Source of the DNA: Acidobacteriota bacterium
GTDB taxonomy: Bacteria > Acidobacteriota > Terriglobia > Acidiferrales > UBA7541
Length of the DNA stretch: 64,000 bases
Direction of reading: 5' to 3'
NCBI GenBank assembly: GCA_003224085.1
Contig: QHYK01000038.1
Span: 1 to 64,000 of the forward strand
The first letter of the stretch is position 1. The number at the start of each line of letters is the position of its first letter. This document shows positions 1 through 64,000 of this stretch, piece after piece. Made by a program: the position numbers and the translations under genes. Below the pieces are notes generated by a model. The model was not told the DNA's origin and searched no databases. It saw only the letters and a program-made list of their open reading frames with translations.

Positions 1-1
1 G

Positions 2-2293
2 GTCCACGTCATTCACGGGGTACAAGGCATTCTCTGGCCGGGCGACAAAGGCGCCATGGTCAGCGGGATGTTCCCGTACGGCGCGTTCGAGACGCTTAGC
101 GAGGAGAATCCCGTCTTTTCCACACTCTTCGGATACTTCAACGGACTAACCCATAACCTGGCCGTCCGCGGGCAGGTTACGAGCGCCAGCGCGGAGTATG
201 TCACCGGCGAGTATTTTCGCGGCCTGGTAGTGTCGCCGGCCGCGGGACGTCTGATCGACTCCGAAGACGACCGTCCAGGCGCAGCGCCGGTCGCCGTAAT
301 CAGTTTTGCTACAAGCCAAAATCGCTTTGGAGGACCGCAGAATGCGATTGGACAGCCGATTCTCGTCGATAACATTCCCTTCACGGTGATCGGCGTCGCG
401 CCGCCGGAATTCTTCGGAGTCGACCCTGCGGTAGCGCCGGACCTCTACCTTCCGTTGCACACGAATGTGCTCCTGGACGGCGCCGGAGCGGCTCGTATGT
501 ATGGCGACGGAAACTTCTACTGGATCGAAATGATGGGCCGCCTGCGTCCCGGCGTCAGCATGGCCCAGGCGCAGGCAGCGCTGGCTCCTCGCTTCCATCA
601 ATGGGTTGCCACCACCGCCAAGACCGACGGTGAGCGCGCCAAACTGCCCGCGCTGATTCTGAATCCCGGCGCCGAAGGTCTGGGCAGCCTGCGCCGCCAG
701 TATTCCAAGCCTCTGTACGTGCTCCTGACGATGGTGGGATTGATCCTGGCGGTCGCGTGCGCGAACATCGCCAATCTGCTGCTGGCAAGGGCCGCCGCAC
801 GACGCCGCGAAATGGCTGTCCGGCTCAGCCTGGGAGCGAGACGGTTCCGCGTCGTGCGGCAGTTGCTTACCGAGAGTGTGATGCTGGCGTCGCTCGGCGG
901 AGCGTTAGGGGTCTTGTTTGCGATCTGGGGCGTGCGATCGCTGACGCTTCTGCTCTCCAACGGGCAGGAGAACTTTACGCTGCACGCGGAATTGAACTGG
1001 AGCGTGCTGGGCGTGACGGCGGCGCTCTCAGTGGTTTGCGGCCTGTTATTTGGCCTCGCGCCGGCGATTCAGTCGACGCGTCCGGACGTCATGCCCGCGC
1101 TGAAGAATGGCCGCGGGGGCGGACCGCGCCGCCGCGCGCAGCAGGTTCTGGTGGTCGCCCAGATCGCGATCTCTTTTCTCATCCTGGTCGCCGCGGGTCT
1201 CTTTGTCCGGACACTCAACAAGCTGCACTCCGTCCAACTGGGATACGCCCGCGAGAACATCCTTCTGTTCTCGTTGAATGCGCGCCAGGCCGGGCATCGC
1301 GCCCCGGAGATCGCCACTTTTTACACGGACCTGCGCGAGCGCTTCGAATCGATTCCCGGAGTGAGCAGCGCGACGCTTTCGCAATCCTCGATCATCAGCG
1401 CCGGCAGTGCCGGGGGGGCGTACAGGGGGACAATGAAGATCGGCGCTGTTACCATCGCAGGCGCAGGCGTCATGGTCGCCGGACCGCGTTTCCTCACGAC
1501 CATGCAGATTCCGATCCTGGCCGGGCGTGAGATTGACGACCGCGACCAACCGGGCTCCACGCCGGTTGCAGTGATCAGCGAGCGGCTGGCGCGGACTTAC
1601 TTCGGGAACGAGAATCCGGTGGGCCGGCGCATCACGTTCCAGGACGAGAAGCGCGATCTCGAAATCGTGGGCGTGTCGGCTAACCTGCGGTACGGTGGTC
1701 TGAAACAGGAGAGTCCGATGACCGTGTTCGCGGCGGCCAGCCAGTTTTCTCCGGACCGAGTGACCTACGCGCTGCGCACTTTGGGTGATCCGCTGGGGTA
1801 TGTCAGGAGTGTCCATGAGATCGTGCGGAAGGCAGATTCACGCATACCCGTCACAAACGTGATCACACAGGCTGCGGAAATCGATCGGACGATCAGCCGG
1901 GAAGTGACGTTCGCGAAACTATGCACGGGTTTCGCGGTTCTCGCTCTCCTGATCGCGTGCGTGGGACTCTACGGGACGATGTCCTACAGCGTCGCGCGGC
2001 AGGTCGGCGAGATTGGAATCCGTATGGCTCTGGGCGCGCAACGCGGCGCCGTGGTATGGATGGTTCTGCGCCGCGTTCTACTACTGGCGGCGGTGGGACT
2101 CGCGATCAGCGTGCCTGCCGCGTTGAGCGCGTCCCAGCTTGTCAAATCGTTTCTGTTCGACACCCGGCCCAATGATCCGGGAACCCTGGCGCTGGCCGGT
2201 GTCGTCCTCCTAAGCACCGCGATTCTCGCTGGCTATGCGCCGGCAAGGCGAGCGTCCCGAATTGATCCGCTGGCGGCTCTGCGGCACGAGTAA
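2..2293 (+). CDS. ADOP-family ABC transporter permease (MacB/FtsX type), 5'-truncated by the window edge
   Basis: The frame is open to the left edge with no stop, so the true start lies outside the window; an internal ATG at 56 is not a convincing start. The visible part holds a MacB periplasmic core region, then a four-helix FtsX permease unit (helix around 721-800 followed by the ANIANLLLARAAARRREMAVR segment), a second periplasmic core, and a C-terminal FtsX unit ending with the APARRASRIDPLAALRHE signature. This double-FtsX layout is the acidobacterial duplicated-permease (ADOP) family, which usually works with a separate MacB-like ATPase. The substrate is unknown; export of small molecules or proteins, or mechanotransmission, are the family options. 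No ATPase is visible downstream. Family call is firm, function is inferred. Confidence 0.93.
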   Translation, partial: VHVIHGVQGILWPGDKGAMVSGMFPYGAFETLSEENPVFSTLFGYFNGLTHNLAVRGQVTSASAEYVTGEYFRGLVVSPAAGRLIDSEDDRPGAAPVAVISFATSQNRFGGPQNAIGQPILVDNIPFTVIGVAPPEFFGVDPAVAPDLYLPLHTNVLLDGAGAARMYGDGNFYWIEMMGRLRPGVSMAQAQAALAPRFHQWVATTAKTDGERAKLPALILNPGAEGLGSLRRQYSKPLYVLLTMVGLILAVACANIANLLLARAAARRREMAVRLSLGARRFRVVRQLLTESVMLASLGGALGVLFAIWGVRSLTLLLSNGQENFTLHAELNWSVLGVTAALSVVCGLLFGLAPAIQSTRPDVMPALKNGRGGGPRRRAQQVLVVAQIAISFLILVAAGLFVRTLNKLHSVQLGYARENILLFSLNARQAGHRAPEIATFYTDLRERFESIPGVSSATLSQSSIISAGSAGGAYRGTMKIGAVTIAGAGVMVAGPRFLTTMQIPILAGREIDDRDQPGSTPVAVISERLARTYFGNENPVGRRITFQDEKRDLEIVGVSANLRYGGLKQESPMTVFAAASQFSPDRVTYALRTLGDPLGYVRSVHEIVRKADSRIPVTNVITQAAEIDRTISREVTFAKLCTGFAVLALLIACVGLYGTMSYSVARQVGEIGIRMALGAQRGAVVWMVLRRVLLLAAVGLAISVPAALSASQLVKSFLFDTRPNDPGTLALAGVVLLSTAILAGYAPARRASRIDPLAALRHE

Positions 2294-2301
2294 GACATGG
2301 T

Positions 2302-2321
2302 CCTTCGTACCACAACGAAGG
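2302..2321 (+). terminator. Weak stem-loop just after the ADOP permease
   Basis: CCTTCGT (2302-2308) and ACGAAGG (2315-2321) are perfect 7-bp inverted arms around a 6-nt loop, 8 nt after the permease stop codon. There is no T-run after the stem, so a Rho-independent terminator is only possible, or the hairpin may protect the mRNA 3' end. Confidence 0.3.
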
Positions 2322-2572
2322 TTGAAAATGTTCCGCGCCCGCGCACATTGATCATGGTAGCTGCTCGCGATACAGGCCGAGCTACGTTGGGATCGAGGAC
2401 GCGGCCGCAGCGAAGTCCTGGATACTCGACCTACCCGATAAACCCCGTTGCGGACAAGGTGAAAATTTCGCCCCAAAAAGCACTTGTCCGGTAACCGCAC
2501 TACACATCCATTGAACTGGTGGCTGTTAACAGTTTGGTGTTAGGAGCGTCTTGTTAGGCGTCGGAGAACCCG

Positions 2573-2866
2573 GTGAAACATCTAAGTTTTTTCCTCGTTT
2601 TGGTCACCGTCGCCAATCTGGCCGTCTTGGCCATGCCTGCTGGAACGGGCACTCCTGCCGCTTTCCCCGCAGCGCAGGCGTTGCAACCCGATTCGTGCCA
2701 CGTCACCACACCGAACGGAATCGTCGCGGGCTCATCGGAGCGAAACGAAAAGAGCCACGGCAACGCGCTGCTGTCGGTCGGCCCGTTTGGACTGTGGCCA
2801 AACGGCACGGTTGTGTTCAAACCAGGCGGCGCCGGATTTCAGACGCAAGAAGGAGCGCTCGGGATG
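2573..2866 (+). pseudogene. Secreted acidobacterial hypothetical protein, 3' half replaced
   Basis: Starts with a clear signal peptide (MKHLSFFLVLVTVANLAVLA). The body contains TTPNGIVAGSSER, SVGPFGLWPNGTVVFKPGG and GALGMKF, which from memory resemble the N-terminal half of small secreted proteins common in acidobacteria. In those the chain continues past the GMKF motif for roughly another 80 residues; here the frame runs instead straight into the signal peptide of the LprI-like gene, whose own start (ATG 2864) and ribosome binding site lie inside this motif. I infer that the original 3' half was lost and the two coding stretches were joined in frame. The frame as it stands reaches a stop at 3010. 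Confidence 0.5.
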
Positions 2867-3284
2867 AAGTTCAGGCTGATGCTGGGGCTACTGATCTCTT
2901 CGTGCCTAACGGTGGTGCAAACGCATAAGCAAAAGCCTGACCCGTGCAAAGACACGTCGCACATGACGACAGGGGGAAATGAACGACTGCGCCCTCAAGG
3001 ACCTGCATGAAACGGAATTGAAATTAGAAAGGCTTCTGAAGCAGCTGGGGCTGGCCCCAAACAGCCCAGAGCAAAAGGCGTGGGAGGCCTACCGGGACGC
3101 ACAGCTGGCCGCGCTCTATCCACCAGGGGATGTTTCAAGCTATGGTTCTGTCTATCCCCTGTGTTTGGCCGTCTTGAAGAAAGCTCTCACAGAGGGCCGA
3201 ATCCGCGACTTGAAAGCGCTCACAACGTCGGGAGAAGGTGATGTCTGTTACGGTTATCGGGCTTCCAGCAACAAAAGCAACTAA
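2864..3284 (+). pseudogene. LprI-family (DUF1311) secreted protein, frameshifted
   Basis: AAGGAG at 2850-2855 lies 8 nt before ATG 2864, which opens a lipoprotein-like signal sequence (MKFRLMLGLLISSCLTVV) followed by DPCKD. At a run of five G (2972-2976) the frame breaks; removing one G rejoins it as TGEMNDCALKDLHETELKLE and on to the stop at 3284. The joined protein has the four cysteines expected of a DUF1311/LprI domain (DPC, NDC, YPLC, GDVC), split across the break. LprI proteins are small envelope proteins, some acting as lysozyme inhibitors. Either a true frameshift mutation, a phase-variable G tract or an assembly error. The ATG at 2979 could restart the second half without export. Confidence 0.62.
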
Positions 3285-3343
3285 CATTGCCTCGCAACTG
3301 CGAATCCGGGCATGTGAACCTGAGCGAAATCTCGTCACACCTT

Positions 3344-3658
3344 TCACGGAAATTCCGCGATGAGCTTTTGTCGAATCTCGTAGCGGTTGAGGACTTCAAC
3401 GTGAGCAATTGTTCCCGCGACAACGTCAAGGACCAGCATTCCTTCGACTGCGTCCAAGTCCAGACAACGGTGGCCAGGGCCGTAGCTTCCTTCCGGTTTG
3501 GGCTGGGTATAAAACGACGAGCAGAAGTTATCTCCGCATCGGCAACGGTCTACGACCTTCAATTGTGGCACTTGGGCAGCCAACTCAACCTCTCCTTGCT
3601 TCTTGAGAAGCTGTTCAAGTTCAAGAGCCAGCATCGGGAATATTTCGGTAAGTAGCAA
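3344..3658 (-). CDS. Conserved small hypothetical protein with CxCG..C motif
   Basis: The C-terminal part reads VDRCRCGDNFCSSFYTQP, then YGPGHRCLDLD, EGMLVLDVVAGTIAHVEVL. The two cysteine clusters and the alternating hydrophobic tail look like a small compact beta-rich domain seen in many acidobacterial genomes; I cannot name a function. The N-terminal part is helical (LALELEQLLKKQGEVELAAQ). Start choice is uncertain: the only ATG is at 3634, but the family-like TEIFP segment lies before it, so a TTG at 3658 with weak AGG upstream is preferred. The frame extends to a TTG at 3781 without support. It stands alone, converging on the LprI-like remnant. Confidence 0.55.
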   Translation of the reverse strand: MLLTEIFPMLALELEQLLKKQGEVELAAQVPQLKVVDRCRCGDNFCSSFYTQPKPEGSYGPGHRCLDLDAVEGMLVLDVVAGTIAHVEVLNRYEIRQKLIAEFP

Positions 3659-4395
3659 GGTTCTGCCTCGCTCGTACGAAAGCCGAATCCTAGCACGCTC
3701 TGCTCGCTTCCCATCGCTAATTGGGATAAGCCCCGGTATCGAGCTTATCAATGCACCCGAAGAAACAACCCAAGAAGGCAACCTGCCCTGGTTTGTAACG
3801 AGCAGGCATCGAACGTATCTTGCACCGGCATACGAATTCAGTGATGATCCTCCTCCCCCTCATTGTGGCTCCCTCCATTGCTTCGCAAAGTTCCTAGAAA
3901 AACTGAAACTTCGTTGTTGAGGTTTTCCATTTTCGAGGCCTCTGTAGTGGTACAGGGACGAAGATCCGACTGAAATTCAGTGGCTTTTCTGGCGCGGAAA
4001 GGTGAACGGTGCATGAAAGACTCGGTTCACCCTGCAGTTCACCGCTCCGTTCACGTCAGCAGTGAAGGGAAGTTTGCCCGGAGCACGGAGGTTGGGTTTC
4101 ACGCGAGGGTTGATTTTGGACAGGGGCAAAACAACGGAGTGGGCTGGAGCGGCCCCACTTTTCGCCACTTGCTCGTGGCGAAAAAACCGCAGGGGTCGCT
4201 CCAGCCCACACGTTCTCCGAGAAGCGCGTCTCGGGGCCAGGGGAAATAGGTATGCTGCTAGTCATCCCAGAAGGAGCTACGAGCTTCTCGCGAATTACGG
4301 CTGCTTCGCTCGGGAAATTTGTGACAAGTGCCGAATCGTGCTCGGTGCCCGGCGCCGACGCCCCGGAGTTGGCCGAAGCCAAAAACCTACCTTGG
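3659..4395. other. Intergenic stretch holding a folded repeat-like element
   Basis: No reading frame here has a recognisable product. The only clear structure is the nested inverted repeat at 4139-4234, listed separately. The rest shows nothing I can support. Confidence 0.6.
4139..4234. repeat. Nested long stem-loop plus second hairpin (REP/MITE-like)
   Basis: Outer arms of 18 bp (4139-4156 and 4192-4209) match with a single G:T position; inside them TTTTCGCCAC (4159-4168) and GTGGCGAAAA (4175-4184) form a perfect 10-bp stem with a 6-nt loop. Eight bases further, CCGAGA (4217-4222) pairs with TCTCGG (4229-4234). Such nested palindromes outside genes are typical of REP-like or miniature elements; no copy is found elsewhere in the window. 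Confidence 0.65.
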
Positions 4396-5301
4396 TCAGA
4401 AAAAAAGACTAGGCCTTTGCGAAGAAGAAGCTGTCTCAAGTTCTTTGCGACCCGAGGCAGCGCCTTCGCGTTCCGGTGCCTTGCGGCCATAGTGCACGAT
4501 GAGATGCAAGAAGAACATCAGGACAAGGATGCTGCCGAAGGTAACAACAATCGTGGCGCCGGTGGGCGTGTCGAGTAAGACGCTGAGGTAGCACCCCAGC
4601 GCCGATACCAGTGTGCCCATGGTCCAGCCGATGGCCAGGCGCGAGCCGATGCGGTCCGCAAATAGCATGGCCCCGACACTGGGAACGATGAGATAACAAA
4701 ACACCAGCAAAACGCCTGCGATAGCCACCGAAGAGGTCACGACAAACCCGAAAGACGCGTAGAAAAGAAAATCCCAAAAGTGCACGCTTATGCCTAACTG
4801 CTCCGCTTTGGCGTGGTTCATGGAAATGGACAGGAATTTTTTGCGAAAAATGAAGTGGAAGATACCGACCGCGCCGTAAAGCAAAGCGGTCTTGCGGACC
4901 TCGGGCCAGGAAACAGCGAGGATGTTACCAACCAGCATGTCCTTGAGATGCTCCGTTTCACCGGTTGCTTTGCTCATCAAAAGAATGGCCGTAGCCGAAG
5001 CGACGGCGTAGGCGATGCCGATAAATGCCTCTTGGGGGATGTGGCCGCGGGCGCTCCGAGCGAACGAGAAGATGGCGGCACCGAGGAACGTGAAGGCAAG
5101 ACTGATCCAGTACGCAACGCGGCCATGCGGGTCTATGCCGACGACGACGGCGACCGTGGCGCCCAGCGCCGCGATTTGGGCCAGAGCAAGGTCGACGAAG
5201 ATGACCCCGCGCTCGACGACGTGCACGCCCAAATAGGCGTGTATTCCGGTGAGGATGAGACTCGCAACGAAAGGCGCGAGTAAGAAGGGCAGGATTTCCA
5301 T
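4396..5301 (-). CDS. znuB: Metal (zinc/manganese type) ABC transporter permease
   Basis: 301 residues with about eight hydrophobic helices and the ABC-3 family pattern: N-terminal GIHAYLGVHVVERGVIFVDLALAQIAALG, a middle KAEQLGISVHFWDFLFYASFGFVVTSSV segment and VLLVFCYLIVPSVGAMLFADR. ABC-3 permeases import Zn, Mn or Fe(II) across the inner membrane together with a solute-binding protein and an ATPase. It follows the ZnuA-like gene by 17 nt on the same strand, so the two are co-transcribed. The C-terminal tail is unusually long and charged. No ATPase gene (znuC) follows; the next sequence downstream is the repeat-bearing intergenic region. The metal cannot be told from sequence. Confidence 0.9.
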   Translation of the reverse strand: MEILPFLLAPFVASLILTGIHAYLGVHVVERGVIFVDLALAQIAALGATVAVVVGIDPHGRVAYWISLAFTFLGAAIFSFARSARGHIPQEAFIGIAYAVASATAILLMSKATGETEHLKDMLVGNILAVSWPEVRKTALLYGAVGIFHFIFRKKFLSISMNHAKAEQLGISVHFWDFLFYASFGFVVTSSVAIAGVLLVFCYLIVPSVGAMLFADRIGSRLAIGWTMGTLVSALGCYLSVLLDTPTGATIVVTFGSILVLMFFLHLIVHYGRKAPEREGAASGRKELETASSSQRPSLFF

Positions 5302-5318
5302 TCCGCAATCTCCCGGCG

Positions 5319-6263
5319 TTATTTTGTCTCTTCAAAGGCTTGCTTCAGTTTCGCAATATCATAATCAAACAGCTTGAAATAGTCGGTGATTTCCTTTTCG
5401 CCGCCGACGGACGGCATGAGCACTATGACTTTCGCGCCGGTCTCACGGGCGATCGAGTTGGGTGTTTTTAAGTCGAAATACGGTTCAACAGCGATGACCT
5501 TGACGCCTTCGCGCTTCATCAGGCCGATGAGCGCGACCGTATGCTGAGGACTCGGGGGGATGCCGGGGCGCGGCTCGACGTAGCCGACAACCTCGATATG
5601 AAAGTGTTCGGCGAAATTGGGCCAGGAGCGATGATAGGTGACGATCTTGCGTCCGGCGTAGGGCTTCATCTCCGCGAGCCACTTGTCATCGGACTGCCTA
5701 ATGCGCTGCTCGAAGTTGTCGTAGCGTTGGGCGAAGTAGGACGCGTCATCGGGTCGCATTTCCGAGAGTTTATTTTGGATTCCCTTAGCGATGCGCAGAC
5801 CATTTTCGGGATCGAGCCAATAATGCGGATTCCCGAGGGGATGGACGTCACCCTCGGCTCGAGTGACTATCCCTGTGGGAATTTCCAGAATCTTTGAGTA
5901 GCGCGAAGCGTCGAAGTAACCCGGCGCGCCGACCTGGATTTTCGGATTCGTGGATTGCGTGATCAGGGGAGGAAGCCAGCCGATTTCGAGTTCCAAGCCG
6001 ACGACAATGAGGAGGTCGGCTCTGCGAAGTTTGAGCAGAAAGCTGGGTTTGGCTTCGACGAAGTGTGGGTCCTGGTAGCCGCGGGCGATCGATTCGACTT
6101 CGACTCTGTCGCCGCCGATCTCCTGCGCGAGTGCCGCCAGGTCCGTTGTGGCGGTCATTATGTTTAGTTTGCTCGCCGCGCGCGTTGGCGGACAGGTGGC
6201 GCAGAACAAGACGACCGCGGCGACGAGGGCAATGCAGCGAATGCAAATATGTGCGCTTCGCAT
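5319..6263 (-). CDS. znuA: Metal ABC transporter substrate-binding protein (cluster A-I)
   Basis: 314 residues with a signal peptide ending near residue 29 (CATCPPTRAAS). Candidate metal ligands sit where the TroA/ZnuA fold places them: H67 in QDPHFVEAKPS, H141/H147 in HPLGNPHYWLDPEN, H211 in VTYHRSW and the acidic pair in AVEPYFD (about 260-264). The His-rich loop of many zinc-specific ZnuA proteins is missing, so Mn or Fe cannot be excluded. It acts in the periplasm, passing metal to the permease encoded 17 nt downstream, and follows the outer-membrane protein gene by 19 nt, forming one operon. Confidence 0.92.
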   Translation of the reverse strand: MRSAHICIRCIALVAAVVLFCATCPPTRAASKLNIMTATTDLAALAQEIGGDRVEVESIARGYQDPHFVEAKPSFLLKLRRADLLIVVGLELEIGWLPPLITQSTNPKIQVGAPGYFDASRYSKILEIPTGIVTRAEGDVHPLGNPHYWLDPENGLRIAKGIQNKLSEMRPDDASYFAQRYDNFEQRIRQSDDKWLAEMKPYAGRKIVTYHRSWPNFAEHFHIEVVGYVEPRPGIPPSPQHTVALIGLMKREGVKVIAVEPYFDLKTPNSIARETGAKVIVLMPSVGGEKEITDYFKLFDYDIAKLKQAFEETK

Positions 6264-6282
6264 GGTTTGTCCGGAAAGCGGC

Positions 6283-7686
6283 TTAGAACGCGTGCGCGCC
6301 GTGCGCGCCCATCACGAAAAGGAATTGAAACAAGAATTCGTTGGCGTTGGTGAACCGAGCATTGGTGATATCCCACAAATGTCCGTAACGATACTGACTA
6401 CGGATCTGGCTGAACTCGCTCGGCCAGTAAGTGAGGATACCAGAAAAACCGGTGTCGGTCAGGCTTGCATTTGTAGCCCGGCCGCTGCGGTCGAATCGTC
6501 CGCCGACCGTCCAGCGTCGATTGATGCGGTATTCGGCCGAAGAGTACAGGCCGAAAGCGTGCTGCGTTTCAAAAACGTTGCGAGGAGACAGTTGATCGCG
6601 GGCGCTCCAAAAGAGCTCGGTGCGGAAAAGGAAAGAATGGTAGATGGAGCGGCGCAGTGGCTTCCAACGGAGAGTAGCGTCCGCGGCATAAAGATTGCTC
6701 AGGAAATTCTCCGGGTTGAACGTTGTGCCGATGCCCGCATGGTTGTGGCCGCGCGCGTAAGAGCCGCCAAGGTCAATGTTGGTCGATTCGCCGAGGTCGC
6801 GGTAGAGACGAACGTGGCCGACAACACTGACGTCCTGCCGTCGGTTGGCGGTGAAAACATCACTCGAATCGCCCCGATAAACCTGGGCCGTTCCCTGGAA
6901 GAACCAATTCTTGGGGGCCGGTAGGAATCGCGAGAGGGAAATGCCGGCATCGTCAATGCCGTCTTCCCCGCCAACAAGATTCTCGGTGACCAGAGGGCGA
7001 TCGATGAATGGAAGAGCATGATTATGCGTGGTGTTGACCTTGCCGAGTTCAGCGCGCATTTTGCCGACCTTCAGAAGCAGACCGGCGGGAAGAGAAGTGA
7101 AAGTAACGTAGCCTTCCTCGACGTTTACACCGGTCTCGCCAAAGGAAAGGAAAGCATCAGCGCGGGCATACGGGTCAATGATCGCTTGCAGGCCGACTTC
7201 CGACTCGTGCAGTTCGAGCGAGCGCGAAGGAGACACAGTGTTGCGTCCTGCGGTTCCGATGAAGTCGCCAATCAAACTGATATCGGGATTGAGGAGCTTG
7301 GCGTTGGAGGTGGCGCCTCCATAGACCTGCGTCTGAGCGATTTGCGCCGGAACCGGCTCGGGAGAACGCGGGGAAGACGTCGCTGAGGGCGCGACTGCCA
7401 GCATGCCTGGTTCAACATGAGATGACGCAAGCAAGACGCGGCCTTCGTGTTGCGGCGCAGCGCCTTTGGCGTCCCGCAGCACCTGCAGTTCGCTACGAAG
7501 CAAACTGACTTGCTCTGCGAGAGAACGCACCTGCTCCTCGAGCGTTTTTATCCGCAATTCTTCCGAGGGTGCAGTAGGGGAGCTCGTCTCGGGAGTCCTT
7601 TTCGTCTCCGCCTCGAGAGGCCTCTCCTGAGCGTAAGCAGTTGCAGAAAATAGAACGCAAGCGGACAGCGATAAAAGTCGTTTCAT
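6283..7686 (-). CDS. Outer-membrane beta-barrel protein heading the metal-uptake operon
   Basis: The start ATG at 7686 gives a clean signal peptide (MKRLLSLSACVLFSATAYAQ). Residues about 30-65 form a coiled coil (KTLEEQVRSLAEQVSLLRSELQVL), followed by a proline-rich linker and a long alternating-strand region with repeated aromatic girdle residues, typical of a porin-like barrel. No TonB box or plug is seen. The frame extends upstream to 7740 but that would spoil the signal peptide. Placed first in an operon with ZnuA- and ZnuB-like proteins, it probably lets the metal or its chelate cross the outer membrane; this role is inferred from position only. A coiled coil before the barrel suggests trimerisation or peptidoglycan contact. 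Confidence 0.82.
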   Translation of the reverse strand: MKRLLSLSACVLFSATAYAQERPLEAETKRTPETSSPTAPSEELRIKTLEEQVRSLAEQVSLLRSELQVLRDAKGAAPQHEGRVLLASSHVEPGMLAVAPSATSSPRSPEPVPAQIAQTQVYGGATSNAKLLNPDISLIGDFIGTAGRNTVSPSRSLELHESEVGLQAIIDPYARADAFLSFGETGVNVEEGYVTFTSLPAGLLLKVGKMRAELGKVNTTHNHALPFIDRPLVTENLVGGEDGIDDAGISLSRFLPAPKNWFFQGTAQVYRGDSSDVFTANRRQDVSVVGHVRLYRDLGESTNIDLGGSYARGHNHAGIGTTFNPENFLSNLYAADATLRWKPLRRSIYHSFLFRTELFWSARDQLSPRNVFETQHAFGLYSSAEYRINRRWTVGGRFDRSGRATNASLTDTGFSGILTYWPSEFSQIRSQYRYGHLWDITNARFTNANEFLFQFLFVMGAHGAHAF

Positions 7687-7792
7687 GGCATCATCCAGGG
7701 GATACGTTTTTGAAAATTCTCTCGTTTCCGGGCCCTGCATCCGGAAACAGAGCCTGAAGTAAAATACATCCTTATTCGGTTGTTGGCTCCTA

Positions 7793-9041
7793 GACTATAA
7801 AAATACGGTGCTGCGCGCGGGCGGCGGAAGATTCTTTACCCGTCTGGGCGTCAGCAACTCCATTTTTCTCGGTGGCAATCCTCCTTTCCAGCCCAATGCC
7901 AGCGTTTCCTTTGGCTCGGTGGATAATCCTGGAGGCAGCGGGACCAATGCGGTCCCACTCGTGGTGACCACGCAGAGTAAGGCGTTCAAGAACCCGGAAG
8001 CGTGGAACTGGAATATTACTGTGGAGCGCCAGTTGTTCTGGAAATCGCTTCTGAGTGTGGGCTACGTGGGGCGTCGCGGTTTGCACCTGCAGCGGGAGGC
8101 AGACATCAATCAGCCCACCACGGCCTTGGTGGCGGCGAATCCCGGTGTCAACATCAACGCTCTGCGGCCTTACAAAGGTTTCGGGTCGATTCGCGAAACC
8201 GACAACGTGGCCAATTCCATTTATCATTACTCTTCAGGTCTCCTGGACCCGGCGCTTGTACAATGGTCTCCAGTTTGGCGCTGCGTACACCTTTTCGAAG
8301 AGCATGGACAATGGATCAAATCAGAGGGACGTGATTCCAGACACCTACGATCCGGGTATGCTGTGGGGACCGTCTGAATTCGACGTCCGGCACATCCTGA
8401 CAGTCAATTATTTATACCAGCTGCCTTTCTTCCGTCAGCAAACGGGCTTTGTGGGGAAGGCTCTGGGTGGTTGGCAGATCGCCGGGATTTCGCAATTCCA
8501 GACCGGCTTGCCTTGCAGCGTTGCCGGTCCCAATGACTATGCTGGTGTAGGCTTGGACTCGAACTTCAATTGCGGCGTGAACGGGCAATATTGGGTGATG
8601 AATGCCAAGCCCAAGATCATTGGAACTTTTGGTCCCAATGGACAATGGTTCCAAACCTGTCTGGTGAACGCATCGCCTTGTCCGGATGGTTCAGCGGCTT
8701 TTAATGGCGTGGACGAGAGAGTCTTTACCCCACCCGCGCAAGGAACATTCAATACGCAGCTCGTTCGCGACATCATTTATCAGCCGGGTTTTCAAAACTG
8801 GAATCTGGATTTATTCAAGAAATTTGCCATGGGCGAGAAGCGAGGGTTCGAGTTCCGTGCCGAGGCGTTCAACGTGTGGAACCATCCCAATTGGTGCGGC
8901 GCCAGCGGTTGCAGCAGCACGACCAACATCGGCCTGAACCCCACCAACACGAAAACCTTCGGCAAAGTGCTGATAAAAGGTGGCGGTTCGAGCGGCAGTG
9001 GCGAGCGCAACCTGCAACTGTCGTTGCGGTTTTTCTTCTAA
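7793..9041 (+). pseudogene. C-terminal remnant of an Oar-like TonB-dependent receptor
   Basis: The frame opens mid-barrel at about 7793 (KNTVLRAGGGRFFTRLG, an internal motif of this family) with no signal peptide, plug or start. It runs to about 8227, then a single extra T near 8228 shifts the frame; after it the coding continues as TLQVSWTRRLYNGLQFGAAYTFSKSMDNGS to a C-terminal RFFF, the aromatic end needed for barrel insertion. So roughly the last third of a receptor survives, with a 5' truncation and one indel. The left breakpoint falls in the promoter region of the divergent metal-uptake operon. Compare the intact receptors at 19738 and 38002. Confidence 0.85.
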
Positions 9042-9697
9042 GCGCGAGAGTTCTGTGGGCACTGGATAGCCAGGGCAATTTGATCGAATCACCGCCGATG
9101 AGCAGAGGGCGTAGCGTTCCTGAGTCTGCCTGCGTAGGCGGACGCAGGTGGAGATTGACGCGAATCGGTCTTGTTTGTGGTAAGGACAGGTTAAATTGAT
9201 TAAGAAAATAGAGTAAAATACCCGCTTGCCAAACGTAACGACTTCTTTGTAGGTATTTGCACCCAGCCCGCCTGCAGCGTCCAACCCTGCGGGTCCAATT
9301 GCACGCGATTCTCGGAGACTATAATGGCTAAGCTAACTCCTGTCCGAGTCTGGAAGAAGGTTGAAGGTTGTGCATCTGTCATCTGTCTGTTCTTTCTTCT
9401 TGCGTTGACGTAGCGCAGGCAAAGCGTCAACACAGGGCGGTGGATTTGTAGACTGTGGGCTTGTCACGACTCTCGAATGCATGCTGGCCTTTTGCCGAAA
9501 CGCGAGGGAGACATCGAGTGCCCCCCTCGGGTTTCTAAGCTCCCAGGGAGACGGATTGGATCTACGAAGTCAAGCCCGACGGCTGCCGCGACAGTGGAGT
9601 CAAGACTAGTTCCACGACATTTCGAACGCTGGCATATGCGTGTCCAAAAATTCTGCATTCGCCAGGATTCAGCTCGCTCAGGTAGACTGGGGCTACT
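9042..9697. other. Intergenic region with gene debris
   Basis: No full gene. A short stretch near 9548-9595 resembles a DNA ligase and is listed separately. The rest shows no supportable gene, tRNA or clear terminator. Confidence 0.55.
9548..9595 (+). pseudogene. Possible fragment of an ATP-dependent DNA ligase (LigD-like)
   Basis: One frame reads ETDWIYEVKPDGCRDSG between a stop at 9536 and unrelated sequence. WIYEVKPDGxR matches the adenylation motif of ATP-dependent ligases (E-[IV]-K-x-DG-[YC]-R, the lysine forming the AMP adduct). Only about 15 residues are convincing and nothing else of the gene is present, so this is a weak call. Confidence 0.33.
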
Positions 9698-10576
9698 ATG
9701 AGCAACGTATCGCGCCGCGAACTATTGAAAGGCATCGCCACGGGAGTGACTATGGCCTCCGTTTCCTCACTTTCCCCTGCGTCCTCATGGGCGCAGGAAA
9801 TTCATGCAACGCCTCGCAAGGGGCGAATCAAGCAGTCCGTTTCGCGCTGGTGTTACCAAAAAATTCCACTGGACGAGCTGTGCCAGCGTAGCGCGGAGAT
9901 GGGTTTGAAGGCGATTGACCTGCTGGGTGTGGAAGAGTGGGGGGTGCCACGCCGCTACGGGCTGATTTGCAGCATGGGGTATGCCGGCGGCGGGGATATT
10001 CCCAACGCTTTGAACCGGATGGAAAATCACGCGAAGATCGAGGAGGCTTTCGGGAAAAATATTCCGATAGCGGCAAAGGAGGGCTTGCCTAACGTGATCA
10101 CATTTTCCGGGAATCGCGCGGGCATGTCCGACGAAGAAGGTGCCAAAAACACGATCGCCGGGCTGAACCGCGTGAAAAAAATCGCTGAGGACAATGGGGT
10201 GACGATTTGCCTCGAGCTGCTGAACAGCAAGGTGGACCATCACGATTATATGTGCGACCACACAGCTTGGGGAGTGCAGGTGATGGAAGCGGTCAACTCG
10301 CCACGCGTGAAGCTGCTTTATGACATCTACCACATGCAAATCATGGAAGGCGATTTGATTCGCACGATCCAAAAAAACATCCAGTGGCTGGGACACTTTC
10401 ATACGGGCGGAGTGCCGGGGCGGCATGAGCTGGACAACACGCAGGAAGTGCACTGGGATGCGGTAATGAGAGGGATCGCGGCGACCAATTACAACGGGTA
10501 CGTGGCGCACGAATTTGTTCCCACGCGAGATCCGCTGACTTCGTTGCGAGAAGCGGTTGATCTTTGCGATGTGTAA
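9698..10576 (+). CDS. Hydroxypyruvate isomerase-like TIM-barrel protein, Tat-exported
   Basis: 292 residues. The N-terminus SRRELLKGIATGVTMASVSSL with a later AQ is a twin-arginine signal. The body has the xylose-isomerase-like TIM-barrel layout of the Hyi family: WCYQKIPLDELCQRSAEMGLKAIDL, then CLELLNSKVDHHDYMCD (metal glutamate), LLYDIYHMQIMEGD (metal aspartate/histidine), GHFHTGGVPGRHELD and a final glutamate in YVAHEFVPTRDP. Cytoplasmic relatives interconvert hydroxypyruvate and tartronate semialdehyde, but an exported copy more likely acts on another sugar acid or ketose. It is a lone gene here. The fold is firm, the substrate is not. Confidence 0.85.
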   Translation: MSNVSRRELLKGIATGVTMASVSSLSPASSWAQEIHATPRKGRIKQSVSRWCYQKIPLDELCQRSAEMGLKAIDLLGVEEWGVPRRYGLICSMGYAGGGDIPNALNRMENHAKIEEAFGKNIPIAAKEGLPNVITFSGNRAGMSDEEGAKNTIAGLNRVKKIAEDNGVTICLELLNSKVDHHDYMCDHTAWGVQVMEAVNSPRVKLLYDIYHMQIMEGDLIRTIQKNIQWLGHFHTGGVPGRHELDNTQEVHWDAVMRGIAATNYNGYVAHEFVPTRDPLTSLREAVDLCDV

Positions 10577-10624
10577 TTAGGGCGGTGACCGAGGCCCGTG
10601 ACGATAGTTCGTTAGGGAAGTGGT

Positions 10625-10990
10625 TTGCGGCGGATCGCCGGGGGTGCCCCTGTGTGGCTGAGTTCGGTCGTGCTCGAAGAACTCTACGCTGGAGTGAGCG
10701 GGCGTAATCGGCCCGCTGTGGAGCGTCTCGAGCGCGACTTCCATAGAGCCGGACGGATATTGGTTCCCAATCTCACGGACTGGACGCAGACGGGCAAAGT
10801 GCTCGCTCTGCTAGCCGCCAAGTACGATTACGAGCAAATAGGGAAGGGGCGCCTGACCAATGATGCGCTAATTGCAATAAGCGCACGGGGTTTCGGAATA
10901 ACAGTGATAACGGCCAATGCGCGCGATTTTGGGAAGCTGGCAGAGTTCCGGCCGTTTCAGTGGCGAGTAGAAAAACCGGACGCCAACTGA
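10625..10990 (+). pseudogene. PIN-domain (VapC-like) toxin, N-terminally truncated
   Basis: The text WLSSVVLEELYAG, LTNDALIAISARGFGITVITANARDFGKL matches the middle and end of a PIN nuclease: the glutamate of EELYAG and the aspartates of TNDAL and NARDF are metal ligands. The first aspartate (in an LxDTxxxI strand about 15-20 residues before the visible start) is absent: an in-frame stop lies at 10613 and the only start is a TTG at 10625. No antitoxin gene is adjacent. It is probably a dead relic; a functional nuclease without the first ligand would be unusual. Confidence 0.6.
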
Positions 10991-11079
10991 GATTCTTCGG
11001 CGCTGGCGCATGGAGCGAATTAACGCAGTAACACCGCGACCTCTGTTCCTTCTGCAGAACTTGTGTCTTCAGAGCTAAA

Positions 11080-11441
11080 CGTCTAGTCGCCGCCGAAAAT
11101 TCGCGGCAGTCCTGAGGGGCGCCCAGTGCGGGGATTTGATAGATCTTGCTATTCACGCTTCCGAGAGAGCCGCTTGCATAATCCAAGAAGTTTCCGTCGG
11201 ATACAAAGGCGACATCCTCGATTGGCTCACTTCTCGCCGCGACGACCTGCACTGCGCTCGCTGTTGCAATCTGGCGGACCCAAAGACTCTTCCGGCCGCG
11301 CTGATTCGAGACATAAACTACATAACGTCCGTCGGGCGAAATCCGTGCCAGGGTTGCGTCGCCCGTTGAGGTCAAACTTGAGATGCCAAGATTCCGAAAC
11401 CCTGTAGCTGCCAATCCGCGCCTGGGTAGGCGTGGCTGCAA
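11080..11441 (-). pseudogene. Fragment of a PD40/TolB-like repeat protein
   Basis: Reading from 11441 downward, FRNLGISSLTSTGDATLARISPDGRYVVYV and VSNQRGRKSLWVRQIATASAVQVV then FVSDGNFLDYAS, KIYQIPALG. These are PD40 beta-propeller repeats as found in the sensor half of acidobacterial Ser/Thr kinases and winged-helix regulators. After about 11090 the sequence loses family character, and no kinase or DNA-binding domain precedes it, so both ends are missing. The open frame runs on to 10773 but that part does not look like protein. Confidence 0.6.
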
Positions 11442-11901
11442 CGCCTAGAGAACACAGGCCTTATTTAGCTGGTTGTCCTTCGATCCCCACCGCCCTGCCA
11501 ACCATCTTTCTGATGGATGGACATTGACAAATACATGCGGGGGCAAAAAGGGGCAGATTAGCGCTGATGATCCGGTTCGTGTGTGAATTCTCAGCGGCGC
11601 GAGTGACAACCGGGTTCGAAATCTTTTCTTAAGTTTGCCGAGACGGTTTTCGACGCCGGTTTGTTGTGATGCCGCATGGCGGCGACGGTGACAGAGTAGC
11701 AGCTGAAGGCAATTTGTTTCTAATTCCGCGGCGCCGATCACCGCTTTAAGATGTTTTCAAAGGCCCTCTGAGTTTCTCTTGAACGCAGATTCTTTCAAAA
11801 CAAGGCGGAAAGAGATTACATAACTATTACCGAAGCTCGGAGTCCCGCGTGTTAGGTTTGTAGGGAGGATCGGCGGAAGTGTTGCGGAGGACTACGAAAC
11901 G
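11442..11901. other. Non-coding stretch before the desaturase
   Basis: No gene recognised on either strand; only a GGAGG ribosome binding site at the right end serves the desaturase. A GGTTCGAAA string near 11612 is not part of a tRNA fold. Confidence 0.5.
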
Positions 11902-12729
11902 ATGAGCATCTTTGAACGTGACAAGACATTCGCGCAGCCTGTTAACTGGACGACGACCTTCTTCATAGGAGCGTTCCACGTTGGCGCCATCCTCGCATTG
12001 TTCTTCTTCACTTGGAAGGCTTTTGCACTAACGGTTCTGCTTTGGTGGATTTCAGGAAGTCTTGGGATAGGCATGGGCTATCACCGGCTGCTCACGCATC
12101 GAGGCTACAAGACGCCGAAATGGATGGAATGCTTCCTGACTGTGTGCGGAACCCTGGCCCTCGAAGGCGGGCCGATCGCCTGGGTGGCGACGCATCGTGT
12201 CCATCACCAAAATACCGACAGCGAAGGTGATCCGCACTCGCCGCGCGAAGGGGGGTTCTGGGCGCACATGGGTTGGATTCTGACGGGCCAGGCAATGCAT
12301 AACAATACCAAAGAACTCTTACCTTTCGTACCGGATCTTCGGAAAGACAAATTTCATGTGTGGATCAGCAAGTGGCACTGGATTCCGGTCACATTCCTCG
12401 GCGTGCTTATCTTCGCGATCGGTGGATGGTCGTGCCTGCTATGGGGATTTTTCTTGCGAACGACCGTCGGTCTTCACGCCACTTGGCTCGTGAACTCCGC
12501 AACGCATATGTGGGGATCGCAGCGGTTCATCACAGGCGATATGTCCAAAAACAACTTTTGGGTGGCGATGCTGACGTTCGGGGAAGGTTGGCACAACAAT
12601 CATCACGCAGCCGCAAATGTGGCGCGTCACGGCCTTGCCTGGTATGAGTTTGATGTGAACTGGTACGGGATCTGGGCGCTGCGAATTCTCGGTCTCGCAT
12701 GGGACGTCAAGCTTCCCACAGTGGAATAG
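11902..12729 (+). CDS. Acyl-CoA / fatty acid desaturase (delta-9 type)
   Basis: 275 residues, integral membrane di-iron enzyme. The three histidine boxes are complete: HRLLTH (61-66), HRVHH (98-102) and HNNHH (231-235), separated by hydrophobic segments at about 18-55 and 150-200. This is the stearoyl-CoA desaturase-like family that inserts a cis double bond into saturated acyl chains at the inner membrane, using a reductase and oxygen, usually to adjust fluidity. GGAGG sits about 10 nt before the ATG. Monocistronic as far as can be seen; no reductase gene is nearby. Confidence 0.95.
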   Translation: MSIFERDKTFAQPVNWTTTFFIGAFHVGAILALFFFTWKAFALTVLLWWISGSLGIGMGYHRLLTHRGYKTPKWMECFLTVCGTLALEGGPIAWVATHRVHHQNTDSEGDPHSPREGGFWAHMGWILTGQAMHNNTKELLPFVPDLRKDKFHVWISKWHWIPVTFLGVLIFAIGGWSCLLWGFFLRTTVGLHATWLVNSATHMWGSQRFITGDMSKNNFWVAMLTFGEGWHNNHHAAANVARHGLAWYEFDVNWYGIWALRILGLAWDVKLPTVE

Positions 12730-12892
12730 CACCGAAACCGCGAACCATAATTCCTGCAGAAGTTACGAAACCCTCAGATTTTTGCTGCCAGCGCTCACAG
12801 AAAATTAAGCCATCGCCGGGCTGCAAGAAATACCACCGGAGGACTGTTTTTATTTGATGGAGCGGGTACAACTCTGACATAAACTAGAAGGC

Positions 12893-13798
12893 ATGCGCAT
12901 CACGCGCCGCACGAAAGCGATCGCATTCTTTATTGCGCTGGGTGCCTGTCTTGTCGCTCTGGCAATCGCGCTCAATGTCGGCTGGATGATCTTCAGCTGG
13001 CGTCAGGCTGTTCCACTTGTCCTCGGCCTTATCCTCTTTCCGCTATTGATCGTCGGTCTTGTGATGAATACGATTTTCCTCGTCCGCGAAATTCGCCGAA
13101 ATGAACAGCAAGATAGCTTCCTGAATGCCATCACGCACGAGCTAAAGACGCCCATCGCGTCAATGCGGCTGTATCTGGAGACGCTTGAGAGCCGACCACT
13201 GGTCGAAGCGCAGCGCCGAGATTTCTATCACATCATGCTTGAGGACACCGACCGCCTGCTTGGTACGGTGGAGCAAGTGCTCAAGGCCAGCCAAGTGCGT
13301 CAAGGAAGTCTCCGACAGAGTTGGCAGGGTGTCAACTTCAACGAAATCGTGGGCGATATGCTCGAACTTACCCGGTTGCGGCAGCACTTATCCTCCAGCG
13401 CATTGTATTGGGGCAGTAAGCCGTCCGATGAGATTACTGTTATGGGGAGCGCCGAGGATTTGCGCACCGCAGTCTTCAATCTTTTTGACAATGCCGTTAA
13501 ATACTCGGGGGAAGAAAAGAATATCGTTGTTGATATCTTGACCCCCAACATCGATACGGTTGCGCTGCGCGTACTTGACCACGGTGTCGGCATCGGAAAG
13601 AAAGAGCTGAAACGCATATTCAAGCGGTTCTACCGGGCACCAAATCCTGCCACGGGACAGGTCAGGGGAACCGGCCTCGGTCTGTTTATCGTGCGCTCAA
13701 TCGCCCGCCGCCACGGTGGTGATGCCTACGCTGAAAGCGAAGGCGAAGGCCTCGGCAGCACGTTCACGATGCGCCTTCCTAGAGTTTATCGCGTATGA
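12893..13798 (+). CDS. Sensor histidine kinase
   Basis: 301 residues: two N-terminal membrane helices (about 10-30 and 38-63) with almost no periplasmic loop, then a dimerisation domain with the phosphorylated histidine H82 in AITHELKTPIASMR, and an ATPase domain with N box NLFDNAVKYS, G1 DHGVGIG and G2 GTGLGLF. The lack of an external sensor domain suggests it detects a membrane or intramembrane signal or a partner protein. Its last four bases overlap the start of the response regulator gene (ATGA), so the pair is translationally coupled. The signal is unknown. Confidence 0.95.
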   Translation: MRITRRTKAIAFFIALGACLVALAIALNVGWMIFSWRQAVPLVLGLILFPLLIVGLVMNTIFLVREIRRNEQQDSFLNAITHELKTPIASMRLYLETLESRPLVEAQRRDFYHIMLEDTDRLLGTVEQVLKASQVRQGSLRQSWQGVNFNEIVGDMLELTRLRQHLSSSALYWGSKPSDEITVMGSAEDLRTAVFNLFDNAVKYSGEEKNIVVDILTPNIDTVALRVLDHGVGIGKKELKRIFKRFYRAPNPATGQVRGTGLGLFIVRSIARRHGGDAYAESEGEGLGSTFTMRLPRVYRV

Positions 13799-14535
13799 GC
13801 CGGATACTCATTGTCGAAGACGAGGCGCATCTAGCGCAGGGACTTCGGTTCAACTTCGAAGCGGAAGGCCACTCCGTGCATATAACGGAGCGGGGTGAAG
13901 AGGCGTTAACCCGTCTGGTGAAGAATCGAGAAGACTTTGATGCTCTTGTGCTCGACGTCATGTTGCCGGGCAAAGATGGCTTTTCGGTTGCCCGCGAATT
14001 GCGCGAAGCGAAGAATTACATCCCACTGCTTATGTTAACCGCTCGTGGGCGACCGGAGGATGTGCTCAAGGGATTCGAATCTGGCGCAGATGACTATTTG
14101 GCGAAGCCGTTCAACCTGGCCATCCTAATCGCACGGATCGAGGGCCTGCTGCGCCGGAAGAATTGGTCGCGCATCACGAATTCTGCCACTGGGGGTCACG
14201 CGCGCCCAGATGCAGATTCGCAGGACAGCTTCCGATTCGGCGACAAAATCATTGATTTTCAGAATCTTCAATTGCGTTCCGGCAGCAACATCGTGCAACT
14301 TACTGTGATGGAGTCGGACCTGCTCCGCTACTTGATCAGGAACGCTGGACATCCGGTGTCCCGGAAAGCGATTCTTCAGGAAGTCTGGAATTTGCACCAA
14401 GATACAAATACGCGGGCCATAGACAACTTCATCGTGCGCTTGCGCCGTTATATTGAGCCCAAGCCCTCGAAACCCCGCTATTTGCTTACCGTTCGAGGAC
14501 TCGGATACCAGTTCCTTTTAAATCCAGAGCACTAA
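13795..14535 (+). CDS. OmpR/PhoB-family response regulator
   Basis: 246 residues. Receiver domain with acidic pocket (VEDE, residues 7-10), phospho-acceptor D54 in LDVMLPG and the conserved lysine K104 in LAKPFN; C-terminal winged helix with VSRKAILQEVW, NFIVRLRRYIEP and LTVRGLGYQF. It should bind DNA upon phosphorylation by the kinase encoded just upstream with a 4-nt overlap. A somewhat long linker (about 120-145) joins the domains. Targets are not visible; the desaturase two genes upstream is a plausible one, as membrane-sensing systems often control desaturases, but this is speculation. Confidence 0.95.
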   Translation: MSRILIVEDEAHLAQGLRFNFEAEGHSVHITERGEEALTRLVKNREDFDALVLDVMLPGKDGFSVARELREAKNYIPLLMLTARGRPEDVLKGFESGADDYLAKPFNLAILIARIEGLLRRKNWSRITNSATGGHARPDADSQDSFRFGDKIIDFQNLQLRSGSNIVQLTVMESDLLRYLIRNAGHPVSRKAILQEVWNLHQDTNTRAIDNFIVRLRRYIEPKPSKPRYLLTVRGLGYQFLLNPEH

Positions 14536-14718
14536 ATCACCCATGCGGGCATGTCGAACAACTTCCCGCAGGAAACCTGCCAGTGCTCGCTGATCTTGAC
14601 GCTACGCTCCGGTATTTCATAAGTTCTTGCCGAGATGCCGTCCAGAGCAATCAGGAAGTCGAGCAACTCGTTGACTTTCCCGGTCATAAGAGCCTGTTCG
14701 TTTTAGCCAGCGAAACGG

Positions 14719-15756
14719 CTAGGGCTTTCCTTTTTGTTTTTTGGCGGGATTGCCTCGGCGCTCAGCCCAGCGCAGTAATGCTCTTTTCCTGCTGTTAAGC
14801 TGCAACTGTTTCTCAATGCTGTCAACCTCCACGTATTTATGCATTGGGGCGACCGACCCCGCGGGTTGGGACTGACCCTTTGTTTTTTTTCGCATGGTGT
14901 GGGCGACGAGCGCGCGAAAGTGGAGGGGGTCTCTGAGGCTCTGCAATTCTCGGTAATAGTAGAGCGGCGTTGGATGCTTTCCGCGAAACCTCAAGCTCTT
15001 CAGGAACTCGATTTCTTCCTCGGTTGCGTCACCCGTCACAGACTGGTGCCGGAGGAACTCTTTAAGCCCCGGCTCTTCCTCGGTTTGAGCAGCTTCCCCT
15101 TCGACAAACTCGAATTTCTTTGCATAATCCGGAATAAGTCTCCGGTTCAGGACGACTTCCATGCTGAAGGTCGCGAGATCGATATCCCAGGATTCGATCA
15201 GGGGATCCAGGAAGGAAACGCAGTTCTCGACGGACACGTTGAAGACATCCGTGTCGAGGAACTCGAGGATGCTGACCCGCACCGCTTCATAACTTCGGCG
15301 GCTAAGTCGCGCTACCGAGTGGAGCCAGGTTTCATTCGCCAACTCGTCTTTCGCGACTCTCTTGACAACGTCCAACAGCTTTTGTGTGACGAGGCGCTCG
15401 AGTTCGCCGAAGGGTTGCTTCTCAAAAATCACCCGTATTTGGTCCTCTTTGCCGGGCGCGCACTTGCGGAGAATCAACTCTCGAACTTCTTTGAACAATG
15501 GCTTGGGTGAGCCCAAGTTTCTCTTTAGTTCCTCCTTGCGCTGATGGTCAGCCAGCCTTGAGAGCTTGCTGCTCGGAAGTTTCAGGAATTTCCCTATCTT
15601 GTCGTAGATGTCTGTCCGGCGGGGATCTGGGGGTAATTTCTTACCGGTCAGCAGCTGCGAAATATAGGATTCGGTAACTTCGGCGGCAGTCGCCAAATCT
15701 CGCTGTTCAAGCCCTAGTTCTTGCAGCCGCTGTTTAATCACGAAGCAAACATCCAC
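14719..15756 (-). CDS. XRE-family regulator with a long C-terminal domain
   Basis: 345 residues. The first 60 form a helix-turn-helix of the Cro/CI type (RLQELGLEQRDLATAAEVTESYISQLLTGKKLP). The remaining 280 residues are charged and mostly helical with no metal-binding or enzymatic motif I recognise (ELERLVTQKLLDVVKRVAKDEL, SVENCVSFLDPLIESWDIDL), ending in a lysine-rich tail. The large unknown part may bind a ligand or a partner. It is divergent from the ABM-like gene at 15933; the shared 176-bp gap contains two palindromes that are good candidates for its operators. Confidence 0.8.
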   Translation of the reverse strand: MDVCFVIKQRLQELGLEQRDLATAAEVTESYISQLLTGKKLPPDPRRTDIYDKIGKFLKLPSSKLSRLADHQRKEELKRNLGSPKPLFKEVRELILRKCAPGKEDQIRVIFEKQPFGELERLVTQKLLDVVKRVAKDELANETWLHSVARLSRRSYEAVRVSILEFLDTDVFNVSVENCVSFLDPLIESWDIDLATFSMEVVLNRRLIPDYAKKFEFVEGEAAQTEEEPGLKEFLRHQSVTGDATEEEIEFLKSLRFRGKHPTPLYYYRELQSLRDPLHFRALVAHTMRKKTKGQSQPAGSVAPMHKYVEVDSIEKQLQLNSRKRALLRWAERRGNPAKKQKGKP

Positions 15757-15815
15757 AGGCGCCTCCGTGGAATTAACTCCATCTGATTAATCGTTCGAAA
15801 TAATCTCAGATTGTG

Positions 15816-15845
15816 CTTGACAGGTCAAGTTAATTAACCTAGGGT
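15816..15845 (+). promoter_or_regulatory. Divergent promoter region with two overlapping palindromes
   Basis: CTTGAC-AG-GTCAAG (15816-15829) is a 6-bp inverted repeat, followed directly by the perfect 10-bp palindrome GTTAATTAAC (15829-15838). TTGACA at 15817-15822 with 17 nt to TAGGGT (15840-15845) gives a possible sigma-70 promoter toward the ABM-like gene, so a repressor bound here would cover both elements. Confidence 0.45.
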
Positions 15846-15932
15846 GGTTAAGGAACTGAGGGTGCTTTCAGGTTATCTATACCAAAGCAAGTTATCTGAA
15901 TCCCCCTTGGTCAGCCAACCCAGGAGGTTGAC

Positions 15933-16250
15933 ATGTTTGCACGCAGAGTCACTATGCATCTGAAGGGCAGCATTTCCGAGTTCACCCAGACTCTGGAAAG
16001 AGAAGTCATTCCCCTTCTTCGAAAACAGAAGGGATTCCTGGACGAAATCACGTTTGTGGCACCGGGAGGAAAGGGAGCATTTGGCATCAGTTTGTGGGAC
16101 CGGGCAGAGAACGCGGAAAACTACAACCGCGAGAGGTACGCCGAAGTGGCGAAGGCCCTGGCGAAGGTGATTGACGGAACCCCTCAGGTAGAGACCTATG
16201 AGGTTGCCAATTCCACCTTCCACAAGATCGCCGCTGCTGCATCGGCCTGA
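15933..16250 (+). CDS. Small ABM-like (dimeric alpha/beta barrel) protein
   Basis: 105 residues. The layout (VTMHLKGSISEFTQTLEREVIPLLRKQKGFLDEITFVAPGG, GISLWDRAENAENYNRERYAEVAKAL) matches the antibiotic-biosynthesis-monooxygenase-like ferredoxin fold. Members range from monooxygenases to heme-degrading and signalling proteins; no heme or active-site residue is diagnostic here. AGGAGG lies a few bases before the ATG. It is divergent from the XRE regulator and probably under its control. Confidence 0.75.
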   Translation: MFARRVTMHLKGSISEFTQTLEREVIPLLRKQKGFLDEITFVAPGGKGAFGISLWDRAENAENYNRERYAEVAKALAKVIDGTPQVETYEVANSTFHKIAAAASA

Positions 16251-16409
16251 AGCCAATAGGTCTCTTTGTTTGGGGGCGGGCCAAGTCCGCCCCCCCCGGT
16301 GTTCGACAAGGGACGACTACAAGAAGGGTTTTCGATGGGCATGAGACTAGGAAGGTCCCCATGAGAGATAAGCCCCGCCGGAAGAGCGAGGCGAGATTCC
16401 GCACCTTAG

Positions 16410-16595
16410 TCGGCCGGCCTTGGCAACTATGGTCGGATCCTAGACGTCCTCCGTGCGGAGATCGAAAGATCGGGGCGCACGCGACGGCCGTTTGCTGTTC
16501 TGCTGCTGGACTTGGATGGGCTGAAGAAGATCAATGACTGCTACGGCCACCTGGTAGGCAGCCGGGCGCTGTGCCGCCTTGGCGGGGTGCTCTGA
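16410..16595 (+). pseudogene. N-terminal fragment of a GGDEF (diguanylate cyclase) domain
   Basis: Between stops at 16407 and 16593 one frame reads LGNYGRILDVLRAEIERSG, then RPFAVLLLDLDGLKKINDCY and GHLVGSRALCRLGGVL. This is the start of a GGDEF domain: the LxNxxR helix, the DLDGLKxINDxYGH metal/GTP strand and the following helix. The catalytic GGDEF loop and everything after it are gone, and nothing upstream encodes a sensor. It is a decayed fragment that cannot make c-di-GMP. Confidence 0.72.
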
Positions 16596-16785
16596 AGACC
16601 TCCTACAAGCAGCGGACCGTGAGTTGTTGTACAAGAGGAAGAGCCAGAGTGCGGAACAAGCTTCTTTGCTCGTCACCGTGTGAATTCGCAACCAGCTTCG
16701 GGTCAAAGAAAGTGTCCTTCGAGGGAGGCACGAATTAGCGACTCGCAATGAAGGAGATCGGGAGATTCGATAAAGGGAGGGATGT

Positions 16786-17049
16786 ATGCATCTACTTGCA
16801 TGGGTAGGCATTGGGGCAGTCGTTGGCTGGGGAGCCGGCAGAATTTTTCAGGGCAATGGCTATGGTCCGTTTATGGACATCCTTATGGGTATTGGTGGCG
16901 CTGTAGTAGGCGGGCTTCTGACACGTTCCGTGAGGTTCGGCTACGGCGGAACGATTATCACCACGCTGGCTGCCATGACTAGCGCGGCCCTTGTGACCAT
17001 GGTGGCTGCTTACGTGAACGGCAGAAGGGTTTACGCCCGTCAGCTCTAG
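16786..17049 (+). CDS. GlsB/YeaQ/YmgE-family small membrane protein
   Basis: 87 residues, three hydrophobic glycine-rich helices with the family pattern GIGAVVGWGAGRI, DILMGIGGAVVGGLL, and a C-terminal helix. Family members are small inner-membrane proteins induced by stress; biochemical role unknown. AAGGGAGGG lies a few bases before the ATG, a strong ribosome binding site. The charged C-terminus (NGRRVYARQL) is slightly longer than usual. Confidence 0.85.
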   Translation: MHLLAWVGIGAVVGWGAGRIFQGNGYGPFMDILMGIGGAVVGGLLTRSVRFGYGGTIITTLAAMTSAALVTMVAAYVNGRRVYARQL

Positions 17050-17117
17050 ATATTGCAAATCTACAGCGGAACATTTGCGCGACCAGGATGCAAACCCTCA
17101 CTTTGAAGGAGGAGATC

Positions 17118-17264
17118 TTGGCGAAGATCACGACGCCCAACGGAAAACTTGGCCGATATAAACCAGGTGACGAGCTGCGCTGGCTTTTTTGCAACATCTT
17201 TAATCACCACCAGATTATGCCGACTGAACGATCAGAACGACGAAGGCGGATGCGTCAGCAATAG
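17118..17264 (+). CDS. Possible small basic protein (48 aa)
   Basis: A TTG at 17118 is preceded at 5 nt by AAGGAGG, one of the best ribosome binding sites in this stretch. The frame encodes 48 residues beginning KITTPNGKLGRYKPGDELRW, including FCNIFNHH and an arginine-rich end. No family is recognised. It follows the YmgE-like gene by 68 nt and could share its transcript. Support is only the ribosome binding site and an uninterrupted frame. Confidence 0.33.
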   Translation: MAKITTPNGKLGRYKPGDELRWLFCNIFNHHQIMPTERSERRRRMRQQ

Positions 17265-17676
17265 GCACTTACCGATTCCGTTTTCAGTCCGCCCGTCATA
17301 GTCAGGAGGTCGGAATAGTGTCTATTCCGGGGCCGGGATAGCTGAATAGCAAAGGGGGTGGGATGATTTTTGCAGGTGAACGGCGTGAAATTCATTTCAA
17401 AAACGCTGGGGCAATCCGGGGGGCACCTGCAATTCCGGCCCAAGACAACAAACGACTTACGATGACACCACGTTCCGGAGAGTTCCTTTAGATTCTGCGA
17501 CTTGATAATTTCGATCCCACCGCCCCTACCAGATTTCTCATTCACTGCACAGGCCCTGGTCAAACTCCAAGCCAGTAAAATGGCTCATCGTTTGCATTGT
17601 CTCCGTTCCGCAGTTGGCCGACGCGAGATCTTTCAACCCATTTCGTGTCTGCATCGATTTGTTAGAATTGCGAGCT
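17265..17676. other. Non-coding stretch with one hairpin
   Basis: No gene recognised. Contains the perfect stem CGGAATAG-TGT-CTATTCCG and a tRNA-3'-end-like string at 17510-17531 that does not fold. Confidence 0.5.
17311..17329. repeat. Perfect short hairpin
   Basis: CGGAATAG (17311-17318) and CTATTCCG (17322-17329) around a 3-nt loop. No T-run follows, so a protein-binding palindrome or mRNA element is as likely as a terminator. Confidence 0.4.
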
Positions 17677-18354
17677 ATGACAGCGGGTGACAAGCTGCGC
17701 TTTGCCGTTCCGGGCAACGGCGAGGTGTCCGCGTTGTTACTTCGCCCGGCGACTGCACGATGGCTGTTGGTGTTGGGCCATGGTGCGGGAGCGGGTATGG
17801 CTCATCCATTCCTGGGAAGACTCACAGGAGAATTGGCGGAAGTGGGCATTGCAACTTTGCGGTATCAGTTTCCGTACATGGAGGAGCAAAGGCGCGTTCC
17901 GGATAGGCCGGAGTTGCTGGCCGCCACCGTGGCTGCCGCCGTCCGGACGGCAATGGAAACAGCACGAGGCCTACCTCTCCTCGCAGGCGGCAAATCAATG
18001 GGCGGTCGAATGACATCGCAAGCCGCGGCGGAAGGAATTCTGACGGAGGTAAAGGGGCTAGTATTCTTCGGCTTTCCGCTGCACCCGCCGAATCATCCGG
18101 GAACGAAGCGCGCGGACCACCTTGCGAAAGTAAGTTTGCCCATGTTGTTCCTGCAGGGTACGCGCGATACGCTCGCCGACTTGACATTGCTTCGCCCGAT
18201 TTGTGCGAAGTTAGGGTCGCTCGTCAGCTTGCATATTATTCCGGAGGCAGACCACTCGTTTCACGTTCTCAAAAAGTCAGGCAAAACGGATGAGGAAGTC
18301 ATGATAGAGCTGGCGCAGACGACTTCCTGCTGGGCCGGCAAGCTAAACGGTTGA
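17677..18354 (+). CDS. Alpha/beta hydrolase (dienelactone hydrolase / KANL3-Tex30 type)
   Basis: 225 residues from the ATG at 17677. Catalytic triad candidates are S107 in GGKSMGGRM, D164 in QGTRDTLAD and H193 in EADHSFHV; the oxyanion region is LGHGAGAGMAHPF. This compact family lacks a lid and acts on unknown small esters; it is cytoplasmic, having no signal peptide. A longer frame from 17614 has no ribosome binding site. The MBL-fold gene starts 11 nt after its stop, suggesting co-transcription. Confidence 0.87.
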   Translation: MTAGDKLRFAVPGNGEVSALLLRPATARWLLVLGHGAGAGMAHPFLGRLTGELAEVGIATLRYQFPYMEEQRRVPDRPELLAATVAAAVRTAMETARGLPLLAGGKSMGGRMTSQAAAEGILTEVKGLVFFGFPLHPPNHPGTKRADHLAKVSLPMLFLQGTRDTLADLTLLRPICAKLGSLVSLHIIPEADHSFHVLKKSGKTDEEVMIELAQTTSCWAGKLNG

Positions 18355-18365
18355 AGGAGAAAATG

Positions 18366-19409
18366 ATGCGAACCGCGGTCCTTATGACATGGCTGAGTTT
18401 TTCGCTGGCCGCAGCGGCGGGGGCTGCGCCGAGGCCCGAGGGCGAAAAGGCGCTACAGATTTATTTTGTAGACGTCGAAGGCGGGCAGGCTACTTTGTTC
18501 GTGACTCCGGAAGGGAACTCGCTGCTGGTCGACACGGGCTGGCCAGACAACAACGGGCGGGATGCAGATCGAATTGTCGCGGCCGGGAAACTGGCCGGCG
18601 TCAAAGAGCTGGATTTCGTGCTTCTGACGCACTATCACATGGATCACGCCGGTGGATTTACGCAACTAGCCGCGCAAATTCCGATTCAAACGGTGATCGA
18701 CCATGGCGAGAACCGTGAAACAAAAGATGGCCCGACGGAAAAAACCTGGGACGACTATCAAAGCCTGCTGGCGAAGGAGAAGTTCAATCGCCTGGTTGCC
18801 AAACCGGGGGAGACACTGCCGTTAGAGGGCGTGGATGCAAAAGTCATTAGTTCGGATGGCGCGCTGATTGAAAAGCCCCTCAGTGGAGGAGGCGGCAAAA
18901 ACGCCGGCTGCAATGCCGCGCCAAAGTATCCGGCGGATCAAACGGAAAATGGGCGGTCGCTGGGCGTGCTTTTCACCTTTGGAAAATTGCGAATCCTCGA
19001 TTTGGGCGACCTGACTTCCGACAAGGAAGTGCAACTGGTGTGTCCGGTGAACAAGCTCGGAACCGTGGACATCTACGTGGTTTCGCATCATGGTTCGCTT
19101 ACAAGCAACAGTCCTGTGTTTTTGAATGCCATCGCGCCGCGCGTGGCGATAATGGATAACGGCGCTTCGAAAGGAGGCGCGCCATCCTCCTGGGACGCCA
19201 TCGAAAAGTCGCCGCGGCTTGAAGATTTGTGGCAATTGCACTATGCGAACGAGGGAGGCGCAGCTCACAACGTTGCGGACTATTTCATCGCCAATCCTCT
19301 CGGCCCTGACGCGGGGAACTATTTGAAGCTGACCGCGTGGCCGGATGGGAGCTTCGAGGTCTTCAATCCCCGGACGAAGCAGACAAAGCATTACTCGCAC
19401 GCGCACTGA
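18366..19409 (+). CDS. Secreted MBL-fold hydrolase (ComEC-like domain)
   Basis: 347 residues. Signal peptide MRTAVLMTWLSFSLAAAAGAA. Metallo-beta-lactamase fold motifs: VDTGWPD, the metal box H89-Y-H-M-D-H94 with aspartate D93, ILDLGDLT and VVSHHGS. This is the stand-alone version of the ComEC C-terminal domain; such proteins are predicted phosphodiesterases or nucleases outside the cytoplasm. AAGGAG (18353-18358) fits best with the ATG at 18366; another ATG at 18363 and a TTG at 18351 are in frame. It follows the alpha/beta hydrolase closely, but I see no functional link. Confidence 0.88.
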   Translation: MRTAVLMTWLSFSLAAAAGAAPRPEGEKALQIYFVDVEGGQATLFVTPEGNSLLVDTGWPDNNGRDADRIVAAGKLAGVKELDFVLLTHYHMDHAGGFTQLAAQIPIQTVIDHGENRETKDGPTEKTWDDYQSLLAKEKFNRLVAKPGETLPLEGVDAKVISSDGALIEKPLSGGGGKNAGCNAAPKYPADQTENGRSLGVLFTFGKLRILDLGDLTSDKEVQLVCPVNKLGTVDIYVVSHHGSLTSNSPVFLNAIAPRVAIMDNGASKGGAPSSWDAIEKSPRLEDLWQLHYANEGGAAHNVADYFIANPLGPDAGNYLKLTAWPDGSFEVFNPRTKQTKHYSHAH

Positions 19410-19524
19410 AATGTCCGAGAGAAGGACCGGAAAATTCAGGAAGCGTCGTAGGACTCTTAAGTAAGACTGAACACAAACGTCGGCGATTTTAGTCTAGCTA
19501 AACCACAGCTTTAAATCTTCCAGA

Positions 19525-19553
19525 TTGACGCTACCCTGCACGGCTCCTAATGT
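19525..19553 (+). promoter_or_regulatory. Candidate sigma-70 promoter for the TonB receptor
   Basis: TTGACG (19525-19530), 17-nt spacer, TAATGT (19548-19553). It would give a leader of about 180 nt before the ATG at 19738, containing a small stem (CGGTC/GACCG around 19565-19585). The -35 is good, the -10 is only fair. Confidence 0.32.
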
Positions 19554-19737
19554 CCGTCCCAGCGGTCATTCAAAAGACCGATAGCGAGTATTGAGCGAGC
19601 GAATCGCTCCGAGTTGTGGTTGTGTCCCGCACAGGTTTTGCTTGCGAAAAAGTGCAGCGAGCTGGTCGAGCTGGCCGGTGCCGCCGGGCGGTGCTCCCGG
19701 AACTGCGTTCGGCCAGATCGCGGAAGGGAAGGGTGAA

Positions 19738-22700
19738 ATGAGGAAGACTGCCATTGCACTGGTCGCACTTTGGATTGCGCCTCTTATTTCACAGGCGCAG
19801 GGTTTGGGAACCATGGTGGGTACAGTAACCGATCCATCGGGTGGGGCCGTTGTTTCCGCAAAGGTCACCGCGACAGAAATCGGAACAGGATTTGCGCGAG
19901 AGGCGAAAACCGACGAGCGCGGATACTTCGTCATCCCGTCACTCCGGCCGGCAGAGTATACCGTCAGCGTTGAGGCGACTGGGTTTAGCGTGACAAAACA
20001 GGGAGTTACGCTGCTGGCGGACCAGGCGCTCACGGTAAATGTGCAATTGAAACTGGGCATGTCCACGGAGACCGTCAATGTGACGAGCGGCGACTCGCAA
20101 GTAGATACGACGACCGCGACCATCGCACAAGTGGTGGAACAGCAACGCCTGGTGGAATTGCCTTTGGACGGCCGGAACGCGGCGCAGCTCACACTGCTGG
20201 TGCCCGGGGCCGTCAACTCTCCGAATGGCGGCGCGGACCAGGGATCGACGAAAACCTATCCCGGCGCGGTGACTTACTCGGCCAACGGCTCACGTCAAAA
20301 TCAAATCAGTTACCGGCTGGACGGCGGAAATTACGTGGACGAGTACACCAACGTCAACCAACCGTTCCCATTTCCCGACGCGCTTCAGGAATTCAGCGTG
20401 CAGACGAGCAACTATAGCGCGGAATACGGGCAAAATGCGGGCGCGGTTGTGAACGTCATCACCAAATCCGGCACCAACAATTTTCATGGAGACGGTTTTG
20501 AGTTCTTGCGCAACGCGGTGTTCAATGCGAGGAACTTTTTCTCCCAATTCTCGAGCCCCGACCATGGCCGCGACGCGCTCAAAAGGAACCAGTTTGGCGG
20601 GACTATTGGCGGCCCGATTCGCCACGACAGGACTTTCTTTTTTGCCGGTTACCAGGGTACCCGCATCCGCCACATCAACAATGCCAGCAGCGCTACTGTA
20701 CCCACGGCCGCTCAAAGAGCCACCGCTACCGATCCAGCGGTCATTAATCTCTTGCAGGACATTCCGGTGGGCGGCGCAAGCGGTCGAGTGACTTTCGCCA
20801 AACCGGACAATCAGAACTTCGACGACGCCATCGGCAGGCTGGATCATTCCTTCAGCCAGAACGACCAGCTTACCTTGCGCTATGACTACAACCGGTTTAA
20901 CAGACCCCCGAGCTTCGACCTCACCGATCTCCTCACTTATGCGGACGGGGCAACCATCATCAATCAAAACTACCTGATTCACGAGAGCCATGTTTTCCGC
21001 CGCAAGCTCATCAACGATTTCCGTTTTAGCTTTGCGAGGGAGACTGCCAATCGCGGTCCCGCGGCCAATGCCGTGGGGTTGCGCTCTTTCGGCGTCAACA
21101 TTGCGTTTCAGCCCCCACAAAATACCATCGAGAGCATAAACGTTAACGGCGGGCCTAGCTTTGGCGACAACCCGAAAGGGGCGTTCGTGCGCAATAATTT
21201 TACCTGGATGGATGACGCGGCGTGGGTAAAGGAAAATCACAACCTTAGGTTCGGTGGCGAGATTGAACGCAGCCGCGTGGACATCACCAACCTCTTCCAT
21301 CAGGCGGGACTATTCAGCTTTGGGTGTATTGTCAGCACCAGCACTTGCACGTCGAGCTTTATGAGCGGAATACTCAACAGCTTCACTCAGGGCGCCGGAG
21401 AATTCAAAAATAATCGAAATCTATTTGCTGGCGTGTACACGCAGGACGATTTCCATATTTCCCGTCGGCTCACTCTGAATTTTGGCCTGCGCTGGGAACC
21501 ATTCCTGCCTTGGCATGAAATCAAGGGGCGTGTGGCGGAGTTCCTCCTCACTGACGCTCATCCGGGCGGCCCCACGTCTTCGCAATTTACGAACGCGCCT
21601 CCCGGGCTTTTCTATCCAGGAGATCCAGGTGTTCCACAATACGGAGTCAATCCAAGTTACAACAATTTTTCTCCTCGCATTGGCTTTGCCTATGACGCTT
21701 TTGGAGATGGACGGACCAGCCTCCGCGGAGGTGGCGGCATTTTCTACGATACCCGCGTGTCCGGCATCATCAACAACCGCTTTGTGGACCAGACGCCATT
21801 CAGTCCGCAGGTAACTCGTACGGGAGCAGGCAGCGCAGGTTCCTTCAGCGATCCGTATTGCACACAAGCCAGCACTCAGATGGCCATCGGCTGCAAGGCC
21901 ATTGCAAATCCGTTTCCCGCGCCGTTCCCGCCGACATCGAATTTGCCCTTTCCGGCGCCGTTGCTAGTTGTCTCCTATGACCCCTCGACGAAACTCTTAG
22001 CTCCTGCCATCTACAACTGGAACCTGACCGTCGAGCATGAATTCTCCGGAAGGTTTCTAGTGCGAGCGGCTTATGTGGGATCGCACGGCACGCACATTAA
22101 GGAGACCGTTGAACTTGATCCTGCGGCCGTGGGAAGCGGCACTGCGAAACTCGATTCGCGGCGCAGGCTCAACACGCTGATTCCGGGATGCTCGCCAACG
22201 ACGATATCGCAATGCTCGTATGGAAGCGTTTCGATGGAAGCGCAAGACATCAATTCGCAGTATCATGCGCTGCAACTTTCCTTGGAGCGCCGCGTTTCGA
22301 ACGGTCTGACGATTCTCGCAAGCTACACCTATTCTAAGAGCATTGACGATCTTCCTCAGGGCGGCGGAGTCGCCGACATAGGCGCTGATAATGCCTCCGC
22401 GCGCCCGTGGGATGACTCTTTGCGGCATCAATTCGATCGCGGGCCATCGGATTTCGATCACACGCACAATTTCGTCGCTTCTTACGTTTGGCAGCTTCCT
22501 AGAATGTCGGGGATGAATTCTTTTGTTCGTCACGCCCTTGGCGATTGGGAGCAGAGCGGTCAGGTTACAGCTCAAACGGGTGCGCCATTTACAGTTCTTT
22601 CAGGGCTTTCTGCGGGATCGGATTTATCGCAAACCGGACTCGGACATGATCGGGCGACCTATATCGGAGGTAGTCTTACCGGGCCGGGGGCTTGTGCTGC

Positions 22701-23064
22701 GGCCAAGGCTACGCAAAATTGCGTGGATTTCCTAAACGTCGCGGCGTTCGCGCCGAATTCAGTTCCCGATCCCAACAATCCGGGGAAGACAATTCCGAAC
22801 CCCACGTTAATCGGAACCTTCGGCAATATGGGCAAGAACAGGTTGTACGGCCCGTGGCTTTACGCTTGGAACGTTGGTTTGTTCAAGAACTTTCTGTTCA
22901 CGGAGCGCTGGAGACTTCAGTTCCGCGCCGAATTTTTCAACCTATTCAACCGCGCAAACTTCAACAATCCGAACACCGGCCTGAACAATCTGACGACTTT
23001 CGGTACGATCACGGGAGCTGGCGATCCGCGGATCGGGCAATTGGCGTTAAAACTTTTCTTCTAG
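19738..23064 (+). CDS. Oar-like TonB-dependent receptor
   Basis: 1108 residues from ATG 19738, which has GGAAGGG upstream and opens a signal peptide (MRKTAIALVALWIAPLISQAQ). Residues about 22-105 are a carboxypeptidase-regulatory-like beta sandwich (GTVTDPSGGAVVSAKVTATE); next a plug domain (LPLDGRNAAQLTLLVPG, FSVQTSNYSAEYGQNAGAVVNVITKSG), then a long barrel ending LKLFF. These receptors move large or polymeric substrates, often glycans, across the outer membrane with TonB energy. Unlike SusC systems there is no SusD partner. A cupin gene follows by 20 nt. The substrate is unknown. The upstream in-frame extension to 19591 would precede the signal peptide and is rejected. Confidence 0.95.
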   Translation: MRKTAIALVALWIAPLISQAQGLGTMVGTVTDPSGGAVVSAKVTATEIGTGFAREAKTDERGYFVIPSLRPAEYTVSVEATGFSVTKQGVTLLADQALTVNVQLKLGMSTETVNVTSGDSQVDTTTATIAQVVEQQRLVELPLDGRNAAQLTLLVPGAVNSPNGGADQGSTKTYPGAVTYSANGSRQNQISYRLDGGNYVDEYTNVNQPFPFPDALQEFSVQTSNYSAEYGQNAGAVVNVITKSGTNNFHGDGFEFLRNAVFNARNFFSQFSSPDHGRDALKRNQFGGTIGGPIRHDRTFFFAGYQGTRIRHINNASSATVPTAAQRATATDPAVINLLQDIPVGGASGRVTFAKPDNQNFDDAIGRLDHSFSQNDQLTLRYDYNRFNRPPSFDLTDLLTYADGATIINQNYLIHESHVFRRKLINDFRFSFARETANRGPAANAVGLRSFGVNIAFQPPQNTIESINVNGGPSFGDNPKGAFVRNNFTWMDDAAWVKENHNLRFGGEIERSRVDITNLFHQAGLFSFGCIVSTSTCTSSFMSGILNSFTQGAGEFKNNRNLFAGVYTQDDFHISRRLTLNFGLRWEPFLPWHEIKGRVAEFLLTDAHPGGPTSSQFTNAPPGLFYPGDPGVPQYGVNPSYNNFSPRIGFAYDAFGDGRTSLRGGGGIFYDTRVSGIINNRFVDQTPFSPQVTRTGAGSAGSFSDPYCTQASTQMAIGCKAIANPFPAPFPPTSNLPFPAPLLVVSYDPSTKLLAPAIYNWNLTVEHEFSGRFLVRAAYVGSHGTHIKETVELDPAAVGSGTAKLDSRRRLNTLIPGCSPTTISQCSYGSVSMEAQDINSQYHALQLSLERRVSNGLTILASYTYSKSIDDLPQGGGVADIGADNASARPWDDSLRHQFDRGPSDFDHTHNFVASYVWQLPRMSGMNSFVRHALGDWEQSGQVTAQTGAPFTVLSGLSAGSDLSQTGLGHDRATYIGGSLTGPGACAAAKATQNCVDFLNVAAFAPNSVPDPNNPGKTIPNPTLIGTFGNMGKNRLYGPWLYAWNVGLFKNFLFTERWRLQFRAEFFNLFNRANFNNPNTGLNNLTTFGTITGAGDPRIGQLALKLFF

Positions 23065-23084
23065 ATTCCTAAGGGTGCATACAC

Positions 23085-23567
23085 ATGAGAAAATTTTGGC
23101 TGCTTTCCTTTCTGGCTATGCCGCTCTTCCTCGCTTATTCCGATGAGCCTCCTCCGGGGGGCTTGGAGCATTGGACGTCTGCGTCGCTTGTCTCCATGAG
23201 CCGGGCGCTCGAGCCGCAGGCGGCTTCGGATTCGCATCACTTTGCCGTAAAACAGCTTTCTAATTATCCCAACGAATATTTTCTCCTCGCACGCCGCGTG
23301 GCCGATGGCCAGCCGGAGTGGCACGAAACGGAAGCCGATGTTTTCATCGTGCTGTCAGGCACGGGGACTCTCTTGGTTGGGGGCACGCTTGTTGGCGGCG
23401 AGACCACGGCACCTCATGAGCAGCGCAATGGAAGCATTCAAGGCGGCGTTCGGCAGAAGCTCGCTGCCGGCGATGTCGTGCGAATCCCCGCGCGTGTGCC
23501 GCACCAAGTCCTACTCGAGGGCGGAAAGGAATTTACTTACCTGGTAATAAAAGTGAAGGGCTATTAG
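23085..23567 (+). CDS. Secreted cupin-domain protein
   Basis: 160 residues, signal peptide MRKFWLLSFLAMPLFLAYS. The cupin motifs appear as EWHETEADVFIVLSGTGTLLVGG and AAGDVVRIPARVPHQVLLEGG, giving two histidines and a glutamate for a metal. Starting 20 nt after the receptor stop, it is probably in the same transcript and may modify or bind the imported substrate in the periplasm. Substrate not assignable. Confidence 0.82.
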   Translation: MRKFWLLSFLAMPLFLAYSDEPPPGGLEHWTSASLVSMSRALEPQAASDSHHFAVKQLSNYPNEYFLLARRVADGQPEWHETEADVFIVLSGTGTLLVGGTLVGGETTAPHEQRNGSIQGGVRQKLAAGDVVRIPARVPHQVLLEGGKEFTYLVIKVKGY

Positions 23568-23587
23568 CTCGGAGGGAAAATTTTTTG

Positions 23588-24274
23588 TTAAGCTTCAGGC
23601 GCAGACCCTATTACAACGAGCGCCACGGTCGTTGGCGAGCCAGCCAGCGGCAACTGAAATTCCACCAGCCACTGGTCGCCTTCATCCAAATGGAAAACGG
23701 AAGGGAGTGACTTCGGATGATCCTCGGGCGGGCCGAGACTCCACACCGAAGGATGATTCGAACCGGTAGCCTTACGGCTCAGAGCCAGGGTTTGATCGAT
23801 CGTGACCGTAGCGGCATCCTGATCGTCGGTTGCAGGAGAGGCGAGCAAAAAATCACGCTGCGGAGCCACGCCCATGTGATTCCCGTTATCCGGCAAGAGC
23901 GCGTACCGAAGCGTGTAGACGCCAGGCTTGATCAGCTGTTTGCGATAATCCTTCACGGCGGTGGGCAGACGAATCGCGCTCACAAGCGTTCCCTGAGCCA
24001 GCTGCGGATAGACCACACCGAGCGTCTGTGGAGCATTTGCTTTCCCGGGAACGGCTTTGCCAAGCCAGATGTCACACAGGGGGCCGCTGGGCCCGGTGAC
24101 GCGAATGCCAGTGGAGGACAGAGCGGTTCGAACGGCTGCGGCTAACTCGTTGGGAGGCGCTTCGTTGAGGGGTTCGGCTTTGTAGCTTTGCGCGAAGGCA
24201 CTCCCTGCGGCCAAAAGCAGGGAGTGCGACAGTAAGAAAGCATACAACCACTGCCGTGTCCGAAACGCTTCCAT
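23588..24274 (-). CDS. Secreted hypothetical protein
   Basis: 228 residues from ATG 24274, which gives a good signal peptide (QWLYAFLLSHSLLLAAGSAFAQ). The mature part is beta-rich with PSGPLCDIWLGKAVPG, IKPGVYTLRYALLPDNGNHMGVAPQRDFLLASPA, and SLGPPEDHPKSLPSVFHLDEGDQW; this domain is common near secreted enzymes in acidobacteria but has no function I can name. The frame extends upstream to 24391 without support. It converges on the cupin gene with a 20-nt gap that includes a T-run. Confidence 0.72.
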   Translation of the reverse strand: MEAFRTRQWLYAFLLSHSLLLAAGSAFAQSYKAEPLNEAPPNELAAAVRTALSSTGIRVTGPSGPLCDIWLGKAVPGKANAPQTLGVVYPQLAQGTLVSAIRLPTAVKDYRKQLIKPGVYTLRYALLPDNGNHMGVAPQRDFLLASPATDDQDAATVTIDQTLALSRKATGSNHPSVWSLGPPEDHPKSLPSVFHLDEGDQWLVEFQLPLAGSPTTVALVVIGSAPEA

Positions 24275-24478
24275 TGGCGAGCACCTCAGAAGGGAAGAAT
24301 TGGATTTAGCGCGCGTCTTTGGCCACGTCCGTGACAGCTTCGCTCTTTTTGACCACGAGCCCGCCCGAGGCACCGCCTCTAAAAGACGCAAATTATACCG
24401 ACCCCTGGGGCGAGCTTCTCGCTACACAACCGTTCTTGCAATGTTCCCGATGCAGACCGCTTCCAGGTTTCCCTGGGT

Positions 24479-25168
24479 TCAGAAGGCAAACGTTCCCACA
24501 AAAGCGCTCCGGCGGTTGGACTCGTTCCACGTGCTGCCGAGATGATTGCCGCTGTAGGACGAGCGGCTGGCAACGGCAGGCATCGCATGGGTCAAATGCG
24601 AAACCAGCGGCTCGTAGTAGACGTCTTCGTTGTGGCAAATCTCGTCGGTGTCCATGATGGCGCGCGTATTGATTTGCGCAAGGTCGCCGACTTGGAGTGA
24701 CGCGACTCCGTGCTTGCTCCCGTCCACCGTGAACCGAATGGGCAAAGCTTCGGTGGCAACGACAGTGCTCAGAAGTTTGCCTGCCTGCGCTTGGGCAAAG
24801 CTAACGAGCGCTTCACGCTGCGCAGCGCTGGCGCGCTGGTCAACGATCAGTACGGCTTTGGCGGGCAGAGGATTGCTAAAGGCGTCGCCGAGGGTTGCGT
24901 TGGCGCGCACCACCGCGGCGACACTCAATCCATCGAGGGGAACATTTGCCCAGTTGCCCTTATCCACGTGCCACGCGAGGACCGCTTCCTGACCAGTTAA
25001 ATTGACTTCGGAATTGGCGAAGCAAGGACCGGTGTAAACATCCGCGGTCCGCGACTCGATGTATTCGCCCGACACATGCCCGGCCGGCTGGCCCGCCCGC
25101 GTACAAGTGGGCAGAGCAAACAAAGCCCCTGCCAGAAGTAAGGACGATAGACTGCCCTTCGATATCAT
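24479..25168 (-). CDS. DUF1326-like secreted protein
   Basis: 229 residues from ATG 25168 with GGGAGG upstream. Signal peptide LSSLLLAGALFALPTCTRAG. The mature start GHVSGEYIESRTADVYTGPCFANSEVNLTGQEAVLAWHVDKG and later GDAFSNPLPAKAVLIVDQRAS match the DUF1326 pattern (a CFANSE motif followed by ALAW-type strand). Molecular role unknown. It is upstream of the preceding secreted hypothetical on the same strand, 204 nt apart. Confidence 0.75.
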   Translation of the reverse strand: MISKGSLSSLLLAGALFALPTCTRAGQPAGHVSGEYIESRTADVYTGPCFANSEVNLTGQEAVLAWHVDKGNWANVPLDGLSVAAVVRANATLGDAFSNPLPAKAVLIVDQRASAAQREALVSFAQAQAGKLLSTVVATEALPIRFTVDGSKHGVASLQVGDLAQINTRAIMDTDEICHNEDVYYEPLVSHLTHAMPAVASRSSYSGNHLGSTWNESNRRSAFVGTFAF

Positions 25169-25298
25169 TTTCACTACCTCCCTTGATTTCCCTAAAGCCT
25201 GTCTCAACTTCTATTCTCTCATTCCAACGTTTTGCGTTCCAATTCAAATTTTCTATTTTACGACTCACCGGTTCGCGGAGGTGAACCGGCGAGAAACT

Positions 25299-25547
25299 CT
25301 AAGTCGTTTCGCAACACGAACGGCCCGGGCGGCACTTCTCCGTATTGGCAAAGTGCCCGTCCGGTCCCACTAGTGATTGCGTTTGCGCGCACCAGAAAGG
25401 ACCAGTGGGCATTGCAGCGGCCTTCTCTTCCGCCGAAATAATGTCCAGGGTGTTGGCCGGAGCGTCTCCGCCTTCGTAAAACATCTTCTTCTCACGCAGA
25501 CGATGGCACACCGTAGCGTTCTGCACGAGTTCAGTCAGGGTCGGCAT
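25299..25547 (-). CDS. Small cysteine-containing protein closing the molybdenum hydroxylase operon
   Basis: 82 residues, start ATG 25547, only 2 nt after the stop of the FAD-subunit gene, so translation is probably coupled. Visible features: a helical N-terminus (TLTELVQNATVCHRLREK), LDIISAEEKAAAMPTGPFWCAQTQ, VGPDGHFANTEKCRPGRSCCETT; five cysteines, three in the last dozen residues. No known family comes to mind. It could be a maturation or electron-transfer accessory for the enzyme. The tight spacing and non-random composition argue it is real. Confidence 0.62.
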   Translation of the reverse strand: MPTLTELVQNATVCHRLREKKMFYEGGDAPANTLDIISAEEKAAAMPTGPFWCAQTQSLVGPDGHFANTEKCRPGRSCCETT

Positions 25548-25549
25548 GG

Positions 25550-26539
25550 CTACGCTTCTCCTTTCGCGGCGGCAAGCAAGGCGCGTTTGACGGCCACTTT
25601 CGCGAGCTTCACCTTGTAACCATTCTGGCTGAGGGGTTTTGCGCGGCTGAGAGCCGCCTCGGCCGCGCTGGCGGCTACGCTCTCGTTTATAGATTTGCCA
25701 GTCAGCTCCTTGTCCGCTTCCTTAGCTTGCCAAGGAATCGGTGCGACGTGACCGAGCACGATCCTGCCTTCCGTGACTTTGCCGCCTTCCAGTTTGACCG
25801 TGACGGCGGCAGCGGCGAGTGGCCAGTCGAGCGCTGTTTTGTGACGCACTTCGTACGTGGCGCTGCGAAGACCGCGAGAAGAAGCGGGGATCACGATGCT
25901 CGCGAGCATCTCGTTGGGCCGGAGGACGTTCTCCCGTTCGCTATCGGATTTAGGGATGATAAAAAAGTCTGGGGCGCTGACTTCGCGCTGACCTTTAGGG
26001 CCGGCCAGTTGCAGCTTTGCACCAAGTGCGATCAATGCCGGCGCAAGGCTCGAGGGATTCACGAAATACGCCGGGCCGTTGTTGCCGAGTATGGCGTGGT
26101 AGCGATTCTCACCTTCCGGCACGAGCGATTTCCCGTTTTCATCTTTGGCCAGGAGCCCGTAGCCATTGCGGAAATACCAGCAGCGCGGGCGCTGGCAAAG
26201 ATCGCCGCCAACGGTGCCCATGGCGCGAATCTGCGCACTGGTAATGCCTTGAGCCGCGTGCGCAAGAGCAGGGAACTCAGATCGAATGGTCTTGTCTTCG
26301 AGCAGTTCGTCCATGGTAACGAGCGCGCCGATGGTCACGCCTTCCGCGTTCGAATGAATGCCATTCAAGCCTTCCACATTCTTGATATCCACGACGCGCT
26401 TCGGCGTGACGACGTACTCTTTCATCAGGCTGATTAAATCGGTGCCGCCCGCCAGCACAGCCGCATCGTCCCAGCTGGAGCCAAGCAGGCTGATCGCTTC
26501 CTGTCGAGTGCTCGCATGAGCGTATTCAAAACGTTCCAT
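25550..26539 (-). CDS. Xanthine dehydrogenase-family FAD subunit with extra Fe-S motif (PaoB/YagS-like)
   Basis: 329 residues. FAD-binding motifs VLAGGTDLISLMK (about 28-40) and GTVGGDLCQRPRCWYFRNG (about 109-126); C115 and C120 belong to the insertion that in PaoB/YagS and 4-hydroxybenzoyl-CoA reductase-like subunits carries a 4Fe-4S cluster. A CO-dehydrogenase flavoprotein C-terminal domain follows. It passes electrons from the Mo and 2Fe-2S subunits to an acceptor. Its start codon overlaps the stop of the large-subunit gene (TAATG). No signal peptide, so any export must be as a complex with the Tat-tagged small subunit. Confidence 0.92.
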   Translation of the reverse strand: MERFEYAHASTRQEAISLLGSSWDDAAVLAGGTDLISLMKEYVVTPKRVVDIKNVEGLNGIHSNAEGVTIGALVTMDELLEDKTIRSEFPALAHAAQGITSAQIRAMGTVGGDLCQRPRCWYFRNGYGLLAKDENGKSLVPEGENRYHAILGNNGPAYFVNPSSLAPALIALGAKLQLAGPKGQREVSAPDFFIIPKSDSERENVLRPNEMLASIVIPASSRGLRSATYEVRHKTALDWPLAAAAVTVKLEGGKVTEGRIVLGHVAPIPWQAKEADKELTGKSINESVAASAAEAALSRAKPLSQNGYKVKLAKVAVKRALLAAAKGEA

Positions 26540-28680
26540 TACGCCACCGCTCCTTTCGTCTCCAAAGCTGCGAACACTTTGTCAGGCGTGAGCGGAAGCG
26601 TGGGAACGCGCACGCCAATGGCGTTGGCCACGGCGTTCGAAATGGCGGCACCCGGCGAAATCACCGGCGGCTCACCAAGCCCGATCACCCCGCGCTCGTC
26701 GTAGCCCGGGCCGGTCATCATGTGCACGACAATGTCGCCAAAGTCGCCGATGCCTGCGAGTTTGTAGAATTCGAGGTCGGCGTTCAGGCAGCGGCCAGTC
26801 TGCTCGTCCATGATTTTTTCTTCGAAGAGCGAGTAGGTGATGCCCATAATGCAGGCGCCGTACACCTGGCTCTCGGCCGTCTTCAGGTCAATGATGAGGC
26901 CGCAATCCTGCACGGCGACCAGTTTGTCCACGTGAACGATGCCAGTTTCCGTATCCACGCTGACTTCCGCCATCTGCGCGCCGCCGACCCCGCTCGAAAG
27001 TAGATCGTCATTGCCGCGCTGCCGCTGGCCTGTGCCGGTGATGGGCGTTGTGCCGAGCTTCGCACACGCTTGCTTCCAGAAAATGGCTTTGCTCGGATTG
27101 CCTTTGACGCGAATCTCACCGTCGACGGCTTCGAGGTCATCGGGCTTGGCGTCGAGGGAAGGAGCGACTTTTTCAAGCAGCTGATTAAGAGCAGCCGTTG
27201 CCGCGCGGCGAGTAGAGGAACTGACACCGCCAACCGTCGTGGAACCGCCAGAGGCTCCGTCCGCAGGATATTTCGAATCGCCGATATTCACTTTAACGGC
27301 TTCGAGCGGCAATCCCATGGTTTCCGCGGTGATGATGCCGATTACGGTGCGCGTGCCGGTGCCTAAATCCTGCGAGCCAAGCGATACCGACACGGAACCA
27401 TCGGGCTGAATGACGCAGTTGCAATTGCTGGGATGGCCTGCGCCACCCCAGGTGTGCATGGAAACGCCGAGCCCTTTTTTGATTGGCCCGGATGTTTTAT
27501 CGCCTCGCGGATGCCACTTGCTCTTCCAATCCATCAGTTGCGAGGCCTTTTCCAGTTCGGCCGAATACGTTTTGGCGAGCTGCCCGGTCATCTGGATGTT
27601 TTTCTGCAGCAGGTCAACCGGGTCCATGCCCAGCTTCGCCGCCAAGTCGTCGAGCGCTGACATCGTAATCACGCACATCTGGGGGTGATTCGGAGCGCGC
27701 CACGCGCGAGCCGGCCCAATATTGGTCAGCACCGCCGTATGCTTGACGCGGCGGTCGGGAATGCGAACGACATACGGCAAATTGGGCGCCCCGCCTTGTG
27801 CATCGGGACCTCCCGTGCCCCAGGATTCCGACTGCCACCCAACCAGCGTCCCGTCCTTCTTCGCGCCTACTTTGACTTTTGCATACATCGAGGGGCGCTC
27901 GCCGGCGGCCATCAATTCCTGGTCGCGCTCGAGCATCATCTTTATGGGACGCCCCGCTTTCTTGGCGAGCCGCGCGCAGGCGAGTCCCCAGCTGTCGGCG
28001 CCGAATTTGCTTCCGAACCCGCCGCCCATCACCGGTGTGAGCACTCGCACTTTGTCGGCGGAGCTGACGATATTCGCTTTAGCGATTTCACCTGGAATGC
28101 CGCTAACGTTTTGCGTGGAAGCGTACAACGTAAGGTCGTCGCCGTCCCATTCCGCTACTTGTCCATGGGCCTCGAGGCAGCAATGCGTGATGACGGAAGC
28201 GCCGTACTCGCCTTCGCTGATCACTTCGGCTTGTTGCAAGGCTTGATCGGGATTCCCGTCGGTCTGCTCAGCGAGTTGCTTGGTGTGTTCGCCGGCCTTT
28301 GAAGGGGCGACGTCAGAGACGAGATGAGGAAGTTTTTCGTAGCGAACCTGAATCCGGCGGGCCGCGTCGCGCGCTTGCTCTTCGGTTTCTGCGGCAACGG
28401 CCGCGACTTCATGCCCAACCCAGAATACTTCTTTGCCGGGCTCGGTCATGATTTCAACGGCTTTCACGCCCGGCATTTTTTCGGCGGCGCTGGTGTCGAT
28501 GCTCACCACTTTGGCATGCGCGTACGGCGAAAAAACCATTTTGCCGTGCAGCATGTTCGGGCGATTTACGTCGTAGCTGTACTTGATGCGGCCCGCAGAC
28601 TTCCAGGGACCGTCAAGTCGCGAAATGCGCCTGCCAATCAAGCTGCATTTGTCGGTGGGAGGCCAGTGATAATCAGCCAT
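26539..28680 (-). CDS. Xanthine dehydrogenase-family molybdopterin-binding large subunit (PaoC/YagR-like)
   Basis: 713 residues from ATG 28680, which overlaps the stop of the 2Fe-2S gene; a longer frame up to 28863 overlaps that gene and is rejected. Motifs: RLDGPWKSAGRIKYSYDV at the start, VMGGGFGSKFG for the cofactor, QDLGTGTRTVIG, and the active-site glutamate in VIGLGEPPVISPGAAISNA near the end. It oxidises an aldehyde or heterocycle at a Mo centre, using water as the oxygen source. The arrangement small-large-FAD here matches aldehyde oxidoreductase PaoABC by subunit type, though in a different gene order. Substrate unknown. Confidence 0.93.
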   Translation of the reverse strand: MADYHWPPTDKCSLIGRRISRLDGPWKSAGRIKYSYDVNRPNMLHGKMVFSPYAHAKVVSIDTSAAEKMPGVKAVEIMTEPGKEVFWVGHEVAAVAAETEEQARDAARRIQVRYEKLPHLVSDVAPSKAGEHTKQLAEQTDGNPDQALQQAEVISEGEYGASVITHCCLEAHGQVAEWDGDDLTLYASTQNVSGIPGEIAKANIVSSADKVRVLTPVMGGGFGSKFGADSWGLACARLAKKAGRPIKMMLERDQELMAAGERPSMYAKVKVGAKKDGTLVGWQSESWGTGGPDAQGGAPNLPYVVRIPDRRVKHTAVLTNIGPARAWRAPNHPQMCVITMSALDDLAAKLGMDPVDLLQKNIQMTGQLAKTYSAELEKASQLMDWKSKWHPRGDKTSGPIKKGLGVSMHTWGGAGHPSNCNCVIQPDGSVSVSLGSQDLGTGTRTVIGIITAETMGLPLEAVKVNIGDSKYPADGASGGSTTVGGVSSSTRRAATAALNQLLEKVAPSLDAKPDDLEAVDGEIRVKGNPSKAIFWKQACAKLGTTPITGTGQRQRGNDDLLSSGVGGAQMAEVSVDTETGIVHVDKLVAVQDCGLIIDLKTAESQVYGACIMGITYSLFEEKIMDEQTGRCLNADLEFYKLAGIGDFGDIVVHMMTGPGYDERGVIGLGEPPVISPGAAISNAVANAIGVRVPTLPLTPDKVFAALETKGAVA

Positions 28681-29393
28681 CAGGCGTGCCCTCCTTTCAT
28701 GGACATTGCCGCTTGGACAACGGCGTTTCGAACGCCCACATAGGTTCCGCAACGGCATAGATTGCCCCCGAGCGCTTGCTTCATCTCTTCGAGGGTTGGA
28801 TTGTGATGGGAATCGAGGTAAGCCTTGCAGGACATGACAAAACCGGGGGTGCAGAAGCCGCATTGTTGCGCATCGTTTTCCACAAACGATGCAGAAACGG
28901 CGTGTAATTGCCCTTCGGGAGCAAGGCCTTCGATTGTCCGGATATCTGCGCCAGGCTTTCCGCCGCGGTCTGCAACCTCAATCGCCAGGACGCCACAAGC
29001 GTACGTGGGTTTGCCGTTGACGATGATCGTGCATGCGCCGCAGGTGCCGCGGTCGCAAACTTTCTTTGCGCCAGTGAGGTCAAGATGATTCCGAAGAGCA
29101 TCGAGCAGGGTTACGCGAGGCTCAATAGTCAGCTTCTTCGCTTCGCCGTTGACGCGCAGAGTCATTGTCGCCGGGCCGGGGCCAATCACTTTGGCGGAGC
29201 CGACGACCTCGGGCTCTGGCACAGTGGTTGTCGCGGCCGACGCGAGCTGGTGGCCGGCAAGAACTTGCGCGGTGGCGGCAACGCCGGTACCACCGACTAG
29301 CTTGACGAATTCACGTCTTCGAAGAGCCCGCTTTTTGTCGAGTTCTTCCTTGGACTTGGATTCGGGGTCTTTGGGATCTTCTTTTTTGGCCAT
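28680..29393 (-). CDS. Xanthine dehydrogenase-family 2Fe-2S subunit with Tat signal (PaoA/YagT-like)
   Basis: 237 residues. After a charged start comes RRREFVKLVGGTGVAATAQVLAG, a twin-arginine signal. The plant-type 2Fe-2S ligands are C113, C118, C121 and C133; the second cluster ligands are C178, C181, C213 and C215 (QQCGFCTPG and NLCRCGTY). It is the first gene of the operon, with GGAGG 6 nt before the ATG. As in PaoABC, the Tat signal on this subunit should carry the assembled enzyme to the periplasm. Confidence 0.94.
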   Translation of the reverse strand: MAKKEDPKDPESKSKEELDKKRALRRREFVKLVGGTGVAATAQVLAGHQLASAATTTVPEPEVVGSAKVIGPGPATMTLRVNGEAKKLTIEPRVTLLDALRNHLDLTGAKKVCDRGTCGACTIIVNGKPTYACGVLAIEVADRGGKPGADIRTIEGLAPEGQLHAVSASFVENDAQQCGFCTPGFVMSCKAYLDSHHNPTLEEMKQALGGNLCRCGTYVGVRNAVVQAAMSMKGGHA

Positions 29394-29648
29394 GCGGTGA
29401 CCTCCGGGATGTCTTCAAGAAATGCCGGGACAACGTTTGGGGCCGAGTGTAGGGCGCCTCGCCGGCGCCAAGCGAGTATACGCTGGCTTTGGTGCAAACG
29501 AAAATCCTGCACTTGCTGAGCTAAGCCACGTCAATCGCCGTCCGATTCGCGCCAGTGGTATCGTAGGAACCGGCGCGGGTAACGTCAAATTGAAAATCCT
29601 GCATAACCGATTTAGCGGGACTAAACATTGATTTCTGCTTCTTTTTGG

Positions 29649-30086
29649 TCAGGAAGCGCCCGGACCGATGGCCACGACAAAATAGCTCGCGGGCGTTTCG
29701 CCCGCGTTTTTAATCCCATGCTCATCGTTGGAACTGACAAAGCCTAGCGACCCTGGTCCGAGCCGCGTGGTGTTGTTGTTGACCGTGATATCCACGGTGC
29801 CCTCCCGAATGAGCCACATTTCGGAATGGGCATGACGATGGGGTGGGTGCGGCGAGCCGCCAGGAGGGAGCGTGGTCTCGTGCGCCTCGAGAGACTCCCC
29901 GGTGACAAGTTTTCCCTTAAGCACAGCGCGGGTCGCCGCGGTGCTCGAGGTATGAACCGCAAGCTTGCTGAACGGGTACATCGCTGAAGGCAGGGAGGCC
30001 TGTTGTTCCGACACCGACGGGGCTCCCTGAAGGCGAAGCAAAACAGAGGGAAACAGCAAACATAACTCACGGCGTGTCAGGCACAT
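29649..30086 (-). CDS. Secreted single-domain cupin
   Basis: 145 residues with a hydrophobic N-terminus (RRELCLLFPSVLLRLQGAPS) that may be a Tat-like or Sec signal. Cupin motif 1 is HPPHRHAHSEMWLIREGTVDITV (metal His/His/Glu), motif 2 GPGSLGFVSSNDEHGIKNAG. It may be a sugar isomerase-like or binding cupin acting in the periplasm. It lies 98 nt downstream of the oxidoreductase gene on the same strand and may be the last gene of that operon. Confidence 0.82.
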   Translation of the reverse strand: MCLTRRELCLLFPSVLLRLQGAPSVSEQQASLPSAMYPFSKLAVHTSSTAATRAVLKGKLVTGESLEAHETTLPPGGSPHPPHRHAHSEMWLIREGTVDITVNNNTTRLGPGSLGFVSSNDEHGIKNAGETPASYFVVAIGPGAS

Positions 30087-30184
30087 GCTTCCTCCTTTTT
30101 TGCTGGCTTGCTGGAATCAACAGAGATGGGGCTGCGCCGGAAGGCTTGCGCTCTTCTCAACTGCCTTTCTCGCTCATTCCAAAT

Positions 30185-31429
30185 TCAAATTTGTGATACG
30201 GCTGCCTTGGCCATTTCGAGCGTTACGCGCTGTTTCTGCCGGTACGCGGTGTTGGCCATGTGCGCCGCAATCGCGGAGCGGTAGCCAATCTCCACGTTGG
30301 CATTCGGAGTTTGCCGGCTGCGGATGCAATCGATCCAGTTGGCCATGTGGTTTTGATTCTTCGATTCGCCAGTGAGCGCAACTCCCTCGGGCCGATTCAC
30401 TTTCTCAGGATAATAATGCAAACTTTCCCCGGACCTGCCGGTCACCATGTCGGTGACGCCCATAATGTGTTCAATGGTGCCGTCGCTTCCAAGCAATCGT
30501 TCGCCAAGTCCGTAGTGTTTATTGTTGAAAGTCGACTGCCATGTGACCACCACGTCCTGTGGATATTCGAGTGTCACCACGATCGTGTCCGGGACCTCGC
30601 GTCCATCTTTTTCGGAGAAGATTCCGCCGCTCATGCACGCCGCCGTGGGCTCTGGCAGATCGAGCGCTGTTTGTATCCACGCAATTTGGTGCACCATGTT
30701 TTCTGTAACGTTTCCGCCTGAGAATTCCCAGAACAATCTCCAGTTGATGAACTTGTAGGGATCAAATCCGCGGTCGGGCCGCCCGTTGAGAAATGCTTTC
30801 CAATCTACATTTTGTGCCGTGCAGTCCGAAGGCACTTGACGCACCCATTGGCCTTTTCCATGCGGAGTGTTGCGGCTCATCCAGGATTCGACTTGCGTGA
30901 TTTTTCCAGCCAGGCCGTCCTTGATCCACTTGCGTGTATCCGCCAGCGAGCCGGAACTTTCGTGCTGTAACCCAACCTGCACAACCCGGTCGGATTTCTT
31001 CGCCGTCGCCAGACACTCTTCCACCTCGGGAATCGACCAGGTCATCGTTTTTTCACAATAGAGGTCCTTTCCCGCGGCGATGGTGTCCATAAAGTGCTTC
31101 GCGTGAATGTGAAGAGGGCTGGCCACAATGACGCCGTCAAGGTCTTTCATATCCAGCAAACGCCGGTGATCGTCAAACGTCTGAATACCCGGAGCCATCT
31201 GTTTGGCGGCATCGCGCCGCCGCGAGTAGACGTCAGCAATAGCCACGAGTTGCACGTTGGGCACTTGCAGGATCTCCTTGAGCAGCTCTTCGCCGCGGCC
31301 GCCCACGCCGATCATTCCCACGCGAACGCGGTCGTTGGCGCCGAGCACCGTGGCAGGCGGACAGGCCGCCAAAGCCGCAGCGCCGATCGCCGCCTGTTTT
31401 AGGAATTCACGTCTCGTGTTCGTTGTCAT
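30185..31429 (-). CDS. Gfo/Idh/MocA-family oxidoreductase, Tat-exported
   Basis: 414 residues. Tat signal TTNTRREFLKQAAIGAAALAACPP, then NAD(P)-binding GMIGVGGRGEEL. The usual EKP catalytic-loop motif is EKT here (YCEKTMTWSIPEVEE). The C-terminal half has the family DFGxSWQ-like and VTENMVHQIAWIQ segments; histidine in that helix is a likely catalytic residue. Exported members (like glucose-fructose oxidoreductase) hold the nucleotide tightly and oxidise or transfer hydride between sugars in the periplasm. It follows the third TIM-barrel gene by 39 nt, in the same operon. Confidence 0.9.
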   Translation of the reverse strand: MTTNTRREFLKQAAIGAAALAACPPATVLGANDRVRVGMIGVGGRGEELLKEILQVPNVQLVAIADVYSRRRDAAKQMAPGIQTFDDHRRLLDMKDLDGVIVASPLHIHAKHFMDTIAAGKDLYCEKTMTWSIPEVEECLATAKKSDRVVQVGLQHESSGSLADTRKWIKDGLAGKITQVESWMSRNTPHGKGQWVRQVPSDCTAQNVDWKAFLNGRPDRGFDPYKFINWRLFWEFSGGNVTENMVHQIAWIQTALDLPEPTAACMSGGIFSEKDGREVPDTIVVTLEYPQDVVVTWQSTFNNKHYGLGERLLGSDGTIEHIMGVTDMVTGRSGESLHYYPEKVNRPEGVALTGESKNQNHMANWIDCIRSRQTPNANVEIGYRSAIAAHMANTAYRQKQRVTLEMAKAAVSQI

Positions 31430-31468
31430 GTCCCATTCACCTGAAAAATAGATCTTGCAAGCAAATCC

Positions 31469-32398
31469 TCATGAATGCTTTTGCTTTGCAGCTGTGCTCG
31501 AAAGATATCGTGTAATGACACGGGCGAAATCCGCGATGGCCAGTTCCGGCTCTTCAATTTCGGGATGCCAAGCCTTTTCCCATTCGAATGAATAGAAGCC
31601 CGTGTATCCGATTCCAGCAAGCAGCTCGACCTGTCGTTTCACAGGAACGTCGCCGCGGCCGGTGAGGACATAATTATCTTGGCCGCCTGCCAGGCGCGCG
31701 TCCTTCAAGTGCGTGTGACGGATGTATTTTCCAAGCTGTCGAACGGTGGCCTCGGGGTCTTCCTTGCCATCCACGAACGTGTTGTGAGCATCCCAAAGCA
31801 AGGCAACGTTCGGGGAAGCGGCTTTTTCTAGAATATCTCGCAGCACAGGGGAGGTTGTGAAATCGCCGTGCGATTCCAGGATGACCGTTACGTTCTTAGG
31901 TCCGGCATAATCTCCCAATTCGCGCAACGAGCCGGCAATGTGCTCGACTGCGGCGGCTTGCGGCCCGACCAGAGTGTTGCCGAAAACGCGCACGTAAGGC
32001 GCGCCCAGCCGCGAAGCCAGATCAATGAATCGCCGGGCATCGGCAAGCTGTTTCTCGTGTTCCGGGCCCGTATCGTGCATGTTGGCAGAACTGCTCACGC
32101 AAGAAATGCGCAGCCCACGGCTTGCAATTTCTTTTTTGGACTGTTCGAGCTGTTCATCCGCAAATTCCCGGCGCGACGGGAGGTCCATCGTTCCTTGCAT
32201 ACCGCGCAACTCAACCGCTGCGAAGCCATTCTGCTGGGCGAAATCCAGAATTTGGAGCCATTTCCAGGCAGGGCATCCGAGAGTCGAAAAGCCGATAGGC
32301 AAACGCTCGCCGGTGGCGCGAGCGACCTGTGGCAGTGCCGCAAGAAGGACTGCCAGGCGCTCAAGAAAATCCCGTCGTGCTAAAGGACTCGCGGACAT
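31469..32398 (-). CDS. TIM-barrel sugar isomerase/epimerase-like protein, exported
   Basis: 309 residues. Signal sequence ARRDFLERLAVLLAALPQVARA (twin arginine). Xylose-isomerase-like barrel: FSTLGCPAWKWLQILDFAQQNGFAAVELRG, VILESHGDF (metal glutamate), LLWDAHNTF (aspartate/histidine), IRHTHLKD (histidine), YSFEWEKAWHPEI (glutamate), so the metal site is complete. Related enzymes are epimerases, isomerases, dehydratases or 3-keto-glycoside lyases. Third of three such genes in a row; specificity is unknown. Confidence 0.86.
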   Translation of the reverse strand: MSASPLARRDFLERLAVLLAALPQVARATGERLPIGFSTLGCPAWKWLQILDFAQQNGFAAVELRGMQGTMDLPSRREFADEQLEQSKKEIASRGLRISCVSSSANMHDTGPEHEKQLADARRFIDLASRLGAPYVRVFGNTLVGPQAAAVEHIAGSLRELGDYAGPKNVTVILESHGDFTTSPVLRDILEKAASPNVALLWDAHNTFVDGKEDPEATVRQLGKYIRHTHLKDARLAGGQDNYVLTGRGDVPVKRQVELLAGIGYTGFYSFEWEKAWHPEIEEPELAIADFARVITRYLSSTAAKQKHS

Positions 32399-32494
32399 GG
32401 GCGTAAACGGAACACCATCTATTAATTTCGAAGCCCGTGTTGAGCAAGGGCGTTATTTGGGCTTTCTCCATTTCGGCGAAAAACGTTCCGGTGA

Positions 32495-33376
32495 TTAAGC
32501 GCTTAGCGCAGCAGCTTCTTGCAATTCCTTCTTCATTCCGGCCCAGCTCTGGCGCGTCGACTCCTCCGGCGTACTGGCGCCGCGCCAGTGAGTTTCCAAA
32601 CTAACCGCAAAGTGGTAGCCGTCTCGCTTTAACGCTTTGAATTGGCCAATCCAATCGATGCTGCCGCCGCCCATCGGCGCCCAGGCATATTTGCCGTCAG
32701 ACTTTTTCACGGAATCTTTGCAATGGCAATGGCCGATACGATCCTTCGGCAGCAGGTTGTAGCCGTCGGGATACGGAATCTCGCCGCGCTCCGACGCATT
32801 TCCCGGGTCCCAATTCAACATCAAATGAGGGGATTGCACGGCGCTGAGAACTTTGGCGGCTTCTGCGCCTGTGGCGGTGTTGCACGAAGGTTCGTTTTCC
32901 AGGACCAGCAGCACTCCCTTTTGGCCCGCCTTGTTGGCCGCGTCCAGCAACTTTTCGTTGATGGCCGCGCGATAAGGCGCTTGATCATCCAGCCGCCAAA
33001 AGTCGAAGCAGCGCACACGATCCGTGTTGAATGCTTTGGTCAGTTCCATGCTGCGTTCCAGCACTTCGTCTTGCTGCTGGAACGTGAAGTCCGCGTTGAA
33101 TTGGTCGCGCTTCGGGCTGAATTTCGATTGTGGCGCGTCCGGCCAATCCACTTTGAATAAGGGGCTGGCGATATCCGTCACGCGCAGCTTGTTCTTTTCC
33201 AGGATGCGGCGTGCCTCTTCGACCTCTTTTGCGTCAAGCTTCAGGATGTTCTTGTTCCACATGCCCCGCAGTTCGATCCAATCCATGCCGAATTCTTTGC
33301 AGGCGATTTCGCAAGCCCTGCCAAAGTCTTGCGTGATTTCATCGTTGATGACGGCGACTCGGAAAGGCGATTTCAT
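32495..33376 (-). CDS. TIM-barrel sugar isomerase/epimerase-like protein, cytoplasmic
   Basis: 293 residues, no signal peptide. The barrel metal residues are in LLVLENEPSCNTATG, LMLNWDPGNASERGE, IGHCHCKDSVKK and FAVSLETHWRG. The start overlaps the stop of the upstream exported paralogue by 4 nt (ATGA), so the cytoplasmic and exported proteins are made from coupled genes. A loop with extra cysteines (GHCHCKD) is unusual. It is the only one of the trio without an export signal, and may complete the pathway after uptake. Confidence 0.86.
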   Translation of the reverse strand: MKSPFRVAVINDEITQDFGRACEIACKEFGMDWIELRGMWNKNILKLDAKEVEEARRILEKNKLRVTDIASPLFKVDWPDAPQSKFSPKRDQFNADFTFQQQDEVLERSMELTKAFNTDRVRCFDFWRLDDQAPYRAAINEKLLDAANKAGQKGVLLVLENEPSCNTATGAEAAKVLSAVQSPHLMLNWDPGNASERGEIPYPDGYNLLPKDRIGHCHCKDSVKKSDGKYAWAPMGGGSIDWIGQFKALKRDGYHFAVSLETHWRGASTPEESTRQSWAGMKKELQEAAALSA

Positions 33377-34347
33377 ACCGTCACCTTAAGCTTCTCTTCG
33401 AGGTATTTCTTGCTGATCTCCGCGCACTCCTTGGGGGTCCGAGTTTTGTCCGGGACTGCATCGAGCTCCACGATGGCCCAGCCGCGGAAGTTGACTTTGT
33501 GCAAGGCCTCGAACACTTCGGGGAGGTCCACGCGCCCTCGGCCCAATTCCACGAAGCGATAGGGGTGTTTCGGGTTTTCGGCGGCGGCCAGGGATTCCAC
33601 ATCCTTGATATGCAGGAACAACAGGCGGTCGTGGTATTTCTCGATTGCCTTTGCCGGATCTCCACCGCCCTGGAAGTAGTGGGCTACGTCCAGTTCCAGC
33701 TTAGCGTAACGTGGGTCAGCCGCCTCGAGAATTTGGTCTACTTCCTCGGGGCGCTCGCCGAGCGAGCCCATGTGGTTGTGGTAGCCAAGAGAAACTCCCA
33801 AATCCGCGGTTCGCTTTCCAATTTCGGTGATTAGTTTGCCCAGTCGCATGTAATCCGCTGAAGTAATCGCGCGATCCTTGGGCCGTTCGTCGGTCACTTG
33901 CAGGTAAAGGCCGCCAACGTCGCGCACGAATTTTGCGTTGGCGGTGTGCTTGGCGATTTCATCCTTTTCAACGGCGGAATCAATGCGCACGCCGCCGCTC
34001 GAGAGGGCCACCATCTTCAGCTGATGCTTTTCGAGCAAGGCGCGCAACTCCGCAGGGCCGGAAAATTCCTTGAGGACGTTGGCGCGCAACTGAATCCCAG
34101 GAAATCCCAGGGCGGCGATGTCCTCAATAGCCTGGCGGTCATTCCCACTCCAGGTGATGGATGCATATCCGAAATGAATCTCACCGGGTGCCGGCGAGAT
34201 TGGCCTATCGAAGTACGACAAGTCCATCGGGGGGTACAGAAACTCGGCGGCGCAAAACTTCTTCAAAGGAAAAGCCGACGCCGCCGTCGCGGCCGTTACT
34301 GCTCCTATTCCGCGAAGGAATTCGCGGCGCGGGACTCGACATTGCAT
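33373..34347 (-). CDS. TIM-barrel sugar isomerase/epimerase-like protein, Tat-exported
   Basis: 324 residues. PRREFLRGIGAVTAATAASAFPLKKF is a twin-arginine signal; AGGAG lies about 8 nt before ATG 34347. Barrel motifs: FGYASITWSGNDRQAIEDIAALGFPGIQL, LGYHNHMGSLGERPEE (metal ligands), KLELDVAHYFQGGGDP, LFLHIKDVESL and WAIVELDAVPDKT. The IolE/inosose-dehydratase-like text YHNHMG suggests a keto-sugar dehydratase or epimerase. It follows the TonB receptor by 118 nt, so imported sugar would meet it in the periplasm. Confidence 0.86.
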   Translation of the reverse strand: MQCRVPRREFLRGIGAVTAATAASAFPLKKFCAAEFLYPPMDLSYFDRPISPAPGEIHFGYASITWSGNDRQAIEDIAALGFPGIQLRANVLKEFSGPAELRALLEKHQLKMVALSSGGVRIDSAVEKDEIAKHTANAKFVRDVGGLYLQVTDERPKDRAITSADYMRLGKLITEIGKRTADLGVSLGYHNHMGSLGERPEEVDQILEAADPRYAKLELDVAHYFQGGGDPAKAIEKYHDRLLFLHIKDVESLAAAENPKHPYRFVELGRGRVDLPEVFEALHKVNFRGWAIVELDAVPDKTRTPKECAEISKKYLEEKLKVTV

Positions 34348-34465
34348 ACGCTCTTCTCCTGCATGCTTTTCCGCTACCTAAGCATTCCGGCGCCCTTGCC
34401 GGACGCCGGCTGAGATCTTGGACTCGCCGGTATTTTGTACGACTAAACTCTTTCTTTGGAAATTT

Positions 34466-37400
34466 TCAAAAGTTCAGCTTGGCGCCGAGTTGGAGAACGC
34501 GGCCACCACTTGCATTGGTAATCTGACCGAAGCTATTGCTGTTGCGCGTCAGGCCCGCCGCCGAGCCTCCATTACCCGCAAAGAAAAACTGCGGCGTATT
34601 GGTCGCGCCAAAGGCCTCCAGCCGCAGATCCAGATTGTAGCGCTCCGTAAATCGGATGGACTTGGATAGCGCAGCATCCAGATTGAAAAAGTTCGGCCCG
34701 CTCAAAAAGTTCCTTCCCACATTGCCAAACGTACCTCCGGGTGCGGGAGCAAAGCTCGATGTGCTGAACCAGGGATTCCCGGGGCCGATACCGTGAAGGA
34801 TTTGCACGGGCGCAACCAAGTTTGGCGTTTGCGTGTTGTCTGGCGCGAATAGCGAAGCGGAGCTGTCAGTAAAATACAATGGCAGGCCGGACATTAGGGT
34901 CAGAAAGCTCGAAACGCGCCAATCACCCAGAATCGCGGCACCTGCCCCGGACGAGAGCAGCCGCTTGCCTTTGCGGAAGGGAAGATCGTAAACAACACTT
35001 TGAACAAACGTTTGGGTCCGGTTGAAGTCGTTCCGGGCGTAATCGCGGCGTTGATTGATATAAAACGAGAGGCCGCCGTCGTCACCCGTTTGGAAACCCA
35101 TCCCTTTGCCGAATGTGTAAGCGGTCGTGGTGGCAAAACCATTTCCAAAACGCCGGTCGAGTTTTACTTGCAAGGCGTTATAACTGGAAGAGTATCCAGC
35201 GAAAAGGAGACGGGTGGCTGCGGTTCGACCGAAGGGCAGGAACTCCGGACGGCCGTTATTGGCCGTCTTAGCATTCTGGCCGATCACTGTTGCCGCGTTC
35301 AGGTTGTAATTAACAACACCATCCACCCCGTGGTTTCCGACGTACGCTACGTCAAGAACGAACCGCCAGGGAAGGGTTCGCTGGATCGCGGCGTTCCAGG
35401 ATTCCACGTACGGGTTTTTGAAGTTCTGATTCACTACAGAATATATGCTCTTTACGAGGGGATTAGCGATGATTCCGTTGGATGGGATGACAGGTTGAAT
35501 GAGGTTGGGGAAACCGTTCTCAAAGGTTGCCGTTCCAGTTTGTCCATTGGCAAGGGGAACCAGTGCCGGACCAAAAGTCGCAATAGCCGGATCGAATTCG
35601 TTATTGGCCCGTACCGGGAAGTTATAAGCGTAGCCATTGTCCGGAAACGGCGTATAGCTGATACCGAATCCCGCGCGAAAGACCGTTGACTCTTTAAGGC
35701 GATAAGCTAGCCCCACGCGCGGGGCGATATACTTGTAATGGGTTGCGATTCCCAAATTGTCGGGGATATTCCCGTAGCCGCTGACGAGAAGTTGGTTGTT
35801 GATGGGATCGTAATTTGAAAACCCGCCCTTCTGAACGGGTGTGGCAGGAGGATAAAACTCCCAGCGCAGCCCAAGGTCGGCTGAGAATTTGGGTGTGACC
35901 AACCACGTGTCTTGCGCAAAGGCGAAGAACTGCCACGCCCGGTAATTCGGGAAGAACGTGGCCAAGTCGCGTCCCGCCTGGCCTGGTACGTCCAGCAGAA
36001 AGCTGGCGAAATCGTTTGCAAAACTTGTTTTGCTGGCGCCGCTGCCAGTGTTGAGCGCAGTCTGACCGTCACTGAACGTATAGACGCCCCGCGGGCTGAA
36101 GGTCTGTTCCTGGAGCAAGGCATCGCGAACACGCCGCAGGTCGCCACCAAACTTAACGGTGTGATTGCCGAGAACCTTGGTCCACGTATTCGCAAAATCG
36201 ATGTTCGTTTCCGAGCGGATCCATGGCAGGCTCGCCGAGAAGCCAAGCAACGGAGGATCGCCGTTAAGTAAACCATTAATCGTGACGCCGACAATTCCGC
36301 TGGTGATTGTCTTATCGAGGTTGACCCCAGGAATGCCAAGCGTTTGTGAAGTATTTGTGCCGTAGTCGAAGTTGTGAGCCTCATTGTGATACCATCCTGC
36401 TCCCACGCGAAACTCAGCAACCAACGTGGTAGAGAAAAATCGATTGTAGTTTAGGCCAGTGCTGTAGGTATTCTGGAGACCGGAGCCTTCGAAATTCCCC
36501 TGTGCCGGCCCGCCTGCTAAGCCGAATATAGGTGCCTGGAAGATCGCGGGACGCTGATAGCTGAATCGACCGCTCAGACGATCCTTATTGGTAAGGTTGG
36601 CGTCAACCTTAGCATCGACAAAATCCGTATCTTTGTGGAAAGGCAGGAGCGCAAAGTAGTTGTTTGCGGTTTGTGTGTTCGTTGGGGCCGGCAGGAGCGC
36701 CAGCAGCTTGACAGAAATAGGATCGATCAAGGCAGACGGAATAATGTTTGGGCAGCCGGCGGGATTGCTGCAAGCGGCATTGAATGCATCCACGGGGGTG
36801 TTATTTGGACCCGGGACGGTTGCCAAGCCACGAGCGGAGGTAGCAACCAACGGCTGGCGGCCCGTGCCGTCCGAACTCCCGCTAAACGGATTATAGATGA
36901 CCGTCGTCGAAGAGCTTAGGTCACCCGAACGAAAGGCCGTGGTGGGGACGGTGGTCGTATTGGCATTGGCCTCGTGGTCTAAGACCTTCAGATAGTCTGC
37001 AAAGAAGAACAGCTTATTCTTTATGATTGGCCCTCCAATGTTGCCCCCAAAGTAGTTATAGGCCAGGTGCCCCACGGATTGGTCGAAAAAGTTCCTGGCA
37101 TTGAAATAACTGTTCTTGGCGAATTCATAGGCAGCGCCATGAAACGTGTTACTGCCAGACTTAAGGATAACGTTTGTGACCGCTCCGCTGGCGCGGCCCA
37201 GTTCCGCGTCGAAATTGCTTGTGGAGACGTCTACCGTCTGAATGGCTTCGAGCGGCGGGATGAGGATCTGCAGAAGGCCGGTGCGCTCGTTGTCGTCGAT
37301 GCCCTCAATCTGGTAATTGTTTCCCTCGCGCAATTGGCCGTTGACTTCGGTCTGAAGCGAGTTGCTGGCGTTGAAGAACTGCGAATGCTGGAACGTAGCG

Positions 37401-38002
37401 CGAGTCGTTCCAGGGACGATGTTCAGAAGGTTTTGGAAATTTCGATTGGTGCCAAGAGGAACGTTCTCGGTTAGCACGGTTTCGAGTTTGCGCCCTGTGT
37501 CTGCCCGTTCGGTCTGGAGAATGGGTGTTTCCGCCTCTACCGTGATGGTGTCGGTCGTTTCTCCTGGTTGAAGAGTCAAGTCAACGCGTTCCGTCGTGTT
37601 TACGATCAGATCGATGCCCGCTCTTGACGCTCGCTTGAATCCCGACTGTTCCGCAATGACGGTATACGTGCCCGGCGGCAGGTCTGGAAATACATAGTTG
37701 CCGCTATCGTTCGTTTGCGAGGTGTGGCTTACCCCCGTATTGGTCTCGGTGATCGCGACCTTTGCGTTGGCGACTGCGGCTCCGGAGGAGTCTGTCACGG
37801 TTCCGAGCAAAGTTGCATTGACCGCTTGACCTCTCGCTCCAGGAGAGAGCGCTAAGACGATGATTCCGAGCAGCGTTGCGATGCCAAGCCGCCATCGTGC
37901 AAACAAGCTGCGCCCGGCAGGTGATGCCAACCGTGGATTGTTCGTTTGAGACTTGCTTTCCGTTCTCCACTCCGAGGAAGACGTGCCACGAAGTTTGCTC
38001 AT
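34466..38002 (-). CDS. Oar-like TonB-dependent receptor of the sugar locus
   Basis: About 1178 residues from ATG 38002; long basic N-region, then RLGIATLLGIIVLALSPGARGQ as signal peptide. Carboxypeptidase-regulatory fold (LLGTVTDSSGAAVANAKVAITE), plug (LETVLTENVPLGTNRNFQNLLNIVPG; AELGRASGAVTNVILKSGSNTFHG), barrel, C-terminal LQLGAKLNF. Earlier in-frame start at 38068 is unlikely because the candidate promoter and operator end there. The promoter at 38083-38111 with an adjoining LacI-type palindrome predicts repression by the divergent LacI regulator. It likely imports the sugar processed by the downstream enzymes. Confidence 0.94.
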   Translation of the reverse strand: MSKLRGTSSSEWRTESKSQTNNPRLASPAGRSLFARWRLGIATLLGIIVLALSPGARGQAVNATLLGTVTDSSGAAVANAKVAITETNTGVSHTSQTNDSGNYVFPDLPPGTYTVIAEQSGFKRASRAGIDLIVNTTERVDLTLQPGETTDTITVEAETPILQTERADTGRKLETVLTENVPLGTNRNFQNLLNIVPGTTRATFQHSQFFNASNSLQTEVNGQLREGNNYQIEGIDDNERTGLLQILIPPLEAIQTVDVSTSNFDAELGRASGAVTNVILKSGSNTFHGAAYEFAKNSYFNARNFFDQSVGHLAYNYFGGNIGGPIIKNKLFFFADYLKVLDHEANANTTTVPTTAFRSGDLSSSTTVIYNPFSGSSDGTGRQPLVATSARGLATVPGPNNTPVDAFNAACSNPAGCPNIIPSALIDPISVKLLALLPAPTNTQTANNYFALLPFHKDTDFVDAKVDANLTNKDRLSGRFSYQRPAIFQAPIFGLAGGPAQGNFEGSGLQNTYSTGLNYNRFFSTTLVAEFRVGAGWYHNEAHNFDYGTNTSQTLGIPGVNLDKTITSGIVGVTINGLLNGDPPLLGFSASLPWIRSETNIDFANTWTKVLGNHTVKFGGDLRRVRDALLQEQTFSPRGVYTFSDGQTALNTGSGASKTSFANDFASFLLDVPGQAGRDLATFFPNYRAWQFFAFAQDTWLVTPKFSADLGLRWEFYPPATPVQKGGFSNYDPINNQLLVSGYGNIPDNLGIATHYKYIAPRVGLAYRLKESTVFRAGFGISYTPFPDNGYAYNFPVRANNEFDPAIATFGPALVPLANGQTGTATFENGFPNLIQPVIPSNGIIANPLVKSIYSVVNQNFKNPYVESWNAAIQRTLPWRFVLDVAYVGNHGVDGVVNYNLNAATVIGQNAKTANNGRPEFLPFGRTAATRLLFAGYSSSYNALQVKLDRRFGNGFATTTAYTFGKGMGFQTGDDGGLSFYINQRRDYARNDFNRTQTFVQSVVYDLPFRKGKRLLSSGAGAAILGDWRVSSFLTLMSGLPLYFTDSSASLFAPDNTQTPNLVAPVQILHGIGPGNPWFSTSSFAPAPGGTFGNVGRNFLSGPNFFNLDAALSKSIRFTERYNLDLRLEAFGATNTPQFFFAGNGGSAAGLTRNSNSFGQITNASGGRVLQLGAKLNF

Positions 38003-38067
38003 GACCCACACCCCCCACTCATCCCAAGAATTTCCTTGTGCGTGCGTAAGCAAGCCGGCCGATTCCA

Positions 38068-38081
38068 TGGAACTGGTTCCA
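38068..38081. promoter_or_regulatory. LacI-type operator candidate 1
   Basis: TGGAACTGGTTCCA is a perfect 14-bp palindrome, 1 nt beyond the -10 box of the receptor promoter (minus strand) and 66 nt before its ATG. Its arms match the second site at 38339 except for two central bases. Confidence 0.65.
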
Positions 38082-38082
38082 C

Positions 38083-38111
38083 ACCTTAGCCGCGCGACAG
38101 GCCCCTGTCAA
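38083..38111 (-). promoter_or_regulatory. Candidate sigma-70 promoter of the TonB receptor operon
   Basis: On the minus strand TTGACA (38111-38106), 17-nt spacer, TAAGGT (38088-38083). The transcription start would fall inside the operator at 38068-38081, the classical position for repressor blockage. Confidence 0.55.
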
Positions 38112-38262
38112 GCTAGAAATTCCAGAATCAAATTTGACCTGGCAGTCTTTTGCGCATCTAGGACCATAGGCCTCCCGAGGGCGGTGAGCACATACAACTT
38201 CCAAGCCTTGGATTTCCCTTGCTGCAAGGGGAGTTACACGACGGACGCTGTCGTCTAGAGGT

Positions 38263-39378
38263 GTGCTAAACTTGCGCGGCAGGGGTTCCAGTAAAGATCG
38301 GGGAAAAGTGATAAAGCCGCCGGAAGCAAATGTAAGGTTGGAAACGGTTCCACGGCAAAGTACGATCCGCGATGTGGCCCGGGCCGCTGGCGTGGGCATA
38401 GGGACAATTTCGCGCGTGCTGAATTCCAGCTCTCAGGTGAGCCGGGAAACGCGGGCCCGCGTGCTGGAAGCGATTCGCCGCTTGGGGTTCCGCCCCAACG
38501 CTCAGGCCCGAAGGATTCTCAGGCGGCGCTCGGAAATTGTTTGTTTTCTCTTGAGCAACCGCGACTTTCTGCATCCTTTTCACGCGCGTATTTTGCAGGG
38601 TGTAGAGTCTTATGCGAGCAGCCTGAAACATCATGTGCTGTTTGCCGTGCTGCATTATTCTCCGCGCGTGCCCCCCGAGAAAATCGACCTGCCTCCTGTT
38701 CTTCAGGAGCATGGCTTGATTGACGGTGTCATCCTAGCAGGTACGATTTATCCAAACCTCCTCCGCAGAATCGAATCCATCCACATGCCTTTTGTTGCCT
38801 TTAGTAACAATGTGGTGGGAACGGATGGAGAACAGCACTACGATCAAGTAGGATTCGACGACTCTAACGGAACACTCCAGGCCACGCGCTATCTCATCGA
38901 GCAGGGACACAGGCTGATTGGTTTTGTCGGCGACACTTCTTATCCCTGGATTCAGCGCCGATTCGATGGGTATCGGCAGGCTATGAGGGAGAGCAAGCTG
39001 AAGCCAATCTCCGCCATGCCGCGAAGTCTTGACGGTTTCGTGGATTTCGGCCAGAAGAGTGCGCTTCGAATCTTATCGCGGAAGACGCGACCTACAGCTG
39101 TGGTAGCGGGCAATGATGAAACGGCGTATGGGCTGTGGGTGTCGTTGCGGCGCCATGGAGTCAAAGTGCCGGAAGAAATAAGCTTGATTGGTTTCGACGA
39201 CCGCGAAGAAGCCGTCCTGATGGACCCACCACTCTCGACGGTCCGCGTGCATAAAGAAGAGATTGGTGAAACCTGTATGAAGATGCTTCTCGAGCGCCTG
39301 CACCATCCCCAAATGGCGTTCAGTCACCGAATTTTGCCTACCGAATTTGTGGTTCGGGGAACTGTCCTTCATCTCTGA
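38263..39378 (+). CDS. LacI-family transcriptional regulator
   Basis: Up to 371 residues. Helix-turn-helix and hinge: STIRDVARAAGVGIGTISRVLN, followed by VSRETRARVLEAIRRLGFRPNAQARR; then a periplasmic-binding-protein-like effector domain (IVCFLLSNRDFLHPFHARIL, RPTAVVAGNDETAYGLW, ISLIGFDDREEAVLMDPPLSTVRV). Start is unclear: GTG 38263, GTG 38308 or TTG 38338 all precede the HTH; the last would place the second operator over the start codon. It is divergent from the receptor operon and convergent with the oxidoreductase/DUF6807 operon, so it is the likely local repressor. The inducer is probably a sugar. Confidence 0.93.
   Translation: MLNLRGRGSSKDRGKVIKPPEANVRLETVPRQSTIRDVARAAGVGIGTISRVLNSSSQVSRETRARVLEAIRRLGFRPNAQARRILRRRSEIVCFLLSNRDFLHPFHARILQGVESYASSLKHHVLFAVLHYSPRVPPEKIDLPPVLQEHGLIDGVILAGTIYPNLLRRIESIHMPFVAFSNNVVGTDGEQHYDQVGFDDSNGTLQATRYLIEQGHRLIGFVGDTSYPWIQRRFDGYRQAMRESKLKPISAMPRSLDGFVDFGQKSALRILSRKTRPTAVVAGNDETAYGLWVSLRRHGVKVPEEISLIGFDDREEAVLMDPPLSTVRVHKEEIGETCMKMLLERLHHPQMAFSHRILPTEFVVRGTVLHL
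38339..38352. promoter_or_regulatory. LacI-type operator candidate 2
   Basis: TGGAAACGGTTCCA has arms TGGAA/TTCCA identical to the site at 38068. It lies at the very start of the LacI gene, as expected for autoregulation or for DNA looping over 271 bp. Confidence 0.5.
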
Positions 39379-39421
39379 ACAAGGTTCCTACTCTTGCTTT
39401 CACGAAAAGTGGTCGTTTCCC

Positions 39422-40447
39422 TCAAACGCTGGCAGTCCTGTGGGGGCTTCGCGCCGCGCGATAGACAGCTTCGACGAGAGCCAGGCTGCGGCGTCCTTCG
39501 CGGCCGTCGCAAGCAAGCATGGTGTTTTTCGTAATGGCGCACAAAAAGTCCTCTATGACCGCCTGATGGCCGCGAAAATCGCTGACCACGGCCGAAGAGG
39601 CGCTCTGATTTTCGTCGCGCGCAACGATTCCCGCAGGTTCACTCGCAGCGTTGCGCAGATCAGCGGCAAGAATCCGGTCGTGTTCGAGGATGACGGTGCC
39701 GTGGGTGCCAGAAATTTCGACGCGGCGCGGGTAACCGGGATATGCGGCGGTGGTGGCATGAAAAACGCCGAGGGCGCCGCTCGCAAACTCAAGCAGAGCC
39801 GTGGCCGTGTCTTCCGCTTCAATCTTATGGAACTCAGTGGCTGCCTGCGCCTGCACGCGAGAAACGTCCCCGAGCAGCCAGAGCAGCAGATCAACTGTGT
39901 GAATGCCTTGATTGATCAACGCCCCACCGCCGTCCAGTGCCAGCGTGCCGCGCCAACGCGAATTCTTGTAATATTCCGGGGGCCGGTACCATTTCACGCG
40001 CGCATCCACGAGCAAAATCTTCCCTAGCACACCGCGGTCGATCCAATTTTTCAGCTGCCGGATATGCGGCTTCAGTCTGTCCTGAAAAATCACCCCAAGT
40101 TTCACGCCGGATTGCCTCGCGGCCTCGATAAGCTCATCGGCCTTGCTGGTAGCGATGTCGATGGGTTTCTCCGTGAGAACATGCAGACCCTGTTTTGCGG
40201 CGGCGATGCCCTGCGTGGCGTGCAGGCCCGAGGGGCTGCCGATAATCACGAGATCCATGGGCCGGTGCGCCAGAAATGCAGCAAAGTCGGCGTACGCCTT
40301 TCCGCCATGCTCGCGGCACAGCCGATGGACATGTTCGGAATTAGTGCCATAAACCGCAGCGATTTCGACTCCGGCGATGGCCCGGGCGGCACGGGCATGC
40401 GTACCTGAGATGTTTCCACCGCCAATCAGCCCGACGTGAAAGGTCAT
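39422..40447 (-). CDS. Gfo/Idh/MocA-family oxidoreductase, cytoplasmic
   Basis: 341 residues. NAD(P)-binding HVGLIGGGNISGTHARAARAI at the very start, catalytic-loop LTEKPIDIATSKADELI, DGGGALINQGIHTVDLLLWLLG in the C-terminal domain (with the catalytic histidine). No signal peptide, unlike its two neighbours of the same family. Last gene of a three-gene minus operon, 30 nt after the DUF6807 gene. Likely oxidises or reduces a sugar or cyclitol inside the cell. Confidence 0.92.
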   Translation of the reverse strand: MTFHVGLIGGGNISGTHARAARAIAGVEIAAVYGTNSEHVHRLCREHGGKAYADFAAFLAHRPMDLVIIGSPSGLHATQGIAAAKQGLHVLTEKPIDIATSKADELIEAARQSGVKLGVIFQDRLKPHIRQLKNWIDRGVLGKILLVDARVKWYRPPEYYKNSRWRGTLALDGGGALINQGIHTVDLLLWLLGDVSRVQAQAATEFHKIEAEDTATALLEFASGALGVFHATTAAYPGYPRRVEISGTHGTVILEHDRILAADLRNAASEPAGIVARDENQSASSAVVSDFRGHQAVIEDFLCAITKNTMLACDGREGRRSLALVEAVYRAARSPHRTASV

Positions 40448-40477
40448 GGGAGTCCATGCCTTTGAGGCATTAAAGCA

Positions 40478-41542
40478 TCAGTGATACGCGGCGACAAAGG
40501 CTTTATAGGCGGCCTCGGTACTTCCCACCGCGGCAATTTCCGAAGAAATCAGAACGCGGTACCGGAACGTGACGCTCCGCCCCGGCGCAAGGGTAAGGTT
40601 CAATTCTTCTTTGCCATTGCTGAAAACTTTCTCCCCCAGCGGATTCGCGGCGAAAAGCCCATAACCGCGCGCGTGCCAATAGGTGGGAAAACCCGGATTC
40701 ATAGGGTGGTCGAAAATTGAAATCGTCACCGGCTCTTCGCCAATCTTTCCGCTTAAATTACACCAGCGTCCGCGTGTGCCCCACGCAGCCTCGCCATTTT
40801 TCCCTTCGCTGGTTAGATAGACCCCGTTCACGCCGGTGTTGTCGAGCTTCGCCACCGTTGTGACCCGCCCGCTCGCATCGGTAAACTTTTCGGGCTTTTC
40901 CGAAGGAGCCTCGAGCGCCCGCACCACGCGCAGGCCGAGCATGCCGTCTTTCGCATCCGCAAAAACTACTTTTTCGTCCTGCGTGGTCAAAGTCGTGATG
41001 CGGTCCACGCTCCGAAAATCCGGCCCCCCTCGAAACACGTACCGGGTATGCTCCTTCAGAAGCACCTTCTTCTCGTAATTCAGCCAATCGGCTTCCACTT
41101 CGAGCTCGCCCTCGTCCGAACCGCTCTTTGCCAACACGATCGAGCGATGCCGAATCGTGCCCATCTTCGGCGCGTCTTGTGGTTGGATGGCCTCGGAGTT
41201 GTTCCAGAAATCAATTCCATTGACGCTCTCATAGTTCAGCCATAGACCGACATGATGCGGATGATCGACTCGTTCGCCCGGCCGTGGCTCCAGCGGATAA
41301 CCTCGGGTAATTATCGTGCCTTTGGCCGTCCGCAGCGGATAGAGCACCGGCTTCGCGATACTTTCGGGCCACCGGTACGACGTGAACGGCTGGCCGTCGA
41401 TGGCAATGTCGACGCGTCGCTGCTCCTCGTTAACGGCCACGGAGATGCGGTCACTCGGATGTGGCCTGGCGGCACCAAAAAAAGCCAGCTGGGGTGCAAC
41501 ACCAAAAACAATCAATGTTCTGGCAAAAATGAAAATGCGCAT
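40478..41542 (-). CDS. DUF6807 / PmoA-family secreted protein
   Basis: 354 residues from ATG 41542; an earlier ATG at 41590 overlaps the upstream gene. Signal peptide MRIFIFARTLIVFGVAPQLA. Family features: SYRWPESIAKPVLYPLRTAKGTIITRGYP, ERVDHPHHVGLWLNYESVNGIDFWNN, FDHPMNPGFPTYWHARGYGLFAANPLG. The name PmoA in databases is historical and unrelated to methane oxidation. Such proteins sit next to Gfo/Idh/MocA oxidoreductases and sugar enzymes in Bacteroidota, Planctomycetota and acidobacteria, suggesting carbohydrate binding or hydrolysis. Its conserved HPHH may bind metal. The activity is not known to me. Confidence 0.82.
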   Translation of the reverse strand: MRIFIFARTLIVFGVAPQLAFFGAARPHPSDRISVAVNEEQRRVDIAIDGQPFTSYRWPESIAKPVLYPLRTAKGTIITRGYPLEPRPGERVDHPHHVGLWLNYESVNGIDFWNNSEAIQPQDAPKMGTIRHRSIVLAKSGSDEGELEVEADWLNYEKKVLLKEHTRYVFRGGPDFRSVDRITTLTTQDEKVVFADAKDGMLGLRVVRALEAPSEKPEKFTDASGRVTTVAKLDNTGVNGVYLTSEGKNGEAAWGTRGRWCNLSGKIGEEPVTISIFDHPMNPGFPTYWHARGYGLFAANPLGEKVFSNGKEELNLTLAPGRSVTFRYRVLISSEIAAVGSTEAAYKAFVAAYH

Positions 41543-41567
41543 GTTGTGTTCTATGCGCGGCCAGTTT

Positions 41568-43010
41568 TCAAACCTCTTCCGGCACGACATAGGGTGCGCG
41601 GTAACTGCCGCGAAGCATACGGTTCGCTTCCTCGTCCTCCATTACGCACTCTTTCTCCGGATCGAACCGCAGCGCCCGTCCCAGCCTGTAAGAAGCATTC
41701 GCCAGGTGTACCAGCGTGGTCGAGATGTGCGCCTCCTCAATCGGCGAATGAATATCCTCGACTCGCCGGCTGCGCACACAATCAATGAAGTTCGCGTAGT
41801 GATCGCCCGCCCCTTTGCCCGACGGCCCCGGCTGGCACTGGTCTGTGATCCAGGTCTTGTAAGAATCGTATCCATCCACAGCCAGATAGCCGTTCGAGCC
41901 ATAAAAAATATTTCCGATGGTGTTGGTCTTCGCGTCTTTTGGCCCCAATGACTGTTGCTTGTCGGGATCTTTCTTATTTGCGTTGTTTGCCGCAGCCGCA
42001 ACGTTTAGTCCCGCCGCGGGCACGCCTCCGGCTCCATAAGCGCCGGTCCCAATCTCCGCCTCGTGATTGGTGATCCAGTGACGGACCTCCAGCTCCATCA
42101 TCTTGCGTTTGCCATTGGGTTCGAAGCAGAACGTGGCATGCAGCGTATTCGGGGTTTCCTGGTCGTCCTGAAACATGAAGTGCCCACCCATCGCCGACAC
42201 GTGGACAGGAAACCCAACTCCCAGGCCCCACCGCGCAATATCAATTTCATGGATGGCTTGGTTGCCGACTTCGCCGTTGCCGGTGTCCCAGATCCAGTGC
42301 CAGTTGTAGTGAAAGCGATTTTTCGTAAACGGCTTCAGCGGAGCGGGGCCGGTCCACAAATCGTAGTGCACCCCGGCTGGAACCGGCTCCTCAGGAGCAT
42401 GCCCGATCGACGGCCGCCACTTGTAGCAAATCGCCCGCGCCAGATACAGGTCGCCGATCTTGCCATCCTTCAAATGACCAACCGCCTCGATCATCCCGGG
42501 ATTCGATCGTGATTGGCTTCCATGTTGGCAAATGCGGTTGTACTTCTTCACCGCCCGCACCAGTTGCCGTCCTTCAAACCAGTTGTGCGAGCACGGCTTT
42601 TCTACGTAAACGTCTTTCCCGGCCTGGCAGGCCCAGATAGCCATCAGCGAGTGCCAATGATTCGGCGTGGCGATGGAAATGGCGTCGATATCCTTGTCTT
42701 CAAGGAGCTTGCGGACATCTACGTAGGACTTGGGCCTTGGGAGTCCTCTCTTCTCGACGTCCCCCAGGCGCCGGTTCAACACGTTTTCGTCCACGTCACA
42801 CAGTGCGGCAATCTCTGTGTTTGGCACTTGCGAGAAGCCGTGAATGTGATCGTTGCCGCGGCCTCGCACTCCGCAGACAGCTACTCGCACGCGATCATTT
42901 GCCCCAAGAATTCGCGCGTAGTTTGGCGTGGCGGACGCCAATGCCGTGCCGGCGACTCCAGCGCCCGTAATTTTCAAAAAGTCACGACGGGAAGCAACCA
43001 AAGGGCACAT
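41568..43010 (-). CDS. Gfo/Idh/MocA-family oxidoreductase, Tat-exported
   Basis: 480 residues from ATG 43010, with GGAGG upstream; an extension to 43148 lacks support. Tat signal ASRRDFLKITGAGVAGTALA, nucleotide motif VAVCGVRGRGNDH, catalytic loop YVEKPCSHNWFEGRQLV, then the subfamily text ICQHGSQSRSNPG and WDTGNGEVGNQAIHEIDIARWGLG. This EKPxxHN subfamily is common in planctomycetes and acidobacteria. First gene of the operon ahead of DUF6807 and a cytoplasmic paralogue; 25 nt separate it from the next start. Substrate unknown, periplasmic sugar oxidation inferred. Confidence 0.92.
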   Translation of the reverse strand: MCPLVASRRDFLKITGAGVAGTALASATPNYARILGANDRVRVAVCGVRGRGNDHIHGFSQVPNTEIAALCDVDENVLNRRLGDVEKRGLPRPKSYVDVRKLLEDKDIDAISIATPNHWHSLMAIWACQAGKDVYVEKPCSHNWFEGRQLVRAVKKYNRICQHGSQSRSNPGMIEAVGHLKDGKIGDLYLARAICYKWRPSIGHAPEEPVPAGVHYDLWTGPAPLKPFTKNRFHYNWHWIWDTGNGEVGNQAIHEIDIARWGLGVGFPVHVSAMGGHFMFQDDQETPNTLHATFCFEPNGKRKMMELEVRHWITNHEAEIGTGAYGAGGVPAAGLNVAAAANNANKKDPDKQQSLGPKDAKTNTIGNIFYGSNGYLAVDGYDSYKTWITDQCQPGPSGKGAGDHYANFIDCVRSRRVEDIHSPIEEAHISTTLVHLANASYRLGRALRFDPEKECVMEDEEANRMLRGSYRAPYVVPEEV

Positions 43011-43235
43011 ACAACCTCCAGCAAAAAGCTCATATAGATGGGGACGCGGCAAGCCATAAAAGAGATGCTTCCGCTGCCAGGCGAAAATCTGGCCCACCAA
43101 TGGTAATCCAAGACGGGGAGGTTGGCTGTTGAGAGTTCTTAAAATCACCGTTTAGAGGGAATGGGGATAGGGAGGGACAAAAACGAAGTTGGGGAGCGTT
43201 GAGCATGGCTGAAAGCTCCTTTCAGTTTTTTGCGT

Positions 43236-43265
43236 TTGACACCCCCTTAGCAGGCCCTCTATAGT
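43236..43265 (+). promoter_or_regulatory. Strong sigma-70-like promoter before the uronate isomerase gene
   Basis: TTGACA (43236-43241), 18-nt spacer, TATAGT (43260-43265), about 140 nt before the ATG. The context TTTTTTGCGTTTGAC closely resembles the promoter at 56861, which serves another uronate gene. Confidence 0.6.
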
Positions 43266-43407
43266 CCCGTTTGTTTCTGCTGATTTTCGCACCTGGCTTC
43301 TGGCAGTCCAGGCGGCCGTTGCGGTACAGCGTCACGGTGACCTTTTTATTTTTTGGAAAGGATAGCGCTAGAAAGAGGCACCGTATCCAGCCCTAAGCGC
43401 ACGCTCG

Positions 43408-44718
43408 ATGGCAGCCACCTCCGTCAAATCACCAACACGCAAGAATGGCTCATCGGTAGCTTCCGCGCGGCGACTGAAGCCCGAGCAGATTCCCGGTGAA
43501 GTGCAGGATGTCCTTGCGTCCACGCAGGTCATCGACATTCACACGCATCTGTTTTCGCCCGCTTTCGGCAAAGTTGGCCTGTGGGGAATCGACGAACTGC
43601 TGACATATCACTATTTGGAAGCCGAGTTCTTCCGCTCCTCCGATACGACTCCGGAAGAATATTGGAAGCTCTCAAAGCCGGAACGCGCGGACGCCATTTG
43701 GAAAGCCCTGTTCGCCGAAAACAGCCCCATTTCCGAATCCACCCGCGGCGTTGTCGCGGTCTTAAACGCTTTTGGCCTCCCGGCCGAAGCTTCTGGATTA
43801 CAGGAGGCGCGGCGATTCTTCGCCGTGCAATCGCTTGAGAGCCATATTCGGAAAGTGCTGCAGATCGCCGGTGTGAGCTCCGTCGTAATGACCAACGATC
43901 CGCTTGATCCTGACGAGCGTCCGGTGTGGATGAGTGGCGGCCAGAGTCATCCGCAATTTCACGCCGTTCTGCGGCTCGACCGCATCCTCTGGGGCTGGCC
44001 GCAGCATTGGCAGCAGTTGGCAAACCAAGGCTACGCCGTCGACGAGGACGCCTCGGGAAAATCGGCCGCCGAAGTCCGCCGGTTCCTTGCCGACTGGCAC
44101 AAGCGGATGCGCCCGCTGTACATGGCCGTCTCGCTCGCGGACACGTTTCAATATCCCGACGATAGCATCACCAGCAAAATCCTTAGCGAAGCTGTCCTGC
44201 CGTCCTGCCGCGAATTGGGCCTGCCGATGTCGCTGATGATTGGCGTGCGGCGCCAGGTCAATCCCCGGCTTCGTCTGGCAGGCGACGCCGTAGGCAAGGC
44301 GGACATGCGCGCCGTCGAAAATCTCTGCCGCACGTTTCCCGACAACCGCTTTTTAGTAAGCGTGCTCAGCCGCGAGAATCAGCACGAACTTGCCGTGTAC
44401 GCCCGCAAATTTAACAACCTGATGCCGTTCGGCTGCTGGTGGTTCCTCAACAATCCCTCCATCGTTGAGGAAATCACCAGAGAGCGCATCGAACTTTTAG
44501 GAACCAGCTTTATTCCCCAGCACTCCGACGCGCGCGTCTTGGAACAGGTCATCTACAAGTGGCAAAACACGCGCCGCACCCTCGCTCCGATCCTTGCGAA
44601 CTCCTATCAGTTGCTTCACGCCGACGGCGCAGAAATCACGCGGCAAAAAATTCAGCGCGACGTGAACCGTCTCTTCCGCGGAAATTTCGAGAAATGGACA
44701 GGACTTCGCGCCGGCTGA
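43408..44718 (+). CDS. Glucuronate (uronate) isomerase-like amidohydrolase-fold protein
   Basis: 436 residues. VIDIHTHLFSPAFG near residue 45 gives the two metal histidines of the amidohydrolase fold; later VVMTNDPLDPDE, DRILWGWPQ, LMIGVRRQVNPRLRLAGD and FIPQHSDARVLEQVIYKW match the UxaC-like family. UxaC converts D-glucuronate to D-fructuronate (and galacturonate to tagaturonate). The N-terminal 30 residues are polar and disordered. Divergent from the oxidoreductase operon and convergent with the LysR regulator. A diverged relative with another aldose acid as substrate cannot be excluded. Confidence 0.85.
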   Translation: MAATSVKSPTRKNGSSVASARRLKPEQIPGEVQDVLASTQVIDIHTHLFSPAFGKVGLWGIDELLTYHYLEAEFFRSSDTTPEEYWKLSKPERADAIWKALFAENSPISESTRGVVAVLNAFGLPAEASGLQEARRFFAVQSLESHIRKVLQIAGVSSVVMTNDPLDPDERPVWMSGGQSHPQFHAVLRLDRILWGWPQHWQQLANQGYAVDEDASGKSAAEVRRFLADWHKRMRPLYMAVSLADTFQYPDDSITSKILSEAVLPSCRELGLPMSLMIGVRRQVNPRLRLAGDAVGKADMRAVENLCRTFPDNRFLVSVLSRENQHELAVYARKFNNLMPFGCWWFLNNPSIVEEITRERIELLGTSFIPQHSDARVLEQVIYKWQNTRRTLAPILANSYQLLHADGAEITRQKIQRDVNRLFRGNFEKWTGLRAG

Positions 44719-44751
44719 TCCGCGCCTGCTAGCTCCAGCCAGGATATTCTT

Positions 44752-45645
44752 TCACTTCTGTTCGACCAGGGCAGCGCGGAGGAATTCCGCGATGGACTCC
44801 GTCAGCTTCCGCGGATTCTCTGTTCGAATGTTCGCCAGGGCTAGCTTTCTTGTTAGGCGATGTCCTTCGATGCGAAACTTTTGAAAGAAGTGCGAACGCC
44901 CCCGCAAAGCATGTTCAGGAAGGATGGAATACCCAAACCCAGACTCCACGAGACGTTTGATCCCCTCGGTGTCCTCCGCCTCCATTTCGACGTACGGCTG
45001 CACTCCAATTTCCCGGAAAAATCCGTCAATCACGCGCCGCACATTGCTTCGTTTCGGATAAAGCAGGAACGGCGCATTGGCCACTTCAGCAGGCCGCACC
45101 GAGCTGATATGACTGCTGGCGGCTTTCTTTGCCGAAGGACGAACAAAAAGCAGCTCTTCATCGAACAGGGGAATGATCTGAAGATTGTCCTCGGGAATCG
45201 GCAACGAAATCAGCGCCAAGTCGAAACGCCGATCGTGAAGTCCCGCCACCATTTCTTCTGTCACGCCCACCGTCACGCGTATCTCCGCATTCGGAAACCG
45301 CGTGCGCAATTGCCGGAGAGGCCGACCGAGCTGGTAAATGAGCGTAGTAACCCCGGTCGCGAAATGGAAAGGCCGCCGGTCCTTGGTTACGTCGTTTTCG
45401 AACTCCTGCTGGATGTGCCCCATCAGCTTGACGACTTCTTTGGCGCGTTCCGCCAGGCGCAGCGCCGCGGGCGTAGGAACCAGCCGCTTTCCCCGGCGCA
45501 CAAAAAGTTCGGTGTGGAGTTCCTCGGCAAGGTTGTGAAGCTGGAGGCTCACGGCGCCCGGCGACAAATGAACTCGTTCCGCCGCTCGCGTCATGCTGGG
45601 CGAGTCCATTACCGCGAGAAACAGCTCAAGCTGATGGACATCCAT
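44752..45645 (-). CDS. LysR-family transcriptional regulator
   Basis: 297 residues from ATG 45645; the frame is open to 45972 but the HTH begins at this ATG (VHQLELFLAVMDSPSMTRAAERVHLSPGAVSLQLHNLAEEL). C-terminal effector-binding domain of two lobes follows. It ends facing the uronate isomerase gene and lies 89 nt downstream of the metallohydrolase on the same strand. It may regulate the uronate genes; no operator can be assigned. Confidence 0.92.
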   Translation of the reverse strand: MDVHQLELFLAVMDSPSMTRAAERVHLSPGAVSLQLHNLAEELHTELFVRRGKRLVPTPAALRLAERAKEVVKLMGHIQQEFENDVTKDRRPFHFATGVTTLIYQLGRPLRQLRTRFPNAEIRVTVGVTEEMVAGLHDRRFDLALISLPIPEDNLQIIPLFDEELLFVRPSAKKAASSHISSVRPAEVANAPFLLYPKRSNVRRVIDGFFREIGVQPYVEMEAEDTEGIKRLVESGFGYSILPEHALRGRSHFFQKFRIEGHRLTRKLALANIRTENPRKLTESIAEFLRAALVEQK

Positions 45646-45734
45646 TGCATTCTCCGAGAAACGCCCACTCCCTGCGAGCGCCAGAGTCAACCTTGCCGCT
45701 CCCTGGGAAGCGCGCGGAAGTCTGTCTTGCTTTC

Positions 45735-48110
45735 CTATTGTTTTTCCGACTCCGCGATCAGCTTCCGGTACACCTGACGCGCATGATCGTAGGCTTGACG
45801 CGCATCCGGCAACTGGTACGCTGAAATTTTCGGCGCCTTTTGCGTCCAGCATTGGTCTACCGCTGCCAGGCACCACTCTGCGCTTGCTCGCAGGGGGCGC
45901 ATCGGCTTGCCATTCACGATCACAAAGATCGGATTCGTATGCGACGATGGCAGAATGCGCGCTGCGATCCAACTGCTGCGCTCGACAGGCAAGTCAAATT
46001 CGAGATCGCGCACTTGGCCATCGGCCAGGAGATTTTTTCTCGCCACTGGTTTCCCATCCACCACAATTTCAACCGCCACTTCTCTCGTATTCCCAATGCG
46101 CGCGCGTTCAATATGCCAGTAGGGTCCCTGTGAGTATGGCCGGCCGCGGATAACACCGCCGGGTGTTTTGAAAATATCGTCCTCCGGGGTGTCTGGAATC
46201 GGAGCCAGAAATGCGGATGGCTGGCCGCCTGCAAGATGGTGTGGAGTTAGTTCCACTGAGGGCTCGAGATATGCCGCAGCTTTCAAGGTAACGCGCACAT
46301 TTCCGGCGGCGGGCATTTTCACTTCACTCCCTTGAGTTCCCACCTCCACGCCATTCACGCGGAAATCCATCAAATGGCTTCGCCCATCAGAAACATAGCT
46401 CCTCCCGCTGCGCACCGCCGCAAGCCATTTTGCATAGGTGAGCTCGCCGTCCACTTTCGCGTACACGCGCCCCTGCCCGACGCGGCTGTCCGTGATGCAC
46501 GGGAAATCCGTTTCTCCCGACACGCGCGTTCGGAAACCCACATTCAGCGTGTGATACCAGATGTTGAGCTCCCACACATAAGGAGTGTCCATGGTGGAAA
46601 TAAAGTCCACGGTATCCGGGTAAGTGACGTCGACGATGTACTCGTTCGCTCCAATCCCATCGAATCCGGGCATTTCGTAATTCGGCAGTTCCGAAGATTT
46701 CACCTCCAACCCCCAGCCCGAATGCGCAAATCCCACGACAGCCCCCTGGGATTTTCCCCAGCGGAGAATCGGCAGGTCCCACGTCGGCCAGTCTTCGATG
46801 CGCTTCGTCCCCGGATAATCCTGCTCGGTTAAGCCGAGCAACACCAAATGCCCCGCGTGGCTCGATGGAAAGCCGGAAACTTCCAGGTCGTAATGCATCA
46901 GCTCATTCGGCTTGGATTGTGGGTCGTCCTTCCCGGTAAAAAACCTCTTCTGGTAGTAGTAGCATGGCCCCCACGTCAGCACGCAGCTCACGTTTAGCTT
47001 TTCTCCCCGCACCTGCCTAGCCATGTCCTCTGGCCGCACACCTTGTGTCGGATCTTGGTAGTGCGAACACCCCGCCGCGTGCACGTGATGATCTCCGGAA
47101 TACCATCCGTTCTTCGCCGCATCAATCCATCTTTGCATTTGGAACTCAACTCGGTTGCCGTCTCGCTCCGTCATCTCCACCCGTTTGGTTTGCGGCAAGT
47201 ATTCCGGCCCGAGGGTGCACGTCACCGTGTAGCTTCCCTTTGCCAGCGCAACGGATTCGCCATTGTGCCGGTAAACCTGCGGCTGAAAGAAGAAATCCGG
47301 CGCAAGTCGCTTCGAGGGATGGGGATAAATCCGGCCCTGGGCATCGCGAATCGTGAATGCCGCGATGGTGGGAGACTTGTTTTCATCCAGAACACCCAGA
47401 CTCAGCTTGTTCGCGGGTAGAATCTTAAAAAGAACGGTTGCTTCGTTTCGAAAGCCGATGTCCTGGGTTCCTTGGCCAACGTTGAAGCTCAATTTCGCGG
47501 AACGCTCCCCCGCATCCCGGCTGTAGATCGCAACAATCCGGTACTCCAGCCCGAGCCCCGAGAGACGTTCCGACATGGGGTTCTTGTCATAGAGAGAAAT
47601 GTCCGCCCATCTCTGCCTCAGTTCTTCTGGCGTCAACTTCATCGCAGGTTCGGCGCTGGAATCCGATGGGGTGTATACCGCCCCGCTGTTTTCGCTTTGC
47701 ACTTGCAACTTCGCGGTCACTCCAGCTCCGTTAACGACCTTGACCAGAAAAAGGCGCGTTCCTTCTTGCTCCAGTTCCGGCTTCGCCGGTCCGACTTCTA
47801 CTTTTACCCGGCTCTCAGCATTGATGGTCACAATCGCCAGCGCATACTGATCCAGCACACGCCCCAGTTCGGCCACTGCGGCTGCTTCGTCCGGTTGTCC
47901 CAGCGCCGCCCTTATTCGCTGTGCGTCCGCCGCGGGCAAAGGTTGGCCCAAGAAACTCAGCGCCTCTTCCATCTGGCGAACCTGCTGCGCCAGAGGCTGC
48001 AAGGCAACTCTGGGTGCCTGGTCCGTATTCTGGGCCAAGGTGCTCGCCGCAAGGACCAAGGCAGGCAGCAACAACAGGAAAGTGAGCTTCAGGCTAGCAA
48101 AGAGGGTCAT
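45735..48110 (-). CDS. CehA/McbA-family secreted metallohydrolase
   Basis: 791 residues. Signal peptide LKLTFLLLLPALVLAASTLAQ. N-terminal about 330 residues are beta-rich, then the PHP-like catalytic domain: NGWYSGDHHVHAAGCSHYQ, VGFAHSGWG, GIGANEYIVDVTYPDTVDF, and TDFPCITDSRVGQGRVYA. CehA/McbA members hydrolyse carbamate, ester or phosphoester bonds; here it would act outside the cytoplasm. It is divergent from the UxaA gene. Its substrate is unknown; release of a sugar from an ester would fit the surroundings. Confidence 0.85.
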   Translation of the reverse strand: MTLFASLKLTFLLLLPALVLAASTLAQNTDQAPRVALQPLAQQVRQMEEALSFLGQPLPAADAQRIRAALGQPDEAAAVAELGRVLDQYALAIVTINAESRVKVEVGPAKPELEQEGTRLFLVKVVNGAGVTAKLQVQSENSGAVYTPSDSSAEPAMKLTPEELRQRWADISLYDKNPMSERLSGLGLEYRIVAIYSRDAGERSAKLSFNVGQGTQDIGFRNEATVLFKILPANKLSLGVLDENKSPTIAAFTIRDAQGRIYPHPSKRLAPDFFFQPQVYRHNGESVALAKGSYTVTCTLGPEYLPQTKRVEMTERDGNRVEFQMQRWIDAAKNGWYSGDHHVHAAGCSHYQDPTQGVRPEDMARQVRGEKLNVSCVLTWGPCYYYQKRFFTGKDDPQSKPNELMHYDLEVSGFPSSHAGHLVLLGLTEQDYPGTKRIEDWPTWDLPILRWGKSQGAVVGFAHSGWGLEVKSSELPNYEMPGFDGIGANEYIVDVTYPDTVDFISTMDTPYVWELNIWYHTLNVGFRTRVSGETDFPCITDSRVGQGRVYAKVDGELTYAKWLAAVRSGRSYVSDGRSHLMDFRVNGVEVGTQGSEVKMPAAGNVRVTLKAAAYLEPSVELTPHHLAGGQPSAFLAPIPDTPEDDIFKTPGGVIRGRPYSQGPYWHIERARIGNTREVAVEIVVDGKPVARKNLLADGQVRDLEFDLPVERSSWIAARILPSSHTNPIFVIVNGKPMRPLRASAEWCLAAVDQCWTQKAPKISAYQLPDARQAYDHARQVYRKLIAESEKQ

Positions 48111-48273
48111 CGGGGAGATCCTTCCTCGGGAAGCATACTTTCGGGACCCGGAGAGAAAGCGAGGTACATATCCTATCCCTGAGTCCGGGGGAAGGGCAAA
48201 AGCTGTCCATATCCATCGCTAGCCTCCGGGAATCAGTGCGGCTAGAATGATCATCGAGAGAGCCCAGACAAGC

Positions 48274-49944
48274 ATGGCAACCATCACAACAGCGCAAAGC
48301 AGGGTCTTGAGGCTCGACCCGCGAGACAATGTTCTCGTGGCTCTGACCGACCTGCGCCAGGGTGAGCGCATCAGTTTTGCAGGACAAGAATATGCCCTGT
48401 CATCGGACGTTCCCGCCAAACAGAAGTTCGTTACGCAAGACCTCGCGCCCGGCGCTGAAATCATCATGTACGGCGTCCTGGTTGGCAAAGCCACCCAGGC
48501 CCTTTGTCCCGGAGACTTGCTTTCCACCCGCAACATTCGGCATGCCGCGGCGGACTTTCACGAAACAGAAAAAGTCGCCCGTCCCTGGAAGCCGCCCGAC
48601 GTTTCCGCCTGGCGAAGCAAAAGCTTCGCCGGCTACCACCGTGCCGATGGCCAGGTCGGTACGCGAAATTATTGGATCGTGCTTCCTTTGGTTTTCTGTG
48701 AAAACCGCAATCTTGCCGTCCTCAAGCAAGCCTTTGAAGAGGAGCTCGGCTTCGCCGCTCCGCAAGTCTATCGCCGCCAAGTCGCCGAGCTGGCTCGCCT
48801 CCACCGCGAAGGCAAATCCGATGAACTAAAGACTTTCGCCTTCAACGCGGTGCAGCCGGGAACGCCTTCTCCGAAACTCTTTGGCAACGTCGACGGAATC
48901 AAATTTCTTATGCACGAAGGCGGCTGCGGCGGCACTCGCGAAGACGCGCACAATCTCTGTGGCTTGCTCGCAGGCTACATTCATCATCCCAACGTTGCTG
49001 GCGCCACGGTTCTTAGCCTCGGTTGCCAGAACGCGCAAGTTCCCATCCTCCTCGAGCAAATCAAGCGCCGCGACCCGAATTTCAGCAAACCGCTTTTGAT
49101 TTTCGAACAGCAGAAAAGCGCTTCCGAGGCGGCAATGCTTTCGCAAGCCATTCGCCAAACCTTCCTCGGTCTTGTCGAAGCCGACAAGGCGGAACGCAAG
49201 CCCGCGCCTCTTTCGCAACTCACTCTCGGCCTGAAATGCGGCGGCTCCGACGGCTTTTCCGGCCTCTCCGCGAATCCCGCCATCGGCCACACCGCCGACC
49301 TGCTCGCCGCGCTCGGCGGCACAGGCATCCTCTCCGAATTCCCCGAACTCTGCGGGGCAGAACAAGAGCTCATCGACCGCTGCATGGGGAAAGAAGTCGC
49401 CGACCGCTTCGTTCAACTCATGCGCGACTACGCTGCCCGTGCGAAAGCCGTTCGCTCCGGTTTCGAAATGAATCCCTCGCCTGGAAATATTCGCGACGGC
49501 CTGCTCACCGACGCGATGAAGTCCGCCGGCGCGGCCAAAAAAGGCGGCACGTCGCCCGTCACGGCGGTTCTGGACTATCCCGAGTATTCCAGCGTGCCCG
49601 GCCTCCATCTCCAGTGCACGCCTGGGAACGACGTCGAGTGCGTCACCGCGCAGGTAGGCGCCGGCGCAAACGTGGTCTTGTTCACGACGGGACTGGGCAC
49701 GCCCACGGGAAATCCCATTGCGCCTGTCCTGAAAATCTCCACCAATTCGAATCTCGCCCGGCGCATGGGCGACATCATCGACATTGACGCCGGCGGCATC
49801 GTCTCGGGCGAAACGACCATCGATCAAATGGGCGAGGCGATTCTCGACCGGGTGATTCAAGTTGCCAGCGGCGAGGTGCGCACCAAAGCGGAAATTCTGT
49901 CTCAGGACGATTTCATCCCCTGGAAGCGCGGCGTCTCGCTGTAA
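48274..49944 (+). CDS. uxaA: Altronate dehydratase-family protein (UxaA, SAF plus catalytic domain)
   Basis: 556 residues from ATG 48274 (an ATG at 48247 is also in frame; neither has a good ribosome binding site). N-terminal SAF domain (VLRLDPRDNVLVALTDLRQGERISF), then the dehydratase domain beginning GYHRADGQVGTRNYWIVLPLVFCENRN, with HEGGCGGTREDAHNL, LSLGCQNAQVP, GLKCGGSDGFSG, and VVLFTTGLGTPTGNPIAPVLKIS. UxaA-type enzymes dehydrate altronate, galactarate or related aldonates to 2-keto-3-deoxy acids, using Fe(II). With the lactonase, SDR and FucP-like genes following, the substrate may be a fuconate-like acid rather than altronate. Confidence 0.88.
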   Translation: MATITTAQSRVLRLDPRDNVLVALTDLRQGERISFAGQEYALSSDVPAKQKFVTQDLAPGAEIIMYGVLVGKATQALCPGDLLSTRNIRHAAADFHETEKVARPWKPPDVSAWRSKSFAGYHRADGQVGTRNYWIVLPLVFCENRNLAVLKQAFEEELGFAAPQVYRRQVAELARLHREGKSDELKTFAFNAVQPGTPSPKLFGNVDGIKFLMHEGGCGGTREDAHNLCGLLAGYIHHPNVAGATVLSLGCQNAQVPILLEQIKRRDPNFSKPLLIFEQQKSASEAAMLSQAIRQTFLGLVEADKAERKPAPLSQLTLGLKCGGSDGFSGLSANPAIGHTADLLAALGGTGILSEFPELCGAEQELIDRCMGKEVADRFVQLMRDYAARAKAVRSGFEMNPSPGNIRDGLLTDAMKSAGAAKKGGTSPVTAVLDYPEYSSVPGLHLQCTPGNDVECVTAQVGAGANVVLFTTGLGTPTGNPIAPVLKISTNSNLARRMGDIIDIDAGGIVSGETTIDQMGEAILDRVIQVASGEVRTKAEILSQDDFIPWKRGVSL

Positions 49945-50064
49945 CGTCTCGCATAATGTTGCGCGAGCCGGCGCCGCTCTAAGGAGTGGGGGCAGTCCTG
50001 CTGCCGCTTTCCGAGGCTCGCTGGCGTATACTCTGCAGGCCGCCCTCGATGCAAGACGCTGTCG

Positions 50065-50112
50065 TGTCATCCCGAGCCCGCCGCCGCAGGCAGGCGGTGC
50101 GAGGGAGCTGCT
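50065..50112 (+). repeat. Dispersed repeat, copy 1
   Basis: TGTCATCCCGAGC, then a GC-rich hairpin (CCGCCGCAGGCAGGCGG) and GCGAGGGAGCTGC. A matching inverted copy of the ends is at 51924-51949. This TCATCCCGAGC...GCGAGGGA pattern is a short dispersed repeat type; here it precedes the lactonase gene. Confidence 0.5.
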
Positions 50113-50131
50113 TTCGTAAGCGCTTGGAGAA

Positions 50132-51043
50132 ATGCACGCTAATCACAATCAATTTCTGCCAATGAGAATCGATTCGCACCAGCACTTCTGGAATTACAAT
50201 CCCTCGCGCGACTCTTGGATCACCGACGAAATGGCCGTCTTGAAACGCGATTATCTCCCCGAACATCTCGACCCGGAGCGCCATGCAAACAACATCGACG
50301 CCACCATCGTCGTCCAGGCCGACCAATCGGAGGACGAAACCTTGTTCTTGCTGCAACTTGCCGAGAGCAATGCAAGCATCGCCGGCGTAGTCGGCTGGAT
50401 TGATTTGTGCTCTCCGCAAGTCGCCGAGCGAATGCATTTCTTTTCGCAATTTGAAAAGCTCTGCGGTTTTCGCCACCTCGCCCAGTCCGAGCCCGACAAT
50501 CGGTTCCTCGTCCGCGAAGAGTTCCTCCGCGGCATCGCCTGCCTGGGCCATTTCGGCTTCACCTACGACATTCTCATCTATCCGAAACAGTTGCACGCGG
50601 CGCTCGAACTCGTCGGGCGCTTTCCTGAACAACCGTTCGTCATCGACCATCTCGCCAAACCCGAGATCAAACTCCGCCATCGCGCCGGCTGGGCCGTTTT
50701 GATGCAAAAAATTGCCGCCCACCCAAACGTTTATTGCAAGCTCTCCGGTCTGGCGACCGAAGCCGACTGGCAGCAGTGGAAGAAAGAAGATTTTCGCCCC
50801 TATTTGGATGTAGTCTTTGATGCGTTTGGCCCTGACCGCTTGATGTTTGGGTCGGACTGGCCCGTGTGCCTGCTGGCCGCCAGCTATCGGCAGGTCGTGG
50901 AGATTCTTGAAGAGTATCTGCGCGATTGCCCGGCCAACATGAGAGAAAACATCTTCGGCGGCAACGCGGCACACTTTTATCGTTTGAAAATCGCGAAAAG
51001 CCCCGGAAGCGACGAGCAACATGGACTTGCTGCTCAAGGATAA
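50132..51043 (+). CDS. Amidohydrolase, sugar-acid lactonase type (fuconolactonase-like)
   Basis: 303 residues. RIDSHQHFWNYNPSRDSWI opens the amidohydrolase_2 barrel (HxH metal/active site), followed by ATIVVQADQS, GVVGWIDL, PFVIDHLAKPE and MFGSDWPVCLL. Relatives open L-fucono-, L-rhamnono- or galactono-lactones made by sugar dehydrogenases. Starts at ATG 50132 (GGAG close upstream) or 50162. Its end overlaps the SDR gene start by 23 nt, so the two are a unit. Cytoplasmic. Confidence 0.87.
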   Translation: MHANHNQFLPMRIDSHQHFWNYNPSRDSWITDEMAVLKRDYLPEHLDPERHANNIDATIVVQADQSEDETLFLLQLAESNASIAGVVGWIDLCSPQVAERMHFFSQFEKLCGFRHLAQSEPDNRFLVREEFLRGIACLGHFGFTYDILIYPKQLHAALELVGRFPEQPFVIDHLAKPEIKLRHRAGWAVLMQKIAAHPNVYCKLSGLATEADWQQWKKEDFRPYLDVVFDAFGPDRLMFGSDWPVCLLAASYRQVVEILEEYLRDCPANMRENIFGGNAAHFYRLKIAKSPGSDEQHGLAAQG

Positions 51044-51803
51044 AGTGGTTCTCATCACCGGCGGCGCAAAAGGCATCGGCGCCGCGATCGCTCGCGGCTG
51101 CGCCCGCGAAGGCGCGATTGCCGTTTTCATTGACAAGGACGCCGAAGCGGGGAAGCAGCTCAGGACCGACTTGTCTAACAACGGCGCGAAATGCAGCTTC
51201 ATCTATGCCGATCTCGTGCCCCCGGAAAACTGCGCCGCTTCTGTCGAGCAGACGCTGGGCGAGTTCCAGCGCCTGGACGTGCTTGTCAACAACGTCGGCA
51301 TCAACGACAACGTTGGTCTCGAACACGGCTCCCCCGAAAAATACGTCAAGTCGCTGCAGTTGAATTTGCTCCACTACTACAACATGGCGCACTATGCCTT
51401 GCCGGCGCTGAAAAAAACGCAGGGTTGCATCGTGAACGTGGCCTCCAAAGTCGCCATGACCGGCCAGGGCAAGACTTCCGGCTACACCTCCGCGAAAGGC
51501 GCGATCCTCTCTCTGACGCGCGACTGGGCTTGCGAATTGTTGCCTTACGGCATGCGCGTGAACGCCATCGTGCCCGCCGAAGTCATGACTCCCCTTTATC
51601 AGTGGTGGCTCAACACGTTTCCGAATCCGGAAGAAAAACTCAAGCACATCGTTTCGAAAATTCCTCTCGGCAACAGGATGACGCAGCCGGAAGAAATCGC
51701 GGCGATGGTGTTGTTTCTCATTTCGCCGCAGGCCAGCCACATCACCGGCCAGCACGTTTTGGTGGACGGCGGTTACGTGCATCTCGACCGCGCCTTGACG
51801 TGA
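51021..51803 (+). CDS. SDR-family sugar dehydrogenase
   Basis: 260 residues. Nucleotide motif GGAKGIGAAIA, NNVGIN, and catalytic YTSAKGA (Tyr/Lys); C-terminal GQHVLVDGGYVHLDR. Overlaps the lactonase gene and precedes the FucP-like permease. In such clusters the SDR oxidises L-fucose or L-rhamnose to the lactone, which the lactonase opens and a dehydratase takes to a 2-keto-3-deoxy acid. Cofactor preference is not evident. Confidence 0.88.
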   Translation: MDLLLKDKVVLITGGAKGIGAAIARGCAREGAIAVFIDKDAEAGKQLRTDLSNNGAKCSFIYADLVPPENCAASVEQTLGEFQRLDVLVNNVGINDNVGLEHGSPEKYVKSLQLNLLHYYNMAHYALPALKKTQGCIVNVASKVAMTGQGKTSGYTSAKGAILSLTRDWACELLPYGMRVNAIVPAEVMTPLYQWWLNTFPNPEEKLKHIVSKIPLGNRMTQPEEIAAMVLFLISPQASHITGQHVLVDGGYVHLDRALT

Positions 51804-51923
51804 CGCTCTTTCTATCTTTCCGAGGAGCGAAGCGCGCTTTTTGCGCACCGGCTGGCTTTGCAAAGCGACGAGGAATCCTGGCCGGGTTGCTCACCTCGGC
51901 CCAGATGGCGCGGAATCGAAGCC

Positions 51924-51949
51924 AGGATCCCTCGCTGCGCTCGGGATGA
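51924..51949 (-). repeat. Dispersed repeat, copy 2 (inverted)
   Basis: AGGATCCCTCGCTGCGCTCGGGATGA is, read on the minus strand, TCATCCCGAGC...GCGAGGGATCC, the same ends as the copy at 50065. It covers the ATG at 51946 proposed as a start for the permease gene. Confidence 0.5.
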
Positions 51950-53289
51950 GGAGAAAAGACAGGCAAGAAAACGGAAACGGAGGAAACTTGCCCCCACAAC
52001 CCGCCCCTTTCACGGAACGAAAATACATTCTGCCTTTCATCCTGATTACCAGCCTCTTTTTTCTTTGGGCCTTCGGCGTCAACCTCAACGACGTCCTCAT
52101 TCCGCACTTCAAATCCGCCTTCAGCCTGAGCGACTTTCAATCCTCCTTCCTTCAAGTGGCCTTCTTTGGCGGCTACTTCCTTGCCGCGCTCGTCGCCGGC
52201 CGCTTGATGGAACGCATCGGGTACAAGCGCGGAATTCTCAGCGGCCTGTTCCTCTGCGCCTCGGGAGCGCTCTTGTTTGTCCCCGCCGGTTCGCTCGGCG
52301 TTTACGGCCTGTTCCTGTTTTCATCGTTCGTGCTGGCGTGCGGCCAGAGCTTCCTCGAAGTCGCCGCGAATCCCTACGCGGCGATTCTTGGCGCGCCGGA
52401 AAGCAGCGAGCGCCGCCTGAATCTGGCGCAGTCGTTCAATGGCGTCGGCTACGTCGTCGCGCTGTACGTCGTCGGCCCCATGATCCTTTCTGCGACCGTG
52501 CCAAGCGCCGAGGATCTCGCGCGTCTCAGCCCCGCTGTCTTGCAGGCCTATCGCGCGTCGCAAACGGCCACGGTCCGCATTCCCTACCTGGTCATCGGCG
52601 GCATTTTTCTGGTGGTCGCCGCGGTCATTTACTTCGCGCACCTCCCGGAAATCCGCGAAGCCGCCACGCCCGAGGAAGCCGGCGCTTCCGCAAGCTGGGA
52701 AGGGGTTCTCGCTCACAAACATCTGGTGCGCAGCGTGGTCGCCCAATTCCTCTACGTAGGTGCCCAGGTTGGCGTCGGCAGCTTCGTTATTCGCTTTGTG
52801 ATGCACGTGCAGCCGCTTCTCGGGCCGCGCGGCGCCGCAAGATATTTGGTGCTTCACGCGGTGGGCTTCATGATTGGGCGCTTTGCCGGGTCCGCGCTGA
52901 TGAAGTGGACTAGCGCCTCGGGGCTGCTGGCCGTTTTCGCCTTTGGCGCGCTGATTTGCGCCGTGGTCGCCACGTCCACCGCCGGCGCTATCCCGATTTA
53001 CGCCGTGGTCCTCATCGGCTTCTTTCACTCCATCATGTTTCCCACGATTTTTGCCTTGGGCATCAAAAATCTGGGTCCCTTCACCAAGCGCGGCTCGTCG
53101 CTGCTGGTCATGGCCATCATCGGAGCCGCCGTGGTGCCGCCTGTCATGGGCAAAATCTCCGACCTGTCGAACATCCAGCGCGCCTTTTGGGTCCCCTTGC
53201 TGTGCTACGCCTACGTTTTATACTTTGCCGTAGTAGGCTACAGGCCAAAGCCTGCTTTGACGGCGGAAGCCGCGCCCGCCGAGTTGTAG
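51946..53289 (+). CDS. fucP: FucP-like sugar:H+ symporter (MFS)
   Basis: 447 residues from ATG 51946, twelve hydrophobic segments. FucP-type features: FILITSLFFLWAFGVNLNDVLIPHFKSAFSLSDFQSSFLQVAFFGGYF (conserved asparagine/aspartate in helix 1), GLFLCASGALLFVPAG, and ANPYAAILG. Family imports L-fucose and related deoxyhexoses or, in variants, glucose/galactose. The ATG lies inside a dispersed repeat; TTG 51988, right after GGAGG, is a plausible true start and leaves the helices intact. Sits between the SDR and the mutarotase gene. Confidence 0.88.
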   Translation: MRRKDRQENGNGGNLPPQPAPFTERKYILPFILITSLFFLWAFGVNLNDVLIPHFKSAFSLSDFQSSFLQVAFFGGYFLAALVAGRLMERIGYKRGILSGLFLCASGALLFVPAGSLGVYGLFLFSSFVLACGQSFLEVAANPYAAILGAPESSERRLNLAQSFNGVGYVVALYVVGPMILSATVPSAEDLARLSPAVLQAYRASQTATVRIPYLVIGGIFLVVAAVIYFAHLPEIREAATPEEAGASASWEGVLAHKHLVRSVVAQFLYVGAQVGVGSFVIRFVMHVQPLLGPRGAARYLVLHAVGFMIGRFAGSALMKWTSASGLLAVFAFGALICAVVATSTAGAIPIYAVVLIGFFHSIMFPTIFALGIKNLGPFTKRGSSLLVMAIIGAAVVPPVMGKISDLSNIQRAFWVPLLCYAYVLYFAVVGYRPKPALTAEAAPAEL

Positions 53290-53331
53290 CCGCCGCTTTT
53301 TGAAGCGGGCCGTTCGGTGGCCTTTGCATAG

Positions 53332-53349
53332 GCCGGGCTTCGGCCCGGC
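53332..53349 (+). terminator. Stem-loop with UUCG tetraloop after the permease gene
   Basis: GCCGGGC (53332-53338), loop TTCG, GCCCGGC (53343-53349); a T-rich stretch including TTTTT follows about ten bases later. It may terminate or attenuate transcription before the mutarotase gene, whose ATG is 25 nt further on. Confidence 0.45.
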
Positions 53350-53374
53350 TCTTCGGTCTTTTTGGAGTGTGTCT

Positions 53375-53713
53375 ATGACCACCCGCTACTGCCTCACCCT
53401 GGACTTGCGGGACGATCCTCAACTCGTAGCCGAATACCGGCGCTACCACCAAAAAATCTGGCCGGAAATCACCCGGAGCATTCGCGACGCGGGCATCGAA
53501 GACATGGAAATCTATCTCTTCGGGACGCGCCTGTTCATGATCATGGAAGCAAACGACAAATTTTCGTTTGAAGCCAAAACGAAAGCCGACGCCGCGAATC
53601 CCAAGGTCCGCGAATGGGAAGAGCTGATGTGGAAGTTCCAAAAGCCGCTGCCCGGCGCCAAGCCCGGCGAAAAGTGGCAGCGAATGGAACGAATTTTCAG
53701 ACTCGAACGATAG
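53375..53713 (+). CDS. L-rhamnose/L-fucose mutarotase
   Basis: 112 residues from ATG 53375; GGAG lies about 10 nt upstream, while an extension to 53300 runs through the terminator-like hairpin. Ferredoxin-like fold typical of RhaM: YCLTLDLRDDPQLVAEYRRYHQKIWPEITRSIRDAG, LFMIMEANDKFSFEAK, WEELMWKFQKPLPGA. It interconverts alpha and beta anomers of a deoxyhexose after uptake, so that the dehydrogenase can use the sugar quickly. Supports fucose or rhamnose as the substrate of this gene group. Confidence 0.88.
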   Translation: MTTRYCLTLDLRDDPQLVAEYRRYHQKIWPEITRSIRDAGIEDMEIYLFGTRLFMIMEANDKFSFEAKTKADAANPKVREWEELMWKFQKPLPGAKPGEKWQRMERIFRLER

Positions 53714-53993
53714 CTACGGAAAGGCAGAAAGAAGAAGACCGAAGGGAAAAGAAGGGCAGAAGGGCGCCTAGCTGGCGTTGGATGCTCTCGGTTGTTCAAT
53801 TTCTAGTACTTCAAAATCGGATGTTGGCGATAGACTTTATAGCAAACTCAGGACTTGTCCGGGCGGTTAACGGGTGTTTACCGGATTGCAGGGTTGACCT
53901 AAGCTTCGCAGACTGACGCCCCTGAGGGCAGAACGTCCCGCATGCTTCTGCGTCCCCGCCGCGGTGGAAGCCGCTGGCCCGAGGGAGGTTCTA

Positions 53994-54353
53994 ATGATGC
54001 AGCAACCCGTGGTCCATTCTAGGAGGTTCACTTCGCGAATCGAGACGCCCGACGGTGTCTGGGTGTATTGGAGCGCTGATGGACGTGAGGACACTTCAAG
54101 AGTTCGCAATTTGAGCCTGGGTGGTCTGTTCCTGGAAACGTCAGCGTCAAAAAAAGTGGATTCGACGTTGCGGCTTGATTTTCTTGTTCAAGAGGGACAG
54201 ATCAGCGCGGATGCTATCGTCCGGCGCGCAGAGCCTAACACTGGGTTGGCGTTGAAGTTCACCGATATGAGCGATGAGGACAAGTTGCGCTTGGACGTCT
54301 TGGTGAACCGGCTTCGCAAACAGCAGTCGAGAGATAACGGAGCCAAAGGCTAG
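53994..54353 (+). CDS. PilZ-domain protein
   Basis: 119 residues from ATG 53994 with GGGAGG upstream. The c-di-GMP-binding features are an RRFTSR-type arginine motif near the N-terminus (RxxxR) and NLSLGGLFLET ([D/N]xSxxG). A single stand-alone PilZ domain typically transmits c-di-GMP signals to motility or surface machinery. No partner gene is adjacent. The first arginine motif is reasonably conserved, so binding is likely. Confidence 0.85.
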   Translation: MMQQPVVHSRRFTSRIETPDGVWVYWSADGREDTSRVRNLSLGGLFLETSASKKVDSTLRLDFLVQEGQISADAIVRRAEPNTGLALKFTDMSDEDKLRLDVLVNRLRKQQSRDNGAKG

Positions 54354-54617
54354 TTCCGGTTTTGGCGGCGCACGCCGTTGGCCAGTGAAAAGCCCAAACT
54401 GGGGGCTCTCTACCACTGTTTTGTGAGTTTTGTGTGTGGGGATTGCGATCCTTCGTCAATACGGCCTCATCCGATGTCTCCCTTCTCGGGCCTTCCTTTC
54501 CTAGGCCCTCCAGTATCAACACTCGCAACGCACCCTGCAAGCGATCCTGCGTCCAGGCGGGAGCAGGTTGGGCTGCTCTGCCTGGACGCCATCGAGCGAG
54601 GGCTGATGCGCAACGGG

Positions 54618-55040
54618 TTAGTTGCTTCCGGAGGCGGAAGAGGCAGCGGGACGCTTGCTGGGTGCTGCGGCCAGAAGCGCCTCGGCACGAGGCAGCGCGA
54701 GCGTGTAAGCGTAGACGCCCGTCTCAACGCGGCTAAGCACACGCTGATCACCGACGGTCGTGAAGCCGAGTTGTGGTTTGTCCTGGGAAGTAGCGTCCGT
54801 TACGGGAACAAGCAGAACGCTCTGGTTGCGATTGTCCAGACTGGTTAGCAGCAGGACTCGTGGTTTGTCATCGCGGAGACGCGTAATTTTGTATTCGCCG
54901 GCGGGAAGCGTTTGGCCGGCGGCCACGAACTCGAAAGGAATTTTCACGACGAGCCCATCTACAGATTGGGCCTTCGCAGGAATGGTGAGGCCGGCGAAAC
55001 CGGCCAGTACCAAGGCAATACGCACGAATAGTTTGTTCAC
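54618..55040 (-). CDS. Secreted small hypothetical protein (acidobacterial type)
   Basis: 140 residues, GTG start at 55040 with AAAGGAG upstream. Signal peptide KLFVRIALVLAGFAGLTIPAKAQ. The mature part is beta-rich: VVKIPFEFVAAGQTLPAGEYKITRLRDDKPRVLLLTSLD. I recognise this pattern (a beta sandwich with a PAGxYxI motif) from acidobacterial secreted proteins of unknown function. The C-terminal tail is low complexity (APSKRPAASSASGSN). Stands alone. Confidence 0.8.
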   Translation of the reverse strand: MNKLFVRIALVLAGFAGLTIPAKAQSVDGLVVKIPFEFVAAGQTLPAGEYKITRLRDDKPRVLLLTSLDNRNQSVLLVPVTDATSQDKPQLGFTTVGDQRVLSRVETGVYAYTLALPRAEALLAAAPSKRPAASSASGSN

Positions 55041-55524
55041 AGTTTCTCCTTTGAACGTTTCGGCATCGTTGCGGGGTAAACGGCGCTTGGACTGGTATTC
55101 CTCGAGCGGCGGTTACGGGACCAAGGTTGCAACAATCGTCCTCAAAACGGTTACACCAGGTAGGACGCTGCGGGCGGAGAAAAGTAACGCCGCGGAGCCC
55201 GCAAAGAATCGAGGACACCTATCACATTTTTGCGGGTAAATTTTTTCGCGCGCGCATAACTTTTTGGAGGCAAACCGCATCGCGGCCAGGACAGAAGGCA
55301 GAGAGCCTGACTGCGGAGGCTGACCCGGCCCTCTTCCAAGCGCGGAACCTACCTTCCAAGGTAAACTCAAACGACTAACGCAGAGGCCGCATAGGCGCAC
55401 AGCGCACAAAAAAGCACGGAGAGGATGAACATGCCGCCCTGACCCTTCGTTTCGGCGCGGCAAGGGGGCCGCGCGGCATGAAAACCTCGAGGCCTGTGAG
55501 CGCGGCGGGAATGCAGGGAGAGCG
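55041..55524. other. Intergenic region before the mannonate dehydratase gene
   Basis: No gene recognised. A GGGAGAG ribosome binding site at its right end serves the following gene. No strong promoter sequence stands out. Confidence 0.5.
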
Positions 55525-56733
55525 ATGAAGATTCTAGATGCGAAGGTGATTGTGTGCAGCCCAGGACGGAACTTCGTAACGCTGAAGATCACGACGGAAG
55601 ACGGGATTTACGGGCTGGGGGACGCAACGCTGAACGGAAGGGAGCTGGCGGTGGCCAGCTACCTGACCAACCACGTGATTCCGCTGCTCATCGGACGCGA
55701 CGCGCGGCGCATCGAGGACGCGTGGCAATACCTTTACAAAGGGGCGTACTGGCGCCGCGGGCCAGTGACGATGTGCGCGATTTCGGCCGTGGACATGGCG
55801 CTGTGGGACATTAAGGGCAAGGCGCTGAACGCGCCGGTGTATCAATTGCTGGGAGGCGCGTCGCGCGAAGGCGTCCTGGTGTATGGACACGCGAGCGGCA
55901 AAGACATAGAGGAAACCGTCAAAGCCGTGGCCGAGTACATGAAACTGGGATACAAGGCGATTCGCGCGCAAAGCGGGATTCCGGGAATACCGAGCACCTA
56001 CGGAGTGGGGCGCGGGGAAATGTACTACGAGCCGGCGGCGAAAGATGCGCCGCCAGAAGAGGTTTGGAGCTCGGAACTTTATATGAATTTTGTGCCGCAA
56101 TTATTTTCGCGGTTGCGGAAGGAATTTGGAGAAGATGTGCCGTTGCTGCACGACGTGCATCACCGTCTCACGCCCATGGAAGCGGCGCGCGTGGGAAAGA
56201 GTCTAGAGCCGTATCATTTGTTCTGGCTGGAGGATCCGGCTCCGGCGGAGCTGCAAGAAGGTTTTCGGCTGATCCGGCAGCACACGACGACCCCCATTGC
56301 AGTGGGTGAAGTTTTTAATTCCATTTACGATTGCCAGCAGCTCATTCGGGAGCAGTTGATTGATTACATCCGAACGGCGGTCGTGCATGCGGGCGGGATT
56401 TCGCATGTGCGAAAGATCGCCAGCCTGGCGGAGTTGTATCACGTGCGAACGGGCTGTCACGGCGCAACGGACATGAGCCCGGTGTGCATGGCGGCGGCGC
56501 TGCATTTTGATTTGAGCGTGCACAATTTCGGAATCCAGGAATATATGCGGCACCTGGAGGAAACCGACCGCGTGTTCCCGCACGCGTACAGTTTTTCCCT
56601 GGGCATGATGCATCCAGGCGATAAGCCAGGCCTGGGAGTTGATATCGACGAGAAGCTAGCGGCGAACTACCCGTATCAACGAGCGTATTTGCCGGTGAAT
56701 CGCAAGCTGGACGGCACGATGCATAGTTGGTAG
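55525..56733 (+). CDS. Mannonate dehydratase-like enolase superfamily enzyme (ManD/RspA type)
   Basis: 402 residues. N-terminal capping domain, then the barrel: [13 protein letters not shown] (aspartate metal ligand and catalytic histidine), [17 protein letters not shown] (metal glutamates), and [18 protein letters not shown] with a further catalytic histidine; C-terminal W. This fits the ManD family, which dehydrates D-mannonate (or D-gluconate) to 2-keto-3-deoxygluconate. The following permease, KDG kinase and KDPG aldolase use or supply the same pathway. RspA-type low-activity members share the fold, but context favours true D-mannonate dehydratase. Confidence 0.92.
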
Positions 56734-56860
56734 CTGGAACTCATGGTGCACAGAGGGCCAGACAATGGAAAAGAGAAAATCGAAAATGGAACTGTTCGAT
56801 AGCGTACCGGCCGAGCGATTTGTTGAGTGGCGCTGAAGCTCGAGAGCAGTTTTTTAGCGT

Positions 56861-56889
56861 TTGACGCGGCTGCCCATCATTTTTATAGT
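56861..56889 (+). promoter_or_regulatory. Sigma-70-like promoter before the hexuronate permease
   Basis: TTGACG (56861-56866), 17-nt spacer, TATAGT (56884-56889), in the context TTTTTAGCGTTTGAC like the promoter at 43236. It implies translation starts at ATG 56936 or later, not at the in-frame TTG/ATG-like codons over the promoter. Confidence 0.6.
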
Positions 56890-56935
56890 GAATTCTGGAC
56901 TGAGCTGGCCAGGAACTGGAAGCTCCATCCAACAC

Positions 56936-58276
56936 ATGGATCCAGTGCCTCCCAACCCAACCCCCGGAATCCTGGCGTCAACGGCTGAGAATGCAATGGC
57001 CGAGGAAGCGTCGCGAGCGAAGGCTTTTTCGCGCATGGGCTACTTCCGGTGGATCATCTGCGCGTTGCTGCTGTTCGGTGTGACTAAGAACTACATGGAC
57101 CGGCAAGTGCTTGGAGTCCTCAAAGTCACCTTGCAGCACGGTTTTGGCTGGAACGAGATTGCCTACGGGAATTTGGTGTCGGCGTTTCAGGCCGCTTATG
57201 CGGCCGGTATGCTGGCGATGGGCTGGCTCATCGATCGCATGGGAACGCGCCTGGGCTATGCGCTGGCAATGATTTTCTGGAGCCTCGCGTCGATGGGGAC
57301 CGCGCTGGCGAATTCACTGGGCGGCTTCCAGTTGTCCCGTTATGCGCTGGGATTTGGAGAGGCTGCTGTTTTCCCCGCGAGCATCAAAGCGGTGGCAGAA
57401 TGGTTTCCGAAGAGAGAGCGAGCGCTGGCGACGGGGATTTTTAACGCCGGAACCAATGTAGGCGCGATCATTACGCCCTTGATTGTGCCGTGGATTGTGA
57501 TTCATTGGGGCTGGCGAGGGGCGTTTGTGGGGATTGGGGCGATTGGCTTTGTGTGGCTGGCGGTGTGGCTGCTGATTTATCGCAAACCGGAGGAACATGG
57601 CCGGGTGTCGAAGGCGGAGCTGGAGTACATACGAAGCGACGGGCAGGCGGCCGCCGGCAAAACGAGTTGGACGCTGCTGGTTCCGCTGCGGCAGACCTGG
57701 GCGTTTGCGCTGGGAAAATTTCTGACCGACCCGATTTGGTGGTTTTATCTTTTTTGGGTGCCGGGATTCCTGCAAGCGAAACACGGGTTGACATTGACGG
57801 GGATGGGGATTCCGATCGTGGTCATCTACTTGATTTCGGATGTGGGGAGCGTTGGGGGAGGATGGATTTCCTCGTCGCTGATCAAGCGCGGACGAAGCGT
57901 CAACTCAGCGCGAAAGACGGCGATGTTGCTTTGCGCGGTCGGCGTGATCCCAGTGGTGTTCGCGTATCGAGTGCAAAGCACATGGTCTGCGGTGGTGTTG
58001 ATCGGGCTAGCCGCGGCTTGCCATCAAGGATTTTCCGCGAACCTGTACACCATAACTTCCGATATGTTTCCGGCGCGGGCAGTGGGCTCGGTCACGGGAA
58101 TCGGGGGCATGGCGGGAGCGATAGGAGGATGGCTCATTGCGGGAGTCGTGGGTCATGTGCTGCAGTGGACGGGAAGCTACATGATTCCGTTCGCGATGGC
58201 GGGGCTGGCGTACTTGGTGGCGCTGGGGGTGATTCACTTGCTTGCGCCAAGGTTGGAGCCGGCAAGAATCGAGTGA
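56936..58276 (+). CDS. Hexuronate permease (ExuT-like MFS transporter)
   Basis: 446 residues from ATG 56936; about twelve helices. Anion:cation symporter features: VTKNYMDRQVLGVLKVTLQHGFGWNEIAYG at helix 1, GWLIDRMGTRLGYALAM (MFS signature loop), and GFGEAAVFPASIKAVAEWFPKRERALATGIFNAGTNVGA. ExuT imports glucuronate and galacturonate with protons. ATG 56996 is a second possible start. Downstream KDG kinase gene follows by 71 nt. Context favours a hexuronate or aldonate. Confidence 0.9.
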   Translation: MDPVPPNPTPGILASTAENAMAEEASRAKAFSRMGYFRWIICALLLFGVTKNYMDRQVLGVLKVTLQHGFGWNEIAYGNLVSAFQAAYAAGMLAMGWLIDRMGTRLGYALAMIFWSLASMGTALANSLGGFQLSRYALGFGEAAVFPASIKAVAEWFPKRERALATGIFNAGTNVGAIITPLIVPWIVIHWGWRGAFVGIGAIGFVWLAVWLLIYRKPEEHGRVSKAELEYIRSDGQAAAGKTSWTLLVPLRQTWAFALGKFLTDPIWWFYLFWVPGFLQAKHGLTLTGMGIPIVVIYLISDVGSVGGGWISSSLIKRGRSVNSARKTAMLLCAVGVIPVVFAYRVQSTWSAVVLIGLAAACHQGFSANLYTITSDMFPARAVGSVTGIGGMAGAIGGWLIAGVVGHVLQWTGSYMIPFAMAGLAYLVALGVIHLLAPRLEPARIE

Positions 58277-58347
58277 AAAGCAGAAAGCAGAAGGGCGCGC
58301 CCTGACGAAGCGGGCGCTGACGCTCGGAACTTAGGAGATGGTTTGAG

Positions 58348-59454
58348 TTGAGGAAAGCGAATGCGCTGACGATTAAGCCGAAAAAAGAGTGCCGGTGGGA
58401 CCTGCTGAGCCTGGGCGAAGTGATGGTGCGGTTCGACCCGGGCGAGCGGCGGATCGCCACGGCGCGGTCGTTTGAAGTGTGCGAGGGCGGCGGGGAATAC
58501 AACGTGGCGCGCGGGCTGAAGCGCTGCTTCGGGCTCGACACGGCGGTGGTCACGGCGTTTGTCGATGACCCGGTGGGACGGCTGCTCGAGGACTTGATTT
58601 ATCAGGGAGGCGTGGACCAGTCGTTGGTGCGATGGGTGGAACACGACGGAGTAGGGCGCGCGGCGCGCAACGGGTTGAATTTTACGGAGCGTGGATTCGG
58701 AGTGAGAGCGGCGCTGGGAAGCTACGACCGCGGGCACACTGCCGTGTCGCAACTGAATCCGGGAGAGATCGATTGGAATGAGATTTTCGGAAAATACGGG
58801 GCGCGATGGTTTCACACCGGAGGGATTTTTTGCGCGCTTTCGGAGACGACACCGGAAGTGGCGTTAGAGGCGATGCAAGCGGCGCGAAAGAACGGGACCC
58901 TTGTTTCGTACGATTTGAACTATCGAGCGTCGCTCTGGAAATCGCTGGGAGGCAAGAAGCGGGCGCAAGAAGTCAACCGGCGGATTGCGCCGCACGTGGA
59001 CGTGATGCTGGGGAATGAAGAGGATTTTTCGGCGGCGCTGGGGTATGAAGTCCCGGGGATGGACGAGCAGCTGTCGGCGTTCGAGGCAGAAGGCTTCAAG
59101 CAGATGATTGGAAAAGTGGTGAAGGACTATCCCTTCAAAGTGGTGGCGACGACGCTGCGCAAAGCTAAAACGGCGACGCTGAATGATTGGGGAGCGATTT
59201 GTTATTGCGATGGGAAATTTTATCAGGCGAAAAATCGAGAGAATCTGGAGATTTTTGACCGCGTGGGCGGAGGCGACTCGTTTGCTTCGGGTTTGATCTA
59301 CGGGTTTTTGGCGGGACAGGAGCCGCAATGGTGTGTGGAGTGCGGCGCGGCGCACGGAGCTCTGGCGATGACGACTCCAGGGGACACCTCGATGGTGGCG
59401 TTCCAGGAGGTGATGCAGGTGATGAAGGGAGTGGGAGCGCGCATCGCGCGATGA
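58348..59454 (+). CDS. 2-keto-3-deoxygluconate kinase-like PfkB sugar kinase
   Basis: 368 residues, TTG start at 58348. PfkB motifs: CEGGGEYNVARGLKRCFG near residue 45 and DRVGGGDSFASGLIYGF (catalytic aspartate, anion hole) near 310. An insertion-rich middle region is typical of KdgK relatives. It phosphorylates 2-keto-3-deoxygluconate, feeding the KDPG aldolase encoded 4 nt downstream. G-ending codons dominate compared with the genes at 48-53 kb. Another keto-sugar acid kinase is possible but less likely. Confidence 0.9.
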   Translation: MRKANALTIKPKKECRWDLLSLGEVMVRFDPGERRIATARSFEVCEGGGEYNVARGLKRCFGLDTAVVTAFVDDPVGRLLEDLIYQGGVDQSLVRWVEHDGVGRAARNGLNFTERGFGVRAALGSYDRGHTAVSQLNPGEIDWNEIFGKYGARWFHTGGIFCALSETTPEVALEAMQAARKNGTLVSYDLNYRASLWKSLGGKKRAQEVNRRIAPHVDVMLGNEEDFSAALGYEVPGMDEQLSAFEAEGFKQMIGKVVKDYPFKVVATTLRKAKTATLNDWGAICYCDGKFYQAKNRENLEIFDRVGGGDSFASGLIYGFLAGQEPQWCVECGAAHGALAMTTPGDTSMVAFQEVMQVMKGVGARIAR

Positions 59455-59458
59455 GGGA

Positions 59459-60193
59459 ATGATGGAAGTGGAAGGGAAACAAACAGTCTTGCGGGACGGC
59501 GCAAAAATGGATAAACAGAGAGCACGCGAAAGAATTCTCAAGATTGGCGTAGTGCCCGTGGTACGCGCGTCATCGGCGCGGGAGGCGCGGTTGGCGGCGG
59601 ACGCCGTTTGCCAAGCCGGGATTCCGATCGTAGAGATTACCATGACCGTGCCCGGCGCAGTGGATGTTATTCGCGAGCTTACAAAGAGTAGTTCCGGCGA
59701 TGTTCTGATTGGTGCCGGCACAGTTCTCAATGTAGAGGCAGCGAGGAAATGCCTCGATGCGGGTGCACAGTTTCTGGTAAGCCCAGGACTGAATCTTGAA
59801 GTGGTCAAGCTCGCCGGAACGGAAGGAAAGTTGATGATGGCTGGGGCGTTGACGCCGACGGAGGTGATCACGGCGTGGGAGGCAGGTTCGGATTTTGTGA
59901 AGGTGTTTCCGTGCGGACAAGTGGGAGGGGCAAAATACATCAAAGCATTGCAAGGCCCTTTCCCGCAAATTCCGCTGGTACCAACCGGTGGTGTCAGTCT
60001 CCTAACGGCGGCAGAATTTATCGAGGCGGGTGCGGTAGCGCTGGGAGTGGGCGGGGAGTGTGTTCAGGCGGAGGCTTTGAAAGCCAACAAACCGGAAATT
60101 ATTGTTGAGAACGCCAAGAAGTTTCTGGCGATTGTGAATCAGGCGCGAGAAAGAATCGCGTCGGCAAAAGCGCTCGCCAAAAGTAGCCACTAG
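59459..60193 (+). CDS. eda: KDPG / KHG aldolase (class I)
   Basis: 244 residues. Core motifs: VVPVVRASSAREARLAADA, GIPIVEITMTVPGAVDVI (catalytic glutamate), IGAGTVLNVEAARKCLDAGAQFLVSP, DFVKVFPCGQVGGAKYIKAL (Schiff-base lysine) and PTGGVSL. It splits 2-keto-3-deoxy-6-phosphogluconate into pyruvate and glyceraldehyde 3-phosphate. Starts 4 nt after the kinase stop; ATG 59507 is an alternative start matching shorter homologues. Last gene of the plus-strand uronate group, 6 nt from the convergent SDR gene. Confidence 0.93.
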   Translation: MMEVEGKQTVLRDGAKMDKQRARERILKIGVVPVVRASSAREARLAADAVCQAGIPIVEITMTVPGAVDVIRELTKSSSGDVLIGAGTVLNVEAARKCLDAGAQFLVSPGLNLEVVKLAGTEGKLMMAGALTPTEVITAWEAGSDFVKVFPCGQVGGAKYIKALQGPFPQIPLVPTGGVSLLTAAEFIEAGAVALGVGGECVQAEALKANKPEIIVENAKKFLAIVNQARERIASAKALAKSSH

Positions 60194-60199
60194 AAAAAC

Positions 60200-60976
60200 C
60201 TATTGATTGACGCCGCTGGCCAGGATGCCGCCATCGACGACCAATAGATGACCGGTGACGAAGCTGGCGGCATCTGATGCGAGAAAGACCGCGGCGCCGA
60301 CAAGTTCTTCGAGTTTGCCAAAGCGGCGCATCGGCGTGCGAAGCAGGAATTCTTTGCCACGCTCCGTGCCGTCGAGCAAGGCTGCGTTCAAGTCCGTGCG
60401 CAGCACGCCGGGAACGAGCGCGTTGACACAAACTCCGTGGGGCGCCCATTCGATGGCGAGCGTTTTGGTGAGAGAAGCAACGGCGGCCTTGCTGGCTCCG
60501 TAAGCGGCAACCTCGAACAGGCCGACGAGCGAAGAAAGCGAGCCGATGTTGATGATGCGGCCGTAGCGGCGCTCGATCATGTGGCGGCCGAAGACGCGGC
60601 AGGCGCGAAGCGTCCCTTTCAAATTGGTCTCAAAGATGGCGTCCCACTCGGATTCCGGAAAATCGAGCGTGGGCATTTTCTTGGTGCGGCCGGCGCAATT
60701 CACGAGTACTTGAACGCTGCCGAATTCCCTGCAGAGGGATTCGCGCAGCCGCTCGATGCTGGCGATGTCGGTGACGTCGCAGGTTTGCGCGAGGGAGCGG
60801 CGGCCCACCGCCTGAATTTCCGAGGCCGCTTTGCGGACCAGTTCCTCGCGGCGGCCGGTCGGGACAACGTTGGCGCCGGCCTGCGCCAGCCCGCGGGCGA
60901 GGGCTAGGCCAATGCCACTGGTTCCTCCGATCACCACCGCGGTTTTGTCCTTCAGGTCAAGAAGTGGATGGCCCAT
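60200..60976 (-). CDS. SDR-family oxidoreductase
   Basis: 258 residues. VIGGTSGIGLALARGLAQAGANVV, NCAGRTKK, and catalytic YGASKAAV with serine SLSSL before it; ends LLVVDGGILASGVN. Similar enzymes are gluconate 5-dehydrogenases, mannonate/fructuronate reductases or 3-oxoacyl-ACP reductases. Because the uronate pathway here lacks a UxuB gene for fructuronate to mannonate, this SDR is the best local candidate for that step; the assignment is inference. It converges on the aldolase gene. Confidence 0.88.
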   Translation of the reverse strand: MGHPLLDLKDKTAVVIGGTSGIGLALARGLAQAGANVVPTGRREELVRKAASEIQAVGRRSLAQTCDVTDIASIERLRESLCREFGSVQVLVNCAGRTKKMPTLDFPESEWDAIFETNLKGTLRACRVFGRHMIERRYGRIINIGSLSSLVGLFEVAAYGASKAAVASLTKTLAIEWAPHGVCVNALVPGVLRTDLNAALLDGTERGKEFLLRTPMRRFGKLEELVGAAVFLASDAASFVTGHLLVVDGGILASGVNQ

Positions 60977-61196
60977 GGGCGCTCGCGTATGAATTCCATT
61001 CCTCTATCCCGGGAACCGTGATTTGTGGCAATGGATTGTAATGCCAGACGCCGGAATGGCGTATCAAGTATTGTTAAATAGACCGTTTGCCAGAACTGAG
61101 GCTGAAAGCGGGGAGAGAAACACTGGCGACGCGGGAACCAGTTATCGCATCGAACCTTAGTACAATAAAAGGAAGCATTGTAAGGAGAAGCCGAGA

Positions 61197-62132
61197 ATGT
61201 TGGAATGCCCGGCCTACACAAGTAAATCTCTTTGGAAAAGCGCGGCGGTTTTCTTCGCTTTTGGTGCCGCGGTTGCAGGCTTTGCCCTGCCGACGGCAGC
61301 GCAAATCCGCGGACCTCTGCCGCCACCGCCCTCGGGAACAGTGACGCCTTCCGCGTCGACTTCGCAAGCATCGGCCGAGCCGTCTCAAGCGGGGCCTCGC
61401 GAACGCGGTTCGCATATCACCAATGAGCCGCCCTCGATGCCGGTGGACGAAATCATCCAGAAATTCACGCAGCGCGAAGAAGAATTCCGAAAAGAGCGCG
61501 ACAATTTTACATACACGCAGGACGTTACGTTTCAAACGATCGACGAAGATGGCCAGGTGGACGGGGAATTCCACGAAGTCCGCGACATTCTTTTTACGCC
61601 GGATGGGAAGCGCTTCGATAAGGTCACGTTTGCTCCGGTGACGACAATCCGGCGCCTGATCATGACGCAACAGGACTTTGCCGATATCGAAAAGGTGTGG
61701 CCCTTCGTCATGACGCCCGCCGAACTGCCGAAATACGACGTGAAATACGTGGGCCGCGAGCACGTCGACGAGCTGAACACCTATGTCTTTGACATCGAAC
61801 CGAAGAAACTGGAAAAGGGGGAGCGATACTTTCGGGGACGAGTGTGGGTAGACGACAAAGACCTGCAGATCGTTAAGACAGCGGGAACCTCAACGGGTTT
61901 GCTGAAGAAGAAGGAAGACCAGGCGTTTCCGCATTTTGAGAACTACCGAGAGAACATCGCGGGACATTTTTGGTTTCCGACGTATACGCGCGCGGACGAC
62001 GTGCTGCATTTCAAATATGGCGACGACGTGCACGTGCGCATCGCCGTACACTATTCGAACTACAAGCGGTTCACCTCGACGATCAAGATCGGCACCGCCA
62101 CGCAGATCGATCCGCAGAAGCCGCCGCAGTAA
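61197..62132 (+). CDS. Secreted acidobacterial hypothetical protein (outer-membrane lipoprotein-sorting-like)
   Basis: 311 residues with AAGGAG 9 nt before the ATG. Signal peptide SAAVFFAFGAAVAGFALPTAAQ, a proline/serine-rich linker to about residue 75, then a domain with REEEFRKERDNFTYTQDVTFQTID, PAELPKYDVKYVGREHVDELNTYVFDIEPKKLEKGERYFRGRVWVDDKDLQIVK and FPTYTRADDVLHF. The strand pattern resembles the LolA/LolB-like fold. Possibly involved in envelope lipid or lipoprotein handling; function not established. Confidence 0.82.
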   Translation: MLECPAYTSKSLWKSAAVFFAFGAAVAGFALPTAAQIRGPLPPPPSGTVTPSASTSQASAEPSQAGPRERGSHITNEPPSMPVDEIIQKFTQREEEFRKERDNFTYTQDVTFQTIDEDGQVDGEFHEVRDILFTPDGKRFDKVTFAPVTTIRRLIMTQQDFADIEKVWPFVMTPAELPKYDVKYVGREHVDELNTYVFDIEPKKLEKGERYFRGRVWVDDKDLQIVKTAGTSTGLLKKKEDQAFPHFENYRENIAGHFWFPTYTRADDVLHFKYGDDVHVRIAVHYSNYKRFTSTIKIGTATQIDPQKPPQ

Positions 62133-62152
62133 CGTCTTAGAGGGAAGGGGCT

Positions 62153-62527
62153 TTAGCGGCGGCTGAGCCAAACGAGCGTAACGCCGAGGCAGACGACCAG
62201 GACGCCGAGCCAGCGTTGCGGGCTGATTTTTTCACGGAGAAACACAGCCGCGCCAACGGCACCAGCCGCGTAACTTAGCGCGGTCACCGGGACAACGAAA
62301 CTCACGTTTTCCATGGAAAGCATGGCGAGCAAGGAGAAAAAGGCCAGCGTCATGAGCCCGATGCCGACCCACATCCATCCTACGCGGGCGGCGCGCCAGG
62401 CGAATTGCAGAAGCGCGGCAGGACGAAAATCGTGAACCTCGCCAAGGGCCTTCATGGCGTGTGAGATGCAGAGTTCTCCGCCAGTTCCGGCCCCGATAAT
62501 GAAAAACAAAAAAATGAGCTCCAGCAC
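62153..62527 (-). CDS. Small DMT/SMR-type transporter, partner B
   Basis: 124 residues, four hydrophobic helices: LIFLFFIIGAGTGGELCISHAMKALG, WMWVGIGLMTLAFFSLLAMLSMENVSFVVPVTALSYAAGAVGAAVFLREKI, RWLGVLVVCLGVTLVWLS. The start is GTG 62527, 2 nt after the stop of the partner gene. Half-size EamA proteins dimerise; such pairs export drugs, polyamines or lipid-linked sugars (ArnEF-like). Neighbouring HpnI-like gene hints at lipid-linked cargo, but that is weak. Confidence 0.8.
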   Translation of the reverse strand: MLELIFLFFIIGAGTGGELCISHAMKALGEVHDFRPAALLQFAWRAARVGWMWVGIGLMTLAFFSLLAMLSMENVSFVVPVTALSYAAGAVGAAVFLREKISPQRWLGVLVVCLGVTLVWLSRR

Positions 62528-62529
62528 TT

Positions 62530-62958
62530 TTAGCTTTTCTCCGTGGTTCGCGGGTGGGTGTGCCCGACAATGACAACCCCCAGGCAAATGACCGCGATGC
62601 CGGACCAGCGGACCAGGTTCACGGTTTCGTTAAGAAGAAAAAATCCAAGAAAGGCCACAACGGCATAAGAAAAGGCGGACGCAGGCTGCACATAACTGTA
62701 ATCCGCCCAAGTGAGGACCAGCATGTAGGCGACAAAAAAAGCCAGCAAGCACGCGATGCCCATCCAAATGTAGGCTGAGGTGAGAATGCGGACGAGAATG
62801 TGAAGGAACCCCGCTGGCTCCCAGGTTCGCGCGGAGCCGATGCCTTTCATGCCCTTGCTGAGCATGACGTTTCCAACAGGGGCAAAGAAAGCGATGAACA
62901 AAAGGAAAATGAAGGTTTTCAGATGCACACCGGGACGGCTTTTTATGGAATTGGACAC
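62530..62958 (-). CDS. Small DMT/SMR-type transporter, partner A
   Basis: 142 residues, GTG start 62958 with GAGGGG upstream. Four helices: KTFIFLLFIAFFAPVGNVMLSKGMKGIG, SAYIWMGIACLLAFFVAYMLVLTWADYSYVQPASAFSYAVVAFLGFFLLNETV, RWSGIAVICLGVVIVGHT. Paralogous to the downstream protein with which it likely forms a heterodimer, as each has a different loop length and charge. Divergent from the glycosyltransferase gene. Confidence 0.8.
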   Translation of the reverse strand: MSNSIKSRPGVHLKTFIFLLFIAFFAPVGNVMLSKGMKGIGSARTWEPAGFLHILVRILTSAYIWMGIACLLAFFVAYMLVLTWADYSYVQPASAFSYAVVAFLGFFLLNETVNLVRWSGIAVICLGVVIVGHTHPRTTEKS

Positions 62959-63129
62959 GGGCCCCTCGGTAAGATCGTCCCCTTTGTTCTTGGAAACGCG
63001 GCTTGATTATTCTACTGGATGTCGGCTTATACCTAAAGCCTGTCCGGGCGAAAGAGTTCGCTTTTTGCTATTCTCTTTCATGGAACGGAAGCGTTTGGCA
63101 GAACGCAATATCCAGGCGCAAGGGGTGCA

Positions 63130-64000
63130 ATGAAGTCACAGGCTGCCGGTTGTCTTTTTCTCATCCTCGCAGCCACGCCTTTTATTTATTACTTGCTTGT
63201 GTTGTTCAGCACGTGGCGGTTCTTTGGAGACGCCGACAAGCGGTTGTCCACGGATCGAGGGTTTACCCCGCCCGTCAGCAACCTCAAGCCCCTTCGCGGG
63301 GTGGATCCCGAGGCTTACGAAAACCTTTCCAGTTACTGCCGGCAGGACTATCCGGAATATGAATTGATTTTTTGCGTCGGAGATGAGAGCGATCCCTCCG
63401 TGCCGGTTCTGGAAAAGTTGAAGCGGGATTTCCCGGACCGGCAGATTCGGATTCTGTTCGGTTCGGGCCGCAACGCCATCAATGACAAAGTGGCCAAGCT
63501 GGTGCGCATGGTGAACGAAGCGCGCCACGAGGTCCTGGTTATCAACGACAGCGACGTGCGGGTAGGGCCGAATTATTTGCGCACGGTCGTTGCGCCGTTG
63601 CGGAACCCGAAAGTCCGGGGCGTGACCTGCCTATACCTTTCCACGGAAGACAAAACCTTCACGCAGCATCTGCAATCCATCGGCATGATTTGCGATTTTT
63701 TTCCTGGAATTTTCGTGGCGCGGCAACTCGATGGCATTAAGTTTGCCTTCGGTCAAACCATCGTCACCACGCGCGCATGCCTGAAAGCGTTTGGAGGGTA
63801 CGAAGCGATTGAAAACCGTCCGGCCGACGATCTGCTTGTTGGCCGGTACATCGCGCAGCAGGGCTACGAAGTGGAGCTTCTTCCATATGCCGTCAGGACC
63901 GTTCCCGATTACGATTCCTTCCAAAGTCTGTTCATCAAGCGCCTGCGCTGGCTGACCGTGATGCGGCACATGCGACCCTGGGGACATATTGGGCTGACGT
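63130..64000 (+). CDS. hpnI: HpnI-like hopanoid glycosyltransferase (3'-truncated by the window edge)
   Basis: The frame is open to the right edge. MKSQAAG then an N-terminal membrane helix (LFLILAATPFIYYLLVLFSTWRF), followed by a GT2 ceramide-glucosyltransferase-like domain: VSNLKPLRGVDPEAYENLSSYCRQDYPEYELIF, VLVINDSDVRVGP (DxD motif), FAFGQTIVTTRACL, NRPADDLLVGRYIAQQGYEVELLPY and FIKRLRWLTVMR (QxxRW-like). HpnI adds GlcNAc to bacteriohopanetetrol. Relatives glucosylate ceramides. ATG 63130 fits well; the C-terminal helices lie outside the window. Confidence 0.88.
   Translation, partial: MKSQAAGCLFLILAATPFIYYLLVLFSTWRFFGDADKRLSTDRGFTPPVSNLKPLRGVDPEAYENLSSYCRQDYPEYELIFCVGDESDPSVPVLEKLKRDFPDRQIRILFGSGRNAINDKVAKLVRMVNEARHEVLVINDSDVRVGPNYLRTVVAPLRNPKVRGVTCLYLSTEDKTFTQHLQSIGMICDFFPGIFVARQLDGIKFAFGQTIVTTRACLKAFGGYEAIENRPADDLLVGRYIAQQGYEVELLPYAVRTVPDYDSFQSLFIKRLRWLTVMRHMRPWGHIGLT

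Follow-up and report, generated by a model that had tools for sequence, protein, structure and literature searches.

A conserved small four-cysteine gene ending the operon of a PaoABC-like molybdenum hydroxylase in Acidobacteriota

A 64,000-nucleotide stretch of an Acidobacteriota genome (the window) carries an operon for a molybdenum hydroxylase of a known kind, and the operon ends in a fourth gene that is new and unnamed in the family libraries searched. This small open reading frame (ORF) is a real gene. In our genome sample, it accompanies almost all close relatives of the window enzyme and was not encountered apart from such enzymes. On sequence comparison, we tentatively propose that its product is a fourth component, binding a metal or an Fe-S cluster, of one Tat-exported group of PaoABC-like enzymes, and that it would be carried out together with PaoABC. 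We rate a dedicated assembly factor almost as probable as a subunit.

The operon and its fourth gene

The gene order in the window is paoA-paoC-paoB-small (Table 1). Pfam matches over the cut-off were obtained for all three subunits, i.e., those for Mo, FAD, and 2x[2Fe-2S]. The start codon of the paoC-like gene is uncertain, with the longest ORF beginning at 28863. The NCBIfam equivalog scores were 341 bits for PaoC (cut-off, 1180) and 152 for PaoA (cut-off, 322), so NCBI's rule classes the window enzyme as a relative of PaoABC and not as PaoABC itself. The system shares with Escherichia coli PaoABC and PaoD a molybdenum hydroxylase of three subunits, of which PaoA bears a Tat signal, and an operon that closes with a fourth gene. 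It differs from paoABCD of E. coli in its order, which is A-C-B rather than A-B-C, and in the fourth gene, which encodes an 82-aa four-cysteine protein instead of the XdhC-type PaoD.

Table 1. Genes and sites in and behind the operon, listed in the direction of reading
Feature	Position	Strand	Basis
paoA-like 2x[2Fe-2S] subunit with Tat signal	28680..29393	-	Pfam Fer2, Fer2_2; PDB 5y6q_A, 5g5g_A
paoC-like molybdopterin subunit	26539..28722	-	Pfam MoCoBD_1, MoCoBD_2, Ald_Xan_dh_C; NCBIfam PaoC below cut-off
paoB-like FAD subunit	25550..26539	-	Pfam FAD_binding_5, CO_deh_flav_C; PDB 5y6q_B, 5g5g_B
AAAGGAG within the paoB end, probable ribosome-binding site for the small gene	25558..25564	-	Sequence read and inference
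Small four-cysteine protein gene, fourth in operon	25299..25547	-	ORF, conserved family, no family match
DUF1326 protein, apparent Sec signal (by eye), frequent next gene	24479..25171	-	PF07040
Protein without Pfam family, apparent signal sequence (by eye), behind DUF1326	23588..24280	-	No Pfam match

The small ORF runs from an ATG at 25547 to a stop ending at 25299 on the minus strand and encodes 82 aa, with cysteines at positions Cys14, Cys53, Cys72, Cys78, and Cys79. The earlier note had described 82 residues and five cysteines, three of them near the C-terminus, and a start 2 nt past the stop of the FAD-subunit gene. The ORF as read agrees with the first description, on a strand that had been left unstated, and the coordinates agree with the second: the paoB-like stop occupies 25552-25550, leaving a gap of 2 nt (25549-25548). 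The AAAGGAG lies about 10 nt 5' of the ATG. In 66 of 79 loci, the small gene started no more than 20 nt from the paoB stop (at +2 in 24 and at -4 in 12), where the script chose the start closest to that stop; with these script-called starts, protein length was 63 to 105 aa. The dN/dS of the small gene against five close homologues was 0.047 to 0.067, values that are rough because dS exceeded 1 in all five pairs.

Beginning 5 nt past the small-gene stop, an 11-bp hairpin with a loop of 8 occupies 25264-25293. Around this hairpin, which lies between the small gene and the DUF1326 gene, 159 nt of sequence showed no more RNA structure than shuffled versions did (z, -0.14).

Association with one group of pao operons

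The earlier note had tied the small protein to the molybdenum hydroxylase and had taken an absence of homologues, or homologues away from such enzymes, as what would speak against this. Homologues were found across family, order, and phylum genomes. By protein search, the small gene was present in 29 of 89 family genomes (own genome counted), and an 18-member profile detected it in 30 of 95 order genomes and 76 of 396 sampled phylum genomes. They also lie beside molybdenum hydroxylases: of the 60 phylum and order loci, 59 had paoB upstream in the same orientation, the one miss being at a contig end, and 58 had paoC and 57 had paoA. All misses (L066, L089, and L091) are at contig ends. A scan of named contigs with a single narrow pattern yielded 22 loci, of which 20 were titled Acidobacteria, Terriglobia, or Acidiferrales, one "Bacillota," and one Gemmatimonadetes. 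In the metagenome-assembled genome titled Bacillota (L039), the operon version is acidobacterial and the title is probably wrong.

The reverse test started from the enzyme. Window PaoC was searched against the same 396 phylum genomes at E 1e-90, with two candidate places scored per genome. Where PaoC was at least 45% identical to window PaoC, the small gene lay downstream on the same contig and strand in 57 of 58 places, 964 to 1728 nt past paoC, i.e., behind paoB. The lone exception (G118) has its small gene on another contig, behind a cut paoB. Below 45% identity, the small gene was found behind 17 of 54 PaoC places. Seen from the small gene, 74 of its 78 places in the phylum sample had a listed PaoC upstream. 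One further place (G219, L103) has PaoC upstream too, though unlisted, and the remaining three (G118, G309, and G389) are at contig ends. Duplicated operons each have their own small gene (G018, L030 and L125; G219, L103 and L106; G416, L087 and L088), and in G083 each small-gene copy (L014 and L031) stands behind its own pao genes, cut by contig ends. At the family level, a close PaoC (at least 53%) occurred in 29 genomes and the small gene in 29. The two sets differ by G038, whose contig ends inside the following gene, and G037, whose gene is near a contig end; in G017 and G044, the close PaoC and the small gene are on separate contigs. There is virtually no chance that the ORF is spurious or a mere neighbor by accident, as the dN/dS of about 0.05, the 57 of 58 PaoC linkage, and the cysteines kept in every distinct homologue (93 of 93) all argue against it.

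Thirty-four of the 37 PaoC places without a neighboring small gene were examined as sister loci; G295, G309, and G389, with PaoC or the small gene at a contig edge, were left out. At full sensitivity, a broad 21-member profile found the small gene in 0 of these 34 loci at E <0.1, among which L148, L161, L175, and L179 are cut or without paoB and so uninformative. The sister operons likewise have the A-C-B order. In the PaoC tree (FastTree support, 0.12) and the PaoC+PaoB tree (0.21), the 77 small-bearing sequences formed one group; they were not kept together in the PaoB-only tree. Given this poor support and the failure of the PaoB tree, the data suggest, and do no more than suggest, that the small gene was gained once. 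Past paoB, sister operons L153, L155, L158, and L159 each have an ORF of about 390-400 aa; by eye, these ORFs look alike and appear to carry a signal sequence.

In 37 of 60 loci, a DUF1326 protein was encoded no more than 2.6 kb past the small gene, and in 24 of 60 a protein of the 23588-24280 type was. Thus, these two are less tightly tied to the small gene than the pao genes are. By tblastn at E 1e-4, the 34 sister loci contained no match to either.

The genome-by-genome survey covered two phyla, whose names are inferred from record titles. In the phylum of L045 (Gemmatimonadota by record title), the small gene was present in 6 of 298 genomes, none of them shared with the family, order, and phylum samples above. 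In five of these six loci (L137 and L141-L144), xdhC followed within 2 kb behind the small gene, immediately so in four of the five; a 457-aa ORF intervenes in L142. At L045, xdhC was not seen behind the small gene. It also occurs near the operon at L095 and, on the other strand, at L108. The occurrence of xdhC in the same gene row indicates that the small protein works beside the XdhC/PaoD chaperone, not instead of it.

As described in the accessible part of PMC3909100, PaoD of E. coli is an insertion chaperone whose gene comes after the subunit genes. The small gene follows the subunit genes in the same slot and, like the genes of the XdhC/PaoD/CoxI chaperones, adjoins a molybdenum hydroxylase operon; moreover, no xdhC is among the examined genes of the window operon. 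That the small protein takes the place of the molybdenum-cofactor chaperone XdhC/PaoD is nevertheless very improbable, given xdhC behind the small gene in five of six second-phylum loci. Genomes with and without the small gene encode XdhC at another site equally often (XdhC_C over the cut-off in 24 of 29 family genomes with the small gene versus 52 of 60 without), and contig C3 of the genome from which the window comes encodes an XdhC in a 286-aa open frame, far longer than 82 aa. Unlike XdhC/PaoD/CoxI, the small protein, at less than one-third of the size, has no sequence match to these chaperones; Pfam found no XdhC_CoxI or XdhC_C domain in it or among 23 members of its family. The earlier note had expected a maturation factor or an electron acceptor at this position. 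As a stand-in for XdhC, the first of these is weakened by the coexisting xdhC, whereas an additional assembly factor and an electron carrier or extra subunit both stand.

Family searches, conserved residues, and export

The window small protein gave no match in Pfam, NCBIfam, or PHROGs, and the impression that it belongs to no known family thus held in these libraries and in the PDB. Against PDB sequences, profile A1 had no match and profile A3 had one, to a 49-aa chain at E 0.32, which was treated as chance. When 23 divergent members were compared with Pfam at E up to 10, only single-member matches appeared (Kelch_2, 0.019; DUF4912, 0.13; DUF7229, 0.16), and in NCBIfam one of the 23 matched an MJ0042-type zinc finger (E 0.0093). 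These four matches, each weak and confined to a single member, were also treated as chance. Among the 23 members there was no Fe-S match in Pfam, and no ferredoxin family fits the cysteine spacing. In plasmids, tblastn with the small protein found nothing at E 1, and all 1189 records were below 60% identity to window PaoC. AlphaFold2 with 23 sequences returned a mean pLDDT of 44, which is not a usable model and has no bearing either way. No description of such a small protein was found in the open-licence literature.

The 95 loci provided 93 distinct sequences, in which twelve alignment columns are kept in at least 87. All 93 share an invariant C14, W52, C53, G61, D63, C72, R76, and C78; next come K20 (92 of 93), P62 (90 of 93), R18 (89 of 93), and T56 (87 of 93). 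The invariant cysteines are spaced C-x(25-39)-C-x18-C-x(5-7)-C, and the fifth, C79, is frequently Tyr, Phe, or His in homologues. The four invariant cysteines include no CxxC, nor does the window protein have one elsewhere; just 3 of 95 homologues do. That four cysteines never vary in a protein that is variable elsewhere points to a metal site or to disulfides, and with a start in the cytoplasm a metal site would be the likelier of the two. In its size and four invariant cysteines, the protein presumably resembles ferredoxins and high-potential iron-sulfur proteins (HiPIP). Unlike them, it lacks a CxxC among these cysteines, matches nothing in Pfam or the PDB, and has no signal peptide of its own.

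The RRxhh motif was absent from the small protein in 95 of 95 loci, and there was no transmembrane stretch, the highest 15-residue KD mean being 1.44. Because window PaoA, with its Tat signal (RRREFVKLVGG), scores just 1.42, this hydrophobicity measure alone excludes only strongly hydrophobic signals. Of 75 readable small-bearing operons, 72 encode a PaoA with a Tat motif, which a script recognized in 69 and inspection by eye in the other 3; L068 and L071 show SRRDFLRG. The motif was lacking in L070, L082, and L125; the match in L042 is doubtful, and 4 of 79 operons were unreadable. Sister-operon PaoA had the motif in 22 of 24 readable cases (30 of 32 by an earlier script). The genome of L125 (G018:C110) has a second operon copy.

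As reported in the available text of PMC4273604, PaoB and PaoC of E. coli have no signal and are exported via PaoA. A signal-less small protein may therefore be a passenger in the same way or may stay behind, and the missing signal peptide fits a resident of the cytoplasm equally well. The protein could be a dedicated cytoplasmic assembly or quality-control factor, i.e., an aid to Fe-S or molybdenum-cofactor (Moco) loading or a proofreader before Tat export, that acts besides XdhC and is left behind on export. NapD and HypC offer a comparison for the small size of such a factor. The near one-to-one linkage to the enzyme would suit this role, as would the position between paoB and xdhC, with no other gene, in four of six second-phylum loci. 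The slot after three subunit genes is also that of PaoD in E. coli, again according to the accessible part of PMC3909100. Other observations argue against an assembly factor. Related enzymes with a Tat signal manage without the small gene (0 of 34 sister loci), which speaks against a general Tat or Moco requirement for the small protein among such enzymes. L125 bears the small gene although its PaoA has no visible Tat signal, and four invariant cysteines would be unusual in a peptide-binding chaperone.

The PaoB loop and a possible place in the electron path

In the loop of window PaoB at 115-157, Cys115 and Cys120 are kept, and Leu130, Ser138, and Ala157 stand where related PaoBs have Cys; the full set of four loop cysteines is thus absent. 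E. coli PaoB, whose RefSeq name is FAD-binding Fe-S subunit, has cysteines in the corresponding loop, which we take to be ligands of a [4Fe-4S] cluster, and window PaoB differs from it by the lack of two loop cysteines. PaoB lacked both Cys130 and Cys138 in 50 of the 79 small-bearing operons, the window's included, versus 0 of 32 operons without the small gene, counts that are not independent of ancestry. Both are still kept in the other 29 of 79 small-bearing operons, so the small protein is not a simple swap for them. Cysteines of the small protein that might directly compensate for the loss in PaoB were considered and rejected: Cys79 showed no link to the PaoB type (20 of 50 lost versus 12 of 29 kept), and Cys16 (17 of 50 lost versus 3 of 29 kept) is confounded by ancestry.

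Together, the tight linkage to the enzyme, the coexistence with XdhC, and the loss of PaoB cysteines only alongside the small gene point to a subunit in the electron path. In the proposed mechanism, the four cysteines would together ligate a single metal site, with an Fe-S cluster as the most likely occupant and zinc as the alternative, and the small protein would fold around that site onto PaoB or PaoC in the cytoplasm. It would then leave as a passenger of the PaoA Tat signal, like PaoB and PaoC in E. coli. The small protein could form, on the PaoB side, the exit of an electron path running from Mo through two [2Fe-2S] clusters and FAD to the small protein and on to a periplasmic acceptor. 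The presence of the small protein would explain why only the PaoB of this group could lose its loop cysteines. The more specific version, which we regard as somewhat unlikely in its full detail, is an Fe-S electron-transfer subunit of a new fold that, as a signal-less passenger, would replace the [4Fe-4S] outlet of PaoB in most of the group and link the enzyme to its acceptor. For E. coli PaoABC itself, the terminal physiological acceptor had not been identified as of 2014, according to the accessible part of PMC3958847.

Alternatively, the small protein could bind zinc through these cysteines and serve as a structural element or redox switch, stabilizing PaoB or PaoC without taking part in electron transfer. 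Four invariant single cysteines would suit a structural zinc site, and the MJ0042 zinc-finger match, in one of 23 members, is far too weak to count. We consider a zinc protein improbable, since no zinc fold was recognized and since it leaves unexplained the absence of PaoB loop cysteines, which is seen only beside the small gene.

An enzyme group spread across Acidobacteriota and a second phylum thus appears to need a fourth gene that has no name in the libraries searched. As a subunit, its product would open a route to understanding how electrons leave PaoABC-like enzymes; as an assembly factor, it would be a new one beyond XdhC. On either reading, the small gene is worth coexpressing when such enzymes are produced.

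Some cysteines of PaoC also differ between the groups. Cys553 occurs in the small-bearing group and in 0 of 33 sister sequences. Cys350 was present in 59 of 77 small-bearing versus 0 of 33 sister sequences, and Cys607 in 67 of 77 versus 0 of 33.
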